64,000 bases of DNA, from positions 1-64,000 of the forward strand of contig JANZZG010000038.1 in assembly GCA_026419515.1 (NCBI GenBank). Reading direction: 5' to 3'. How positions within the stretch are numbered: position 1 is the first letter of the stretch; every line of letters begins with the position of its first letter. The notes under the pieces were generated by a model. It did no database searches. It was given only the letters and a program-made list of their open reading frames with translations, and was not told the origin of the DNA. The position numbers and the translations under genes were made by a program. Positions 1-64,000 of the stretch are shown in pieces. The stretch comes from Methylophilaceae bacterium (GTDB lineage: Bacteria > Pseudomonadota > Gammaproteobacteria > Burkholderiales > Methylophilaceae).

Positions 1-685
1 TGTCACCATCGCCAACGACGGCGAGGAGGTGCTTTATCTGCTCCAGCACGCGCAGTTCGACGCGATCCTGATGGACGTCCACATGCCGAGGGCGGACGGG
101 ATCGAAACCACCCGGCAGATCCGCGCCCACCCCGAATACGCGGATTTGCCCATCATCGCGCTGACGGCGGACGTGCTGGAGGAAGAGCGGCAACGCTGCC
201 TGGAATGCGGCATGAACGACTTCGTCGCCAAGCCGGTCAACCCGGAGACACTGGTTGCCGCCCTCACACGCTGGATCCGCCCCCGGCCTTCCCGTCCCAC
301 CGTGACGGAACCGGCAGCGCCTGCCCCGCAGCCGGCCCACGGCCCGCTGGAGGCGCTGGATGGCTTCGATCTTCGCAATGCCCTTGTTCTGACGGGCGGC
401 GACCGGACACTGCTGGTCGAACTGCTGCTGGGCTTCCGGGAGGACATGAAAAATCTGCCGGCCGACATCCGGGCCAGGGCGGGGAATGGCGACTACGCCG
501 CGGCGCGTGATCTGGCGCACCGCCTCAAGGGGGCCTCGGGCAACCTGGGAGCCGTGGCGCTGCACGCCGCCGCCCAGCAGCTGGAAGCGGAACTCAAGGC
601 CGGCCGCTGCGATCCTGACACCTTCTCCGCCTTCGAAGCCTGCTTCGAGAAAACCATGGCCGGCATCGACACCCTCCGGCAGTAA
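1..685 (+). CDS. REC-Hpt signalling protein, C-terminal part (5' end outside window)
   Basis: The reading frame is open from the first bases of the window, so the start lies upstream. The visible part begins inside a response-regulator receiver domain: the phospho-acceptor Asp of LMDVHMP is at 74-76 and the conserved Lys is in VAKPVN. After a Pro/Ala-rich linker comes an Hpt domain with the phosphorylatable His of LAHRLKGASG at 518-520. REC followed by Hpt is the usual tail of hybrid sensor kinases of multistep phosphorelays, so a kinase core upstream is likely but not visible. It could also be a stand-alone REC-Hpt protein. It converges on the Mut7-C gene with only 6 bases between. Confidence 0.9.
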   Translation, partial: VTIANDGEEVLYLLQHAQFDAILMDVHMPRADGIETTRQIRAHPEYADLPIIALTADVLEEERQRCLECGMNDFVAKPVNPETLVAALTRWIRPRPSRPTVTEPAAPAPQPAHGPLEALDGFDLRNALVLTGGDRTLLVELLLGFREDMKNLPADIRARAGNGDYAAARDLAHRLKGASGNLGAVALHAAAQQLEAELKAGRCDPDTFSAFEACFEKTMAGIDTLRQ

Positions 686-691
686 CCTGCC

Positions 692-1141
692 TCATTCGGC
701 AAACGCCGTCCGCCAGTGCTCCAGTCTTCTGCGCATGCGCCTGACATGGCCGCCATGCCAATAGTATTTGTCGCAGCGCGGGCAGCGGAAGGCCCGTTCG
801 ACATCCGGCGGGAAATCCGCTGGCCGGGCCGCCTCGGCCAGCAGCGTATTGCAGCGGGAACAGCGTGTGAAGGGCGCCAAGAGCCAGTCGATCCCCAGCT
901 TGTGCGTGGTTTCGCGGGCCTGGTTTTCCAGCCCGTCGCTTTCGAGCAGCACCACGACGCGCTTTGCGTGGCGGATTTCCAGCAGGGAGCGGTCGCGCGT
1001 CAGCAACTGCCGCCCTTCCGACAGTGCACGCGCGATCAGCTGGCGATCCGCCGTGCCATCCGGTTCCATGCCGACGTCGTAGCCCGCGGCACGCAGCCAG
1101 CGTGCCAGTCCCTTGAGCATCTCATCGCAGAGCAGTCTCAC
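692..1141 (-). CDS. Mut7-C RNase-domain protein with C-terminal zinc ribbon
   Basis: 149 aa. The N-terminal half (MRLLCDEML, then LLTRDRSLL) has the PIN-like fold signature of the Mut7-C family, with the early Asp and the TRD motif as candidate metal ligands. The C-terminal half carries two CxxC pairs, CSRC and CPRC, followed by KYYWHGGH, the zinc ribbon typical of this family. The family takes its name from the C-terminal part of a nuclease; the substrate of the bacterial stand-alone proteins is not established. It overlaps the upstream NUDIX gene by 4 nt (ATGA) and is the last gene of the long nuo-led minus-strand series. Confidence 0.8.
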   Translation of the reverse strand: MRLLCDEMLKGLARWLRAAGYDVGMEPDGTADRQLIARALSEGRQLLTRDRSLLEIRHAKRVVVLLESDGLENQARETTHKLGIDWLLAPFTRCSRCNTLLAEAARPADFPPDVERAFRCPRCDKYYWHGGHVRRMRRRLEHWRTAFAE

Positions 1142-1686
1142 CAGTGTCCGGCGAGGTGTTTTTCGGCCCAGAACAGGGCGACCATGGTCTTGCCGTCGGT
1201 GATTTCCCCGCGCCGCATGGCCTGCATCGCTTCCTCCAGCGACAGGGTGAACACCTCCAGCGATTCGTCCTGGTCACGGTCGGGGGCACCGGCCACCAGC
1301 CCCTTGGCCAGAAAGACATGGATGATTTCGTCGGAATAGCCGATACAGGGATGCAACGCGCAGAGATAGCGCCACTCGCGGGCGGTATAACCGGTTTCCT
1401 CCAGCAGCTCGCGTTGCCCGGTGAGGAGTATGGCCTCGTGCGGGTCGATCTTGCCGGCCGGCAGTTCGATGAAAACCCTGCGCAGTGGATAGCGGAACTG
1501 GCGTTCGAACACCAGGCGCCCGTCATCCAGTACCGGCACCACCAGTACCGCCCCGGGATGCACGATGTATTCACGGCTCGTGACACTGCCATCGGGCAGC
1601 TGAACCCGATCGCGCCGCACCTGCAGCAACCTGCCCTGGAAGACGGTTTCTGCGGCGATTTCCGTTTCGGTGAGATCGGCGCTCAT
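1138..1686 (-). CDS. NUDIX hydrolase, ADP-ribose pyrophosphatase type
   Basis: 182 aa with the start ATG at 1684-1686. The frame extends further upstream, but that extension overlaps the DUF2818 gene and looks non-coding. The Nudix box is visible: GKIDPHE, seven residues, then RELLEETGY, which fits GX5EX7REUXEEXGU. The preceding VFIELPAG and the tail WAEKHL are typical of the NudF/ADP-ribose diphosphatase group, which cleaves ADP-ribose to AMP and ribose 5-phosphate. It shares an ATGA overlap with DUF2818 upstream and with the Mut7-C gene downstream, so the three are probably translationally coupled. The substrate is inferred from family resemblance only. Confidence 0.85.
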   Translation of the reverse strand: MSADLTETEIAAETVFQGRLLQVRRDRVQLPDGSVTSREYIVHPGAVLVVPVLDDGRLVFERQFRYPLRRVFIELPAGKIDPHEAILLTGQRELLEETGYTAREWRYLCALHPCIGYSDEIIHVFLAKGLVAGAPDRDQDESLEVFTLSLEEAMQAMRRGEITDGKTMVALFWAEKHLAGHW

Positions 1687-1976
1687 TTGCGCCACAGGTA
1701 GCGGTAGACGAACCCTGGCAGAGCCAACATGAGAAACAGACAGGCGGTGATGACGTAAAACTCCCAGTGCTGGCGGGCGACCTGTCCCATCGTTTCGGCC
1801 TCCACCCCCCGGGCCACGACGCCGATGACGCAATACAGAACAGCCAATTCCAGCAAACACCAGCCGAGGTGCTTGCCGGCCTTGAGTGGAACGACGAACA
1901 GCAGCCGCTCGCTGAACCAGGGCAGATTGGCCGCCACCAAGGCCAGCAGGAGCAGCAGCACGATTACAGTATGCAC
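1683..1976 (-). CDS. DUF2818 small membrane protein
   Basis: 97 aa, with three hydrophobic segments (about residues 4-18, 38-56 and 72-92) and the motif NLPWFSERLLF near the N-terminus. This matches the DUF2818 family, which in betaproteobacteria sits directly behind nuoN. The function is unknown. The position overlapping the nuoN stop, and its membrane nature, suggest a complex I accessory or assembly role, but that is inference from context. Confidence 0.8.
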   Translation of the reverse strand: MHTVIVLLLLLALVAANLPWFSERLLFVVPLKAGKHLGWCLLELAVLYCVIGVVARGVEAETMGQVARQHWEFYVITACLFLMLALPGFVYRYLWRK

Positions 1977-3424
1977 TATTGGATACTATGCAAAATTGCG
2001 TACGCGCACAGTTCCATCAGCCGTTGCGGCATCAGTCCCAGCAACAGCACGGCAAGACCATTGACGGTCAGTACCATGGTCATGTCAGGCTGTGCCCGGA
2101 CCGGGGCATCGTGCTGTGGCTCGTCGAAATACATCAGCTTGACCACGCGCAGGTAGTAGAAGGCCCCGACGACCGCCATCAGCACCGCGAATACCACCAA
2201 CTTGACCAGCCCGACCTGCAAGGCCGCCTGAAGCACAGCGAACTTCGCGTAAAAACCGATGGTGGGTGGCACCCCCGCCATGGAAAACATCAGCAACAGC
2301 ATCAGGAACGCATACCAAGGGTGGCGCGCAGCCAGCCCCTTGAAGTCATCCAGATTTTCCGCCTCGAAGCCGCGCCGCGACAGCAACAGGATCATGCCAA
2401 AGCCGCCCAGGGTCATCAGCACGTAGACCGAAACGTAGAACATGGAGGCAATGAAACCGTTGAGCGTACCGCTCATGATGCCAAACAGCAGGAAACCAAT
2501 GTGCGAGATGGTGGAATAAGCCAGCATTCGCTTCAGATTGGTCTGGGCGATGGCGATGATATTGCCGAGTGCAATCGACAATACCGCCATCAGGATGAGC
2601 ATCCCCTGCCAGTCGTGGACCACGCCCTGCAAGGCCTGCACCAGAAGCCGCATCACCAGTGCGAAGGCGGCGAACTTGGGGGCGGACCCTACCAGCAGCG
2701 TCATCGCGGTCGGTGCGCCGTGGTAGACGTCGGGCACCCACATCTGAAACGGCACGGCTCCCAGCTTGAACGCCAGCCCCGCCACCACGAACACCAGTCC
2801 GAGAATGAGTACGGCACGGTCTGGCGCTCCCTTCACCAGCGCGCTACCGATCTGGTTGATGTCCAGGTTGCCGGTGATGCCATACAACATGGACATGCCA
2901 TACAACAGCATGCCGGAAGCCAGCGCACCCAGCACGAAGTATTTCATCGCCGCCTCGGTGGCGCGCGGATTGTCCCGATCCAGCGCCACCAGCGAATACA
3001 GGCACAGCGACAGCAGCTCCAATCCCATGTAGAGCGTCAGCAGGTTGCGTCCGGAGATCATCACCATCATGCCCAGCAGGGCGAACAGCGTCAGTACGAA
3101 AAATTCGCCGCGGAACATGCCGCGCTCGGCGAGGTAGCTGCGCGAATAGACCAGCACCACCGAGGTGGCGAGATAGCTCATCAGTTTCAGCACGTCGGCC
3201 AGCGGGTCGTCCACGAACATGCCGCTGAATGCATAGCCCACCCCCGGCGTATGGGTGGCCACCGTGATCATGGCTGCGCCCAGCAGGGTGAACTGGCTCA
3301 GCGCATAGGTGAGGAAACGGGTGCGCTCGGTCAGGAACAAATCGATCAACAGGATGGCCATCGCCATGCCGAGCACGAAAATCTCGGGCAATGCGGTATA
3401 GATGTCGTTTACGATAGGGTGCAT
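1976..3424 (-). CDS. nuoN: NADH-quinone oxidoreductase subunit N
   Basis: 482 aa antiporter-like membrane subunit of complex I. It is almost entirely hydrophobic helices, with the conserved family stretches FFVLTLFALLGMMVMISG, LGLELLSLCLYSLV and LKRMLAYSTISHIGFLL, which carry the buried lysines and glutamate of the proton pathway. Length is normal for the family. It is the last nuo gene, one base from nuoM and overlapping the DUF2818 gene by one base at the stop. Confidence 0.97.
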   Translation of the reverse strand: MHPIVNDIYTALPEIFVLGMAMAILLIDLFLTERTRFLTYALSQFTLLGAAMITVATHTPGVGYAFSGMFVDDPLADVLKLMSYLATSVVLVYSRSYLAERGMFRGEFFVLTLFALLGMMVMISGRNLLTLYMGLELLSLCLYSLVALDRDNPRATEAAMKYFVLGALASGMLLYGMSMLYGITGNLDINQIGSALVKGAPDRAVLILGLVFVVAGLAFKLGAVPFQMWVPDVYHGAPTAMTLLVGSAPKFAAFALVMRLLVQALQGVVHDWQGMLILMAVLSIALGNIIAIAQTNLKRMLAYSTISHIGFLLFGIMSGTLNGFIASMFYVSVYVLMTLGGFGMILLLSRRGFEAENLDDFKGLAARHPWYAFLMLLLMFSMAGVPPTIGFYAKFAVLQAALQVGLVKLVVFAVLMAVVGAFYYLRVVKLMYFDEPQHDAPVRAQPDMTMVLTVNGLAVLLLGLMPQRLMELCAYAILHSIQ

Positions 3425-3425
3425 G

Positions 3426-4913
3426 TCAAATTCCCGCCGGAAGCTTGCTCTGTGCCAGGTGGGTGAGCAGCTGGTCCACCGTGGCGTGCGTCATGTCGGT
3501 GAGCGGCTGCGGCCATACACCCAGCGCCAAGGTGGCGACGGCCAGCAACCCCAGCACCAGCAGTTCACGTCCGTTGAGGTCCTGCAGTGCGGCGACATGG
3601 CGATTGCCAACCTCGCCGAAATACACGCGCTTGACCATCCATAGCGTGTAAGCGGCACCAAAGATCAGGGTGGTCGCGGCAACGAAGGCGATCCAGAAAT
3701 TGGCCTGAAGTGCGCCCAGGATCACCAGGAACTCGCCCACGAAACCAGAAGTGCCGGGCAGGCCCGCGTTAGCCATGGCGAACAGCACAGCCAGTGCGGT
3801 AAAGGTCGGCATGGTGTTGACCACGCCGCCGTAATCGGCGATCTGGCGTGAATGCAGCCGATCGTACAGCACGCCCACGCACAGAAACAGGGCGCCGGAA
3901 ACGAAGCCATGGGAGATCATCTGCACGATGCCGCCTTCCATGCCGAGCGGGTTGAAAATGAAGAATCCCAGCGTGACGAAGCCCATGTGCGAGATAGACG
4001 AATAGGCGATGAGTTTCTTCATGTCCTTTTGCACCAGCGCGACCAGCGCGATGTAGACGATGGCGATCAGCGACAGGGTGATCATGAAATCGGCCAGATA
4101 ACGCGCCGCATCCGGCGCAATGGGCATGGCAAAACGCAGAAAACCGTAGGCTCCCAGCTTCAGCATGATGGCAGCCAGCACCACCGAGCCGCCGGTCGGC
4201 GCCTCGACGTGGGCATCCGGCAGCCAGGTATGCACCGGCCACATCGGGATCTTGACCGCAAACGCCATGAAGAAGGCGAAGAAAATCAGGATCTGCACAT
4301 GCAACGGCATGCGCAAGGCGTAGTAGTCGACGATCTCGAAGCTGTTGGTGTTGTGATACAGATAGATGAACGCCACCAGCATGAGCAGGGAGCCCAGCAA
4401 CGTATAGAGGAAGAACTTGAGGGTGGCATAGATGCGATTGGGCCCGCCCCAGATGCCGATGACCAGGAACATCGGGATCAGCATGGCCTCCCAGAACACA
4501 TAGAACAAGATGCCGTCGAGCGCGGAGAACACGCCGATCATGAGGCCAGACATGATGAGGAAGGCCGCCATGTACTGCGCCACGCGTTTCTGGATCACTT
4601 CCCAGCCGGCCAGCACGACGATCAGGGTGGTAAAACTGGTGAGCAAAATGAGCGGCACCGCGATGCCGTCCACCCCCAGGTGGTAGTGGATGTTGAAAGC
4701 CGGGATCCAGGAATGGCCTTCCTGGAACTGGAAGCCGCCATTGGTGCGGTCGAAACGCGTCCACAACGGCAACGTCACCAGAAACCCCGCCACGCTCCCG
4801 GCCAAGGCCAGCCAGCGGGCCAGAGTAGCGTTGCGGTCGCTGCCGGTGGCAAGCACCAGGAGGCCCGCGATGATGGGCACCCAGATGGAGGCGCTGAGGA
4901 TGGGATATTCCAT
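3426..4913 (-). CDS. nuoM: NADH-quinone oxidoreductase subunit M
   Basis: 495 aa Mrp-antiporter-like subunit forming part of the proton-pumping arm of complex I. Recognisable stretches are FYVFWEAMLIPMFLVIGIWG, with the conserved glutamate, PMWPVHTWLPDAHVEAPTGG and KKLIAYSSISHMGFVTLG. About 14 hydrophobic helices can be traced. Length and ends match the family. It lies between nuoL and nuoN with only a few bases on either side. Confidence 0.97.
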   Translation of the reverse strand: MEYPILSASIWVPIIAGLLVLATGSDRNATLARWLALAGSVAGFLVTLPLWTRFDRTNGGFQFQEGHSWIPAFNIHYHLGVDGIAVPLILLTSFTTLIVVLAGWEVIQKRVAQYMAAFLIMSGLMIGVFSALDGILFYVFWEAMLIPMFLVIGIWGGPNRIYATLKFFLYTLLGSLLMLVAFIYLYHNTNSFEIVDYYALRMPLHVQILIFFAFFMAFAVKIPMWPVHTWLPDAHVEAPTGGSVVLAAIMLKLGAYGFLRFAMPIAPDAARYLADFMITLSLIAIVYIALVALVQKDMKKLIAYSSISHMGFVTLGFFIFNPLGMEGGIVQMISHGFVSGALFLCVGVLYDRLHSRQIADYGGVVNTMPTFTALAVLFAMANAGLPGTSGFVGEFLVILGALQANFWIAFVAATTLIFGAAYTLWMVKRVYFGEVGNRHVAALQDLNGRELLVLGLLAVATLALGVWPQPLTDMTHATVDQLLTHLAQSKLPAGI

Positions 4914-4919
4914 TGAACC

Positions 4920-6941
4920 TTATACTTTCATGAACCAGGTCAACAAGACGAACACACCGATGATCATGGCAAACGCATAGTGGTAGATCCGGCCGGACTG
5001 CAGATGGCGGATGACCGCCGCGAAGCAGCCGATCAGGCGGGCGGTACCATTCACCAGGGTGCCGTCGATGATCTGCACGTCTCCATGGCGCCACAGCCTG
5101 TCGCCCACCCAGCGCACGCCAGCGGCGAAGAATCTTTCGTTGAAAGTATCGAAGCCATACTTGTTTTCCAGGATGGCATAAATCACGGCGAAGCGCTGCT
5201 TGAGCGTTTCAGGGATGTTCGGGCGTTTGAGGTAGAAGAACCAGGCCAGGCCGACACCACAGGCCGCCAGCCAGAACGGCAGGCTGGCAACCGCATGCAG
5301 GGCCATGCCGGCCGGGCTGTGGAACACCGTATGAAAGTGGTGCGCCAGTTCGTGCATGGCCGGATGCGCCTCGGCATTCACCACGATCGCTCCTTTGAAG
5401 AAATCGCCGAACAGCATGGGCTGGATGGTCAGATAGCCGATCACCACGGACGGAATCGCCAGCATTACCAGCGGGAAAGTGACCACCCAGGGCGATTCGT
5501 GCGGCTCATCGTGTGGGCCGAGGCCGTGATGATGCGCGTCTTGCGCCGCCTGACCATGTTCATGCCTGGCTTCCCTCCAGCGCGCCTTGCCATGGAACAC
5601 CAGGAAATACATGCGGAAAGAATAGAACGCGGTGACGAACACGCCAGCCAGTACCGCCAAATGGGCGAAACCGCTGCCCGGAATGTTCGACAGTGCGACG
5701 GCTTCGATGATGGAATCCTTGGAATAGAAACCAGACAGGAAGGGCGTGCCAATCAGGGCGAGCGACCCGATCAGCGCCGTGATCCAGGTGACCGGCATGT
5801 ATTTCTTCAGCTCCCCCATGTTGCGAATGTCCTGGTCGTGATGCATGCCGATGATGACCGAGCCGGCGGCAAGGAACAGCAGCGCCTTGAAGAAGGCGTG
5901 GGTCATCAGGTGGAAGATCGCCACCGAGTAGGCGGAGGCGCCCAGCGCCACCGTCATGTAGCCCAGCTGCGACAGCGTGGAATAGGCCACCACGCGCTTG
6001 ATGTCGTTCTGGACGATGCCGAGGAAACCCATGAACAGCGCAGTGACCGCGCCAATCACCATCACCACCGACAGCGCGGTGGTGGACAGCTCATAAAGCG
6101 GCGACATGCGCGCCACCATGAAGATGCCGGCCGTCACCATGGTGGCGGCGTGGATCAGCGCGGAAATCGGCGTCGGGCCTTCCATCGAGTCCGGCAGCCA
6201 GACATGCAGGGGCACCTGCGCCGACTTGCCCATGGCGCCGACGAACAGCAGCAGGCAGATCACCGTCATCAGCTGCCAGGGATGGCCAGGAATCAGCTCC
6301 ACGGTAGCATCGGCGAATTGTGGCGCGATGGAGAACACGGCCTGATAATCCAGACTGCCCATGGTGTAGAGCACCATGCCGATGCCCAACAAAAATCCGA
6401 AATCACCCACGCGATTGACCAGGAATGCCTTGAGATTGGCATAAATCGCCGTCGGTCGCTTGAACCAGAAGCCGATCAGAAGATAGGACACCAAACCGAC
6501 CGCCTCCCAGCCGAAGAACAGCTGCATGAAATTGTTGCTCATCACCAGCATCAGCATGGAGAAGGTGAACAGCGAAATGTAGCTGAAGAAGCGGCTGTAA
6601 CCGGGGTCGTCGTGCATATAGCCGATGGTGTAGATGTGCACCATGAGCGACACGAAAGTCACCACCACCATCATCAAGGCGGACAGCGCATCGATCAGGA
6701 AACCGATCTCGAATACCGTACCGCCACTGGTCATCCAGGTATAGACAGCGCCATTGAACGTGTGCCCAGCCAGTACATCCTTCAGGACGAAACATGACAG
6801 CAAAAAGGAGACGGCGACTCCGGCAATGGTCATCCAATGCGCGGCGGCACGCGGCAGCTTGCGTCCGAACAGGCCGATCACCACGGCGGCCACCAGTGGC
6901 AGCAGGGGAATCAGGACGTAGATTGTCAGCATATCCGTCAT
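4920..6941 (-). CDS. nuoL: NADH-quinone oxidoreductase subunit L
   Basis: 673 aa, the largest membrane subunit of complex I. It shows the antiporter core (FFGWEAVGLVSYLLIGFWF, VPLHVWLPDSMEGPTPISAL, KRVVAYSTLSQLGYM) plus the long C-terminal extension expected for NuoL, which forms the lateral helix along the membrane arm. A His-rich loop (HEHGQAAQDAHHHG) lies about two-thirds along, in a region that varies between homologues. Seven bases separate it from nuoK. Confidence 0.97.
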   Translation of the reverse strand: MTDMLTIYVLIPLLPLVAAVVIGLFGRKLPRAAAHWMTIAGVAVSFLLSCFVLKDVLAGHTFNGAVYTWMTSGGTVFEIGFLIDALSALMMVVVTFVSLMVHIYTIGYMHDDPGYSRFFSYISLFTFSMLMLVMSNNFMQLFFGWEAVGLVSYLLIGFWFKRPTAIYANLKAFLVNRVGDFGFLLGIGMVLYTMGSLDYQAVFSIAPQFADATVELIPGHPWQLMTVICLLLFVGAMGKSAQVPLHVWLPDSMEGPTPISALIHAATMVTAGIFMVARMSPLYELSTTALSVVMVIGAVTALFMGFLGIVQNDIKRVVAYSTLSQLGYMTVALGASAYSVAIFHLMTHAFFKALLFLAAGSVIIGMHHDQDIRNMGELKKYMPVTWITALIGSLALIGTPFLSGFYSKDSIIEAVALSNIPGSGFAHLAVLAGVFVTAFYSFRMYFLVFHGKARWREARHEHGQAAQDAHHHGLGPHDEPHESPWVVTFPLVMLAIPSVVIGYLTIQPMLFGDFFKGAIVVNAEAHPAMHELAHHFHTVFHSPAGMALHAVASLPFWLAACGVGLAWFFYLKRPNIPETLKQRFAVIYAILENKYGFDTFNERFFAAGVRWVGDRLWRHGDVQIIDGTLVNGTARLIGCFAAVIRHLQSGRIYHYAFAMIIGVFVLLTWFMKV

Positions 6942-6948
6942 GCGCGCC

Positions 6949-7257
6949 TCAACCTTTCAGCTGATCCAGATCATCCACGTTGATGGTTTTCAGATTGCGA
7001 AACAGCACCACCAGGATCGCCAATCCGATGGCGGATTCCGCGGCGGCCACGGTGAGGATGAAAAACACGAAAATCTGGCCGGCAATATCGTTGAGATAAT
7101 GCGAGAACGCGACGAAATTCATGTTCACCGCTAGCAGCATCAGCTCGATCGCCATCAACAAGATGATGACGTTCTTGCGGTTGAGGAATATGCCCACCAC
7201 GCTGATGGCGAACAACAGTGCGCCCAGAATCAGGTAATGCGACAGTCCGACGCTCAT
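6949..7257 (-). CDS. nuoK: NADH-quinone oxidoreductase subunit K
   Basis: 102 aa with three transmembrane helices. The conserved membrane glutamates are present in [13 protein letters not shown] and in the third helix, [13 protein letters not shown]. Size is normal for NuoK (about 100 aa). The start overlaps the nuoJ stop by 4 nt (ATGA), which implies coupled translation. Confidence 0.97.
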
Positions 7258-7892
7258 GTACGGTCTCCTTCCGCCGTAGGCGGAGTCGGCTTCTCGGCGG
7301 GCATGTGGACGATCTTCAGGCGGTCGCTGCGCTTGACCTTCACCTGCTGCGCCGGATCGATGTACTTGGTGTCCTTGCGGCGCCGCAAGGTGAGTGCAAT
7401 GGCCGCGACGATGGCGACCAGCAGAATCACGGCGGCCAGCTCGAACGGATAGACGTAGTCGGTATACAGCTGACGCCCCAGTTCCGCCGTGTTGCTGTAG
7501 TCGGCGGGATGCGGCTTGGGAGTCGCCACGCGTTCCGGTCCGAAGTGTCGGCTGCCCAGCACCAGCGCCATCTCCAATGCCATCAGCACAGCCACCGGCA
7601 GCGCGACCGGCAAGGCCTCCCAGAAGCCTTCGCGCAGCTTGTCAAGGTTGATGTCTAGCATCATCACCACGAACAAAAACAGCACCATCACCGCCCCCAC
7701 ATACACCAGCACCAGCGCGATGGCGAGAAACTCCGCCTCCAGCAGCAGCCAGATGCCGGCCGCAGTGAAAAAGGCCAGCACCAGATAAAGCGCTGCGTGC
7801 ACCGGATTGCGCGCGGTGATGACGCGCAGTCCGGCCCCCAGCAGAATGGCAGCGAATGCGTAGAACACGTAATCCTGAAAATTGGCCATCAT
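7254..7892 (-). CDS. nuoJ: NADH-quinone oxidoreductase subunit J
   Basis: 212 aa, five hydrophobic helices followed by a basic and then Pro/Thr-rich cytoplasmic tail. [14 protein letters not shown] and [21 protein letters not shown] are the family-defining helices (TM1 loop and the TM3 pi-bulge region). Two consecutive ATG codons (7892 and 7889) can serve as the start. The first overlaps the nuoI stop as ATGA and is used here. Confidence 0.96.
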
Positions 7893-8380
7893 CGATATTT
7901 CGCATCCTCGGCACGGTCAGCGGCGATCTGGGCTTCGTATTGGTCGCCGATGGCCAGTAGCATGGATTTGGTATATATCAAATCCCCCCGTTTCTCTCCA
8001 TGATATTCCAGCACACGCGTCTCTACGATGGAATCGACCGGACAGGATTCTTCGCAAAACCCGCAGAAAATGCACTTGGTCAAGTCGATGTCATAACGCG
8101 TGGTGCGGCGCGTGCCATCTTCGCGCTGTTCCGACTCGATGGTGATCGCCATCGCCGGACACACCGCCTCGCACAGCTTGCAGGCGATGCAGCGCTCCTC
8201 CCCGTTGGGGTAGCGGCGCAAGGCATGCAGCCCGCGGAAGCGGACGGACTGGGGCGTTTTTTCCTCCGGATACTGCACCGTGATCTTACGCGCGAAGAAG
8301 TAGCGGCCGGTGAGCGCCATCCCCTTGAGCAACTCCAGCAACATCAGGCTGGAGAAGAGATCTTTGATGCGGTTGATCAT
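7889..8380 (-). CDS. nuoI: NADH-quinone oxidoreductase subunit I (two 4Fe-4S ferredoxin domain)
   Basis: 163 aa. Two ferredoxin motifs, [12 protein letters not shown] and [12 protein letters not shown], bind clusters N6a and N6b, which pass electrons toward NuoB. The frame continues upstream to 8410, but that would overlap nuoH. The ATG at 8378-8380 gives the normal N-terminus (MINRIKDLF) and has an AAGG-type ribosome site a few bases upstream, so it is preferred. Confidence 0.97.
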
Positions 8381-8393
8381 GATGCGCCTTTCC

Positions 8394-9410
8394 TCAATGG
8401 AACAAGACACCCAGCGGGGTCTGCATCAACGCACCGATCACGATGATCCACACCAGCGTGATCGGAATGAACACCTTCCAGCCCAGACGCATGATCTGGT
8501 CGTACCGGTACCTCGGGAACGTGGCGCGGAACCACAGGAACAGGAACAGCACGCCCGCCATCTTGGCGAACATCCACCCTGTCCCGTCCGGCAGGAACGG
8601 CAGCGGCGACAGCCAGCCGCCCAGGAACATGAGGGAAGTCAGCGCCGAGACCAGGATCATGTTGGCGTATTCGGCCAGGAAGAACACCGCGAACGCCATG
8701 CCGGAATATTCCACATGAAAGCCAGCGACGATCTCCGATTCCCCTTCCGCCACGTCGAATGGCGCACGATTGGTTTCTGCCACACCGGAAATCAGGTACA
8801 CCAGGAACAGCGGGAACAGGGGGATGAAATACCAATGCCAGAAGCCGCCCGCCTGCGCTTCGACGATCTTCACCAGGTTGAGGCTGTTGGCGGCCATCAG
8901 CACGCCGACCAGGGCGAAGCCCATGGCGATTTCATAAGAGACGATCTGGGCGGCCGAACGCAGTGAGCCAAGGAAAGCATACTTGGAGTTGGACGCCCAA
9001 CCGGCGACGATCACGCCATACACCCCCATGGAAGTCACTGCCATGATGTAGAGCAGGCTGGCGTCGATATTGGCCAGCACCAGCTTGGCAGAAAACGGTA
9101 CCACGGCCCACGCGGCGAGTGCCGGCGCAAGAGCGAGCACGGGAGCGAACAAAAACAGTTTTTTGCTGGCCGCTGTAGGCAGAACGATTTCCTTGAACAG
9201 CAGCTTGAGCCCATCGGCGACCGGCTGCAATACCCCATGATAGCCCACCCGGTTGGGACCGATGCGGGCTTGTATGTAGCCGATGACCTTGCGCTCGGCC
9301 AGCGTCAAGTAAGCCACCACCACCATCAGCGGCGCGACGATGGCAACGATCTTGGCCAAGTTCCACACCAAGGGCCAGGAGGCACCGAACATGGCTTGCA
9401 GTTCCGCCAT
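8394..9410 (-). CDS. nuoH: NADH-quinone oxidoreductase subunit H
   Basis: 338 aa membrane subunit that contacts the quinone chamber. Conserved stretches are [48 protein letters not shown] (the acidic loop linking quinone chemistry to proton movement) and [16 protein letters not shown]. Eight or so hydrophobic helices are visible and the length is typical. It overlaps the nuoG stop by one base. Confidence 0.97.
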
Positions 9411-11803
9411 CAGCGAATCGCCTCCACGCGGATCTCCCCAAACAAATCACCCAAACGCGCCGTGGACGGCCCCAGCGGTACCCGCGCACAGCCACTGGCC
9501 AGCCGATCGTCCTGACGCAATGGCAACTCTACGCTCTCCCCGCCTTGACTGACCCGTACCAGGGTGCCAGGTTTCAGACCGGCGCTTTGGATATCCTTGC
9601 CATTCATCGAAACATAGCCGATGCAGTTCTTTCCCGCCGCTTGCAGTGAAGGTGCACGACGCACCGTGCCATCGGTCTGGTAGAGTGGGATGTCGCCGAT
9701 CCGCTGCAGCTTCATCGATGGCGGGCGAATCTCGATGTCGAACAGCACGCGCAGGTTGTTGTTGAGGCGGTTCCATACCACCTTGGAAGGCGCCTCGCCC
9801 TCGAAGACTTCATCCTTCACCTGTTCACTGCTTTCGTAGTCGAAACCTTCCAGGCCCAGCAGATTGCCCAGCACGCGCAACACTTTCCAGCCCGGCCGGC
9901 ATTCGCCGAGCGGACGGTTGGCGGCAGCAAAGCTCTGCACCCGACCCTCCATGCTGGTGTAGGTACCGGAAGTCTCGGTGAACGGCGCAATCGGCAACAA
10001 TACATCGGCATCACGTAGCGCTTCTGATTTGTAGGACGTCAGCGCGATCACGCACTCGGCTGCCGCCATCGCGTCGGCCGCCATCTTGCCATTGTGACAA
10101 TCGAACTCTGGTTCGACATTGAACAGCACGTAGGTCTTGCGCGGTTGTTCCAGCATGGTCCGCGCATTGAGCGCGCCACGCCGCGGCATGGCGCGCGCCA
10201 GATTGAGCCCGACACGGTTGTTGGTCTCGGACAGCACGCCAAAAACGGCACCATTGAGCGAGGCGATCGCTTCCGCCAGCGTATAAAGCTCGGCGTAGCG
10301 CGGATGATGTTGAGCCAGATTGCCGAGAAACACGCCGACGCGCGGACTGATCAAATCGTAGGTCTTGCCGTAGCCCGCCAGGCTGGCGGCGATGGCACGC
10401 GCGGTCTCGCTCACTTCCACCGTCTCCATGACGCGTGTGAGCGCAGGTGGCAGGCACAGACAAAGCAAGCGACGCTCCAACGTGGAAACGGCCTTGAGCA
10501 CCTGTAGCAGCATTTCCACCATGCCATCGGGACTGGTGATCACCTTGTGGGCTACGGGAGCCAGAAAGTCTTGTCCCAATGGATTGATCAACGATAATTC
10601 GGCTTCGTTGTACTTCACCGCGCAACGGAAGCGATGCGCAAGCAACGGATGCTCGTTGCGTAAGATACTGCCGATGAGCAGGATACGGTCGAGCTGGTTG
10701 ATGTCGGTGAGGTTGCATCCCAGCCACGGCGTTCCCTGGAAATTGCCATCGAGGCGGTAGTCGCTGCGGCGCAGGCGATGGTCGATGTTGCCACAGCCGA
10801 TGCCCTTGGCGATTTTTTTCAGCAGAAAGCCCTCTTCCATGGTACTGTGCGGGGAAATCAGCATGCCGATCTGATCTGGCCCATGTCGCGCGATGGTGTC
10901 CTTGATCCGGCTGGCGGCGAATTCGAGCGCGCTTTGCCAGTCGGTTTCCACCCACTGGTCGCCCCGACGTAGCAAGGGCTTGGTCAGACGGTCCGGGCTG
11001 TTGACCCCCTCATAAGAGAAGCGGTCGCGATCCGACAACCAACACTCGTTGATGCTCTCCTTCTCGCGCGGCACCACACGCATGACGCGACCATTCTTGA
11101 CATGGACCTCGATATGGGAACCCAAGCCGTCATGTGGTGCAATGGCGGGACGGCGCTCGAGCTCCCAGCCTCTCGCCGAGTAGCGGAACGGCTTGGATGT
11201 CAAAGCACCGACCGGGCACAGGTCGATGATGTTGCCGGACAACTCCGACTCCACGCTCTTGCCTATATAAGCGGTGATCTCGGCATGCTCGGTGCGATTG
11301 ATCATGCCGAGTTCCATCAGCCCCCCGACCTCCTTGAGGAATCTCACGCAGCGCGTACACTGGATACAACGCGTCATGTCGGTGGCAATCAACGGTCCGA
11401 TGTTTTTGTTGACCACCACCCGCTTTTCCTCGGTGTAGCGCGATTTCGTGCTCCCATAGGCCACTGCGAGGTCCTGCAGATCGCACTCTCCACCCTGGTC
11501 GCAAATCGGGCAATCCAGCGGATGGTTGATCAACAGGAACTCCATCACGCTCTTTTGCGCCTCCACCGCAGCCTTGGAGCGGGTGAAGATCTTCATGCCG
11601 TCGGAAACCGGCGTCGCACAGGCAGGCAGCGGCTTGGCGAACTTTTCCACCTGTACCAGGCACATCCGGCAATTGGCGGCCACCGACAACTTCTTGTGAT
11701 AGCAGAAGCGTGGAATGGGGATGCCCAGTTTGTCGGCCGCTTCTATGATGCTAATCCCGTGTTCGACTTCAACCGGAATGCCGTCGATTTCGATCTGAGG
11801 CAT
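9410..11803 (-). CDS. nuoG: NADH-quinone oxidoreductase subunit G
   Basis: 797 aa. The start is the ATG at 11801-11803 ([14 protein letters not shown]). The frame is open further upstream, but that part lies antisense-free inside nuoF and is not homologous. The N-terminal region holds the 2Fe-2S motif ([21 protein letters not shown]), the His-containing 4Fe-4S ligand set in the ferredoxin-like part and further Cys groups ([23 protein letters not shown]). The rest is a molybdopterin-oxidoreductase-like fold that no longer binds cofactor in complex I. Two bases separate it from nuoF. Confidence 0.96.
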
Positions 11804-11805
11804 AC

Positions 11806-13077
11806 TTATCCCGTCACCATGCTGCGGCCGTGCTGGATGTAGTATTCGAACTCCGGCCGAAAATGTTTGATGAAACTGATCACTGGCGTTGCTGCCGCGT
11901 CTCCCAGCGCGCAGATGGTGCGGCCGGAAATGTTGTTGCTGACGTCCAGCAACAAGTCGAGGTCTTCCGGACGGCCCTTGCCTTGGGCGATGCGGCGCAC
12001 CACCCGCCACAACCAGCCCGTGCCTTCGCGACATGGCGTGCACTGGCCACAAGATTCTTCATAGTAAAAATAGGACAGCCGGTTGAGCACCTGCACCATG
12101 TCGGTAGTCTCATCCATGACGATCACCGAGCCCGCGCCCAGACTGGAACCACCCACCTTGGCAATGGAGTCGTAGTCCATGGTGCATTGCATCATGATTT
12201 CACCCGGCACTACCGCAGTGGACGAGCCGCCTGGAATGACCGCCTTGAGCTTGCGTCCCTTCCAGACACCCCCCGCCAGTTCGAGCAGTTTGGGGAAAGG
12301 CGTCCCCATACCGATCTCGTAGTTGCCCGGCTTTTCCACGTGACCAGACACGGAAAAAATCTTGGTCCCCCCCGATCCCGGCACGCCCAGATCCTGAAAA
12401 GCTTGCCCACCATACTGCAGGATGTAAGGAATGGAAGCATAAGATTCGGTATTGTTGACGTTGGTCGGCCTGCCATACAAGCCATAACTGGCCGGGAATG
12501 GCGGCTTGAAACGCGGCTGACCTTTCTTGCCCTCGATGGATTCGATCAGCGCCGTTTCCTCGCCGCAGATATAAGCCCCATAGCCATGGTGGGCGTAGAT
12601 GTCGAATGAAAAATCCGTCCCGAACAGATGCTCGCCCAGGAATCCTGCCGCCCGCGCCTCGTCCAAGGCACGCTCGAACGCCAGGTACTCCGCCCAGATT
12701 TCACCGTGGATGTAGTTGTAACCGACACGCGCGCCCATCGCATAAGCGGCGATGGCCATCCCCTCGATCACCTGGTGCGGGTTGTAACGGATGATGTCAC
12801 GATCCTTGAACGTGCCTGGCTCACCCTCGTCGGTATTGCAGATCACATATTTGGGGCCATCATAGTAGCGTGGCATGAAGCTCCATTTGAGGCCAGTGGG
12901 AAACCCCGCTCCCCCACGACCACGCAACCCGGACAACTTGACCTGATTGATGATCTCCGCCGCCGGCACTTTCTCGGTCACCAGGCGTTTCAAAGTCTCG
13001 TAACCACCGATACTACGATAGGTTTCCAGCGAGGCCGGATTGGGCAGGTGACGAGTACGGAAGCAGACCTCGTTCAC
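11806..13077 (-). CDS. nuoF: NADH-quinone oxidoreductase subunit F (NADH/FMN-binding)
   Basis: 423 aa. It oxidises NADH at FMN and passes electrons to cluster N3. Visible features are the glycine-rich nucleotide loop [16 protein letters not shown], the FMN-site stretch [31 protein letters not shown], and the 4Fe-4S motif [15 protein letters not shown] near the C-terminus. Length is normal. It overlaps nuoE by 4 nt (ATGA). Confidence 0.97.
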
Positions 13078-13547
13078 TTCAGTCCCTCCAGGATCTCGTC
13101 GACTTTCTCGGGCGTCAGGAATTCATACATGTCGGTGTTGTTGATGTGAAACAGCGGCGCTCCGCCACAGCATCCCATGCACTCCCCTTCCCGCAGCGTA
13201 AACTTGCCATCCGGCGTCGTTTCCCCAAACGTGATCCCCAATCGTTTTTCCAGGTGTTGGACGATGCTGGCGCAATCTCGCAGCATACATGAGATATTGG
13301 TGCAGACCGTGATTTTGTATTTACCGACCGGCTTCAATTCGAACATGTTGTAGAAAGTCGCGACCTCGAGTGCGCGTATCGGCGGGATCCCAAGGTATTC
13401 GGCCACATCGGTGATGTTTTCTTGCGAAAGCCAGCCTTGTTCGGCCTGAACGATGCGCAGTGCCGAAATCACCGCAGACTGGCGGTGCTCTGGCGGATAT
13501 TTGGTCAATTCGCGATCGATTTGTGCAATGGCTTCGGCTGAAAGCAT
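13074..13547 (-). CDS. nuoE: NADH-quinone oxidoreductase subunit E (2Fe-2S)
   Basis: 157 aa thioredoxin-like 2Fe-2S subunit of the NADH module. The four cluster Cys are in [11 protein letters not shown] and [11 protein letters not shown] (CxxxxC and CxxxC spacing as in the family). The N-terminal helical part begins with [17 protein letters not shown], typical of NuoE. It touches nuoD (one-base overlap) and overlaps nuoF by 4 nt. Confidence 0.97.
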
Positions 13548-14800
13548 TAGCGGTCGATTTCTCCAAACACGATGTCTTGCGTGCCGATGATGGCCACCAA
13601 GTCAGCGATCATGTGGCCACGCACCATTTCATCCAAGGCTGCCAGGTGGGCAAAGCCGGGCGCGCGAATTTTGAGCCGGTAAGGCTTGTTGGCACCATCG
13701 GACACCAGATAGATACCAAACTCTCCTTTGGGGTGCTCGACCACCGCATAAGCCTCACCTTCCGGCACATGGAAGCCTTCCGTGAACAGTTTGAAGTGAT
13801 GAATCAGTGCTTCCATGTCACGCTTCATGGTTTCGCGCGACGGCGGCGCCACTTTGGCATTGTCACTGATAACTGGACCCGGATTCTTGCGCAGCCATTC
13901 TATGCACTGCTTGATGATGCGATTGGACTGGCGCATTTCCTCGATGCGCACCAGATAGCGGTCATAACAGTCCCCATGCGTGCCTACCGGAACATCGAAC
14001 TCCATCCGGTCGTAAACCGCATAGGGCTGTTTCTTGCGCAAATCCCACGCGATGCCCGATCCCCGCAGCATGGGGCCGGTCATGCCCAACGCCAGCGCGC
14101 GTTCCGGCGATACCACCCCAATCCCCACGGTACGCTGCTTCCAGATGCGATTGTCGGTGAGCAGCGTTTCGTATTCGTCGACATAAGCCGGAAAACGGTT
14201 GGTGAAATCCTCGATGAAATCCAGCACCGAACCCTGGCGGTTCTCGTTCAGCCGACGGACCTCTTCGGCGCTTCGGGTATTCGATGCCTGATATTGCGGC
14301 ATGCGATCCGGCAGGTCTCGGTAAACCCCACCGGGCCGATAATAGGCGGCATGCATGCGTGCGCCGGAAACGGCTTCATATACGTCGAACAAATCCTCGC
14401 GCTCGCGGAAAGTGTAAAGGAATACCGTCATCGCCCCGATATCCAGCGCGTGCGCACCCAGCCATAGCAGATGGTTGAGGATACGGGTGATCTCGTCGAA
14501 CATGACGCGAATGTATTGCGCGCGCTCCGGCACTTCCAGTCCGAGCAGTTTTTCGATGGCCATCACATAGGCATGCTCGTTGCACATCATCGACACGTAG
14601 TCGAGGCGGTCCATGTAAGGCACGGACTGCAAGAAAGTACGGTTTTCCGCCAATTTCTCGGTGGCCCGGTGTAGCAGGCCGATATGGGGATCGGCCCGCA
14701 CGATCACCTCACCATCCAGTTCCAGCACCAGGCGCAGCACACCGTGCGCGGCGGGATGCTGGGGCCCGAAGTTCATGGTGTAGTTACGGATTTCAGCCAC
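13547..14800 (-). CDS. nuoD: NADH-quinone oxidoreductase subunit D (49 kDa)
   Basis: 417 aa. The start chosen is GTG at 14798-14800, giving the family-standard N-terminus [27 protein letters not shown]-like ribosome site lies just upstream, and this start overlaps the nuoC stop by 8 nt. The conserved [10 protein letters not shown] loop and the C-terminal DIVFGEIDR end are present. NuoD and NuoB together form the quinone-reduction site. Confidence 0.96.
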
Positions 14801-15389
14801 GATGGATCCCCTCTTCGCGGATGATGCGCGGCACGTTGTTGCGCAACTCAATGGACACTGGCTGGTAGATCACGCGCTGCTGATCCGGGTCGTAGCGCAC
14901 CTCGACCTCGCCGACCATGGGGAAGTCCTTTCTGAACGGATGGCCGACGAAACCATAATCGGTCAAGATACGACGCAGGTCGGGGTGGCCATCGAACACG
15001 ATGCCGAACAGATCGAATGCCTCGCGCTCGAACCAGTTGGCAGCAGGCCAGATCTCGTTCACGGACGGGATGACCGGAAAGTCGTCATCGATGGCGAAAG
15101 TCTTTATCCGGACACGGTGATTCAAGCTGACCGACAAAAGATGATAGGCCACCGCATAACGCCGACCCTGCCAGCGCCCATCTTTGTACTGACTGTAATC
15201 GACAGCGCACAGGTCGATCAGCTGCTCGAACTTCAACCCCGCCCCATCACGCAACGTCTGGCACACTGCCACCACATCGGTACTGGCTATCTCGACGGTC
15301 AATTCGCCGACATGCTCCACCAAACGCTGCAACTTGTCTCCGAGTGCCGCTTTGAGCGAAACGGCCAAGTTTTCCAGACGAGGACTCAT
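14793..15389 (-). CDS. nuoC: NADH-quinone oxidoreductase subunit C (30 kDa)
   Basis: 198 aa. The characteristic motif [20 protein letters not shown] and the following [16 protein letters not shown] identify the 30 kDa subunit of the peripheral arm. It is a separate gene here, not fused to nuoD as in enterobacteria. Six bases separate it from nuoB. Confidence 0.97.
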
Positions 15390-15395
15390 TGGTTT

Positions 15396-15872
15396 TTATC
15401 GGGCAATGGTATGGGTACGCTTGATCTTGTTCTGCAACTGGATGATGCCATACAGCAATGCTTCCGCGGTCGGCGGACAGCCCGGCACGTAAACGTCCAC
15501 TGGCACGATACGGTCGCAACCCCGTACCACCGAGTATGAGTAATGGTAATAGCCACCCCCATTGGCGCAGCTCCCCATGGAGATCACCCAGCGCGGTTCG
15601 GCCATCTGGTCGTAGACTTTTCTCAATGCGGGCGCCATTTTGTTGGTGAGCGTTCCAGCCACGATCATCACATCGGACTGCCGTGGGCTGGGACGAAACA
15701 CGATACCGAAACGATCGAGGTCATACCGGGAAGCGCCAGCATGCATCATCTCCACTGCACAGCACGCCAACCCGAAGGTCATCGGCCACAGAGAGCCAGT
15801 GCGGGTGTAATTGATCACGGTATCGAGGGTCGTCGTGATGAATCCCTTGTCCATCAGACCTTCGATGCTCAT
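15396..15872 (-). CDS. nuoB: NADH-quinone oxidoreductase subunit B (cluster N2)
   Basis: 158 aa, from the ATG at 15870-15872 ([11 protein letters not shown]). The long upstream extension of the frame falls in nuoA and is not coding. Cluster N2 ligands are visible: the tandem Cys in [22 protein letters not shown] and [15 protein letters not shown]2 is the last iron-sulfur cluster and reduces quinone. Confidence 0.97.
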
Positions 15873-15897
15873 GCCACCCTCCCCCTGCGCATATCGT

Positions 15898-16254
15898 TCA
15901 CTCCCATTCCAGCGCCCCTTTCTTCCATTCATAGATAAAGCCGACGATGAGGATGCCGAGGAACACCAGCATGGCAACGAACCCGAACAGGCCGATTTCA
16001 TCAAGCACCACGGCCCAGGGAAAGAGGAAGGCGATTTCGAGATCGAAGAGGATGAACAGGATGGCAACAAGGTAGTAACGCACATCGAACTTCATGCGCG
16101 CATCCTCGAACGCCTCGAAGCCGCACTCATAAGGCGAGTTTTTTTCACTGTCGGGACGATGCGGGGCGAGAATCTTGCCCAGCGCGATGGGGACGACCCC
16201 AACGGTCAATCCCACGAGAATGAACAGCAGAATCGGAAAATAATTTTCCAGCAC
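15898..16254 (-). CDS. nuoA: NADH-quinone oxidoreductase subunit A
   Basis: 118 aa with three hydrophobic helices. It contains the conserved loop [34 protein letters not shown]. The frame is open to 16317, but the homologous N-terminus is (V/M)[10 protein letters not shown], so the GTG at 16252-16254 is chosen. The ribosome site before it is weak. It is the first gene of the nuo operon, and a promoter-like sequence lies about 60 bases upstream. Confidence 0.93.
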
Positions 16255-16316
16255 GTTTGTGTAGAGTCCGGTTTTCTTAACGGCGATAGCGACGCGCACT
16301 TCGCCATGCAGGCGCA

Positions 16317-16346
16317 ATTATCCCCGATACTCGGCTACGTGGTCAA
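16317..16346 (-). promoter_or_regulatory. Probable sigma-70 promoter of the nuo operon
   Basis: On the minus strand, TTGACC (16341-16346) and GATAAT (16317-16322) are separated by 18 bases, a good match to a vegetative promoter. Transcription would start near 16310, leaving a leader of roughly 55 nt before the nuoA GTG. No equally good -35/-10 pair was found for sucC on the other strand of the same 199-base gap. Confidence 0.55.
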
Positions 16347-16453
16347 CAAAACTCGTTCGAACAGGGTTGCATTGCAGCTTATCGTGCTAGCGTCTTGACG
16401 CAATTTCGGCCAAAATTTCGGTTTGGCGCAACCAAACCAGATGCCCAAACCAC

Positions 16454-17622
<1,169 letters not shown>

Positions 17623-17626
<4 letters not shown>

Positions 17627-18498
17627 GCATTCTCGTCAATCGGGCTACCAAGGTCCTATGCCAGGGGTTCACCGGCAAGCAGGGCACATTCCATTCCGAG
17701 CAGGCACTGGCCTATGGCACCCAAATGGTCGGTGGAGTGACGCCGGGCAAGGGGGGGCAAATACATCTGGGACTGCCTGTGTTCAATACCATGCGTGAAG
17801 CGGTACGCGAAACAGGCGCCAACGCCAGCGTGATCTACGTGCCCCCGCCGTTTGCGGCGGATTCGATCATCGAGGCCATGGATGCGGGCATCGAGATCAT
17901 CGTCTGCATCACCGAAGGCATCCCGGTGCTGGACATGCTCAACGTCAAGGCGGCACTCAAAGCCAACGGGGCAAAATTGATCGGACCCAATTGCCCGGGC
18001 GTGATCACTCCGGGCGAGTGCAAGATCGGCATCATGCCAGCCAGTATCCACCAGCGCGGTAAGATAGGCATCGTATCACGCTCCGGTACCCTGACCTACG
18101 AGGCGGTGTACCAGACCACCCAGCTTGGGCTAGGCCAGACCACCTGTGTCGGCATTGGTGGCGATCCGATCAAGGGACTGAATTTCATCGAGTGCCTGCA
18201 GCTATTCGAAGACGACCCGGAAACCGAAGCTATCCTGATGGTCGGTGAAATCGGTGGCACGGATGAGGAAGCTGCGGCAGAATTCATCCAATCGCAAGTC
18301 AAAAAACCCGTGGCTGCCTACATCGCGGGGCAAACCGCGCCCCAGGGCAAGCGCATGGGACACGCCGGCGCCATCATCGCCGGCGGCAAAGGCCGCGCCG
18401 AAGACAAAATCCGCGCACTGGAGAAGGCTGGCGTGGTGGTGGCGGACTCCCCTGCCCGGCTCGGTGAAGCCGTGTTGGCGGCAATGCGCAAGGAATGA
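17623..18498 (+). CDS. sucD: Succinyl-CoA synthetase alpha subunit
   Basis: 291 aa. The N-terminal CoA-binding Rossmann part contains [15 protein letters not shown], and the active-site His that is phosphorylated during catalysis is H247 in [30 protein letters not shown] is also conserved. It overlaps sucC by 4 nt, consistent with equal synthesis of both subunits. Confidence 0.97.
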
Positions 18499-18516
18499 CA
18501 AAGTGAAGGAACTTCC

Positions 18517-19461
18517 ATGAACCTGTTCAGAGTCCTGTTGTTGGCAAGCCTTTTTGCGTTGTCACACGGTGTCATTGCTGCGGAGGAGATCCCCTATCTA
18601 CTGACCGCAGCCGCCAAAGGAGACCTCCAAACCGTGCAAGCCCTGTTGGACAGTGGCGCCAACCCCAACACCAAAGACCAGGATGGCATTACTGCACTCA
18701 TGTATGCAGCACGCAAAGGCAATGCCGATGTCATCAGCGCCTTGCTCAGCAAGGGCGCCGATGTCAACGCGCGCGATGCCGGCGGTTGGACGGCTTTGAT
18801 GTACGCGACCAAGAAAAATTTCCTCGAGGCCATGAGGGTGCTGCTGGACAAAGGCGCCGACATCCGCGTGCGCGACGAAGCGGGGTGGAGCGCACTCGGG
18901 CTTGCCGCCACCTCGGGCTATAGTGAAGCGGTCGACTTGCTGGTGCAGCATGGTGCCAGCGCCAATGCCAGGAGCGATGACGGCAAGACCGTGTTGATGT
19001 ATGCCGCCAAAAATGGCGACGTGCCGACCATCGAAGTGCTTCTGAAAAATGGGGCCGACCCAGCCGCCACCGATCGTTTTGGCCTCACCCCTTTGATGTA
19101 CGCCGCTCGCGAAGGGCACGTTCCGGCGTTACAAGCTTTGATCGATGGCGGTGCCAGACTGGATGCCAAGGACAAGACCGGCTGGACCGCGCTGACCTGG
19201 GCCATCCACAGGGCCAAGGTGGATGCCGTCAAGCTGCTGGTGGAGCGCGGCAGCGACGTCAACGTCGAAGACAGCGAAGGGACACCGTTGTTGCATTATG
19301 CAGTGGAAAGCGGCTCGGTGCCCATTCTGCAGGCATTGCTGGAGAAAGGCGCCAAGGTCAAGGCCAAGGATCAGTATGGCCTTACCGCCTTGGTCTATGC
19401 CATGAAGAAAAAACGTCCCGACATGGTGCAATTGATCAAGGATGCCGGTGGTTCATACTGA
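18517..19461 (+). CDS. Secreted ankyrin-repeat protein
   Basis: 314 aa. An N-terminal signal peptide is likely (LFRVLLLASLFALSHGVIAAEE, cleavage near residue 22). Nearly all the rest consists of about eight or nine ankyrin repeats of 33 residues with the usual DxxGxTALMYAAxxGxxxxVxxLLxxGAD pattern. It is therefore probably a periplasmic protein-binding scaffold; the partner is unknown. It lies 18 bases after sucD and 6 before nadE on the same strand, so it may be co-transcribed, but no functional link to either is evident. Confidence 0.85.
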   Translation: MNLFRVLLLASLFALSHGVIAAEEIPYLLTAAAKGDLQTVQALLDSGANPNTKDQDGITALMYAARKGNADVISALLSKGADVNARDAGGWTALMYATKKNFLEAMRVLLDKGADIRVRDEAGWSALGLAATSGYSEAVDLLVQHGASANARSDDGKTVLMYAAKNGDVPTIEVLLKNGADPAATDRFGLTPLMYAAREGHVPALQALIDGGARLDAKDKTGWTALTWAIHRAKVDAVKLLVERGSDVNVEDSEGTPLLHYAVESGSVPILQALLEKGAKVKAKDQYGLTALVYAMKKKRPDMVQLIKDAGGSY

Positions 19462-19467
19462 CTTTCG

Positions 19468-21066
19468 ATGAAAATTGCCCTCGCGCAGCTCAATTTTCTG
19501 GTTGGCGATCTCGTCGGCAACGCCGAAAAGATCCTGGAGGCTGCCCGCCATGCCGAGACCAGTGGTGCATCCTTGTTGATCACCCCGGAACTCGCTCTCA
19601 CCGGCTACCCACCCGAGGATTTGTTGCTCCGCAAAGACTTCCTGCACGCCAGTAGCGAGGCTCTGGCCGGGCTTGCCCGCCGGGCCGGCAGAATCGCTCT
19701 GTTGGTCGGCCACCCAGAAACCGACGGCAACGCGCGCTACAATGCCGCCTCCCTGATCCGGAACGGCCGCATCGAGGCCACTTACCGCAAACACAAGCTG
19801 CCCAACCACAGCGTGTTCGACGAGGTACGTTACTTCACACCAGGCAGCGAAGCGCTGGTATTCGAACTGGAGGGTGTCCGCTTCGGAGTCAACATCTGCG
19901 CCGACGTCTGGGAACCCGAACCCGCCCTGCTCGCCGCACAGCACGGCGCCCAGGTGCTACTGGCACTCAATGCCTCGCCCTATCACCTGGAAAAACAGCG
20001 CACCCGCTATGAAACGTTGCGCGACCGTGTTCGCCAGACTGCCATGCCGGCGGTCTATGTCAACCTGGTCGGCGGCCAGGACGAGCTGGTGTTCGATGGC
20101 GCCAGCTTCGCCATGGACGCGCACGGCAGCATCGTCAGCCAGTTTCCTGCATTCGAAGAAAATCTAGGCTTCCTCGATTTGCAAGGGCCCCAGCTCGTGC
20201 CTGGCAAGATCGCCCCTGATCCTGGACTCGAAGCCAGCGTCTACAAGGCGTTGTGCCTGGGGGTACGTGATTATGTCGAGAAGAATCGCTTTCCGGGAGT
20301 GATCCTCGGGCTCTCGGGCGGCATCGATTCCGCCCTCACCCTGGCGATCGCCGTGGATGCACTCGGCCGGGAACGGGTGCGCGCCGTAATGATGCCTTCA
20401 CAGTTCACTGCTGACATCAGCCGCGCCGATGCGCACCAGATGGCGCTTACCTTGGGGGTGCGCTACGACGTGCTGGAGATCGATCCAATCTATGGGAGCT
20501 TCATGGCTGCTCTGGCACAAGAATTCGCTGGACTGCCTTTCGATCTGACCGAAGAAAACCTGCAGGCGCGCATCCGCGGTACCCTGCTGATGGCCCTTTC
20601 CAACAAGTCCGGCAGCATCGTCTTGACCACCGGCAACAAGAGTGAAATGGCAGTGGGCTATTCCACCCTGTACGGCGACATGGCGGGGGGGTATGCAGTG
20701 CTCAAGGACGTTCCGAAAACGCTGGTGTATCGTCTGGCCGAGTACCGCAATCGCATTGCCCCCGTGATTCCGCAACGCATCCTCGAGCGACCACCTTCTG
20801 CCGAGCTGCGTCCCAACCAAACCGATCAAGACACATTGCCGCCGTATGAGATTCTGGATGCCATCATGGAAATGTATGTGGAAGAGGATCGCAGTGCGGC
20901 CGAGATCATGGCGGCCGGCTATGCCGAGCCGGACGTGCGGCGTGTCCTGGCCATGATCGATCGCAATGAATACAAACGCCGCCAGGCCCCGGTGGGCGTT
21001 CGCATCACGCACCGCGGCTTCGGTAAGGACCGCCGCTATCCGATCACTTCCGCCTACCGGCCTTAG
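19468..21066 (+). CDS. nadE: Glutamine-dependent NAD+ synthetase
   Basis: 532 aa, the two-domain form. The N-terminal nitrilase-type glutaminase shows the catalytic triad: E41 in TPELALTGYPPEDLL, K108 in YRKHKLPN and C144 in NICADVW. The C-terminal synthetase has the PP-loop LGLSGGIDSALT (SGGIDS at 281-286) and LTTGNKSEMAVGYSTLYGD. It amidates nicotinate adenine dinucleotide to NAD+ using ammonia channelled from glutamine. Its TAG stop coincides with the end of an intergenic repeat that begins there. Confidence 0.96.
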   Translation: MKIALAQLNFLVGDLVGNAEKILEAARHAETSGASLLITPELALTGYPPEDLLLRKDFLHASSEALAGLARRAGRIALLVGHPETDGNARYNAASLIRNGRIEATYRKHKLPNHSVFDEVRYFTPGSEALVFELEGVRFGVNICADVWEPEPALLAAQHGAQVLLALNASPYHLEKQRTRYETLRDRVRQTAMPAVYVNLVGGQDELVFDGASFAMDAHGSIVSQFPAFEENLGFLDLQGPQLVPGKIAPDPGLEASVYKALCLGVRDYVEKNRFPGVILGLSGGIDSALTLAIAVDALGRERVRAVMMPSQFTADISRADAHQMALTLGVRYDVLEIDPIYGSFMAALAQEFAGLPFDLTEENLQARIRGTLLMALSNKSGSIVLTTGNKSEMAVGYSTLYGDMAGGYAVLKDVPKTLVYRLAEYRNRIAPVIPQRILERPPSAELRPNQTDQDTLPPYEILDAIMEMYVEEDRSAAEIMAAGYAEPDVRRVLAMIDRNEYKRRQAPVGVRITHRGFGKDRRYPITSAYRP

Positions 21067-21212
21067 GGAACCCCTGAAAAACCGTTGCGAGCGACTTAAG
21101 GGCAAGGCGCACGAAGCGTAAGCGACCGGGACATCACAAAGCGTTGGGCAATGGAGTGTGCACCGCGCAACGCCGCCTTCCGGCCGCGCAGCAGGTTATT
21201 CAGAGGTTTCCT
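21065..21212 (+). repeat. Intergenic repeat element, copy A (nadE 3' side)
   Basis: The left end AGGGAACCCCTGAAAAACC and the right end, which reads AGGAAACCTCTGAATAACC on the minus strand, form imperfect terminal inverted repeats. Just inside the left end, AAAACCGTTGCGAG is shared exactly with copy B. The right end CGCGCAGCAGNTTATTCAG is shared with copy C. There is no coding potential inside. The left end supplies the nadE stop TAG, and the right end supplies the last four sense codons and the TAA stop of the DUF218 gene on the other strand. Confidence 0.65.
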
Positions 21213-21963
21213 GGCTGCGTAGCCGGGCCCAAACCAGGCCGATCACCTCGTGGAAGAACCGCTGGCTATCCTGCAGTCCGGAAGCGCGCGGCAGAAAATC
21301 GGTCAGCCTCGAGCCAGACAACCGTTCTGCGCCGGTACCAGCGGGGATCACCTTGAAGCCGGCCCGCTCGAACAGCATTTTGGCCCTGGCCATGTGCCAG
21401 GCGTGCGTGACCAGCAGGATGGTTTCCACACCGGCCTCGGCAAGCAGCTTCCGGCTACGGGCGGCATTCTGGATGGTGTCGTTGGATGCCCCTTCGACCC
21501 ACCGTACCGGCACCCCGAACTCCTGCTCGAGAACCCGTTGCATCAGCACCGCCTCCGCCACCCCGCGGCCGGCCGGGTCACCCCCCGTGACCAATATGGG
21601 CAAACCGGTGCGGCGCTGCAACAGGGCCGCGTAGCGCAGCCGCTCCAGCGACGCCATCTCGAGCGTGTCGTGTCCGAACTCCGGGGCATCGAAACGGGTG
21701 CCACCACCGAGCACGACAATGGCCTGGGCTGATGTGGTGGCGTCGACCGGGCCGTCGTAGCCGCTTTCCAGCACGCTGAGCAGCGCCCGGCCCGTCACCG
21801 GCAGGGAGAATATCCACAGCAAAGCGATGGACAGCGCCGCCAGCCCCCGGCCCAACGCCGGGCGCCCCTTCCACAAGAGCACGCCCACCACGCCGGGCAC
21901 GAGAAAACACAGTGGCGGCAGCAGAAACGCCGCAACCACCTGGACGATCTGCCAACTCAACAT
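21196..21963 (-). CDS. DUF218 family membrane protein (YdcF/ElyC/SanA type)
   Basis: 255 aa. Two N-terminal membrane helices (about residues 8-30 and 40-58) are followed by the DUF218 domain: AIVVLGGGTR, LVTGGDPAG, E(Q/G)ASNDTIQNA and LVTHAWHMARAKMLFERAGF. Members such as ElyC and SanA affect cell-envelope integrity, but the reaction is not settled. The last four residues (ETSE) and the stop lie inside intergenic repeat copy A, so the C-terminus appears to have been set by that repeat. Confidence 0.85.
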   Translation of the reverse strand: MLSWQIVQVVAAFLLPPLCFLVPGVVGVLLWKGRPALGRGLAALSIALLWIFSLPVTGRALLSVLESGYDGPVDATTSAQAIVVLGGGTRFDAPEFGHDTLEMASLERLRYAALLQRRTGLPILVTGGDPAGRGVAEAVLMQRVLEQEFGVPVRWVEGASNDTIQNAARSRKLLAEAGVETILLVTHAWHMARAKMLFERAGFKVIPAGTGAERLSGSRLTDFLPRASGLQDSQRFFHEVIGLVWARLRSQETSE

Positions 21964-22320
21964 CGCGGCACCATACTCACATGGTTTGCGGGCTCCATGA
22001 ACCTAGGAAACCTGTTATGTCTCGGTGGAGTTTCCCTAGATAGCTTCAGAAGTGCAATACACTTTCAAAGGAGTCCAACCGAACCGCAGGATATGCCAGC
22101 ATTCAGTTGTCCGTGACAATCCACTCGAAATGACCGCATGGGAAAGTCATTCCATCGACCTCGAAGTGCGCACCAGAAGGGCAATCGCTGGTTAGTGTTG
22201 GAAGACTGGAACCATGCCACGCGCCACGATACGGGCGGATTCGATGAAAATCGTCACCAAACACTCCCCCCAGCTGGCTTCAAGGACAGCCACGTCTGGA
22301 AACCAGTGGTGGCCTTTGAT
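21964..22320. other. Gene-free stretch between the DUF218 gene and tRNA-Leu
   Basis: 357 bases. No open frame here has recognisable protein similarity or a ribosome site. No tRNA, terminator or insertion-sequence end was recognised. TTTCCCTAGATAGCTTCAGAAG around 22030 weakly resembles the ends of the intergenic repeats but is not close enough to call. Promoters of the DUF218 gene must lie in its left part. Confidence 0.5.
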
Positions 22321-22405
22321 TGGTGCGGACGGCGAGACTCGAACTCGCACAGCTTTCGCCACTACCCCCTCAAGATAGCGTGTCTACCAATTCCACCACG
22401 TCCGC
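22321..22405 (-). tRNA. tRNA-Leu (anticodon GAG)
   Basis: 85 nt on the minus strand with an encoded CCA. The acceptor arms GCGGACG and CGTCCGC pair. The D-arm region is TGGAATTGGTAGACACG, as in class II leucine tRNAs. The anticodon stem-loop CTATC-TTGAGGG-GGTAG puts GAG in the loop. The long variable arm TGGCGAAAGCTG and the T-arm GTTCGAGTC are present. It lies 36 bases downstream of secG, a linkage common in proteobacteria. Confidence 0.95.
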
Positions 22406-22441
22406 GTGATCATTCCCGGTAGGGTGAACCTGCCAGCGAGT

Positions 22442-22801
22442 CTATCTAGGAATCTCCCGTGATTTGGCCGGCGGCTGCGGCCCCGCGGGAGACTCCTGTT
22501 TCGCCGCATCCGCCCCAGCAGGCGACTGCAAGGTCTGTTCGTGCATCTTCACCACGCTTGACTGCTTGTTACGGTGCCCACTCATGTAAGCCAACGTCAG
22601 GCTGGTGAGAAAAAATATGGTGATCAGTATCGCCGTCGTACGGCTCAGAAAATTGGACGAACCGCTCACGCCGAACAGGCTGCCCGAGGCACCACTCCCA
22701 AATGCAGCCCCCATGTCGGCACCTTTGCCGTGCTGCAGCAAAACCAAGCCAATCACCCCCAAGGCGGCCAGCACGTGCACGATCCAAATCAATTTTTCCA
22801 T
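22442..22801 (-). CDS. secG: Protein-export membrane protein SecG
   Basis: 119 aa. Two membrane helices (about residues 3-20 and 54-74) flank the conserved cytoplasmic loop VLLQHGKGADMGAAFGSGASGSLFG, diagnostic of SecG. A Pro/Ala-rich C-terminal tail follows. SecG assists the SecYE translocon. It lies between tpiA and tRNA-Leu on the same strand, as in many proteobacteria, but is separated from tpiA here by an intergenic repeat. Confidence 0.96.
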   Translation of the reverse strand: MEKLIWIVHVLAALGVIGLVLLQHGKGADMGAAFGSGASGSLFGVSGSSNFLSRTTAILITIFFLTSLTLAYMSGHRNKQSSVVKMHEQTLQSPAGADAAKQESPAGPQPPAKSREIPR

Positions 22802-22817
22802 TATTTTGCTCGAATGA

Positions 22818-23022
22818 CTAAGAAACCTCTAAATGCCCTCCTGAGCCCCCGCAAGGCAGTGTAGCGCGATTTTTGGGCTCCGGCAGCAGCCTGATTGTCG
22901 CGACATTCACGCAAGCCTTGACCCCAACCAGCGGCTGCCGCACCCTCATCTACTTCTCTCGTTATGCCTTGGCCGCTTTCGCTCCGGAACCCGCCTCGCA
23001 ACGGTTTTGCAGAATTCCCTAA
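22818..23022 (-). repeat. Intergenic repeat element, copy B (tpiA 3' side)
   Basis: Read on the minus strand, it begins TTAGGGAATTCTGCAAAACC at the tpiA stop (the TAG is the repeat's own) and ends ATTTAGAGGTTTCTTAG near the secG start. AAAACCGTTGCGAG is shared with copy A. GGCTTGCGTGAATGTCGCGA (22898-22917, minus) matches GGCTTGCGTGAATCTAGCGA of copy C, and GCCGGAGCCCAAAAATCGC matches a similar stretch there. A 78-codon open frame crosses it but has no sign of being a gene. Confidence 0.6.
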
Positions 23023-23771
23023 TTTGCGGCGCGACAAATCAAGATGAACTGCTCGGCGACGAGAGAAGCGCTTCCGACCAACGCTCCGTCGATGTCGGGC
23101 TGGGCAAGTAATTTTGCCGCATTTGTGACTTTAACGCTACCCCCATAAATGATTCGCAATTCCGAGGCTGCCTTGCGATCATGCTTGGCAATGCGATAGC
23201 GCAAAAAAGCGTGCATGCTCTGGGCTTTGTCTGGCGAGGCGCTCTTGCCGGTACCGATGGCCCACACCGGCTCATAGGCGAGCACGCCTTTGGCGAAATT
23301 CGCGATACCAACACGCTCCAGTACGGCATCGAGTTGATGTCCCACTACTTCATGGGCCTTGCCCGCCTCGTGTTCCTCGCGCGTTTCACCAACACACAAG
23401 ATGGGCGTCAACCGCGCGCGCACGGCGGATTCGAATTTGGCCGCAATGAGGGCATCGCTTTCGTGCGCCATTTCACGCCGTTCCGAGTGGCCGATGATGA
23501 CATGGGTACAACCAAAATCGGTCAGCATGTGCGGCGCCACCGAACCGGTGAAAGCACCGGCTTCGTACTGGTGCATGTTCTGTCCCCCCCACGCGATGTT
23601 GGTGCCTTGCAGGATGGTCTGTGCTTGGCACAAATAGGGGTGAGGGACACAGATTACGTAGTCGGCGTTGCGATAGTCACGCAGCCCTTCGACCACTGCT
23701 TCCAGCAGCTTTTTGTTGCTCTCCAGGCTACCATACATCTTCCAGTTGCCGACGACGAGCTTTCTTCTCAT
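23019..23771 (-). CDS. tpiA: Triose-phosphate isomerase
   Basis: 250 aa. It interconverts dihydroxyacetone phosphate and glyceraldehyde 3-phosphate. Catalytic residues are visible: N9 and K11 in VGNWKMYG, His in VIIGHSERR, and Glu in LAYEPVWAIGTGKSAS. The phosphate loop IIYGGSVK and the C-terminal DGALVGSASL are conserved. It overlaps recJ by 4 nt (ATGA), and its stop codon is the TAG of intergenic repeat copy B. Confidence 0.97.
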   Translation of the reverse strand: MRRKLVVGNWKMYGSLESNKKLLEAVVEGLRDYRNADYVICVPHPYLCQAQTILQGTNIAWGGQNMHQYEAGAFTGSVAPHMLTDFGCTHVIIGHSERREMAHESDALIAAKFESAVRARLTPILCVGETREEHEAGKAHEVVGHQLDAVLERVGIANFAKGVLAYEPVWAIGTGKSASPDKAQSMHAFLRYRIAKHDRKAASELRIIYGGSVKVTNAAKLLAQPDIDGALVGSASLVAEQFILICRAAN

Positions 23772-25459
23772 GCGGGGCTCCAGTGACGTAGCGTCAATTG
23801 CAGGCTCATGGTCCCATTATATTCATGGATGCCCAGCTGATAGACGGCATGGATACGATCTGGCAGAGGCTCGGCATGAAAGAACAGTATGGCGTCGTGT
23901 CGTTTGCCCTGCCGTTCCAATCTAAGCTTGAGGTGCCGACTGCCGACCACAGACTGCTCGATCACCGCGAACTGTCCATGAAAAGCCGGCGCAGCGAAAC
24001 CCTGCCCCCATACGCCATTTTCGATCGCGAGCGCGGTCTCGAGCGTATGCTCCGCGGGATCGAGCTCGCCATCGGTTTCGATGATGCGCTCCAAGTCGGC
24101 CGGGGTGAGCAATGCTTGTACCACGGCCTCGAATGCCTTGGCGAACCGAGAAAAATCTTCCATGCGGATCGCCAGACCAGCCGCCATGGCATGCCCCCCG
24201 AAGCGTAGCAGCAGGCCGGGATGATGTTTCGACAGCAAATCCAGTGCATCGCGCAGATGCAGCCCGGCAATGGAGCGGCCGGATCCTTTGAGGATGCCGT
24301 CGCCGCCGGGCGCAAACACCACCGTGGGCCGGTGAAATTTTTCCTTGAGGCGTGAGGCCAGAATGCCGATCACCCCCTGGTGCCAGCCTGGATCGGCCAG
24401 GCTCAGGCTGTAACCATCCTCCACGCGCACCTGCTCCAGCGCGGCCAGCGCGGATTCGTGCATGCCGGATTCGATCTCGCGGCGGCTGCGGTTCATCTCG
24501 TCCAGTTTGGTGGCCATATCCATCGCCTCGTTCAGGTCCTCCGTCAGCAGGCAGGCGATGCCCAGCCCCATGTCTTCCAGCCGGCCGGCTGCATTGATGC
24601 GTGGGCCGAGCACGAAACCGAGGTCATAGGTAGAAACACGGCGTGGATCGCGTCCTGCCACACGCAACAGCGCCAGGATCCCCGGGGTTGCCTTGCCGGC
24701 ACGGATACGACGCAAGCCTTGATCGACCAGAATGCGATTGTTGTCGTCCAAGCGCACCAGATCGGCCACGGTTCCCAGTGCCACAAGATCGAGCAATTCG
24801 GCGAGATTGGGCGCATCACCTTGGGCATATCGCCCCCGTCTGCGCAATTCTGCGCGTAGCGCCAGCATGACATAGAAGATGACGCCCACCCCCGCCAGAT
24901 TCTTGCTCGGGAAATCGCAGCTGGGGGCATTGGGATTGACGATGGCCGCGGCATCGGGCAGCACGTCGCCGGCCAGATGGTGATCGGTCACCAGCACCGG
25001 GATTCCCAGACGGCGGGCCGCTTCCACACCTTCGACACTGGCGATGCCGTTGTCGACGGTCATGATCAAGTCAGGCGCACACTGGGCGGCAAGATGCACG
25101 ATCTCCGGCGTCAGCCCATAGCCGTGCTCGAACCGGTTGGGGACCAGATAATCGACCTTGGCGCCGAAGCCGCGCAAGGCCCGTACCGCCACTGCACAGG
25201 CAGTGGCGCCATCCGCATCGTAGTCGGCCACGATGAGCAGTTTTTTGCCTTGGGCGATGGCATCGGCCAATATTCGGGCCATTTTGTCCGCATGGGTCAG
25301 CCGATCGGGAGGAATCAGGCCCGACAAGGCCGTCTGCAGCTGCGCCCCGTCTTGAATCCCCCGCGCCGCGTAAATACGGGCCAGTACCGGATGTACCCCC
25401 TGCTCGACCAGACGGGTAGCGATTTCTTTGGGATAAGTACGAGTCACGATATTAGCCAT
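23768..25459 (-). CDS. recJ: Single-stranded-DNA-specific exonuclease RecJ
   Basis: 563 aa. It degrades single-stranded DNA 5' to 3' in recombination and repair. The DHH-family metal ligands are present: DYDADG at residues 79-84, VDNGIAS, and DHH at 159-161. Later motifs GPRINAAGRLEDM and RFGGHAMAAGL (the DHHA1 part) are also present. It overlaps the RpfE-like gene upstream by 8 nt and tpiA downstream by 4 nt. Confidence 0.96.
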   Translation of the reverse strand: MANIVTRTYPKEIATRLVEQGVHPVLARIYAARGIQDGAQLQTALSGLIPPDRLTHADKMARILADAIAQGKKLLIVADYDADGATACAVAVRALRGFGAKVDYLVPNRFEHGYGLTPEIVHLAAQCAPDLIMTVDNGIASVEGVEAARRLGIPVLVTDHHLAGDVLPDAAAIVNPNAPSCDFPSKNLAGVGVIFYVMLALRAELRRRGRYAQGDAPNLAELLDLVALGTVADLVRLDDNNRILVDQGLRRIRAGKATPGILALLRVAGRDPRRVSTYDLGFVLGPRINAAGRLEDMGLGIACLLTEDLNEAMDMATKLDEMNRSRREIESGMHESALAALEQVRVEDGYSLSLADPGWHQGVIGILASRLKEKFHRPTVVFAPGGDGILKGSGRSIAGLHLRDALDLLSKHHPGLLLRFGGHAMAAGLAIRMEDFSRFAKAFEAVVQALLTPADLERIIETDGELDPAEHTLETALAIENGVWGQGFAAPAFHGQFAVIEQSVVGSRHLKLRLERQGKRHDAILFFHAEPLPDRIHAVYQLGIHEYNGTMSLQLTLRHWSPA

Positions 25460-26414
25460 GCAGATAGGTTTCCAAGGGACGCGGTTTGCGCCACACTTTC
25501 CATAAGTCAGTGCGCTTGAGGGTGAAACTCCTCACCCGCCGCGCCTCGCCCAGATGCACCTGCACAGCATTTGCATCCTTGGTCCGTAACTGCTGCAACA
25601 CTGTCGGTAGCAGTGCACTGTCTAGGACCGCACCGACCTCACCGACGATCAGCCGGTCGCCTTCGACCGATGGAAGCGATAGCGGCCCCAGAGGGTGTGT
25701 GGTCACCCCTGCGGCCAGCGCCAAACCGCATGCCAGCGGGTCGGCCGCCCAGACCTCGACATAAGGCGCGACCAAAGGCCTTTGCAGGACTCCGCCGCCC
25801 CAAGGCCAGACACTGTTTACCGGAGCCAAATTGCGTCGCTCGCGCTCCACATTGACCGGATGCTCGTGGAGTACCATCTGTACCTCATTGAGCCAGCGCC
25901 GCCACCAGCCTACCTCCTCCCCTCGCGGAAGCATGAAGGTCACATCCTTGCCTTCTACCCTGGCAGGCGACATGGCTTGCAGCCTGGGCATGTCTTCCAG
26001 CAGCATATACCAGCGCCTGGGATGCGGCGCCAGAAACCTTGGACCGTCGGCACCGAAATGACGGTTGAGGGCTCCCACCAAGGCATCGGCCTCCTCTTGA
26101 GCCAACCCGGCCACAATGCCATCGAGCACCACACCCTCGTGCCGGACCTGAAGGCATACCGGATCGACCCGCAAGCAATGACATTCGCCTGCGTCCAGCC
26201 CATCGGCCAAAGCCGTATAAGGTGCCACGGGAGCACCCTGCGACACATCCACCCCGAACGACTGACATAGCCACGTTTCTGCATCCACCACTGTTTCCCG
26301 AAACGCTGAAGAGATCGCCAGCATCTTTTCCAGCGCCGGCTGACGGGGCAGACTGGCAACCCGTTCACGCCCCACCCCGGTCAGCAGCACATGCAAATGC
26401 GACTTCCCTTTCAT
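25452..26414 (-). CDS. RpfE-like protein of unknown function
   Basis: 320 aa. It resembles the proteins annotated as regulatory protein RpfE or as a phosphoglycerate-mutase-like protein in betaproteobacteria and Xanthomonas, which are often next to recJ. Typical stretches are CLRVDPVCLQVRHEGVVL, RRWYMLLEDMP, VNVERERRNLAPVNSVWPWGGGVL and DLWKVWRKPRPLE. No phosphoglycerate mutase active site is evident, and the biochemical role is unknown. It overlaps recJ by 8 nt, so the two are probably co-expressed. It is divergent from sixA with a 54-base gap. Confidence 0.65.
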   Translation of the reverse strand: MKGKSHLHVLLTGVGRERVASLPRQPALEKMLAISSAFRETVVDAETWLCQSFGVDVSQGAPVAPYTALADGLDAGECHCLRVDPVCLQVRHEGVVLDGIVAGLAQEEADALVGALNRHFGADGPRFLAPHPRRWYMLLEDMPRLQAMSPARVEGKDVTFMLPRGEEVGWWRRWLNEVQMVLHEHPVNVERERRNLAPVNSVWPWGGGVLQRPLVAPYVEVWAADPLACGLALAAGVTTHPLGPLSLPSVEGDRLIVGEVGAVLDSALLPTVLQQLRTKDANAVQVHLGEARRVRSFTLKRTDLWKVWRKPRPLETYLHG

Positions 26415-26468
26415 ACGGACGCAGGCAAGGTTAATATTGTGTCATCGGTATTTTGGTAGACTCTATCC

Positions 26469-26921
26469 ATGGAACTCATACTTTGGCGACATGCCGAGGC
26501 GGAAGATGGTTTTCCTGACCTTCGGCGAGCCCTCACCGACAAAGGCCGGGCGCAGGCAAAAAAAATGGCTGGCTGGCTCAAGCCACGATTGCCGAAAGAC
26601 ACACGCATCCTGGTCAGTCCTGCAGTACGCACCCAGCAGACCGCAGCTCTATTGACCACGGATTTTATCACGGTCGATGACATCGCTCCCGGGGCCAGTG
26701 CCCAGGCGGTGCTGGCTGCGGCAGGCTGGCCGGACGCAGAAGGCACGGTGGTGATCGTCGGCCATCAGCCCACCCTGGGAAAAGTGGCGTCGCGGATTCT
26801 GCTCGGCTCAGAACAAGGCTTGAGCCTGAAAAAAGGTGCCATCCTGTGGCTGGCCGACCGCAAACACAACGAGGGGAAGGAAGTGGTACTGAAGGCCGCC
26901 CTCATCCCCAGCCTGGCATGA
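26469..26921 (+). CDS. sixA: Phosphohistidine phosphatase SixA
   Basis: 150 aa histidine-phosphatase domain. The catalytic RH is at residues 7-8 in [11 protein letters not shown]; the further arginine of [11 protein letters not shown] and the second His in [10 protein letters not shown] complete the active site. SixA removes phosphate from phosphohistidine on phosphorelay or PTS proteins. It is the first gene of a three-gene set joined by ATGA overlaps (sixA, parA-like, CYTH-CHAD). Confidence 0.9.
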
Positions 26922-27550
26922 AGCGCATCCTGGTCGCCAACCCTAAAGGAGGTAGTGGCAAAACCACGCTGGCCACCAACTTGGCGGGGTATTTCGCCAC
27001 GCGTGGTCGGCGTGTGGCACTGTGCGATCTGGATCGACAGCAATCCGCCCTGCAATGGCTGCAGCGGCGCCCTTTCAAGCTACCATTGATCCACGCCCAT
27101 GCGCCACGCGCCAAGCCACTCCCGCTCGAGCCCGAATGGCTGGTGATGGACACCGCCGCTGGCTTGCGCGAGGAAAAACTGTCCGAAGCCGTGAAACAAG
27201 CCGATTGTATCTTAGTGCCCATACAGCCATCGGCATTCGACATGGGGGCCACCCAGGCTTTCCTGGACGTTCTGGCAGGAGAAAAAGTAGTGCGCAAGCA
27301 CAAGACTTTCGTCGCCCTGGTGGGCATGCGGGTGGACAGCCGCACGCGTTCAGCCATGGGCCTGGCGGAATTCATGCAGCATACCGGCTTTCCAGTGCTC
27401 ACCTGTCTGCGCGATGCGCAAATCTATGCGCTGGCCGCCGAGCAAGGCATCAGTCTGTTCGACATTCGACCGTCGCAGGTGGCGCGTGATCTGCAGCAAT
27501 GGGCGCCCCTGCTGCATTGGATCATGCAGGCAACACAGGAAAACCAATGA
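26918..27550 (+). CDS. Orphan ParA/MinD-family ATPase
   Basis: 210 aa. The start ATG at 26918 overlaps the sixA stop. It has the deviant Walker A motif KGGSGKTT at residues 10-17, a switch-I-like [12 protein letters not shown], the Walker B-like [10 protein letters not shown] and [10 protein letters not shown]. The fold is the ParA/McdA class of small ATPases that place plasmids or protein bodies on the nucleoid. No parB or other partner gene is adjacent; the neighbours are sixA and a CYTH-CHAD protein, both coupled by 4-nt overlaps. Its cargo is unknown. Confidence 0.88.
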
Positions 27551-29070
27551 ACGAAGTCGAACTCAAATTACGCATCGCCCGCGCCGATTCCCCACGGCTA
27601 CGCCATCATCCTGCCATTACCACGGCAGCGATGGGGAAACCCATCACCCGTAAGCTCACCAGTATCTACTATGACACCCCCGACCTTCGACTGCTGGACA
27701 GTGGCATCAGCCTGCGGGTGCGGCGCATGGCGGGCCACTGGTTCCAGTCGCTGAAGGCAGGCGGCTACGTACTGGCCGGTCTGCACCAGCGGAAAGAATG
27801 GGAAGACATGATTGCCACGGAACATCCCGATTTCACCCGCATTCTCGATCCAGAACTGGCTCGCCTGTTCGCCGATCAGTCACTGCGCGACGCGCTCAAG
27901 CCCCTATTCCGTACCGAAGTGCAGCGCACCGAATGGCAGCTTGTCTATGACGATGGGGCTCGCATCGAATTGGCACTCGATCTCGGACGGTTGATCGCAG
28001 GCCAAAAATCCTACCCCATTAGCGAAGTTGAACTCGAACTGAAAAACGGCCATGCGGGTCGTCTGTTCGATCTCGCACTGGCGCTGCAACAGGACATACC
28101 GCTCGAGCTGGAGAACGTCAGCAAAGCCCAGCTCGGGTATGGCCTATTCCGCCCGCACCAACCCGCCATCCTCAAGGCGTGCCCGCCTGAACTGAAGCGT
28201 AACCAACGTGCCGAAGAGGCGTTCAAGACCATCGCCTGGGAATGTATCCGACAGCTGCAGGGCAATCTGGACATGGTGCTGCATGGGACAGACCCCGAAG
28301 GCGTACATCAGATGCGCGTCGCGCTGCGCAGGCTGCGTTCCGCGCTGACGGTATTCCGGGACGTCGTGGGCCGCGAAAGCCATCAGGAAATCGTGGCAGA
28401 GATTGGCTGGATTATGGGATTGCTGGGCGTGGCGCGCGATCTCGACGTGTTCCTTGGAGAAACCCTGCCCCCCATGCTGGATCACCTCGACTGTCACCCC
28501 GGCCTGCTCAAGCTACAGGACAAGGCTTTGTCGGCCCAGCGCCGTGCCTACAAGGAGCTACGTCAAGCGCTCGTCTCCCAACGCTATCAACGCCTGTTGC
28601 TGACATTGGGCAGCTGGTTGGAAAACGAACGCTGGCGGGCTCACACCCCCCAGGTGGAGAGCCGTAGCGTGCGCGACATCGCCCGCGTGATACTGGCCAA
28701 ACGCCACCGGCAGCTCAAACGTCATGGAGGGCGGCTCAGGCACATGCACCCCGAAGAGCGCCATGCCACCCGTATCGCGGCCAAAAAGTTGCGCTACGCA
28801 GCCGAATTCTTTGCCAGCCTGTACGAAACCCAAAAAGCACGGCGATTCATTGGCAGGCTAGCCAAGCTGCAGGACAAGCTGGGGGCACTCAACGACATCG
28901 CCGTCACCGCACGGCTGGTCACGGAGTTGGCTGGAAGCCGCCCCAATCGGGCGCTCGATGAAGCCATCCATCTGCTGACGGGCTGGAACCGCTGCAACGC
29001 CATGCACCGCATGCAAGACATGGACGAGGCGTGGGACGATTTTGCCCGACTCAAACCTTTTTGGGACTGA
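27547..29070 (+). CDS. CYTH and CHAD domain protein
   Basis: 507 aa, starting at the ATG overlapping the ParA-like stop. The N-terminal CYTH triphosphatase-type domain (residues 1-about 200) opens with the ExExK motif in [10 protein letters not shown] and contains [10 protein letters not shown] and [11 protein letters not shown]. The C-terminal CHAD domain (about 220-500) has repeated basic helices, e.g. [17 protein letters not shown] and [20 protein letters not shown] enzymes cleave triphosphates including inorganic triphosphate, and CHAD domains bind polyphosphate. The protein probably acts on, or sits at, polyphosphate. Confidence 0.92.
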
Positions 29071-29122
29071 TCGCACCGATTCCCATCGAACCCCATCGGC
29101 ATCTTGAACCCAGGAGTAAACC

Positions 29123-29503
29123 ATGAATCTGGAAAAAGTCGTATTCGGTTTTTTCATCGTACTGGCCATGACATTGAACTTTGGTTTTTTCATTGGCGAT
29201 ATGGCAGACCCGGAATTCCATCACCCTTACGAGCTGTTCGCCGCCATCGTAGTGAATCTGATCGCCACCGTACTCAAATTCGGCGACCGCACCCAGATCG
29301 GCGCCATCCACCTGTCGACCAGCCTGGTTGCCGACCTGCAACTCATCACCGCAGCCGTGGTATGGGCCGCCGTCAGTGGAATGGGGCCGGAAGTCCCCCC
29401 CAGCGTCATGGTCAGCATCGTATCGCTCTCGGGCGGCGCTTTCCTGGCCAACGTGACTTCGGTGGTGCTGCTGATCATCGAAACCATCATGTTGCGTCGC
29501 TAG
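29123..29503 (+). CDS. DUF6394-type small membrane protein
   Basis: 126 aa with about four hydrophobic segments. It has an AAGTAAACC-type leader and begins MNLEKVVFGFFIVLAMTLNFGF, continuing FIGDMADPEFHHPYELFAAIVVNLIATVLKFGDRTQIGA. It resembles the uncharacterised DUF6394 family found next to potassium-channel genes. It lies 28 bases before such a channel here, so a role as an accessory subunit is plausible but inferred from position only. Confidence 0.75.
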   Translation: MNLEKVVFGFFIVLAMTLNFGFFIGDMADPEFHHPYELFAAIVVNLIATVLKFGDRTQIGAIHLSTSLVADLQLITAAVVWAAVSGMGPEVPPSVMVSIVSLSGGAFLANVTSVVLLIIETIMLRR

Positions 29504-29531
29504 ATTTCCGTACGCTCATCGTCCCTCGCCG

Positions 29532-31250
29532 ATGAACAGCATTTTGTTCCTGGTCCTGCGGCGCATGCGTGCGCCGCTCATCACACTGATCATCAGCTAC
29601 GCCATTGCAGTGCTGGGATTCACCTTGATGCCGGGTACCGATGGCGCCGGCAAACCCTGGCAGATGAGTCTGTTCGAAGCGTTCTACGTAGTGAGTTACA
29701 CCGCCACCACCATCGGCTTCGGTGAACTTCCCTACACCTTCAGTACCGCACAGCGCTTGTGGATGACATTCTCCATCTACTTGACCGTCATCGCCTGGTT
29801 TTACGCCATCGGCAAGATCATCGCCCTTATCCAGGACCCTGCCTTGCGACAAGCCATGACCACGCTCCGTTTCTCGCGTGCGGTACATCGCCTCCACGAG
29901 CCGTTCTACATCGTTTGTGGCTATGGAGAAACGGGCAGCCTGCTGGTCGGCGCACTGGACCGCAAAGGAATACGTACCGTGGTGTTGGACATCAATCCAG
30001 ATCGCATCAATGAACTGGAGCTGCAGGATTATCAAGCCGATGTGCCCTGCCTGTGCGCCGACGTTCGCCTACCAGAAATCTTGTTGCAGGCCGGAATCCA
30101 GCATCCCATGTGCAAAGGGGTGGCCGCGCTGACCGATGACAATCATGCCAATCTCGCGGTGGCAGTCACCGTCAAGCTGATCAACCCGCAACTTCCGGTG
30201 TTGTGCCGTGCCGAAGACGATACGATTGCCGCCAACATGGCCTCGTTCGGTACCGACCACATCATCAACCCTTACCAGCTGTTCGGCGAGCATCTCGCCA
30301 TGGAAATGCACTCGCTGGGGACTTACTTGCTCCACGAGTGGCTCACCGGGGTCCCAGGAACTTCATTACCCACGCCAGCCTGTCCACCCCAAGGCAAGTG
30401 GGTAGTATGCGGTTATGGACGATTTGGCAAATCCGTGGTTCGCAATCTGCAACGGGAGCACATGCAAACCGTGATCATCGAGGCCGACCCAGAGCTGACC
30501 GGTTGCACTGATTGCATCGTCGGTAGTGGGGCCGAGGCGCATACCCTACTCGAAGCAGGCATCCAGAAAGCGGTCGGCATCGTGGCCGGGACCGACAACG
30601 ACATCAATAACCTTTCGATCGTCATGACGGCGCTCGAGCTCAACCCCAAACTGTTCGTGGTCGTGCGCAAGAACAGGCGCCACAATGCCCCGCTGTTTCG
30701 TCAGTTCAATGCCGACATCACCATGCAACCGAGTGACATCATCGCCCATGAATGTCTGGCGCACTTCATCTCTCCCATGTTGGCGCAATTCCTCAAATTG
30801 GCGCGCGGCCAGGACAACGCTTGGGCGAATCGGCTGATCAGCCGGCTAGTGGAAGTGGTGGGCGAAACCGTGCCGGAAACCTGGGATGTCACCATCAGCG
30901 GAGAACAGGCAGCCGCAGTCGTCAACCGCCTTGGCCACGGCCGACCCCTGTCTCTGGGGAGCCTGTTGCGCGATCCGGCCAACCGCCTGGACAGCTTGCC
31001 ATTGGTCCCGCTCATGCTACTGCGTGGTAGCCAGCCGATGCTACTTCCCTCGCCCGAAACATTACTGCACATCGAGGATCGCATTTTGTTCTGTGGCACG
31101 CGCGAAGCCAAAAACACACTCCCCTTGCTGCTGCGCAACCGCAAAGTGCTCGACTATGTGATCGATGGCATCGAAGTGCCGGACAGCCTGGTCTGGCGCT
31201 GGCTGTCTTCGCAGGCCAACCGGCTCGTCAATAAAAAACCGCCGGGATGA
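29532..31250 (+). CDS. Potassium channel with two RCK/TrkA-N domains
   Basis: 572 aa. Two transmembrane helices (about residues 12-32 and 75-98) flank a pore loop with TATTIGFGELP, a variant of the TVGYGD potassium filter. Two regulator-of-K-conductance units follow, each with a Rossmann nucleotide loop: IVCGYGETGSLL and VVCGYGRFGKSV. This layout is a tandem-RCK, ligand-gated K+ channel whose ligand would be a dinucleotide or ion. The last codons and the stop overlap the terminator of the convergent gene. Confidence 0.9.
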   Translation: MNSILFLVLRRMRAPLITLIISYAIAVLGFTLMPGTDGAGKPWQMSLFEAFYVVSYTATTIGFGELPYTFSTAQRLWMTFSIYLTVIAWFYAIGKIIALIQDPALRQAMTTLRFSRAVHRLHEPFYIVCGYGETGSLLVGALDRKGIRTVVLDINPDRINELELQDYQADVPCLCADVRLPEILLQAGIQHPMCKGVAALTDDNHANLAVAVTVKLINPQLPVLCRAEDDTIAANMASFGTDHIINPYQLFGEHLAMEMHSLGTYLLHEWLTGVPGTSLPTPACPPQGKWVVCGYGRFGKSVVRNLQREHMQTVIIEADPELTGCTDCIVGSGAEAHTLLEAGIQKAVGIVAGTDNDINNLSIVMTALELNPKLFVVVRKNRRHNAPLFRQFNADITMQPSDIIAHECLAHFISPMLAQFLKLARGQDNAWANRLISRLVEVVGETVPETWDVTISGEQAAAVVNRLGHGRPLSLGSLLRDPANRLDSLPLVPLMLLRGSQPMLLPSPETLLHIEDRILFCGTREAKNTLPLLLRNRKVLDYVIDGIEVPDSLVWRWLSSQANRLVNKKPPG

Positions 31251-31258
31251 CCGGCGGT
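31232..31258 (-). terminator. Rho-independent terminator of the glycine-zipper gene
   Basis: On the minus strand, ACCGCCGG (31251-31258) pairs with CCGGCGGT (31238-31245) around a 5-nt loop, followed by a run of six T and TAT. It lies 30 bases after the glycine-zipper stop. The convergent potassium-channel gene ends in it, with its TGA stop (31248-31250) inside the loop. Confidence 0.85.
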
Positions 31259-31287
31259 CCTGCCTTCAAGCTTGCGCCCGCTGGCTT

Positions 31288-31899
31288 TCAATCATCCCAG
31301 CGGTCGCGGCGATGCTTGCCCCAGCCGCGATGCCAGCCGTTGTCACGGGCATATCCCGGCACGTAGCCGATCACTTCCCGGCCGTCGTAATCCGGTGTGA
31401 TGGCGATGCGTACCCGCAAGGTGTCACCCGGGTCGCTGGGCAAGGTCGTGGTGTAGAGCCGGCCGTTGTAACGGTAGGTCACCAGATAATTGCGGATGAC
31501 GGTCTGCCAGTTGTCGACCATGGTGCAGTGTTCCACGGGTCGTGTCCGGTAGCCCCCCTCGCGACGGTCGCTGTTGTCGATGCGGTCGCCGACGATGGCA
31601 CCGGTGGCGGCCCCCACCGCGGCGCCAGCCACCTTGCCGTTGCCTTTGCCGATCTGGCTGCCCAGTAGCCCGCCGGCGATACCGCCAATGATGGCGCCGG
31701 CAATGTCACGGTCACCCGAACTAGAGTAGTATTCCCGAACGTATTCGGTATGGCATTCTTGGCGCGGACTGTTGATGCGCTCGGTCCGTGGCGTCACCGC
31801 AATCACTTGCGCCGTATCGTAGTAAACATCGTCTGCCATCGCGGGCATCGCCATGGTCCCGGTCAACAAGACGGCAGCACCCCAATTCTTAGCGTTCAC
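31288..31899 (-). CDS. Glycine-zipper 2TM-domain protein (exported)
   Basis: 203 aa. The start is GTG at 31897-31899, preceded by an AAGGAG ribosome site at 31906-31911; an upstream ATG in the same frame has no such site. A signal peptide is likely (GAAVLLTGTMAMPAMADD). The central region GAIIGGIAGGLLGSQIGKG continuing through VAGAAVGAATGAIVGDRI is a glycine-zipper 2TM domain typical of outer-membrane or envelope proteins. The C-terminal half is rich in Arg, Trp and Gly. The function is unknown; envelope stress or structure is the usual suggestion. Confidence 0.85.
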   Translation of the reverse strand: MNAKNWGAAVLLTGTMAMPAMADDVYYDTAQVIAVTPRTERINSPRQECHTEYVREYYSSSGDRDIAGAIIGGIAGGLLGSQIGKGNGKVAGAAVGAATGAIVGDRIDNSDRREGGYRTRPVEHCTMVDNWQTVIRNYLVTYRYNGRLYTTTLPSDPGDTLRVRIAITPDYDGREVIGYVPGYARDNGWHRGWGKHRRDRWDD

Positions 31900-31955
31900 G
31901 ATCGTCTCCTTTGTGTTGCATTGCACGCCACCGCAAAACTGCGGTTGCACCTCCA

Positions 31956-32558
31956 TCAACGCAAACGATCTCGTGCCGGTTGACCGGCTGGCCTGCCGTA
32001 ACGATGCTGCAAGCCCTCCAGCGCATTGACAGGAACGACCGCCTCGACGATCACTTCGGCGCCAAACCGCTTGTCCAGCAGCTGCCCGCCGACGCGAGCC
32101 AAGTCACGTTCGAATGCTTCGAGTCGATGATAGGCAAGCGCAAACCGAAGACGTGTTTGCTCGACGTAAGGGGTCAGTCGTGCCGCATCCAGTGCCATGC
32201 GTGCAGTTCCACCATAGGCGCGTACCAACCCACCGGTCCCCAGCTGAATGCCCCCGTAGTAGCGCACCACGGCGATACAGACGTTGACCAGAGCGCGCCC
32301 TTCCAGATGCTGCAGTATGGGTCGGCCGGCGGTGCCGGTCGGCTCGCCGGCATCATGACAGCGCGTCACGAAGCCTTGCCCACCCGGATTCTTGACGCGG
32401 TAGGCATAGGCCAAATGGCTGGCGTGACCATGCTCGGCAGCCAGTCGGCGCAACAATAGCGCCACGGCACGCTCGTCGGCGCAGGATTCGGCGACGGCAA
32501 TGAAACGGGATTTGTGGAGGGTCTGTTCAGCCCGACCAGGCTGGGCAATCGATTGCAT
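31956..32558 (-). CDS. IMPACT family protein (YigZ type)
   Basis: 200 aa from the ATG at 32556-32558, which gives the family N-terminus (TLHKSRFIAVAE). The frame also has an ATG at 32612, 6 bases after the aminopeptidase stop, which would add 18 residues. Neither start has a clear ribosome site. The IMPACT signature is HASHLAYAYRV, DAGEPTGTAGRPILQHLEG and VVRYYGGIQLGTGGLVRAYG. Members bind RNA or ribosome-linked factors, but the bacterial role is undefined. Confidence 0.85.
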   Translation of the reverse strand: MQSIAQPGRAEQTLHKSRFIAVAESCADERAVALLLRRLAAEHGHASHLAYAYRVKNPGGQGFVTRCHDAGEPTGTAGRPILQHLEGRALVNVCIAVVRYYGGIQLGTGGLVRAYGGTARMALDAARLTPYVEQTRLRFALAYHRLEAFERDLARVGGQLLDKRFGAEVIVEAVVPVNALEGLQHRYGRPAGQPARDRLR

Positions 32559-32618
32559 GTGCCGTGCAGCGATGGATGAGAAATACCTAATTCTTTCGGC
32601 CTTGAGTGCCACTACCGC

Positions 32619-34103
32619 TTAAAGCTTGGCGAGATCGGCGTGTGGTGGAACCTTCCCCATCATGTTGCGCAACCAGTGCACACCCCAGCTCACGCCGAAG
32701 CCATTGACATCGCTCGACACCGCCCCTAATCCCCCCTTGCAGTTGCTGGAGGAAAGGTCGATGTGCAACCAGGGCACGTCGTGCTCGATGAACTTCGACA
32801 AAAAGCGGGCTGCCAAGATGTGATCAGCTTCGGAGTCCAGTGTGCACTGCTTGATGTCGGCGATCTTGCTCTCCAGCGCCTCGTCGTAATCGGCCTCGAA
32901 CGGAAACGCACACAGCCGCTCGCCAGCCCGGCGCCCGACTTCTACTGCCTGACATACCAGCGCGGGGCGGTTGCCGATCACACCACTCATGCGATCGCCC
33001 AGCGCCACCGCCATGCTGCCGGTGAGCGTGGCGAAATCGATTACCAGGTCCGGCTTGCCGCGTGAGGCCAGCGTCAGGGTATCGGCCAGCACCATGCGTC
33101 CCTCGGCGTCGGTATGCACGACTTCGATGGTGGTGCCGTTGAGTGCTTTCACCACATCGTTCTGCTTGTAGGCACGCGGGCTGATGTGGTTCTGCGCCAG
33201 GGCCAGCCAGCCGTCAATGCGGATCGGCAGCTTGCTGCGGCTTGCCGCAAGCAGGATCCCCAGACACACCGCGGAACCGTTCATGTCCTCGTGCATGCCG
33301 TGCATGTAACGTGCCGGCTTCAGGTTGTGTCCCCCGGTGTCGAAGCAGATGCCCTTGCCGACCAGGGCGACGGTCTTGGTTGCCTTTTTCGGACTGTAAC
33401 TGAGATGCACGATGGCGGCGTCTTCCGGATCAGACCCTTGCGCGACTGCGACGAATGCGCCGGCGCCCAGCTTGCGTAGCGCCTTCAGATCATATTCCTC
33501 ATACTGCCAACCATGCCGTGCCGCCAGCGTGCCGATCCGCCGACGATAAATGGCCGGAGTCAGTTCGTTGGGAGGCAGCATGGTCAGGGTGCGCGCCAAG
33601 GTGTTGCCCTCCGCCACGGCGCGAGCAAAGGTGAAATCAACATCTTCGGGGCAGCCATAGAGCACCAGTCTGGTCAGCCGTGGTTTGTCCTGCTTGCTCT
33701 TGCGGCTGGGAAGTTCGGCAGCATTGAGCAGCGCGACGTAAACCGTGGCCTCTGCCATCATACGTCGCTCCGAGGTGGCGCCCGACAGCAGGACGGTGAG
33801 GGTGGCGGGATTCTCTTCCAGCAACGGCTGCAAGGCCTTGCGCAGTGCCGTCAAATGATCGAATGCTGTTTTTTTCGGATCCACCACCACCCAGCTCGCT
33901 TTGCCGCCAGAGGGTAGATCGGCCGTCAGCGGCGACTTGTTGAGCTCGGCACGCTCGATCCCGCGCCGGTCGAGACGTGACTGTAGCACCTCGTCCAGCG
34001 GGGCGGTCGCTTGATCCGGGGTCAAGACACACAAAACATGGCTCGCTCCGGCCAGTTCGTTTTCATCTATATCCTTATGATTAGAAAAGATTTTCACCGT
34101 CAC
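32619..34103 (-). CDS. Leucyl aminopeptidase family (M17) metallopeptidase
   Basis: 494 aa. The C-terminal M17 catalytic domain shows VGKGICFDTGGHNLKP (metal-binding Lys and Asp), MHEDMNGSAV, and VVHTDAEGRMVLAD, which corresponds to the M17 NTDAEGRL signature. Metal ligands and catalytic Lys and Arg appear intact. It removes N-terminal residues from peptides in the cytoplasm. The sequence differs enough from classical PepA (for example HTDAEGRM) that a PepB-like or other M17 subtype is possible, so no symbol is given. Confidence 0.88.
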   Translation of the reverse strand: MTVKIFSNHKDIDENELAGASHVLCVLTPDQATAPLDEVLQSRLDRRGIERAELNKSPLTADLPSGGKASWVVVDPKKTAFDHLTALRKALQPLLEENPATLTVLLSGATSERRMMAEATVYVALLNAAELPSRKSKQDKPRLTRLVLYGCPEDVDFTFARAVAEGNTLARTLTMLPPNELTPAIYRRRIGTLAARHGWQYEEYDLKALRKLGAGAFVAVAQGSDPEDAAIVHLSYSPKKATKTVALVGKGICFDTGGHNLKPARYMHGMHEDMNGSAVCLGILLAASRSKLPIRIDGWLALAQNHISPRAYKQNDVVKALNGTTIEVVHTDAEGRMVLADTLTLASRGKPDLVIDFATLTGSMAVALGDRMSGVIGNRPALVCQAVEVGRRAGERLCAFPFEADYDEALESKIADIKQCTLDSEADHILAARFLSKFIEHDVPWLHIDLSSSNCKGGLGAVSSDVNGFGVSWGVHWLRNMMGKVPPHADLAKL

Positions 34104-34236
34104 GATCCAACTCCGTCGATGCGCCCGAGCTTGACCAAGCGCGCCAAAATGGGGAAACTAGCGGCTTTCCAATCGGCCCAAGCGGCCATCTTCAGCCCTG
34201 GATTATAACGACAGCGAGCCTCAGGAGAACATTGGC

Positions 34237-36894
34237 ATGGCAACACCCATCCCCGATATCGATCCACAGGAAACCCAAGAATGGCTGGATGCCATCGATG
34301 CCGTACTGGAAAGAGAAGGAATCGAACGTGCGCATTTCCTGTTGGAAACGCTGATCGAAAAAGCCCGTCGTAGTGGCGCCTATCTACCTTACAAAGCCAC
34401 CACGGCATACTTGAACACCATTCCCGTACATCTGCAGGCCAAGCTGCCAGGCGACCCCCACATGGAGCGCCGCATCCGCGCCCTGATTCGGTGGAACGCG
34501 GTGGTCTGCGTGATGCGTGCCAACAAAAAGTCCCCCGGCATAGGGGGCCATATTGCCAGCTTTCAGTCCGCTGCCACACTGTACGATGTCGGGTTCAACC
34601 ATTTCTTCCGCTCGCCAGACCATCCTTCTGGGGGCGATCTCGTGTTTTTTCAGGGCCACTCTTCGCCCGGCATTTATGCCCGCGCTTTCATCGAAGGTCG
34701 CATCTCCGAAGAGCAGATGGAAAATTTTCGTATGGAAACGGGCGGCAAAGGGCTGTCTTCCTACCCACACCCCTGGCTGATGCCGGATTTCTGGCAGTTC
34801 CCCACGGTCTCGATGGGACTGGGACCGTTGCAAGGCATTTACGCTGCGCGCTTCCTCAAATATTTGCACGACCGCGGGATTGCCGACACCTCGCAGCGCA
34901 AGGTATGGGTGTTCTGTGGGGATGGCGAAATGGACGAACCGGAGTCGCTGGGCGCCATCTCGCTCGCTGCGCGCGAAAAGCTGGACAACCTGATCTTCGT
35001 CGTCAACTGCAACCTCCAGCGTCTCGATGGCCCGGTACGCGGCAACGGTAAGATCATCCAGGAGCTGGAAGCCACCTTCCGTGGCGCTGGCTGGAACGTG
35101 CTCAAAGTGATCTGGGGGTCCTACTGGGATCCACTGCTGGCCATGGACACCCATGGGCTGCTCAAACAGCGCATGGAAGAAGCGGTGGATGGCGAGTATC
35201 AGAACTTCAAGGCCAAGGGGGGCGCTTACACGCGTGAACACTTTTTCGGCAAGTACCCGGAGCTCAAGGAAATGGTCGCTGCCATGTCGGATCAGGACAT
35301 CTGGCGTCTCAATCGTGGCGGCCACGATCCGCACAAGGTCTATGCCGCCTATCATGCCGCCGTCAATCACGTCGGCCAGCCCAGCGTGATCCTGGCCAAG
35401 ACCGTCAAAGGCTACGGCATGGGCGCCTCCGGTGAGGCGCAGAACCCCACGCATCAGACCAAGGCGCTGGACCTCGCCGACCTGCGCGCATTCCGGGACA
35501 GATTCGACATCCCGATATCGGATGCCGATCTGGAAAAATTGCCGTTCTACCGCCCGGCTGAAGACAGTCCGGAAATGCAATACCTACGTGAACGCCGTGC
35601 CGCATTGGGGGGCTACATCCCTGTTCGCCGCCGCAAAGGCAACACCTTGAAAACCCCGCCACTTTCCGCTTTCGAGAACGTACTGGGGGCTACGGGAGAG
35701 CGCGAAATCTCCACTACCATGGCGTTCGTGCGGATTCTGGCGACACTGGTCAAGGACCCTACCATCGGTAAGTACATCGTGCCCATCGTGCCGGATGAGG
35801 CGCGCACTTTCGGCATGGAAGGCATGTTCCGCCAGCTGGGGATCTATTCTTCCGTCGGGCAGCTGTATGAACCGGTGGATTCCGACCAGGTGATGTACTA
35901 CAAGGAATCCAAAACTGGCCAGATCCTGGAAGAAGGCATCAACGAGGCTGGGGCATTCTCCTCCTGGCTGGCGGCCGCCACCTCCTACAGCGTGAATGGC
36001 GTGCAAATGATCCCATTCTATATTTTCTATTCCATGTTTGGTTTCCAGCGCATCGGTGATCTGGCCTGGGCAGCAGGAGATAGTCGGGCGCGTGGCTTCC
36101 TGTTGGGCGGCACCGCCGGGCGAACGACCTTGAATGGGGAAGGCCTACAACATGAAGATGGGCATAGCCATCTGTTGGCTGCCACCATACCCAACTGCAT
36201 ATCCTACGACCCGACCTTTGCCTATGAGCTTGCCGTCATCATCCAGGATGGCCTACGCCGCATGGTGCAAGAGCAGGAGGACGTGTTCTACTACATCACC
36301 CTGATGAACGAGAATTACAGCCACCCTGCTTTGCCCCAGGGGGCCGAGAACGGCATCATCAAAGGCCTGTATAGATTCAGCACCTCCACGGCCCCAGGGC
36401 CGAAAGTGCAGCTTTTGGGCAGTGGCACCATCCTGCGTGAAGTCATAGCCGCCGCCGAGCTCCTGGAACGGGATTGGGGCGTATCCGCCGACGTGTGGAG
36501 TGCCACCAGCTTCACCGAACTGCGCCGCGAGGGGCTGGATGTGCATCGGTGGAACATGCTCCATCCCGACCAACCGCAAAAGGAAAGTTATGTCGAGCAA
36601 TGCCTGAAAAACACGGAAGGTCCGGTGATCGCTTCCACCGACTACATGAAAGCCTTTGCCGACCAGATCCGCGCTTTCGTCCCGCGACGCTATGTAACAC
36701 TGGGAACCGACGGCTTCGGCCGCTCCGATTCCCGCGAAGCGCTACGCCGTCACTTCGAGGTTGATCGCCACTATGTAGTGCTGGCCGCGCTCAAAGCGTT
36801 GGCTGACGATGGCATGCTGCCGGCTGCCAAAGCGGCCGAGGCGATCAAGAAATACAACATCGATCCCGACAAACCCAACCCCGCGATTGCCTAA
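34237..36894 (+). CDS. aceE: Pyruvate dehydrogenase E1 component (homodimeric type)
   Basis: 885 aa, the normal length for the AceE family. The thiamine diphosphate motif is visible as FCGDGEMDEPESLGAISLAAREKLDNLIFVVNCN. Upstream GGHIASFQSAATLYDVGFNHF and later GTAGRTTLNGEGLQHEDGHS are characteristic. It decarboxylates pyruvate and transfers the acetyl group to the lipoyl arm of E2. It lies 13 bases upstream of aceF in an aceE-aceF-lpdA operon; the gap of 133 bases to the divergent peptidase gene must hold the promoter. No pdhR-like regulator is adjacent. Confidence 0.97.
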   Translation: MATPIPDIDPQETQEWLDAIDAVLEREGIERAHFLLETLIEKARRSGAYLPYKATTAYLNTIPVHLQAKLPGDPHMERRIRALIRWNAVVCVMRANKKSPGIGGHIASFQSAATLYDVGFNHFFRSPDHPSGGDLVFFQGHSSPGIYARAFIEGRISEEQMENFRMETGGKGLSSYPHPWLMPDFWQFPTVSMGLGPLQGIYAARFLKYLHDRGIADTSQRKVWVFCGDGEMDEPESLGAISLAAREKLDNLIFVVNCNLQRLDGPVRGNGKIIQELEATFRGAGWNVLKVIWGSYWDPLLAMDTHGLLKQRMEEAVDGEYQNFKAKGGAYTREHFFGKYPELKEMVAAMSDQDIWRLNRGGHDPHKVYAAYHAAVNHVGQPSVILAKTVKGYGMGASGEAQNPTHQTKALDLADLRAFRDRFDIPISDADLEKLPFYRPAEDSPEMQYLRERRAALGGYIPVRRRKGNTLKTPPLSAFENVLGATGEREISTTMAFVRILATLVKDPTIGKYIVPIVPDEARTFGMEGMFRQLGIYSSVGQLYEPVDSDQVMYYKESKTGQILEEGINEAGAFSSWLAAATSYSVNGVQMIPFYIFYSMFGFQRIGDLAWAAGDSRARGFLLGGTAGRTTLNGEGLQHEDGHSHLLAATIPNCISYDPTFAYELAVIIQDGLRRMVQEQEDVFYYITLMNENYSHPALPQGAENGIIKGLYRFSTSTAPGPKVQLLGSGTILREVIAAAELLERDWGVSADVWSATSFTELRREGLDVHRWNMLHPDQPQKESYVEQCLKNTEGPVIASTDYMKAFADQIRAFVPRRYVTLGTDGFGRSDSREALRRHFEVDRHYVVLAALKALADDGMLPAAKAAEAIKKYNIDPDKPNPAIA

Positions 36895-36907
36895 GGAGAC
36901 TTCAAAC

Positions 36908-38233
36908 ATGGCCATTCAGGAAGTGTTCGTCCCTGACATCGGCAATTTCGAAAACGTGGATGTGATCGAAGTCCATGTCAAAGCGGGCGATAGCATCCGT
37001 GTCGACGATGCGCTGATCACGCTGGAATCGGACAAAGCCTCCATGGACATCCCGGCGCCTTTTGCCGGCACGGTCAAGGAAGTGAAGATCAAGGTGGGTG
37101 ACAAGGCCTCGCAAGGCACGCTGATCGCGCTGGTCGACGTCGACGATATCATGCAGGATGCCCGCAAGGCTTTGGCCGTGACAGCACCAGTAGTCACCTC
37201 GGTCGCAACCGCGGAAATCCCGCCGCCGTCCAAACCCGTAGAGGAAGTGCCCAAGCCCATCCCGCCACAAGGCACACCCAATCCTGTTGCAGCCCGAGCC
37301 GAATTCGCACCCGGCAAGAACCCGCACGCCAGTCCTTCGGTGCGTAAATTCGCGCGAGAATTGGGAGCCGACCTCACGCGCATCTCGGGCAGCGGGCCCA
37401 AGGGCCGCATCACCAAAGAAGACGTGCAGGCCTGGATCAAGAACGAGCTCAGCAAGCCGCGTGCCGAAGGCATGGCAAGTAGCGCGGGGCTTTCTGTGCA
37501 GGCCATGCCCAACATCGACTTCAGCCAGTTCGGCGAGGTCGAAACCCAGCCCCTGTCGCGCATCAAGAAGATTTCCGGCGCGAATCTCCATCGTAATTGG
37601 GTCACCGCCCCGCATGTCACCCAATTCGACCAGGCCGACATCACTGACCTAGAAGACTTTCGTAAATCCATGCAGGACGAAGCCGCCAAGCGTGGCGTCA
37701 AACTGACGTTGCTGGCCTTTCTGATGAAGGCAGTGGTCAATGCTCTGCGCGCCTATCCCCATTTCAACGCCTCACTTTCCGCCGACGGAAGCGAGCTGAT
37801 CCTGAAGAAGTACTACCACATCGGCTTTGCCTGCGATACCCCAGACGGCCTGGTGGTCCCGGTGATCCGCGATGTGAACAAGAAAGATGTCTTGGACATC
37901 GCGCGCGAACTGGGCGAACTGTCAGCCAGGGCACGCGAACGCAAGCTGAAAGTGGAAGAAATGCAGGGCGGCTGTTTCACCATCTCCAGCCTCGGTGGCA
38001 TCGGCGGCACGGCCTTCACGCCCATCATCAACTGCCCGGAAGTCGCCATCCTCGGTGTATCCCGCTCCAGCCTCCAGCCAGTGTGGAATGCCCAGACCAA
38101 AACATTCGAGCCGCGCTTGATATTGCCATTGTCACTGTCCTACGACCACCGTGTGATCGACGGAGCAGATGGAGCGAGATTCACCAGCCATCTGCGCGTG
38201 ATGCTGTCCGACGTGCGTCGTCTGTTGCTGTAA
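36908..38233 (+). CDS. aceF: Pyruvate dehydrogenase E2 (dihydrolipoyl acetyltransferase)
   Basis: 441 aa from the ATG at 36908. There is one N-terminal lipoyl domain (residues 1-76; lipoylated K43 in ESDKASMD), a flexible Ala/Pro linker, the peripheral-subunit-binding domain (SPSVRKFARELGADL to GRITKEDV), then the acetyltransferase domain ending with LSYDHRVIDGADGARF, where the HRVIDG His and Asp are catalytic. Many AceF proteins have two or three lipoyl domains; here there is one, and a second is carried by E3. Confidence 0.97.
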   Translation: MAIQEVFVPDIGNFENVDVIEVHVKAGDSIRVDDALITLESDKASMDIPAPFAGTVKEVKIKVGDKASQGTLIALVDVDDIMQDARKALAVTAPVVTSVATAEIPPPSKPVEEVPKPIPPQGTPNPVAARAEFAPGKNPHASPSVRKFARELGADLTRISGSGPKGRITKEDVQAWIKNELSKPRAEGMASSAGLSVQAMPNIDFSQFGEVETQPLSRIKKISGANLHRNWVTAPHVTQFDQADITDLEDFRKSMQDEAAKRGVKLTLLAFLMKAVVNALRAYPHFNASLSADGSELILKKYYHIGFACDTPDGLVVPVIRDVNKKDVLDIARELGELSARARERKLKVEEMQGGCFTISSLGGIGGTAFTPIINCPEVAILGVSRSSLQPVWNAQTKTFEPRLILPLSLSYDHRVIDGADGARFTSHLRVMLSDVRRLLL

Positions 38234-38248
38234 CCAGGAAAAATGATC

Positions 38249-40033
38249 ATGAGTCAAGTTTTGGAGATCGTCGTGCCGGACATCGGCAATTTCGAAAACG
38301 TCGATGTCATCGAGGTGCATGTGCGGCCGGGAGACAAAGTCAACATCGAGGATGCCCTGATCACACTGGAATCCGACAAGGCCTCGATGGACATTCCTTC
38401 GCCCCATGCCGGCACGGTCAAGGAGGTCAAGCTCAAAGTCGGCGACAAGGTATCTCAAGGCAGCCCCATCCTGACACTGGAGGCCACAGCGGGCGATGCC
38501 GCCCCCGCGGGCAAGGCCGAAGCCCCCGCTGCCACACCTCTGTCCGACGCAGCCCCCGCCGCCCTGGCAACCGCGCCAGCCCCGGCTGCCGTGCCCACCG
38601 GTCCGTCCGACCTGCATGCTGAAGTTCTCGTACTGGGTGCCGGCCCCGGCGGCTATACCGCTGCTTTCCGCGCTGCTGACCTGGGCAAACGGGTGGTACT
38701 GGTGGAGCGTTACCCCACGCTGGGCGGGGTGTGTCTCAATGTTGGCTGTATTCCGTCCAAAGCCTTGCTGCATGCCGCCAAAGTGATCACCGAAGCCGAG
38801 GAAATGGCCGCGCACGGCATCAGCTTCGGCAAGCCGCAGATCGACCTTTCCAGGTTACGCGAATGGAAGGCGAAGGACGTAGTGGGCAAGCTCACCGCTG
38901 GCTTGAGCAGTCTCGCCAGGCAAAGGAATGTGACGATCGTCACTGGACGGGGTGCATTCATCGGCACTCACCAGCTCGCCGTAACCGACAGTGATGGCAA
39001 GGTGACGACGGTCTCTTTTGACTATGCCATCATCGCTGCTGGTTCCCAGGCCATCAAGATGCCGGGGCTGGCGCCGGAACACCTGAATGACCCGCGCATC
39101 ATGGACTCCACCGGTGCACTAGCACTAGAGGACATCCCCAAGCGCATGTTGGTCGTCGGTGGTGGCATCATCGGCCTGGAAATGGGCACGGTCTACGATG
39201 CCTTCGGCAGCAGGGTCTCCGTGGTGGAACTGGCCGATGGCCTCATCCCCGGCTGTGACCGCGACCTGGTCAAACCACTCGCCAAGCGCATGGAACAGCG
39301 CTTCGAGAAAATCATGCTGAAGACCAAGGTCTCCAGGCTAGAGCCACAGCAGGATGGCATCCATGTCACGTTCGAAGGCGAGCAGGCGATCGAACCGCAA
39401 GTGTATGACCGCGTACTGGTCGCCATCGGCCGCCGTCCCAACGGCAAGAACATCGGCGCTGACAAGGCCGGCGTGTTCGTCAACGAATCCGGCTTCATCC
39501 CGGTCGACAAGCAGATGCGCACCAACGTGCCGCACATCTTCGCCATCGGCGACATCGTCGGCCAGCCCATGCTGGCGCACAAGGCGGTACATGAAGGCAA
39601 GGTGGCGGCCGAAGTCATCGCCGGCCACAAGGTCGAGTTCCAGGCGCGGGCGATTCCTTCCGTCGCCTACACTGACCCGGAAGTGGCCTGGGCGGGCGTG
39701 ACGGAAACCGAAGCCAAGGCCCGTGGCCTCGAAATCGAAAAGGCCAGCTTCCCGTGGGTCGCCAGCGGCCGCGCGCTGTCCATCGCCCGCACCGAAGGCA
39801 TGACCAAGCTGATCCTGGACAAGCAAACCCGCCGCATCATCGGCGCCGGCATCGTCGGCCCCAATGCCGGCGAATTGCTGGCCGAGGCCGTGCTGGCGAT
39901 CGAGATGGGGGCAGACGCCGAAGACATTGGGCTGACCATCCACGCCCACCCGACGCTGTCAGAAACCGTGTGCTTCGCCGCCGAAATGGCAGAAGGCACG
40001 ATTACCGACCTGCTGCCGCCGAAAAAGCGCTGA
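38249..40033 (+). CDS. lpdA: Dihydrolipoyl dehydrogenase with N-terminal lipoyl domain (PDH E3)
   Basis: 594 aa counted from the ATG at 38249. Another ATG lies at 38243 but is too close to the AGGA ribosome site at 38236. The N-terminal lipoyl domain (K44 in ESDKASMD) is followed by an Ala/Pro linker and a full flavoprotein disulfide reductase: FAD loop [14 protein letters not shown], the redox pair in [16 protein letters not shown], the NAD loop [12 protein letters not shown], and the C-terminal HAHPTLSET with the catalytic His. E3 re-oxidises the lipoyl arms. Lipoyl-bearing E3 is known in betaproteobacteria and Neisseria. Confidence 0.96.
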
Positions 40034-40089
40034 TCCTCGTTCCATGTCGCTGACCAGCTTACTTGATTGGACGAAGGAGCCACACCCAC

Positions 40090-40210
40090 TAGGTTGCGGC
40101 GTAGGCTTGCGTGAATCTAGCGAACGTTAAGCTGCAACGCAGCGGCCGAAGCCCGAATATCGCCCTCGCCGCCCTCCCGTCGCGCAGCAGCTTATTCAGA
40201 AGTTTCCTAA
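40090..40210 (+). repeat. Intergenic repeat element, copy C (lpdA 3' side)
   Basis: The right end CGCGCAGCAGCTTATTCAGA at 40181-40200 and the following AGTTTCCT nearly equal the right end of copy A. The block GGCTTGCGTGAATCTAGCGA (40103-40122) and GCGGCCGAAGCCCGAATATCGC match copy B. The left boundary is degraded and uncertain; similarity to copy B may reach back toward the lpdA stop. The right end abuts the flgM promoter region. Confidence 0.55.
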
Positions 40211-40238
40211 AGTATTGTTGAGTTTTTACCGTTATACT
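40208..40238 (+). promoter_or_regulatory. Possible flgM promoter (sigma-28-like or sigma-70)
   Basis: TAAA (40208-40211), 16 bases, then ACCGTTAT (40228-40235) loosely resembles the flagellar sigma-28 pattern TAAA-N15-GCCGATAA (five of eight -10 bases match, spacer one base long). The overlapping TATACT (40233-40238) could instead be a sigma-70 -10, but no good -35 is present. flgM starts about 40 bases downstream. Confidence 0.3.
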
Positions 40239-40276
40239 AGGCGTCCTTAGCCATTTCAGTATCTTCGAGTCGCCAG

Positions 40277-40579
40277 ATGAAAATTGACGGAACTGCGCAT
40301 TCTACGCTGCAACCCAACTTGGCCGGGGAGGTCCCGGTACGGTCCAAAAACGGCAAGACCAATGCTCCCAGCCAAGACAGTGTCAGCTTGTCCGAAGCCT
40401 CTACCCTTTTGAGCTCGGTGGAAAGCCGTGTGCAGCAAGCCCCCGATTTCGACGCCGCCAAGGTCGAGTCGATTCGCAGAGCCTTAAGCGAAGGTCGCTA
40501 TGCCTTCGATGCGGAGCGCATCGCGCGTAATCTGCTATCATCCTCGCTCGACCTGCTCGTCCGTCAGCGTTCCGCCTGA
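40277..40579 (+). CDS. flgM: Anti-sigma-28 factor FlgM
   Basis: 100 aa, small and hydrophilic. The disordered N-terminal half is rich in Ser, Asn and Gln. The conserved C-terminal sigma-binding helices include DFDAAKVESIRRALSEGRYAFDAERIARNLL, the hallmark of FlgM. It holds FliA inactive until the flagellar hook-basal body is complete and is then exported. It lies 7 bases before flgN; the target sigma factor gene fliA is 2 kb away on the other strand. Confidence 0.95.
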   Translation: MKIDGTAHSTLQPNLAGEVPVRSKNGKTNAPSQDSVSLSEASTLLSSVESRVQQAPDFDAAKVESIRRALSEGRYAFDAERIARNLLSSSLDLLVRQRSA

Positions 40580-40586
40580 CGCACGC

Positions 40587-41081
40587 ATGACCCCGTCGGT
40601 TCGTCCCGAAACGTCATTGCTTACCACGCTAGATGCCGAGATCACGGCATTCGAGGAATTTACGGAAACCCTGAAAACCGAACAGAACGCGCTGATCGCG
40701 GGTGACATCGACACATTGACCCGGATTGCGCCCATTAAACAACAACAAATCGAGCAGCTCAACCGGATTGCCGAGCAGCGCCTACAACAGCTTTCTGCCC
40801 TCGGTTTTCCGAGCAATCGGACTGGAATGGAGGCTTGGGCCAAAGCCACGGGCGAGGCAGCGCTCGTAGCATGGCACACGGTGCTGAAAGTCGCTGCGCT
40901 TGCCCATCAGACCAACGCTCTGAACGGAGAATTGCTACAAACTCGTCTGGAACACAACAAGCAGGCACTCAAGGCCATTTTTGCAGCCATGGGAAAATCC
41001 AGCCTATATGGGCCCGATGGCCAACCCGCGGACCCCAAGGCTGGAAGTGGCATGTCGCGCGGCGTCATCGGCAAGGCTTAG
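40587..41081 (+). CDS. flgN: Flagellar export chaperone FlgN
   Basis: 164 aa from the ATG at 40587, mostly amphipathic helices (LDAEITAFEEFTETLKTEQNALIAGD, IAPIKQQQIEQLNRIAEQRLQQL). The length, helical heptads and position directly after flgM identify FlgN, the chaperone for the hook-filament junction proteins FlgK and FlgL. Sequence similarity is low in this family, so the call leans on position. It converges on motD, with 6 bases between. Confidence 0.85.
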   Translation: MTPSVRPETSLLTTLDAEITAFEEFTETLKTEQNALIAGDIDTLTRIAPIKQQQIEQLNRIAEQRLQQLSALGFPSNRTGMEAWAKATGEAALVAWHTVLKVAALAHQTNALNGELLQTRLEHNKQALKAIFAAMGKSSLYGPDGQPADPKAGSGMSRGVIGKA

Positions 41082-41087
41082 GCTACC

Positions 41088-41930
41088 TCAAGGCGCAGCC
41101 GACGGCGAAGCCGACGCGGGTCGGATGTCGGGATCGAGCTGCACATCCTGCACGTTCCCTTCGTTTTCCGCCAGGATCATCACCGTCACGCGCCGATTGC
41201 GAGCACGCCCTTCCGGCGTCGAATTGTCGTCCACCGGACGATTGTCGGCATAGCCAATGGCCACCATACGCTCCCCACTCACCCCGTTGGCTTGAAACAA
41301 GCGGATCACGCTGCTGGCACGTGCCGTGGACAACTCCCAATTGGATGGAAACACCGGCGAATTGATCGGTAAATTGTCTGTGTGTCCTTCTACCTGAATC
41401 TGATGCGTATCCGTAGCCAACACCTTGGCCACGGCCGTCAATACCGAAATAGACTCCTGGTTGAGGTCGGCTTTCGCGGTTTCGAACAATAGACTGGCGT
41501 TGATTTCGATGGCTATGCCACGGTTGCTCTCCGTGACCTTGACATGACCATCTTTGACCAGTGGCTCCATCACTTTGAGAATGTTGGTCGCAACCGATTT
41601 CATGCTCTCACGACGCTGCTGTCGCTCCACTTCCGATGGCGCGGGCGTAGCCGCTGGCTTTTCCAGTGGAATGATTTGTGGGATAGTCTTTCCCGTCTCG
41701 ACCGCATTTTGCGGCATGGGCCCTTGTATATAAATGATCTTTTCGCTGGTGGGAGCGTTTTTGAAGGCTTCCAGAATGGAATCGGAAAGTACTCGGTACT
41801 TGCCTTCGTTGATGGACGAGATGGCGTACATCACCACGAAAAAGGCAAACAATAAAGTGATGAAATCGGCGTAGGAAACCAGCCAACGTTCGTGGTTTTC
41901 GTGCTCTTCGTGTTTTTGCTTGCGCGCCAT
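41088..41930 (-). CDS. motD: Flagellar stator protein MotD (MotB family)
   Basis: 280 aa. A single N-terminal membrane helix carries the proton-binding aspartate D22 in WLVSYADFITLLFAFFVVMYA. The C-terminal OmpA-like peptidoglycan-binding domain has FETAKADL, VEGHTDNLPI and NRRVTVMI. A plug-like Pro-rich linker lies between. It pairs with the MotA-type protein encoded just upstream. Placement after fliA (flhF-flhG-fliA-motC-motD) matches the MotCD stator of other proteobacteria, hence the symbol; it could equally be called motB. Confidence 0.9.
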   Translation of the reverse strand: MARKQKHEEHENHERWLVSYADFITLLFAFFVVMYAISSINEGKYRVLSDSILEAFKNAPTSEKIIYIQGPMPQNAVETGKTIPQIIPLEKPAATPAPSEVERQQRRESMKSVATNILKVMEPLVKDGHVKVTESNRGIAIEINASLLFETAKADLNQESISVLTAVAKVLATDTHQIQVEGHTDNLPINSPVFPSNWELSTARASSVIRLFQANGVSGERMVAIGYADNRPVDDNSTPEGRARNRRVTVMILAENEGNVQDVQLDPDIRPASASPSAAP

Positions 41931-41946
41931 GCCCTAATTAGAGCCT

Positions 41947-42702
41947 TTAAGCGATGAAGCCACGCAGCTTGGTCTCGATCAGGCGAGGATTCTCGCCATT
42001 GGCAATCGAAACCAGACCTTCGACCACCATCTGCCGACGCACGACTTCCTGGCCGATCATGGTCTTGATTTTGTTGGAAACCGGCAGAAAAAAAAGATTG
42101 GCGGACCCAACCCCATAGATGGTGGCGACGAAAGCCACGGCGATGCCCGCTCCTAGTTTGGATGGGTCAGACAGGTTTTCCATCACATGGATCAGCCCCA
42201 TCACCGCTCCCAGAATGCCGATGGTGGGCGCATAGCCGCCTGCCGATTCCCATACCTTGGCGCCCAGCCGATAATGCTCTTCATAGGCACTGATTTCCAC
42301 TTCCAGCGACTCACGCAGTCTCTCGGGCTCCGCTCCATCGACGAGCATCTGGAGGCCTTTCTTCAAAAAAGGGTCCTCTATTTCCAGCAGGATGGGTTCC
42401 AGGGAAAGCAATCCGCCACGGCGCGCAGTGTTACTCCAGGTCACGATCTGCTCTACCACCCCTTCGAAATCCAATGACGGCGGCACGAATGCCCAACGAA
42501 TGAGTCTTATTCCAAGCAGGAATGCGGGAAGTGAATATTGGATCATGATGGCGCCCATGGTGCCTCCGATGACGATGATGAATGCCGTCAACTGCAGCAG
42601 GGCGCCCACATGCCCGCCTTCCAGGATCTGACCACCAACGATGGCGCCCAGCGCAACCAGGATACCCACGAAAGTCGTAACGTCGATGGGAATTTTGTTC
42701 AT
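41947..42702 (-). CDS. motC: Flagellar stator protein MotC (MotA family)
   Basis: 251 aa. Four hydrophobic segments are visible, with the large cytoplasmic loop between the second and third holding RRGGLLSLEP and FLKKGLQMLVDG. The conserved helix with WESAGGYAPTIGILGAVMGLIHVM follows, then a helix with GVGSANLFFLPVSNKIK. Together with MotD it forms the ion-driven torque unit. It lies 16 bases upstream of motD and 9 downstream of fliA. Confidence 0.93.
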   Translation of the reverse strand: MNKIPIDVTTFVGILVALGAIVGGQILEGGHVGALLQLTAFIIVIGGTMGAIMIQYSLPAFLLGIRLIRWAFVPPSLDFEGVVEQIVTWSNTARRGGLLSLEPILLEIEDPFLKKGLQMLVDGAEPERLRESLEVEISAYEEHYRLGAKVWESAGGYAPTIGILGAVMGLIHVMENLSDPSKLGAGIAVAFVATIYGVGSANLFFLPVSNKIKTMIGQEVVRRQMVVEGLVSIANGENPRLIETKLRGFIA

Positions 42703-42711
42703 GGCACGATG

Positions 42712-43401
42712 CTAGCTGATCCAGTCCCGTAACTTGCTGCGCAACCGCATCACGGCTTGGCTGTGGATCTGGCAGACACGCGACTCGCTCACGCCCAGAA
42801 TTGCACCAATTTCCTTGAGATTGAGGTCCTCCTGATAATACATCGCCATCACCATCTTTTCCCGTTCCGGTAATTCCTTGATGGCCTGAATCAACGCCTG
42901 ATGCAAACCGGAATCCAGTATGGTCTCGAGCGGTGTTGGCCGTGTGTCCGCGATATCGAGCTCGGCCGGATCCCCATTCTCGTCGTGGAAGTCCTCGTAG
43001 TACAGCAGCTGGTGGCCACGCGCATCCGCCAACATCGATTGGTATTCCGTCAGCTCTATCCCCATGGCATCGGCAATTTCCTGCTCGGTCGGCGCATGTC
43101 CCAGCTTCTGCTGTAGTACCGCGATCGTCTGCTCGATTTCCCGCGCATGTTTGCGTACCGAGCGCGGGACCCAGTCGATCTCTCGCAACGCATCGAGCAT
43201 GGCGCCACGGATGCGTTGAGACGCATAGGTTTCAAACTGGGCCCCCTGATTTTCATCGAAATGCTCCATTGCAGCGAGCAGGCCCAACATACCCGCCTGC
43301 ATCAAATCATCCACTTCTACGCTGGCTGGCAATCGAGCGGCGAGCTGGTGTGCAATCCGCTTGACCAGCGGCGCATACGCTAGGACAGAGCGCTCCTGCA
43401 T
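42712..43401 (-). CDS. fliA: RNA polymerase sigma factor FliA (sigma-28)
   Basis: 229 aa. Region 2 (YAPLVKRIAHQLAARLPASVEVDDLMQAGMLGLLAAMEHFD, then YASQRIRGAMLDALREIDWVPRSVR) and region 4 (REKMVMAMYYQEDLNLKEIGAILGVSESRVCQIHSQAVMRLR) match flagellar sigma factors. It directs late flagellar and chemotaxis gene transcription and is held by FlgM. Its gene is immediately after flhG. Confidence 0.97.
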   Translation of the reverse strand: MQERSVLAYAPLVKRIAHQLAARLPASVEVDDLMQAGMLGLLAAMEHFDENQGAQFETYASQRIRGAMLDALREIDWVPRSVRKHAREIEQTIAVLQQKLGHAPTEQEIADAMGIELTEYQSMLADARGHQLLYYEDFHDENGDPAELDIADTRPTPLETILDSGLHQALIQAIKELPEREKMVMAMYYQEDLNLKEIGAILGVSESRVCQIHSQAVMRLRSKLRDWIS

Positions 43402-44193
43402 TCACGCATGCGCTTTCTGCTGACCAGGAGACGACTGGAGCAGCCGTTGCATGAAGGCATCGAAGCGACCGTCGTCACGCTCTGGCAAAGGCCAGTTGGA
43501 CATGTGCGCGGCCAACGCTTCCAATGCATCAGCCGCCGCCTGCGCATCCGCTGGAATCACGCCAGCGTAATGGGGTGTCAGCCCCAAATGCTGGCGACAT
43601 ACACCAGCCAGATTACGGAACAATACACGCGCCAATGCCTCGTCGACCGTCCTGAACAACAAGCGGAAGTGGTGATTCCCAGCGAAGGTGGCCACGCTTT
43701 TGATATGACCATAAGCAGAAGTAATGCCCGCCTTCGTGCCCGTACACAGCACCAACATTTCGGGAGCCGCCAACGCAAACCCGAGACCACGTCTCACCGG
43801 TGAGGCGGCAGCGACCAGCACCACGTCATATACTCTCGCCAATGCATACAAAGAGGATAGCAAACGGATACGCCCACTTTCATTCCGGGCTACCGGATGC
43901 ATCTGACCTGCCGGCAACAAGGTGACACCCGCCACCGTCAAGGCAATTTCCTGCAACGCCTGCTCTCCCTTCAAGACGGCGCCGATATCCCAGTGCACGG
44001 GCTTGTCATGAAGCGGATGGGTCTGTTGAGCCCCCAACCGTTCGTCCACCAGCAACACACGCCGGCCCCGACCCGCCAAAGCGAGCGCCAACCCCGCACT
44101 GATTTCCTGCGCCCCGTCACCCAGCACGGCCACCATGTGCGCGACATCCGCCGCGAACAAGCGGCGTAGCCCCTCGGCTTGATCTATGGTCAT
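43402..44193 (-). CDS. flhG: FlhG-like MinD-family protein with degenerate P-loop
   Basis: 263 aa from the ATG at 44191-44193. It lies between flhF and fliA, the usual place of FlhG, which sets flagellar number. The fold elements are recognisable (LALAGRGRRVLLVDERLG, IRLLSSLYALARVYDVVLV, VLCTGTKAGITSAYGHIK), but the deviant Walker A motif expected near residues 25-33 is GDGAQEISA in place of GKGGVGKTN, losing both lysines. ATP binding is therefore doubtful. The positional identification is strong, but the activity may differ. Confidence 0.8.
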   Translation of the reverse strand: MTIDQAEGLRRLFAADVAHMVAVLGDGAQEISAGLALALAGRGRRVLLVDERLGAQQTHPLHDKPVHWDIGAVLKGEQALQEIALTVAGVTLLPAGQMHPVARNESGRIRLLSSLYALARVYDVVLVAAASPVRRGLGFALAAPEMLVLCTGTKAGITSAYGHIKSVATFAGNHHFRLLFRTVDEALARVLFRNLAGVCRQHLGLTPHYAGVIPADAQAAADALEALAAHMSNWPLPERDDGRFDAFMQRLLQSSPGQQKAHA

Positions 44194-44194
44194 C

Positions 44195-45625
44195 CTAGCC
44201 AATGAATGCCCCACTCCCCGACCAAACATCCTGTAGAGCCATTTCCTGCGGGCTGAGCTGGGAGGCTGGGCTCAACTGGCCTTTGAAGGCACGATCCACC
44301 AAATACGCGGCGTTCGCCAAATGTAGATCCTCGGGGACGCGCTGCCCATTGGTCACGTAATGGAGATCGAGTCCATAACGAACCAGACAATCGACGGCCG
44401 GAGCCAGCGACACCGATTCATCGATCTTGGTCAGAATGCAGCCCTCCAAGCCGGTACCGCGATAAGCGCGTACGATATCGTCCAGCGTCACCGTTTGTGC
44501 CGTGGCTGGGAGCAGTAGCTGCCGACGTACGCGGCTACCGCGTCCACACAAGAATTCGATTTGTTCTGCAATGCGTCTGTCGCGCTGGCTCATCCCGACG
44601 GTATCGATAAGCACCAAGTGGCTGCGCTGCAAGTCGGCCAACGTCAACTCCAATTCGGCTTCATCCCGCACCGCATGAACCGGCACATTGAGGATGCGAC
44701 CGTAGATTCTGAGCTGCTCATGCGCACCGATCCGGTAACTATCCGTCGTGAGCAATGCGACTTTCTCCGCCCCGAATTTGAGCACGGCACGTGCGGCCAG
44801 CTTCGCAACCGTCGTCGTTTTGCCCACCCCCGTGGGACCGACCAGCGCGACGATGCCCCCACGTTCCACGATATCCGCCCCTGGCTCCACGGCACGCAAG
44901 TTGTGCGTCAATGCCGCCTTGAGCCATTTCATTGCGCGTTCGTAATCCAGCCCTTTGGGCAAAGCATCGACCAAGCGGCGTGACAACACGGGGCTAAAAC
45001 CCGCTGCGAACATCGCTCGCAACAGCTGGGCCTTGAGCGGGTCATTGCGCGCCAGTTCACCCCAAGCAAAGCCAGAAAGCTGGCTTTCCAACAAACTACG
45101 CATGCGCTTGAGCTCGCGCGCCATCTCCGCCACCACCGGGTCTTGCGTCATTGGTGTCGCTTGCACGGAGGCCGGTTGGGATTGTGGGGCAAATGGCGCC
45201 TCGCCCCCCGACGAAGGCGAAGCGGATGGCACTTCCTGGGTCACCGTTGGTCGCCGATAGGTTGGGGTCTCCTCTATGGGATCGGGCACGGGCACCGTGG
45301 CGACCGGTTTATGAGCGGTTTGTACTCTCTCGAAAACCGGCGCGCGCACCGTCTGTGCTGGCCCAATGGAGCTCATTTGACGACGATGTAGAATCGCAGC
45401 GATGGTATCTGGGCCGATGGCGGGCTTGGGTGGTGGTGGCGCGTCGCGCCGCAGAGCCGGATTTCCATAGGTCAGTGCTTCGACTTCACCGTCGGCGACC
45501 GCCATGATTTCCACCCCACCGTCCACCTTGCGGTTAGAGAGGATCAATGCGTCGGCTCCCAGCGCATCGCGCACCTGACGGAGCGCATCACGGGTATTGG
45601 TACCAAAAAATTTACGGACGTTCAT
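44195..45625 (-). CDS. flhF: Flagellar biosynthesis GTPase FlhF
   Basis: 476 aa from the ATG at 45623-45625 (MNVRKFFGTNTRDALRQVRDALG). An N-terminal basic domain, then a Pro/Gln-rich linker of about 90 residues, an N-domain helix bundle, and the SRP-type GTPase domain: G1 LVGPTGVGKTTT (263-272), LLTTDSYRIGAHEQLRIYG, LIDTVGMSQRD and LTKIDES. FlhF determines the cell pole where the flagellum is built. It is the first gene of the flhF-flhG-fliA-motC-motD set; flhA and flhB are not next to it. Confidence 0.95.
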   Translation of the reverse strand: MNVRKFFGTNTRDALRQVRDALGADALILSNRKVDGGVEIMAVADGEVEALTYGNPALRRDAPPPPKPAIGPDTIAAILHRRQMSSIGPAQTVRAPVFERVQTAHKPVATVPVPDPIEETPTYRRPTVTQEVPSASPSSGGEAPFAPQSQPASVQATPMTQDPVVAEMARELKRMRSLLESQLSGFAWGELARNDPLKAQLLRAMFAAGFSPVLSRRLVDALPKGLDYERAMKWLKAALTHNLRAVEPGADIVERGGIVALVGPTGVGKTTTVAKLAARAVLKFGAEKVALLTTDSYRIGAHEQLRIYGRILNVPVHAVRDEAELELTLADLQRSHLVLIDTVGMSQRDRRIAEQIEFLCGRGSRVRRQLLLPATAQTVTLDDIVRAYRGTGLEGCILTKIDESVSLAPAVDCLVRYGLDLHYVTNGQRVPEDLHLANAAYLVDRAFKGQLSPASQLSPQEMALQDVWSGSGAFIG

Positions 45626-46055
45626 GCGCCCCGCCCTGACCGTGTCTCGACCGAGAGCGAACCCTCCGCGTTGCACGAAAACGCTCGCCGAGAGAAGGAT
45701 GCGTGAGGAATTCCTGATCCGCCATGCTAAAGCAAGTTTAACACGGGAAAAATCAAAAAGCAGTGGTTGCCCACGATGGGACATCTTCCCGGTTGATGGA
45801 ATCACGTACCACTGCGCCAAGGGCTAGGCTGGTGGCGCTCAACCCTCGACGCAGCCTTCCTTGATGAAGCGCAGGCTGGCGTCATCCTGCGCGTGAGTGT
45901 CCCGCGTCATTTGGATTAGGGGCCGATGCTTTCCATCCATGGTCGAAACATGCAAAATATTTACCGTCGCAACGCCCTTGGCTTGCGTTAGAGACACCCA
46001 GGCCAGGGGCCATTCAAACCAACCATTTCAATCAGTTCAATCAAGGAGGATCGAC
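45626..46055. other. Gene-free divergent region between flhF and the peroxiredoxin gene
   Basis: 430 bases. It must hold the promoters of both divergent units. TTGATTTTTCCCGTG near 45745-45760 (minus) and TTAAACTTGC behind it are promoter-like for flhF but not convincing. A short minus-strand frame (ATG at 45908-45910, TGA near 45838) would encode 23 residues without a ribosome site and is not called. No OxyR-type operator could be recognised before the peroxiredoxin gene. Confidence 0.45.
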
Positions 46056-46658
46056 ATGGCCGTACTGGTAGGCAAACCTGCCCCTAGTTTCACCACTGCC
46101 GCCGTGATGGGCGACAACAGCATTCAGGAACACTTCACCCTGGCCGAATATATCAAAGGCAAATACGCCGTCGTATTTTTCTATCCCTTGGATTTCACCT
46201 TCGTCTGCCCCTCCGAGCTGATCGCCTTCGACCACCGCCTGGAAGAATTCAAAAAACGCGGCGTCGAAGTGGTGGGCATTTCCATCGACTCCCACTTTAC
46301 CCATCTGGCCTGGAAGAATACCCCGATCAACCAAGGCGGGATCGGCAAGGTCGGCTACCCTCTGATCGCCGACATGAAACACGAATATTGCAGGGCTTAC
46401 GATGTCGAATCCGATGCGGGTGTCGCATATCGAGGCTCGTTCTTGATCGACAAGACCGGCATCGTGCGCCATCAGGTGGTGAACGACCTCCCGCTGGGCC
46501 GCAACATCGACGAAATGTTGCGCATGGTCGACGCACTACAGTACACCGAAACTCATGGTGAAGTCTGTCCGGCCGGCTGGAACAAAGGCAAACCCGCGAT
46601 GAAAGCCAATCCGGAAGGTGTGGCGGAATATCTGGCCGCTCACGCCGACACACTGTGA
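46056..46658 (+). CDS. Typical 2-Cys peroxiredoxin (AhpC/Prx1 type)
   Basis: 200 aa. The start ATG at 46056 is preceded by a near-perfect AAGGAGGA ribosome site at 46043-46050; the frame is open upstream but not coding. The peroxidatic Cys is C51 in DFTFVCPSE and the resolving Cys is C171 in GEVCPAGW, the typical 2-Cys arrangement. It reduces hydrogen peroxide and organic peroxides, with thioredoxin or AhpF-type reductant. No reductase gene is next to it. It is single, followed by a bidirectional terminator. Confidence 0.93.
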   Translation: MAVLVGKPAPSFTTAAVMGDNSIQEHFTLAEYIKGKYAVVFFYPLDFTFVCPSELIAFDHRLEEFKKRGVEVVGISIDSHFTHLAWKNTPINQGGIGKVGYPLIADMKHEYCRAYDVESDAGVAYRGSFLIDKTGIVRHQVVNDLPLGRNIDEMLRMVDALQYTETHGEVCPAGWNKGKPAMKANPEGVAEYLAAHADTL

Positions 46659-46682
46659 TCCACGCCTACTGACGACGGAAAC

Positions 46683-46712
46683 GTAAACGGGGCTTTCGCC
46701 CCGTTTACTTTT
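46683..46712. terminator. Bidirectional rho-independent terminator between peroxiredoxin and metZ
   Basis: An 11-bp perfect stem GTAAACGGGGC / GCCCCGTTTAC with a TTTC loop (46694-46697) is followed on the plus strand by TTTTCC. On the minus strand the stem is followed by GTTTCC, so it mainly stops the peroxiredoxin transcript, but its place between two convergent genes suggests use from both sides. Confidence 0.9.
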
Positions 46713-46727
46713 CCATGACCGGACAGT

Positions 46728-47903
46728 CTACGCACGCAGTCCGGCCTGCAAATCGGCCTTGATGTCCTCCACGTTCTCCAGCCCGACCGCGATGCGCACC
46801 AGACCATCCCCGATACCGGCAGCCGCCCGCGCTTCCGGAGTCACCCGGCTGTGGGTGGTGGTGGCTGGATGGGTGATGGTGCTCTTGGCATCGCCCAGAT
46901 TGGCGGTGATGGACAGCAGGCGTGTGCTGTCGATCAGCCGCCAGGCCGCCTCCTGGCCACCCCGGAGATCGAACGAGACGATGCCACCACCACTTTTCTG
47001 CTGGCGCTTGGCCAGCTCGTATTGGGGGTGAGAAGGCAGACCAGGGTAATACACCCGCTCCACCTGAGGCTGCTGTTCCAGCCACAGCGCCAGGGCCAGC
47101 GCGTTCCTCGAATGCGCTTCCATGCGTAGATGCAAGGTTTCCAGGCCCTTGAGAAACACCCAGGCGTTGAATGCGCTCATGCTGGGGCCGGCGGTGCGCA
47201 AAAAACCATAGACCGGCTCCAAGATCTCCTTTTTGCCCAGCACGGCGCCCCCCAGACAGCGTCCCTGGCCGTCGATGTATTTGGTGGCGGAATGGATCAC
47301 GATGTCCGCGCCATGCTCGAGCGGACGTTGCAGTGCCGGGGTACAGAAACAATTGTCGACCACCAGCAGCGCGCCAGAACTCCTCGCCAGCGCAGCCAAT
47401 GCAGCGATGTCACACACTTCGGTGAGCGGATTGGAAGGGGTTTCGACGAACAACAGCTTCGTATTCGGTCGCACCGCCGCCGCCCATTCTTGGAGCTTGG
47501 TCAGCGCAACGAACGTCACCTCCAGCCCCCAGCGCTTGAGTATGTTGCCGAACAGCTGTACGGTAGTTCCAAAGATGCTGCGCGAGGCGATCACATGGTC
47601 GCCAGCCGAGCACAGCCCCATCACGCAGGCGAGGATGGCGGACATGCCACTGGCCGTCGCCACGCAGAACTCCGCGCCTTCCAGGGCTGCCAGCCGATCC
47701 TGGAACATGCTGACGGTGGGGTTGGTAAAACGCGAATAGATGTTGCCGGGTTCCTGCCCTCCAAAACGCGCCGCCGCTTGGGCCGCATTGTCGAACACGA
47801 AACTGGAGGTGAGAAACAGCGCTTCGGAATTCTCACCCAGCGGCGTATGCTGGCTGCCAGCGCGCACCGCCAACGTCTCCGGTTTCCAATCGTCGTCTGT
47901 CAT
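46728..47903 (-). CDS. metZ: O-succinylhomoserine sulfhydrylase
   Basis: 391 aa from the ATG at 47901-47903. PLP enzyme of the Cys/Met metabolism family: YSRFTNPTV, ASGMSAI, the phosphate-binding SRSIFGTT, and the PLP lysine K208 in HSATKYIDGQG. Closest in form to MetZ, which makes homocysteine directly from O-succinylhomoserine and sulfide; cystathionine gamma-synthase is the main alternative. In many betaproteobacteria it directly follows purF; here nine chemotaxis genes lie between them. Confidence 0.88.
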   Translation of the reverse strand: MTDDDWKPETLAVRAGSQHTPLGENSEALFLTSSFVFDNAAQAAARFGGQEPGNIYSRFTNPTVSMFQDRLAALEGAEFCVATASGMSAILACVMGLCSAGDHVIASRSIFGTTVQLFGNILKRWGLEVTFVALTKLQEWAAAVRPNTKLLFVETPSNPLTEVCDIAALAALARSSGALLVVDNCFCTPALQRPLEHGADIVIHSATKYIDGQGRCLGGAVLGKKEILEPVYGFLRTAGPSMSAFNAWVFLKGLETLHLRMEAHSRNALALALWLEQQPQVERVYYPGLPSHPQYELAKRQQKSGGGIVSFDLRGGQEAAWRLIDSTRLLSITANLGDAKSTITHPATTTHSRVTPEARAAAGIGDGLVRIAVGLENVEDIKADLQAGLRA

Positions 47904-47954
47904 GTGGTGATTCCCTGGTATTTCGCTTCGATCGATCTCGCCGATACCCAACAC

Positions 47955-49055
47955 TCAACGTCCGGAAACCGATGCACAAACCGCACAGATACGCGCAGGA
48001 ATTTCGTGTAAAGGAACTTCCTCGCAAACTGCACCGAGCTTCATCGCCTCCTTGGGCATCCCGTACACGACACAGGTCTCCTCGTTCTCGCCAATGGTGT
48101 AAGCGCCACTATCACGCATTTCCTTGAGACCGCGCGCGCCATCATCTCCCATGCCCGTCATGATGATCCCGAGCGCATTCTTGCCGGCACATTTCGCCAC
48201 CGAACGAAACAACACATCGACCGATGGCCGATGGCGATTCACCAGTGGACCGTCGATGATTTCGACATGATATTGCGCTCCACTACGTTTGACTATCATG
48301 TGCTTGCCGCCAGGCGCGATCAAAGCGCGGCCAGGCAGTACCCGATCATTGTTTTTGGCCTCCAGCACCTCGATCTCGCATAGCTTGTTGAGACGTTGCG
48401 CAAATGCTTCAGTGAATTTTTCCGGCATATGTTGAACAATGACGATGCCGGCACAAACACGCGGTAAGGCGGTCAGGACGAACTCCAGAGCCTGCGTGCC
48501 CCCGGTCGAAGTACCGATGGCGACGATCTGCTCGGTCGTGGAGCCCAATCGGGTCTCCGTTGGCGGAGGCAACACGGCATCCACACTGAGCTTGGGGGAC
48601 AGCTGCTTTGCCGGTGTCGACAGATGAGTGGAGGCCACCATGCGGCGCATGTCGGCATGGGCCGCAGCCTTGACAGCTTCGATCAAGTCATTGGAAGCAT
48701 CTTGTTGTAAAAATCGCTTTACGCCCATTTTGGGTTTGGTAATGATGCTCGTCGCGCCGGCTGCCAGTGCATCCATGGTCACTTTGGCGCCCTTTTCCGT
48801 CAGCGTGGAGCAGATCACCACTGGCGTGGGACGTTCCGCCATGATCTTGTTCAGAAATGTCAACCCATCCATACGAGGCATCTCGATGTCCAGTACAATG
48901 ACATCTGGCCATTGCAACCGCATTTTGTCCATGGCGAAGATCGGATCCATGGCGGTACCGATCACTTCTATCCCCGGATCCGAGTCCAAAACCTCCTTGA
49001 CGGCCTCGCGCACTACGGCAGAGTCATCGACGACCATCACCTTGATTTTTTGCAC
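47955..49055 (-). CDS. cheB: Chemotaxis methylesterase/deamidase CheB
   Basis: 366 aa. N-terminal receiver domain with phospho-acceptor D56 in [11 protein letters not shown], a linker of about 60 residues, then the methylesterase domain with the catalytic triad S183 (IGTSTGGTQ), H209 (VQHMPEKF) and D305 (GMGDDGARG). It removes methyl groups from, and deamidates, chemoreceptors. It is the last gene of the che series and overlaps cheD by 19 nt. Confidence 0.97.
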
Positions 49056-49543
49056 GGATTTTCTCCAATTTTGTTATTTTCGTTATGCACCAGCTTGACC
49101 TCACCGCTCCATACATCGAAAGTCAGCCGACGATGCCCGCTCATCCCCACATGGCTTTCCAGAAGAGTAAAACCATTCCGGTTCAATAAATCAAACGCCA
49201 TTTCTACATTCAATCTACCAATATCCATCTTGTTGCTGGATACGTCGAACATATTGCCTCCCCCATATAGCCTGACCTGGTACTGGCTAGGGTGGGTGCG
49301 GTACTTCTGGAGCTCGCGCATGAAAAGTTCCATGGCTTCATCTCCATACTTCCCACTTGGTTTGGTATAAGGCGCATGGCGCGTCGGCAACATATAGTGG
49401 CACATGCCACCATGTAACAACAGGGGATGCCATAAGGTGATGGAAACACAAGAACCAAGCACCGTAGCGATGCGCAGCTTGCCTTCGCCAAAGCAAAAAT
49501 CGCCAGGATGGAGATAGACTTCTCGAATCTCGGCCGAGTCCAT
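49037..49543 (-). CDS. cheD: Chemoreceptor glutamine deamidase CheD
   Basis: 168 aa. The catalytic Cys C32 in [10 protein letters not shown] and His H49 in GGMCHYMLP are in place, followed by [15 protein letters not shown] and [10 protein letters not shown], all typical of CheD. It deamidates glutamines in receptors and can bind CheC-type phosphatases; no cheC or cheZ is present in this window. It overlaps cheB by 19 nt and lies 2 bases after cheR. Confidence 0.96.
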
Positions 49544-49545
49544 CG

Positions 49546-50367
49546 CTACATCTTACGATAAATGGTTGGCTTCACCTGCAACAAGGCATTGGTTACCCCG
49601 CTGAGCGTTTCGGCATGGCCGGTAATGAAGTATCCCTTTGGTTTCAAACTAGGCACCAAATTTTCCACCACTCGCTTTTTGGTTGGGACGTCGAAATAGA
49701 TCAGTACATTACGCAGGAAGATCACGTCGAAATCTCCCTGCTTGGGGAGCGTCTCGACATTCAGATTCAGTTGCTCGAAACGCACATGCTGACGTAGCTT
49801 GCGATCAATCAGAAAAGTCCCCTCTTGATCGCGGACTCCTTTGAGACAGAACCGCTTCAGATACTCTGGCGGGATCCTGGCTGCCTCCTGCATCAGATAG
49901 TGACCACGCCGCGCCTGCTTGAGCACGGAACCATTGATGTCCGTGCCAAGAACCTCCCAGGCACCGGTTTCTCCCAATTTGTCGGCAAGAATCATGGCTA
50001 TGGTATAGGCTTCGGCACCGTTGGAAGTCGCTGCGCTCCATACCCGGAACATCTGGCCTGGGCGAATGCCGGGGAGGATGACTTGCTTGAGAAAATCAAA
50101 ATGTTGCGGTTCACGAAAAAAATGGGTCTCATTCGTGGTCACCGAATCCACCATGAACTGAAGCTCTTCCGCATGCTCTTCATCCAAGATATATTTGATG
50201 TATTGAGTATAGTTTGAAAACCCCAAGGCCTTCAGTCGTTTTGCAAGACGCCCCGTCAACAGCCCTTTCTTGGTGTCATTCAAGACTATGCCAGTAATAT
50301 CGTAAACCAGCTTGCTTAGCAGCCGGAATTCAGTATCGGATATCTCGTAGTAGGCACTTTCTGTCAT
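49546..50367 (-). CDS. cheR: Chemotaxis protein methyltransferase CheR
   Basis: 273 aa from the ATG at 50365-50367 (MTESAYYEISDTEF). A further ATG in frame at 50424 lies inside a folded leader and would add 19 residues. The N-terminal helical domain (GLLTGRLAKRLKAL) and the SAM-binding domain (FRVWSAATSNGAEAYTIAM, LGTDINGSVLKQARRG, DVIFLRNVLIYFD) are intact. It methylates receptor glutamates. Neither receptor in this cluster ends in a CheR-tethering pentapeptide such as NWETF. Confidence 0.93.
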   Translation of the reverse strand: MTESAYYEISDTEFRLLSKLVYDITGIVLNDTKKGLLTGRLAKRLKALGFSNYTQYIKYILDEEHAEELQFMVDSVTTNETHFFREPQHFDFLKQVILPGIRPGQMFRVWSAATSNGAEAYTIAMILADKLGETGAWEVLGTDINGSVLKQARRGHYLMQEAARIPPEYLKRFCLKGVRDQEGTFLIDRKLRQHVRFEQLNLNVETLPKQGDFDVIFLRNVLIYFDVPTKKRVVENLVPSLKPKGYFITGHAETLSGVTNALLQVKPTIYRKM

Positions 50368-50420
50368 CACGATAAATTCGTTCGTGTCCAGGCATTCCAA
50401 GGGATTGGCAAACGCCAGGA

Positions 50421-50546
50421 ACATAACATATGAATGGCCATACAGAATGACGTATAAAAGCGTAGGAGCTACCCGAACGTCCCGACCGGGAGGCTTTTTG
50501 TTATGTCATGGGAGCCGCATCCGGGCAAAAATTGCCCGTTAGCGGG
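50421..50546 (-). other. Strongly folded leader upstream of cheR (unassigned RNA structure)
   Basis: Within the gap between cheW and cheR, ACATAACA (50421-50428) pairs with TGTTATGT (50499-50506). It encloses AAAAGC (50456-50461) with GCTTTT (50493-50498), which itself encloses two small hairpins (50462-50472 and 50480-50491). Further upstream in the transcript CGGGCAA/TTGCCCG (50522-50538) competes with CCCG/CGGG (50535-50546), because both use the same CCCG. Competing hairpins before a gene suggest a cis-regulatory RNA, but no known riboswitch class was recognised. Confidence 0.4.
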
Positions 50547-50573
50547 TACCTTTTTACAAAATCTCCTGCCACG

Positions 50574-50615
50574 CAAAAAAGGGAAGCAGAGCCATCGTCA
50601 CGTCGATGGCTCTGC
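50574..50615 (-). terminator. Rho-independent terminator overlapping the end of cheW
   Basis: On the minus strand, GCAGAGCCATCG (50604-50615) pairs perfectly over 12 bp with CGATGGCTCTGC (50586-50597) around a 6-nt loop, followed by TTCCC and a run of T (50574-50580). The cheW stop codon (50598-50600) is in the loop, so the 5' arm is the last codons of cheW. It would reduce read-through from cheW into cheR. Confidence 0.85.
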
Positions 50616-51140
50616 CACCTTCTCAGAACCGATCTGCGAAAGTGCTGCCATTTCTTCCACCGACAATACTTTGTTGATATCCAGCAAAATTATGAACTTG
50701 CCATCGACTTTGCCCATGCCACTGATGAAGTCGTTACGAATGCGTGCCCCAAAAGAAGGCGGCGGCTCGATCTCCCCGCGAGGGATTTCCATCACCTCCG
50801 AGACACTGTCCACTATCACACCGATATCCTGTTTAGCACCATCTTCACCGGCATCGGCTTCAATGATGACGATGCAGGTTCGGCGCGATATTTCCGTGGG
50901 ATTGCGGCCGAAACGCGCCGACAAATCGATGACTGGAACCACGCTGCCTCGGAGATTGATTACGCCTCGGATGAAAGCCGGCATCATCGGCACCTCGGTC
51001 AGGTTGCCATATTCGATGATTTCCTTGATGTTGAGGATGCCGATGGCAAACATTTCGCCACCCAGCAGAAACGTCAGATACTGCTGATGGTCTTCAGGCG
51101 TAACCGGACTTGCAACGGCTGGCAGGTTTTTGTGTGCCAT
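50598..51140 (-). CDS. cheW: Chemotaxis coupling protein CheW
   Basis: 180 aa SH3-like coupling domain: QYLTFLLGGEMFAIGILNIKEIIEYGN, VPMMPAFIRGVINLRGSVVPVIDLSARFG, and IGVIVDSVSEVMEI. It links chemoreceptors to CheA. The N-terminal 15 residues and the C-terminal tail (EKVAEPST) lie outside the domain. It lies 11 bases after the mcp gene, and its end coincides with a strong terminator. Confidence 0.96.
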   Translation of the reverse strand: MAHKNLPAVASPVTPEDHQQYLTFLLGGEMFAIGILNIKEIIEYGNLTEVPMMPAFIRGVINLRGSVVPVIDLSARFGRNPTEISRRTCIVIIEADAGEDGAKQDIGVIVDSVSEVMEIPRGEIEPPPSFGARIRNDFISGMGKVDGKFIILLDINKVLSVEEMAALSQIGSEKVAEPST

Positions 51141-51151
51141 GGTGCCCTCTC

Positions 51152-52837
51152 CTAGAATTTTTCGAAATCTTGCTCGCTGGGTTCATCCTCGGCTTTGGCA
51201 AACCGTGTCTTGAGTTTTGGTTCCAGATTGCCCGCACGCCGCACCGAGGACACGGCATCAGCCCTGGACTCGGCCAGCTTGAAAAACATCATGGTACGCT
51301 GCAGATTCTCTGCCTGGCTGCTCATCTCCTCTGCTGCCGCCGCCAGCTCTTCCGACGCACTGGCATTCTGCTGCGTAGTCTGGTTGAGCTGGCCCATCGC
51401 AGTATTGATCTGTGAGACCCCGGTGGACTGCTCATTCGAAGCCGAGGCGATTTCCTGCACCAAATCAGAAGTCTTGGTAATGGTAGGAACCATGCCATCC
51501 AAAAGTTTGCCTGCTTTTTCAGCCAAACTCACGCTGCTCGAAGCCAGCTCACCTATTTCTTGTGCCGCCACTTGACTGCGCTCCGCCAACTTGCGCACCT
51601 CGGCCGCCACCACCGCAAACCCCTTGCCATGCTCACCCGCTCGCGCTGCTTCGATGGCAGCATTCAATGCCAAAAGATTGGTCTGGTAGGCAATGTCGTC
51701 TACGATGCTGATCTTGCTGGCGATCTGCTTCATCGCCTCTACCGTGTCCCTCACCGCCTGACCGCCTTCCTCGGCTTCCTTGGCGGCTTTGCTCGCCATG
51801 CTGTCCGTCACTTTGGCATTTTCGGTGTTTTGCGCGATGGAGGCCGTCATTTGCTCGATGGAAGCCGTCGTCTCTTCCACACTGGCTGCCTGCTCGCTCG
51901 AAGCCTGGCTCAACGATTGAGCCGTCGCGCTGATTTCCTCGGAAGCACTCGACAGCGAATCCGCCCCGGAACGCACTTCAGTGATGATTTGCGACAGCTT
52001 GTCGACCATGTTCTGCATGGACTCCAACAGTTGCCCCACCTCATCTTTCGAAGTCACCATGATCTTTACGGTCAGATCACCTTCAGAAAGCCGCTTGGCG
52101 ACCTGAACGGCCTGACCGACAGGCACCGTGATCGCGCGCGTGATCGTCCAAGCCAGCACCAGTGTGATCAAGATCACCGCAATGGCAAGGCTGATGAGCA
52201 TGCTGCGGGTCTTGAGATAGTTGGCATATTGTTGCTCTCCAGCCCTCTGCATCAGTTCCGTCTGATAGACTATCAAATCGTTGACGGCGTTTAGATAGTT
52301 GAGCTGCTTGGGACTGATCTCTTCCGTCAAATAAGTCACCGCCGCGTGATACTTGGCTTCTGCCAGGTTTCCATCCTTGGACTTGGCGTCTGTTGACTGG
52401 GTGGCCTTGGCTTGCAGATATTCATCGAGCATGCCCAGAAACTTATCCTGCCCACTCACGTAGTCCTTGCGGGCTTCCAGCACGGCCTGCAGGCGTTTCT
52501 TGCCTTCCTCGCTGGTAATCGTTTTCTGTAGTTTTTCGATGTTTTCCAAAATGATCTTGCGCGACTCATGGATTTTCTCTATTTGTTTTTTGATCAGTTT
52601 TTCGTCTTTGACCAACAGGGCATCACGCATGGAACGCGCAATATGGTTGACGTTGTCGATCACATTGTTGGCCCACACCGTCTTGGGGAATTTGTCATTG
52701 ACCATATTGTCCACTTCGGCATTCATGGCAGACATGCTCTGGATGCTGAGCACGGAAATGACCACCATGATCGCCAGCATGATGGCAAAACTGACGCCCA
52801 GTTTCATACCTATCTTCAAATTCTTGAACATTTTCAT
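51152..52837 (-). CDS. Methyl-accepting chemotaxis protein with 4-helix-bundle sensor
   Basis: 561 aa. The start at 52837 ([14 protein letters not shown]) is preceded by an AAGGGAG ribosome site; an ATG 15 bases upstream has none. TM1 (about 12-34), a periplasmic four-helix sensor of about 150 residues, TM2 (about 185-207), a HAMP domain ([23 protein letters not shown]) and the signalling domain with the hairpin tip [34 protein letters not shown] follow. The C-terminus DFEKF is not a CheR-binding pentapeptide. Ligand unknown. Confidence 0.95.
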
Positions 52838-52861
52838 GCTCCCTTTCCCCAATGATCGAAA

Positions 52862-55081
52862 TCAAACCCTAACCAGCTCTGTTTTGTCTCTACGAAACTG
52901 CTGAGAGGAAACGAACGTCACCAACGATTGCACATCCAGAATCAGCGCAACCTCACCCGTACCAAGAATGGTAGAACCACCGATCCCCTTGATGTTTCTG
53001 AAGATGCTGGAAAGCGGTTTGATCACGGTCTGGAACTCCCCTCTCAGCTCGTCCACGACCAGCCCCACCTTCTGGCCGGCATATTCGACTACCACAATGT
53101 TTTCTCGCTTGCCGCCAGGATCGGCGATCTCGAATTGATCTCGCAGCCGCAAGAACGGCAGCACCTCTCCACGCAAGTTGATATAGTTGTTGCGTCCAGC
53201 GATTGCTCGATCTTCCGCCGTGAGCTCCAGACACTCCACCACCGAATCGAGTGGAATCACATAAGTAGACTTGCCCACCCCAACCAGAAACCCGTCGATG
53301 ATGGCCAGTGTCAATGGCAACCGGATGCGAAACGTAGAACCTTGACCAAGCTGGCTTTCGACTTCGACATTGCCGCGCAGCGCAGTGATGTTGCGCTTGA
53401 CCACATCCAGCCCGACACCGCGGCCGGATAGATTGGTGACCTTTTCCGCCGTCGAGAACCCCGGCTCGAAAATCAGTGCATAGATCTCGGAATCTCCAAG
53501 CGTTTGGCTTTCCGAGATGATCCCGCGCTCTCTCGCCTTCCTGATGATTTTTTCCTTGTTGAGTCCTGCCCCATCATCGATGATCTCGATGACTATGCTA
53601 TTCGACTCATGGTAGGCATTGAATTTGAGCGTACCACGCGGCGGCTTGCCAGATGCCACACGTACCTCCGGCAACTCGATGCCATGATCAATCGCATTAC
53701 GCACCAAATGCATAAGCGGGTCGCCGATTTTCTCCACGACGGACTTGTCCAGCTCGGCTTCGCCACCGCTTATGACAAGGTCGATCTCCTTGCCTAACTC
53801 TTTGCTCGTGTCACGCACTACACGCTGGAAACGCTGAAAGGTTTCACCAATCTGTACCATGCGCAGCTGCAGCGCACTGTTGCGAATTTCCTCCACCAGG
53901 CGAGACATGACGGATGTGGCTTCGACCAAGGCTTCCTCACCGCTACGCTGCGCCAACAAATTGGCGCTGGCACCTGCGATCACCAGCTCACCCACCAGAT
54001 CGATGAGTTGATCGAGTTTCTCCGCCTGTACGCGGATCAGACGCGCTTCCAGCGACTTTTTCTCAGCCACTTTGACCTGCTTGACGGCTGCGGCTTCGAC
54101 CACCTCCGGAGCCACTGCCCCCTGATTGACCAGCACCTCGCCCAACCTGGGATGAGCGGCCGGCGACGCCTGCGCTTCGTTTCCGCTCGCTTCCAAAACA
54201 GAGGCCGATGCGGCAAGCTGTGCACTGAGCGCCAGTTCCAGTTCTTTTGGGGTCAAGGCTCCACATTTGACCAAGATTTCACCCAAACGCATGGTGTCTT
54301 CAGGCAACTGTTCGATGGCAGCGATGAAATCGGCCAGCCGACTGTGCGGCGGCCAAATATGCACGATGCAATCGTCACGAACGAAATCGAACACGCTTTC
54401 GATGCGCGCTTTGTCGGCATCCGACTTATAGGAGATTTCGAAACCCAGATAACAAGACTCTGGATCCATTTCACTGGCATCCGGCAGCGCATCGGGCAAA
54501 GTGGTCAGATTGATGATTTCACCGAGTTCCATGAGATAACGAATGAATGACGCCGGATCCATGCCTTTGCGCAATACATCCCGGCCAAAGCGCAAGGAAA
54601 TGTGCCAGTTGTCGGTTTCCATCATGCCACCCCCACTGGCTTGTACCTCGCTTTCGGCCTCGGTTGGCATCGTCTTCCCGGCGGTGACCGGCGGCACTCC
54701 TAAAAATCCTTGCAATTTTTGGCGCAAATCATGGCTCGCCTTCGCCGTCTCCTCATCCGGTGTCGCCTCTCCTTCCACACACCCAACCAGGGTGCGCAGA
54801 TGATCGGTGCAGGCGAGCAGCAATTCCACCAAACCGGTCGATGGTTGGATTTCTCCAGCACGCATCTTGTCGAGCACGTTTTCCAACACATGTGCGAATC
54901 CAACCACGAAGGTACACTCGATGACACCCGCCGACCCTTTGATGGTATGCACGGCACGGAAAATGGCATTGATCGTGTCCGGATCGCCCTGTCCCTCCTC
55001 CATTTGCAACAAATTGTCTTCCATCTGCTGCAACAGCTCTTGGCTTTCCACCACGAATGCCTGCTGGATCGCGTCCATCAT
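52862..55081 (-). CDS. cheA: Chemotaxis histidine kinase CheA with two MshEN-like repeats
   Basis: 739 aa. Hpt domain with the phosphorylated H45 in VHTIKGSAG; a domain of about 100 residues (157-262) with CYLGFEISY; two 24-residue repeats at 265-288 and 312-335, each starting RLGE(I/V)LV and ending in Q; a dimerisation part (KLDQLIDLVGELVIAGA); the kinase domain with N box HLVRNAIDHG (458-467) and G boxes DDGAGL and GRGVGLDVV; and a CheW-like domain. It autophosphorylates and feeds CheY and CheB. Length and domains are otherwise standard. Confidence 0.95.
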   Translation of the reverse strand: MMDAIQQAFVVESQELLQQMEDNLLQMEEGQGDPDTINAIFRAVHTIKGSAGVIECTFVVGFAHVLENVLDKMRAGEIQPSTGLVELLLACTDHLRTLVGCVEGEATPDEETAKASHDLRQKLQGFLGVPPVTAGKTMPTEAESEVQASGGGMMETDNWHISLRFGRDVLRKGMDPASFIRYLMELGEIINLTTLPDALPDASEMDPESCYLGFEISYKSDADKARIESVFDFVRDDCIVHIWPPHSRLADFIAAIEQLPEDTMRLGEILVKCGALTPKELELALSAQLAASASVLEASGNEAQASPAAHPRLGEVLVNQGAVAPEVVEAAAVKQVKVAEKKSLEARLIRVQAEKLDQLIDLVGELVIAGASANLLAQRSGEEALVEATSVMSRLVEEIRNSALQLRMVQIGETFQRFQRVVRDTSKELGKEIDLVISGGEAELDKSVVEKIGDPLMHLVRNAIDHGIELPEVRVASGKPPRGTLKFNAYHESNSIVIEIIDDGAGLNKEKIIRKARERGIISESQTLGDSEIYALIFEPGFSTAEKVTNLSGRGVGLDVVKRNITALRGNVEVESQLGQGSTFRIRLPLTLAIIDGFLVGVGKSTYVIPLDSVVECLELTAEDRAIAGRNNYINLRGEVLPFLRLRDQFEIADPGGKRENIVVVEYAGQKVGLVVDELRGEFQTVIKPLSSIFRNIKGIGGSTILGTGEVALILDVQSLVTFVSSQQFRRDKTELVRV

Positions 55082-55088
55082 GTTTCTC

Positions 55089-55418
55089 CTATCGCCTCGA
55101 AGTATGTTTCTCGGCAGGAATTACCATGGGGTCGCCGAAAAATGCCGCCATATTGTAAAGGTCGAGCATCTCGGTCACGGCCTTGCTATGGGCGCTCAAG
55201 CAGACTTTCTTGCCTGCCTTGCCGGCTTCGCGCTTGATCAGCAACAGCAATTGGAACCCCGCCGTATCCATTTCGCCCACCTGCGATAGATCCAGATCCA
55301 GTTCCTCACTGTCACCCAACGCATTGAGCAGCAACTCTTTCTGCGCCTTTGCAGTGTAGATGGTCATGTCTTCCTCGATCACCAATCGGCGCACGCCAGC
55401 GTCGTTTTTAGCCACCAC
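55089..55418 (-). CDS. STAS-domain protein (anti-sigma-antagonist type)
   Basis: 109 aa. The start is GTG at 55416-55418 with an AAAGGAG site 7 bases before it. The STAS core LDLDLSQVGEMDTAGFQLLLLIKREA has Thr at the position usually phosphorylated in SpoIIAA-like proteins. It is 7 bases from cheA and 13 after the second mcp, so it belongs to the che transcript. STAS proteins in such clusters may couple to receptors or to a kinase/phosphatase pair, but no matching kinase is seen here. Confidence 0.88.
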   Translation of the reverse strand: MVAKNDAGVRRLVIEEDMTIYTAKAQKELLLNALGDSEELDLDLSQVGEMDTAGFQLLLLIKREAGKAGKKVCLSAHSKAVTEMLDLYNMAAFFGDPMVIPAEKHTSRR

Positions 55419-55431
55419 CCACCGTCTCCTT

Positions 55432-56715
55432 TCAGAACAACTCGATCTTTGGGGGCTCTGGGGCGGACGCCGAAGCCACCGCCCCCCCTCCCACGGAAGT
55501 CATGTGAACGTTGCGCTGTTTGTCCATGACGTACCCCTCGTAAATCTGATCGATATGCTCCTTGATGGAGGTCGCCTTGGAAAAATCCTGGCTGCGCAAT
55601 ATTTCCACCAGTTGTGCCACGTGTGAATCCAGTCGTTCCAAGGCTTTCTGCACTTGTTCGATCTGCTGGCGCGTGACGTCCTGAAACTGAATGCTGGACA
55701 ACATTTCCATGAACATTTTCGAAAGGGTGGTGCTGGTATTCTGGATGCTGGCCAGCAGTTCCTCATCACGCTTTATCATGTGCTGGTAATTTTTGCCCAT
55801 GGTGTCGAGATGAGAGGAAAAGTGTTCCAGAACTTCTTTTTGTTGCTGAATGTTGGAATGTGCCAGCTTGTTCTCGAACTGGGTTTGTATGGTGTGTGTG
55901 ACCTTGCTGATGCCTTCTTGGATCTTCGTGACTGCCTGCTCCGTTTCGGCAGAAAGCTTACGTACCTCGTCAGCCACCACGGCAAAGCCTCGCCCCACTT
56001 CGCCAGCACGCGCCGCTTCGATGGCTGCATTGAGCGCCAGTAGGTTGGTTTGCGAAGAAATGTCCCGAATCAGATCGACCAGAGACGTCAGTGAATTCGC
56101 TTCATGTACCACCATGCCGATACGCTGGCGGTCTTCCTCGAATTCCGCGAAACGCTCGCGAATGTAGTCGTTCAAACTACTGATCAGTGCCACGTTGGAC
56201 TCGATGTTCTTTTCACCGGATTTGATCATCGTTTCAGCTTCTACAGTGCTGTTGGCTACCAAGCTCACCAACTCGTTGATGACGCCATCGATGGCCTGCA
56301 AGCGTTCCATGATCATGAAGGCGGAACTCTCCGTCTCCTCCATCACCGCTTGTAATTGATTCTTGAGCAGGGTGGTCAGGGAAGGCAGTTCACTCAAATC
56401 GTTCGCAGTAATCTCCAGAATACGTTCCTTTTCCCTGAGCTGCTCGTCCAGCTGTTCGTTGACGAACGCCATACCCAGGGCAATGTCATGGAACAATGCT
56501 TTGCTCACCATGTTGTGGAGCTGGAAGGCAACCAGAATGATGAACGTTGAGCCCACCATATCGACCAATGGCTGCGCAAGCCCCAGCCTCGCCGCCAGGT
56601 CATGGTAAACCGTATGGAACATGAAAATACCGATGGCGCATGCCACCGCCGTGACGACACTGACCCCAAACTGGCGTAACAGATGTCTGCGCAGATCCAG
56701 CCGTTCGAGCTCCAT
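55432..56715 (-). CDS. Chemoreceptor-like protein lacking a periplasmic sensor
   Basis: 427 aa. Two hydrophobic segments (about residues 18-37 and 52-72) are separated by only some 15 residues, so there is no periplasmic sensor domain. A coiled-coil region leads to an MCP signalling hairpin with [40 protein letters not shown]. The C-terminal part ([24 protein letters not shown]) is unlike standard receptors and ends Pro-rich. It could sense membrane or cytoplasmic state, or act as a scaffold. Confidence 0.9.
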
Positions 56716-56725
56716 CCCTCAGTCC

Positions 56726-57091
56726 TCACTTCATGACGAGCTTGATAGTGCCCAAAAGTTGGTCGGCACTCACCGGTTTCACCAGCCAGCCCGAAGCCCC
56801 GGCGGCTTTGGCTTCGTCACGCTTGGACTGTTGCGACTCGGTCGTGAGGAACAAAATCGGCATGAATCTATGGGTGGGTAACTTGCGTACCTCCTTGATG
56901 AATTCAATGCCATTCATGCCGGGCATGTTGAGGTCCGTGATCAGCAGGTCGGGTTTCAATCCGCTCTGGAACCTGGCCAGCCCCTCTTCGGCGCTGGACG
57001 CTTTTTCGACGGCAAAACCCGCCTTGGTCAGAATGGTGGACATGCTGAGGAGTATCGTGGCGGAATCATCGACGAGCATGATAGTTTTCAT
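56726..57091 (-). CDS. cheY: Response regulator CheY
   Basis: 121 aa single receiver domain from the ATG at 57089-57091 (MKTIMLVDDSATI). Acidic pair D8/D9, phospho-acceptor D53 in ITDLNMPGMNG, and the conserved Thr and Lys (LFLTTES, WLVKPVS) are all present. It carries the phosphoryl signal from CheA to the flagellar switch. It is the first gene of the che series. Confidence 0.95.
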   Translation of the reverse strand: MKTIMLVDDSATILLSMSTILTKAGFAVEKASSAEEGLARFQSGLKPDLLITDLNMPGMNGIEFIKEVRKLPTHRFMPILFLTTESQQSKRDEAKAAGASGWLVKPVSADQLLGTIKLVMK

Positions 57092-57557
57092 AGACCGGCC
57101 GTTCTCATGGTTTGATTGCTCCTTGTACATACTCCCTTGCCGCGAATCCCCTGAAAAATGGGATCAGAACCGAAGGTGGCGGCAAACCTCGAAGGGATGA
57201 TGCTGGCAGGCGACATTTGATGGGGGCCAACGCGAGGGTATGACCAAACTGCCCAATATCACTGCCACACCCATCTACCCCGCTTGGCAGACCAGGATCC
57301 ATGCACATCGCTATGGTCCTTACAGCGTACCATAGGCCGCCTTTTGCGTAAGCCATCGATCCCTAAAGTGATGGCCTTACTTTACCACATTCACTTTGCA
57401 AGTAAATGCTTGGGCGTCTTAAAAAACTCGACCGCGATGCACTCGCGCAAAAGACACCGAAAAAAACAGGGATGAGCGTCAGATGGCCGTGTGGAATCAG
57501 GTTAGACTACACGCCGACGCTTCAGCGTCGGTTTCTCCAGGTAAGTGCAGTTCACCT
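57092..57557. other. Gene-free region between purF and cheY, with a small hairpin
   Basis: 466 bases without a credible gene; several open frames cross it but none has a ribosome site or family similarity. It must hold the promoter of the che transcript. Near the purF end, CCGACGC (57514-57520), loop TTCA, GCGTCGG (57525-57531) forms a 7-bp hairpin followed on the plus strand by TTTCTCC; on the minus strand no T-run follows, so it is a weak terminator candidate for purF at best. Confidence 0.45.
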
Positions 57558-59096
57558 TCAAGCGAGATCTTCGTCGTTATTCGACCCCACCAGGTTGAGA
57601 TCGAGCTGGGTACTGGAATTGGCTGGCTTACGAGCTGGGGCGCCATCGGCGCGCAATGCCTCGATGGCGGCGAGATAGCTCTCCGTCACGTCACCAGTCA
57701 CATAATTACCGTCGAAGCAGGAACAATCGAAGCGGGTGATCTCCGGATTGCCCAACTGCACGTCCCGCACCAAGGCATCGAGGTCCTGATAGATCAGGGC
57801 ATCGGCGCCGATCTCACGGCAGATCTCCTCGTCGGTACGGTTGGTGGCCAGCAACTCCCAGCGCGATGGCATGTCGATGCCATAGACATTGGGGTATCGT
57901 ACCGGGGGGGAGGCAGAAGCGAAATAAACTTTATGCGCCCCAGCCTCGCGCGCCATCTGCACGATGCGCTGTGAAGTGGTACCACGCACGATGGAATCAT
58001 CCACCAGCAGCACGTTTTTGCCCTTGAATTCCATCCCGATGGGGTTGAGCTTCTGGCGCACCGATTTCTTGCGTATCGCTTGCCCCGGCATGATGAAGGT
58101 GCGGCCGATGTAGCGGTTCTTGATGAAGCCCTCGCGGTAGGTGAGGTTGAGCGCGTTGGCCAACTGCAGGGCAGAAGGGCGGCTGGTATCCGGTATGGGG
58201 ATCACCACGTCGATGTCCAAATGCCGCCACTCGCGGTGAATTTTCTCGGCAAGGCTTTCTCCCATGTGCAGGCGACTTTGATAAACCGAGATGCGATCGA
58301 TGACGGAATCAGGACGTGCCAGATAAACGTATTCGAAAATGCAAGGGCTGAGTATCGGCTTTTCCGCACATTGCTGGGAGTACAAGTGTCCGTCGAGATC
58401 GATGAACACGGCCTCTCCTGGTGCAACATCGCGCAGCAACTGAAAGCCCAGCACATCGAGCGCCACGCTCTCCGAGGCCACCATGTATTCAATGCCTTTG
58501 TCGGTCTGCGCTTGGCCGATCACCAGCGGGCGGATGCCATACGGATCACGGAATGCCAGCAGACCATAGTTGGCGATCATCGCCACCACCGCGTAGGCGC
58601 CACGCACGCGCTGATGCACACCGGCCACCGCCTTGAAGATGATGTCGTTGTCCAGCGTGGCCTTGCCCGCCTTTTGCTCGATTTCGTGCGCGAGCACGTT
58701 GAGCAGCACCTCGGAGTCCGAGTTGGTATTGATGTGCCGCAAATCCTGGCGGAACATTTCTTCCTTGAGCTGTTCGGAATTGGTGAGATTGCCGTTGTGG
58801 CCGAGCACGATGCCAAACGGTGAATTGACGTAGAAAGGCTGTGCCTCCGCCGCGGAAGAGCTACCGGCAGTCGGATAGCGTACGTGCGCGATGCCGGCAT
58901 TGCCCAGCAGGTTGCGCATGTGGCGGGTGTGGAACACGTCCTGCACCAGACCATTGTTCTTGTGCATGTAGAACGTCCCGCCATCGCAGGTGACGATACC
59001 GGCGGCATCCTGGCCGCGATGCTGCAACACCAACAGTCCGTCGTATAGCAGCTGGTTGACCGGATTCTTGCCTACGATGCCGATGATTCCGCACAT
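57558..59096 (-). CDS. purF: Amidophosphoribosyltransferase
   Basis: 512 aa. Begins MCGIIGIVG, whose C2 becomes the N-terminal glutaminase nucleophile. The glutaminase part has [18 protein letters not shown] and HNGNLTN; the phosphoribosyltransferase part has the PRPP loop [15 protein letters not shown]. It converts PRPP and glutamine to phosphoribosylamine, the first step of purine synthesis. It lies 7 bases downstream of cvpA, the usual partner. Confidence 0.97.
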
Positions 59097-59103
59097 GGTT
59101 CAG

Positions 59104-59595
59104 TCAGTCGTATTTGATGTGTTGGGTCAATTCCGGCGGCAACCAGGGTCGGGCCGCCATCACCATGGCTTCCAGCGGGGCACTGAACATCGCATTACGC
59201 CAGCGGGGGTCTTGCGGTAACGGCGTCATGCCCCCCAACAACACCAGCACGCCCACGATCAGCAGACCACGCGCCAGTCCAAACAAGGCACCCAGTCCGC
59301 GGTCCATCCAGCCTAAACCCGCCTGCTTGAACAATTCGCTGAGCGCGATGGCCAACAGACTCGCAATCAGCAGGATGCCCAGAAACACGATGACGAATCC
59401 GGCCACCATACGCAGCCCCTCGTTTGGAATGGCAGGCGGAAGCAGCAACGCGACCACACCCGCATAACTTTTCGCCACCAGGGCTGCCACCACCCAACTG
59501 GCCAGCCCGAGAAACTCCTTGATGAACCCGCGCATCAGGCTGATCAGCACGGATAAGCCGATGATCCCTAGAACCACGTAATCGAAAACCGTCAC
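59104..59595 (-). CDS. cvpA: CvpA family membrane protein
   Basis: 163 aa with four hydrophobic segments (about 5-20, 27-47, 63-85, 102-121). The N-terminal TVFDYVVLGIIGLSVLISLMRGFIKEFLGLASW and MDRGLGALFGLARGLLIVGV are the CvpA signatures. The family is named for a role in colicin V production; the usual function in other bacteria is unclear, though it is nearly always next to purF as here. Confidence 0.93.
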   Translation of the reverse strand: MTVFDYVVLGIIGLSVLISLMRGFIKEFLGLASWVVAALVAKSYAGVVALLLPPAIPNEGLRMVAGFVIVFLGILLIASLLAIALSELFKQAGLGWMDRGLGALFGLARGLLIVGVLVLLGGMTPLPQDPRWRNAMFSAPLEAMVMAARPWLPPELTQHIKYD

Positions 59596-59604
59596 GACAC
59601 GTCG

Positions 59605-60297
59605 CTAGGGACTGCTTACCAGGATGCCGCCAAATCCGGCCGCCTTCAACTCGTCCAAGGCCTGCTGGGCTTCCGTCTTGGCCTGATAGGGCCCGCACCT
59701 TAAGCGGATCTTGGCACCCTTGGGCGTATCCAGGCTTTCGGTATAGCACTGCACCCCCATCGCCGCGATCTTGTCGCGCATCTGGGCCACCTTGGCGGCA
59801 TCGGAAAACACACCGACCTGTACGGAGAACTTGCCTTTTCCTGGCTCGTGCCGGGTGGCGGACGCCGCGGGCGGCACGACGGCGGGTTTGGTTTCGTCAA
59901 CCGGCTTGGCTGCCGACGCAGACCGTGCTGCTGGGGCATTGGGCACGCTGGGCTCGACCTTGACGGGCCGTGTGGGTTCCGCAGGCCTGACGGGTACGGG
60001 GGGCGTTGAGGTCGATGGAGTCTCCTGCGATTTTTCCACCGGGGAGGTCATCGGCACCGCGGGTGTGGACGTGGAAGGTGACGTGACGGGAACGATTTTG
60101 GAAGGAAACGCGGTACTATCCTGGCTTGGAATGCTGATGGCGATTTCCGGTTGCGGTGCCCGCTGTCCACTACGATCGTCCAGCACCATGGGCAGCACCG
60201 TCACCATCAGCAGCACCAGCGCGATCGCGCCGATCAGCCGACGCCGTGCGCGTACCCTGAATTGTTTTTCCTGGTCATTGAGCTGCTCAGCCGCCAT
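59605..60297 (-). CDS. SPOR-domain membrane protein (DedD-like)
   Basis: 230 aa from the ATG at 60295-60297 (MAAEQLNDQEKQF). A cytoplasmic basic stretch (RVRARRRL) is followed by one membrane helix (IGAIALVLLMVTVLPMVL), a long Pro/Ser/Thr-rich periplasmic linker, and a C-terminal SPOR domain (KFSVQVGVFSDAAKVAQMRDKI to RLRCGPY). SPOR domains bind denuded glycan at the division septum. It overlaps folC by 11 nt and sits where dedD lies in many proteobacteria. Confidence 0.9.
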   Translation of the reverse strand: MAAEQLNDQEKQFRVRARRRLIGAIALVLLMVTVLPMVLDDRSGQRAPQPEIAISIPSQDSTAFPSKIVPVTSPSTSTPAVPMTSPVEKSQETPSTSTPPVPVRPAEPTRPVKVEPSVPNAPAARSASAAKPVDETKPAVVPPAASATRHEPGKGKFSVQVGVFSDAAKVAQMRDKIAAMGVQCYTESLDTPKGAKIRLRCGPYQAKTEAQQALDELKAAGFGGILVSSP

Positions 60298-61573
60298 GTT
60301 TCGAATTCCCGAGGGTTGGATGTGCGCGCATTGCGTAGGCCACGGTGTAAAAAGAGCCGAACACGACAATTCTATCATTTTCTTCCGCACTACGGCAGGC
60401 ATGACCCAGTGCTTCCGGCACCGAGCGATACACGGCGACTGAGGCCGTCGGTAGTTGGGAACGCACCATTTGCGCCATCTGCTCGGCCGTCGCACCACGC
60501 GGCTGATCAATGCCCGCCACGAACCAGGCATCGATTTCCTCTGCCACGGCCTGCACCACCCCACGGACATCCTTGTCCGCCAGCATGGCGAAAACCGCCA
60601 GCGTTCGACCCGAGCCACGCGTTTGGCGCAGGTTCTCCGCCAGTCCATGCGCGGCATGCGGATTGTGCGCCACGTCCAGCACCCAGGCAGGCCTTCCGGG
60701 CAATACCTGGAAACGGCCGGCCAACTCCACCTGCGCCAGACTCTCGCGCAGCCGCGATTCGCTCACCGGCAACCGTGCCTGTAGGGCCGTCAATGCCTCC
60801 AGTGCACAGGCCGCGTTGCCCAGCTGGAAACTGCCCGACAACGGTGGCAGCGGCAAATGGAGATAGCGTTGCCGCCCTGACCAGAAATCCCAGCCGCCAT
60901 CATGGGCGACGAAACCGAAATCCCGGCCGATTTGCCGGTAATCCGCCCCTATCGCGCGCGCCCGTTCCGGCACCGTGGATGGGGGATGTAGATCGCCACA
61001 GATGGCCGGCCGACCTTGGCGGTAGATGCCGGCCTTCTCGAAGCCTATGCTTTCCCGGCTGTCTCCCAGATAATCTTGATGGTCGAGATCGATGCTGGTG
61101 ATCACTGCACAATCGGGCTCGAACGCATTGACGGCATCCAGCCGTCCGCCCAGGCCGACTTCCAGTACGGCGACCTCCACCCCGATATCGACGAAATGCC
61201 GTAGCGCCGCCAGCGTGCCAAACTCGAAATACGTAAGGGGAGTCTCGCCACGCACCGATTCCACCGCAGCGAATGCTTGGCACAATGCCTCGTCTTCCGC
61301 CTCACGGCACTGCACGCGTACCCGCTCGTTGTAGCGCAGCAGGTGGGGGGAGGTATAACACCCCACCCGGTATCCTGCGACACTCAAGATGCGTTCCAGT
61401 ATGGCACAGGTAGAGCCCTTGCCATTGGTGCCGCCTACCGTGATGATCGGGAATCGCGGCTGCAGCAGCATCCGCGTCCTAACCTGGCATACGCGTTCCA
61501 GTCCAAGCTGTATGGTTTTGGGATGCAGCCTTTCGAGATAAGCCAGCCAGTCGGGAAGAGTCTGAGGAGGCAT
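60287..61573 (-). CDS. folC: Bifunctional folylpolyglutamate/dihydrofolate synthase
   Basis: 428 aa, starting at the ATG at 61571-61573 (MPPQTLPDWLAYLERLHPKTI), the family N-terminus. A TTG overlapping the accD stop at 61634-61636 is in frame but less likely. The Mur-ligase-type P-loop VGGTNGKGSTC, TSPHLLRYNERVRV, GLGGRLDAVN and LDVAHNPHAAHGL are present. It adds glutamate to dihydropteroate and to folates. Neighbours are accD upstream and the SPOR-domain gene downstream. Confidence 0.96.
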   Translation of the reverse strand: MPPQTLPDWLAYLERLHPKTIQLGLERVCQVRTRMLLQPRFPIITVGGTNGKGSTCAILERILSVAGYRVGCYTSPHLLRYNERVRVQCREAEDEALCQAFAAVESVRGETPLTYFEFGTLAALRHFVDIGVEVAVLEVGLGGRLDAVNAFEPDCAVITSIDLDHQDYLGDSRESIGFEKAGIYRQGRPAICGDLHPPSTVPERARAIGADYRQIGRDFGFVAHDGGWDFWSGRQRYLHLPLPPLSGSFQLGNAACALEALTALQARLPVSESRLRESLAQVELAGRFQVLPGRPAWVLDVAHNPHAAHGLAENLRQTRGSGRTLAVFAMLADKDVRGVVQAVAEEIDAWFVAGIDQPRGATAEQMAQMVRSQLPTASVAVYRSVPEALGHACRSAEENDRIVVFGSFYTVAYAMRAHPTLGNSKHGG

Positions 61574-61632
61574 GTTGCAATTCGCTGCGGCAGGGGGCTT
61601 CACGAGGCACCTCCTGCCGCCCGCCTGCGGGT

Positions 61633-62499
61633 TCAAGAACTGGTCGGCCGCCGCATCAGCGCCGTCAACAATGTCACCAGCCTGTCGCGCATTTCACGCC
61701 GGTCGACGATCATGTCTACGGCACCGTGTTCGAGCAAAAACTCGGCGCGCTGGAACCCCTCCGGCAAGGTCTCGCGCACCGTCTGCTCGATCACGCGCGG
61801 CCCGGCGAAACCGATCAGCGCACCCGGCTCGGCGATGATAATGTCGCCTAGCATGGCGAAGCTGGCCGAGACGCCTCCCATGGTAGGATCGGTCAACACC
61901 GAAATGAACGGCAACCGCGCCCGGCTGAGCGCCGTGAGCGCGGCACTGGTCTTGGCCACCTGCATCAAGGAAAACAAGCCTTCCTGCATGCGCGCGCCCC
62001 CACTGGCGGAAAAACAGATGAAAGGCAAGCCATGCTCGATACAATTGTTGACACCCCGCACGAAACGCTCGCCCACTACCGACCCCATGGAGCCGCCCTG
62101 GAAACGGAACTCGAAGGCAGCTGCGACCACCGGTACCGTTTTGATGCTGCCCTGCATCACCACCAGGGCGTCCGTCTCGCCGGTCTCGGCCTGACTCGCT
62201 TTGAGGCGATCCAGGTAACGCTTCTGGTCCTTGAACTTGAGGGGATCGAGCGGCGTCACTTCGGCGCCGATTTCGAAACGCCCATCGGGATCCAGAATGA
62301 GGTTGAGCCGAGCACGCGCCCCGATGCGGTTGTGAAAGCCACACTTGGGGCAGACCTCCTGGTTTTTTTCGAGATCGGTGCGATACAGCACGGCCTCGCA
62401 GCTCGGGCACTTGCTCCACAGCCCCTCGGGCACGGTCTTCTTGCTGGTGCCGTTACCGCGTTTGATCTTGGGGGGAAGTAGCTTTTGCAGCCAACTCAT
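61633..62499 (-). CDS. accD: Acetyl-CoA carboxylase carboxyltransferase subunit beta
   Basis: 288 aa. The N-terminal zinc finger has CPSC and CPKC pairs ([24 protein letters not shown]). The crotonase-fold carboxyltransferase part has [29 protein letters not shown] and [17 protein letters not shown]. With AccA it transfers carboxyl from carboxybiotin to acetyl-CoA, giving malonyl-CoA. It follows trpA by 12 bases, as in many proteobacteria. Confidence 0.97.
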
Positions 62500-62511
62500 G
62501 GCAGTCTCCCG

Positions 62512-63312
62512 TCAATTGCCATCGATCGCAGCACGCAGTTCCATCATGAGTTTTTTCACATGAGGGATGGCGTGCTGCTCGCCGGAGTGCTCGATCTCTT
62601 GCACGATACGGCTGCCCACCACCACGGCATCGGCGATTGCTGCAATCGCTTTGGCCGTCGCCGCATCGCGCACGCCAAAACCCACGCCCACCGGCAGCGT
62701 CGTCATACTGCGGATAGCCGCCACTTTCGCGGCGACGTCGGCAATATCCAGATGTGTGGCACCCGTCACGCCACGCAAAGAAACATAGTAAACGAACCCA
62801 CGTGCCGCATTGACCACGGCGGCGACCCGTTCAGGCGCGGTGGTGGGCGCCAACAGAAGGATGGGGTCGAGATGGTGCCGAATCAGCTGAGCAAATGCCT
62901 CGCTGCTCTCCTCGGGGGGGAAATCCACGGTCAGCACACCGTCCACCCCGACCTCTTCACAGCGCGCGGCGAACGTCTCCCAGCCCATCGCCTCGATCGG
63001 ATTGCCGTAGCCCATCAGCACGATGGGAGTTTGTGCATCATGCTGGCGGAATTGCGCCACCATGTCGAGCACGTCGCGTAATCGGACCTTGTGTGCCAAC
63101 GCACGTTCGGAGGCACGCTGGATGGTGGGGCCATCGGCCATCGGGTCGGAAAACGGCACCCCCAGCTCGATCAAATCGGCCCCCCCTTCCACCAAGGTAT
63201 GCATCAATGGCACGGTCAACCGCGGATGGGGATCGCCGGCGGTGATGAAGGGAACGAGCGCCTTGCGGCCCTGTCGCTGCAGCCGTTCGAAAACCGTCTG
63301 GATGCGGCTCAC
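62512..63312 (-). CDS. trpA: Tryptophan synthase alpha subunit
   Basis: 266 aa. The start is GTG at 63310-63312, overlapping the trpB stop as GTGA; the frame is open upstream only because it runs through trpB. N-terminus [15 protein letters not shown]. The catalytic Glu and Asp are in [23 protein letters not shown] and [14 protein letters not shown] are also conserved. It cleaves indole-3-glycerol phosphate; the indole passes to TrpB. Confidence 0.96.
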
Positions 63313-64000
63313 AGCGTAATCCCCTTGATGCGCGCCACCGTACTCATGTCCTTGTCGCCGCGCCCAGACAAATTGACCAAAATCACCTGGTCGCGCCGCA
63401 TGGAGGGGGCGATCTTGATGGCGTGCGCCAGCGCATGGCTGGATTCCAGCGCCGGGATGATGCCTTCGAAGCGACACAAGGCATCGAAAGCAGCGATGGC
63501 CTCGTCGTCGTTGATGGCCACATACTCGGCACGCTGGAGGTCCTTGAGCAGGCAATGCTCCGGACCGACGCCGGGATAATCCAGGCCGGCGGATATGGAA
63601 TGGGTTTCGATGATCTGACCGTCTTCGTCCTGCATCAGATACACCCGGTTACCATGGAGTACGCCGATTTTGGCATTGGCCGTGAGTGGCGCCGCATGCT
63701 TGCCGCTGGCAATGCCGAAACCGCCCGCTTCCACACCGATCAGCCGCACCCCTGTTTCTTCGATGTAGGGATAGAACATACCGATGGCGTTGGACCCACC
63801 GCCGACACAGGCAATCACCACGTCGGGCTGGCGGCCGATCATCTCCTGCATTTGCGATTTGGCCTCGTTGCCGATCACGCACTGGAAATCGCGTACCATC
63901 ATGGGATAGGGGTGCGGGCCGGCTGCCGTGCCAAAAATATAGAAAGTGCTCTCGACATTGGTCACCCAGTCGCGGATGGCTTCGTTGCAGGCATCCTTGA
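63309..64000 (-). CDS. trpB: Tryptophan synthase beta subunit, C-terminal part (5' end outside window)
   Basis: The frame is open to the window edge, so only about the last 230 residues are visible; the apparent ATG at 63965 is internal. The PLP phosphate loop [14 protein letters not shown] is present. Downstream are [26 protein letters not shown] and [13 protein letters not shown], all typical of TrpB. The PLP lysine lies before the window edge. It ends by the GTGA overlap with trpA. Confidence 0.96.

Follow-up and report, generated by a model that had tools for sequence, protein, structure and literature searches.

Introduction

The choice between swimming and attachment is made via c-di-GMP. 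Among the domains that receive this messenger, MshEN_N of Vibrio cholerae MshE (PDB 5HTL) consists of two 24-residue motifs with a spacer of 5 residues, which fold as a four-helix bundle on c-di-GMP; without MshEN_C, it binds the ligand at 0.35 µM (PMC5013675). In the pilus ATPase PilF of Thermus thermophilus, the GSPII-C domain, with a loop of 7 residues, has an affinity for c-di-GMP similar to the 500 nM of MshE (PMC11731258). In NfrB of E. coli, MshEN is likewise a c-di-GMP input fused to an enzyme, there placed C-terminally on a membrane glycosyltransferase (PMC8669469). For Pseudomonas aeruginosa, a methyltransferase is described as the chemotaxis protein on which c-di-GMP acts, by way of MapZ, which is a separate c-di-GMP-binding adaptor and not, as in the case presented below, a module of the target itself.

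The main text of Wang et al. 2016 (PMC5013675) names CheA among the proteins associated with MshEN; the fusion has thus been in print since 2016, as a list entry, and these proteins have the same domain combination as the CheA described here. In the accessible portions of that paper we found no binding or kinase test of CheA, and in the open-licence literature, as far as its accessible text extends, no test of c-di-GMP binding by CheA.

We have analysed a window of 64,000 nucleotides (the whole stretch of DNA under study), in which a cheA gene encodes, in the linker between the P2-like domain and P3, what is almost certainly a complete MshEN_N domain. As compared to MshE, the CheA module sits in the middle of a kinase, has no MshEN_C, carries a loop of 23 instead of 5 residues and has Val and Ala for two leucines of repeat II. 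New here are the near-fixed register of the domain to P3, the probable expansion of its loop from 5 residues and the coexistence of invariant glutamines with a degenerate repeat II.

Two Repeats in the CheA Linker

The Hpt, P3, HATPase_c and CheW domains recognised by Pfam occur in the order expected of CheA (Table 1). The P2-like domain is without a Pfam match; its model resembles ferredoxin-like folds, including the CheA P2 domain 1u0s (Z 7.3, tied with many others).

Table 1. Features of the cheA gene and its surroundings (positions in the window).
Feature	Position	Strand	Evidence or remark
cheA, 739 aa: P1 (Hpt), P2-like, MshEN_N module, P3, P4, P5	52862..55081	-	
P1 / Hpt domain, residues 7-96	54794..55063	-	PF01627 2e-16
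P2-like ferredoxin-like domain, about residues 155-245	54347..54619	-	AlphaFold model of 150-404
MshEN repeat I, residues 265-288	54218..54289	-	RLGEILVKCGALTPKELELALSAQ; R265, L266, G267, L281, L285, Q288: all six contacts canonical
Inter-repeat loop, 23 residues, low confidence	54149..54217	-	
MshEN repeat II, residues 312-335	54077..54148	-	RLGEVLVNQGAVAPEVVEAAAVKQ; R312, L313, G314, Q335 retained; V328, A332 replace two contact leucines
Single predicted helix, residues 325-380: final MshEN_N helix into first P3 helix	53942..54109	-	AlphaFold
P3 dimerisation domain (H-kinase_dim), residues 347-405	53867..54043	-	PF02895 1.5e-11
P4 ATPase domain (HATPase_c), residues 455-591	53309..53719	-	PF02518 1.6e-18
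P5 CheW-like domain, residues 597-721	52919..53293	-	PF01584 9.4e-28
STAS-domain protein gene immediately upstream of cheA	55089..55418	-	PF13466 1.4e-15
Chemotaxis cluster	47955..57130	-	cheY-like receiver, mcp, STAS, cheA, mcp, cheW, cheR, cheD, cheB (reading direction)

An earlier note on this DNA had placed two repeats in the linker; its coordinates hold to the base, and both repeats follow the 24-residue pattern that it gave. Of the 24 positions, 12 have the same residue in both repeats, and the ungapped comparison of the repeats scores 55, where the maximum in 300 shuffles of residues 250-347 is 35. Open stretches of at least 60 aa in the six frames of the window sum to 81,941 residues; in these, the relaxed form of the Wang et al. 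motif occurs only twice, in the two CheA repeats, which both fit the relaxed two-motif pattern. The strict pattern is broken in repeat I, whose position 11 is an Ala; of the 80 rows (best 80 of 573 relatives), one shows it in repeat I and none in repeat II. The spacer of 23 residues departs from the 5 that mark MshEN_N in MshE; we do not hold its length to exclude membership, since GSPII-C binds with its 7-residue loop.

In the 18 loci L006-L023 (L006 is the window's own copy), the relaxed pattern is found in both repeats three times, in one repeat four times and in neither 11 times. As only three loci fit it twice, the domain was recognised by alignment and profile instead. A scan with the same pattern of the less similar CheA loci L024-L039 gave no match. 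Two of the 17 CheA loci L007-L023, namely L022 and L023 (about 47% identity), have no module in the alignment, implying that a CheA of this type need not have MshEN_N.

Sequence Profiles

The likeness to MshEN proposed in the earlier note turns out to be homology to MshEN_N, on which sequence profiles, the predicted fold and the relatives agree. A profile of the 80 linkers, compared with solved structures, finds PilF at 7.8e-17, PilB at 3.2e-8 and MshE (5HTL) at 4.6e-6, and of the 15 sequences with E ≤ 10 in the list, all but one belong to these three proteins. The NCBIfam model NF053729 (c-di-GMP_motif, 53 positions) matches all 80 linkers of the best 80 of 573 relatives at E ≤ 0.01 (best 4.8e-16). 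It scores 38.9 bits on the window's linker alone (cut-off 38) and 31.9 bits, under the cut-off, on the whole CheA. Scanned against the whole genome, it matches repeat I at exactly 54218-54289 (E 1.8e-4; 22.6 bits, under the cut-off), with frames of 573 and 619 aa, both of which pass the cut-off, ranking above. Depending on the search, repeat I is aligned to the first or to the second half of the model, which the similarity of the two repeats would lead one to expect.

The profile search suggested in the earlier note was thus borne out by NF053729 and the family profile, but not by PF05157, the model that it had named, which has no match at E ≤ 10 in the window's CheA and none on contig C22. 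We examined PF05157 matches in loci L001-L005 and L120-L147 (host genome G000 and relatives): in 21 of these 33 loci, i.e., in all those with a recognisable motif, the match begins after the motifs, and the other 12 showed none. Since the motifs precede the match, PF05157 models MshEN_C, and its silence is no test of MshEN_N. Proteins that, like the window's CheA, carry MshEN_N only would escape a survey of c-di-GMP receptors that relied on PF05157 alone.

Seven of the loci examined (L001, L123, L125, L126, L130, L132 and L140) are further instances of an intact motif paired with a degenerate one: motif I is near-canonical, and motif II begins with P and ends with T. These proteins, products of other genes with frames of ~570-620 aa, are probably pilus or secretion ATPases.

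DUF4388 was rejected as the identity of the linker, as it scores 17.4 bits on the window protein and 19.1 bits on the linker against a cut-off of 25. Its best stretch in the window's linker covers repeat I, and 67 of the 80 linkers (best 80 of 573 relatives; alignment A2, window 54041-54334) match it at E ≤ 10, the best at 4.2e-5, which hints that DUF4388 itself may hold an MshEN-like motif. Two glycosyltransferase models of NCBIfam, one of them NfrB, also match CheA linkers.

Predicted Fold and Junction to P3

The structure prediction of the linker, proposed earlier as a check, yields a four-helix MshEN_N bundle. In the AlphaFold model of residues 250-347 (80 sequences, pLDDT 82), the predicted helices span residues 266-273, 278-298, 313-320 and 325-346, preceded by a short helix at 251-258; the inter-repeat spacer is the low-confidence part and loops out, with the bundle undisturbed. 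Foldseek ranks MshEN-type domains first with this model, at weak E-values (best 0.63, probability 0.99). We ran VIA-align on the 30 chains ranked highest by Foldseek. MshE with c-di-GMP comes on top (Z 8.6, rmsd 2.0 over 59 residues), followed by four PilF GSPII-B entries with c-di-GMP (Z 8.2-8.4, rmsd 1.4-1.5 over 57) and two Xanthomonas PilB N-domain entries (Z 6.8-6.9), all below the Z of about 13 under which a match may reflect an arrangement common in helical bundles. The first row below these seven has a Z of 3.2; this gap and the sequence match argue against a likeness of mere bundles.

In the AlphaFold model of residues 150-404 (76 sequences, mean pLDDT 89.5; alignment A3, without rows L080, L089, L094 and L106 for reasons of size), which is a monomer predicted ligand-free, the fourth MshEN_N helix continues unbroken into P3. 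Foldseek searches with this longer model are dominated by ferredoxin-like folds, with no MshEN domain among the 50 listed of 950 hits, and VIA-align gives 5HTL at Z 8.4, the same Z as unrelated ferredoxin-like rows, whose match lies in another part of the model.

Conservation and Distribution among Relatives

Conservation was counted over the best 80 of 573 confirmed relatives, i.e., over close relatives (80 distinct rows including the window; the duplicate L110 was dropped). Most of them belong, judged by their names, to Betaproteobacteria or Gammaproteobacteria; two are named Rhizobium and Nitrospira. Repeat I is well kept, with R1 in 68/80, L17 in 77/80 and G3, L21 and Q24 in 80/80. Repeat II has G3 and Q24 in all 80 rows as well; its position 1 is P in 48/80 and R in only 6/80, the window among the latter, position 17 is V in 73/80, and position 21 is L in 45/80, A in 17/80 and V in 16/80. 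The full set of six contacts, with L or I accepted at position 2, is found in 63 of the 80 first repeats and in none of the second ones.

Mean column entropy in this close set is 1.29 and 1.34 in the repeats, 1.19 in the P2-like domain and 2.14 in the inter-repeat loop, which occurs in 18 lengths, from 6 to 28 (the window's 23 is the second longest). The attachment points vary far less: 19 residues lie between the end of P2 and repeat I in 80/80, and 19 between Q24 of repeat II (Q335) and K355 of P3 in 79/80. This combination of nearly constant attachment and a loop free to vary is consistent with coupling of the domain to P3; the low divergence of the set may explain part of it.

Across the class, 274 genomes yielded 27 matches at E ≤ 3.1e-17, which lie in 21 of them, with a clear gap to the next match (1.3e-10); 19 of the 27 are confirmed as CheA, the window included (18 of 18 fetched). 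The other 20 genomes with strong matches carry 16-79 GGDEF domains each, and the host genome has 18 GGDEF, 15 EAL and 4 PilZ matches. Over 20 class-wide rows (the 18 fetched strong matches, L169 and the window), the spacing from Q24 to P3 is 19 in 17/20 and that from P2 is 19 in 14/20. Repeat I has Arg1 in 10/20 and Gln24 in 18/20, and repeat II has Gln24 in 20/20 and a T at position 2 in 5/20. In the distant CheA proteins L151-L154 the loop is exactly 5 residues long, like in MshE, suggesting that 5 is the ancestral length and that the loop has grown later.

Of two weaker class-wide matches, one is not CheA. The other, L169 (G278:C65), is a CheA that keeps much of repeat I and has lost most of repeat II; its module is possibly caught in mid-decay.

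Ligand Contacts and Published Mutants

With CheA R265 in register with MshE R9, the module agrees with MshE at 10 of 12 contact positions, six of six in repeat I and four of six in repeat II. The ligand-contacting residues are accordingly present for the most part in the structural alignment. The claim of the earlier note that the spaced leucines are among them stands for repeat I and fails for repeat II, where V328 replaces MshE L54 and A332 replaces L58; both are positions of the leucine cluster that lies beneath the second guanine.

Published mutants bear on these changes, as far as the accessible texts report them. In a PilF GSPII-A construct, Ile for both contact leucines led to a 2.4-fold loss (PMC12002112), and in E. 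coli NfrB, changes of Leu to Ala affected phage plating moderately and additively (PMC8669469), so that V328 and A332 need not abolish binding. On the other hand, reversion to Ser at position 1 of repeat II abolished binding in a GSPII-A construct with Ala41, Ile55 and Ile59 as further deviations (PMC12002112). The best profile match of the linker, GSPII-C of PilF, has in its repeat II P, V, L and Q at positions 1, 17, 21 and 24, which are the commonest residues of the CheA family there; GSPII-C also has a third motif and may not be a clean precedent (PMC11731258).

The contact glutamine of MshE touches the ribose and the phosphate of the ligand (PMC5013675), and both glutamines are among three positions required for measurable binding in GSPII-A (PMC12002112). 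Judged by their entry titles, the PilF GSPII-B mutants Q190E and Q218E are deposited in the PDB as c-di-GMP-bound structures; an invariant glutamine by itself is therefore no proof of binding.

Discussion: A Candidate c-di-GMP Input to the Kinase

That the linker is a c-di-GMP input into CheA, binding of which alters autophosphorylation, is the reading that we favour, at about even odds. Binding of c-di-GMP by the window's CheA has, in our estimate, about an even chance; an effect on kinase activity, its sign included, we would assume with less confidence. Extended to the family, the proposal is a tentative one: a conserved beta-/gammaproteobacterial branch of CheA may be directly allosteric to c-di-GMP, with the final helix of an MshEN_N clamp serving as the dimerisation helix of P3, such that the biofilm messenger would gate chemotactic phosphorylation inside the kinase.

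The putative mechanism would start with one c-di-GMP clamped between repeats I and II of the four-helix bundle, which would order, stiffen or re-orient the bundle. The loosening of the bundle without ligand in shortened GSPII-A constructs, which fold upon binding according to the accessible text (PMC12002112), lends such a step a plausible physical basis. As the prediction makes a single helix of the bundle's final one and the first one of P3, the change could shift the helix that enters P3 and, with it, the geometry in which P1 and P2 are presented to P4, altering the access of P1. Autophosphorylation would then rise or fall with c-di-GMP, and the cellular level of the messenger could set the gain of chemotaxis, no adaptor protein being involved. 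If true, a receptor domain inside CheA, held in near-fixed register to the dimerisation helix, would provide a direct route for c-di-GMP.

The chief alternative, which we consider possible though doubtful, is that the module is a degenerate MshEN_N that has lost c-di-GMP binding and is kept as a rigid or dimerising spacer between P2 and P3. Such a spacer could by itself explain why the intervals on either side of the module, to P2 and to P3, hardly vary. Among the best 80 of 573 relatives, repeat II has mostly lost a contact Leu (to Val at position 17) as well as the Arg at position 1. MshEN-type domains that do not bind have been reported, namely XpsE (PMC5013675) and GSPII-A of PilF (PMC12002112). 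However, their own sequences, as given in the accessible texts, set them apart: XpsE has lost the glutamine of repeat II (Q61V, PMC5013675), and GSPII-A has neither glutamine (H33, R62), whereas Q24 is invariant in both repeats of these 80 CheA relatives and repeat I retains Arg1 in most of them.

It is unlikely that the family binds c-di-GMP and the window's CheA alone has lost binding, through Ala332 and its 23-residue loop. Ala at position 21 of repeat II is indeed a minority state, and the loop is near the upper end of the range among the best 80 of 573 relatives. Against this, the window keeps the Arg1 of repeat II that 74 of the 80 lack, the model loops the spacer out of a bundle predicted to be undisturbed, and the effects of Leu-to-Ala changes in NfrB, as available to us in print, are of the moderate and additive kind cited above.

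Very improbable, in our view, is a module that senses a different nucleotide, such as 3',3'-cGAMP or pGpG. MshE does bind cGAMP, weakly (KD 3.3e-4 M, PMC5013675), and repeat II has the look of a weaker half-site; the abundance of GGDEF domains in the 20 other genomes searched speaks indirectly for c-di-GMP. A chance resemblance of a low-complexity linker is rejected, as none of the 300 shuffles reached the score of 55 and as profiles, fold and conservation all contradict it.

Gene Neighbourhood

The c-di-GMP input proposed for CheA would act within a chemotaxis cluster (Table 1) whose gene order is similar in the loci of the relatives. Close to the cluster lie a sigma-70-like gene (42712-43401, minus strand) and a gene for an SRP54-type GTPase (44195-45820, minus strand), which we take to be probably fliA and flhF; if so, the cluster may serve flagellar motility. 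The STAS gene is found in 75 and cheY in 74 of the 80 loci (best 80 of 573 relatives), making them equally constant companions of cheA.
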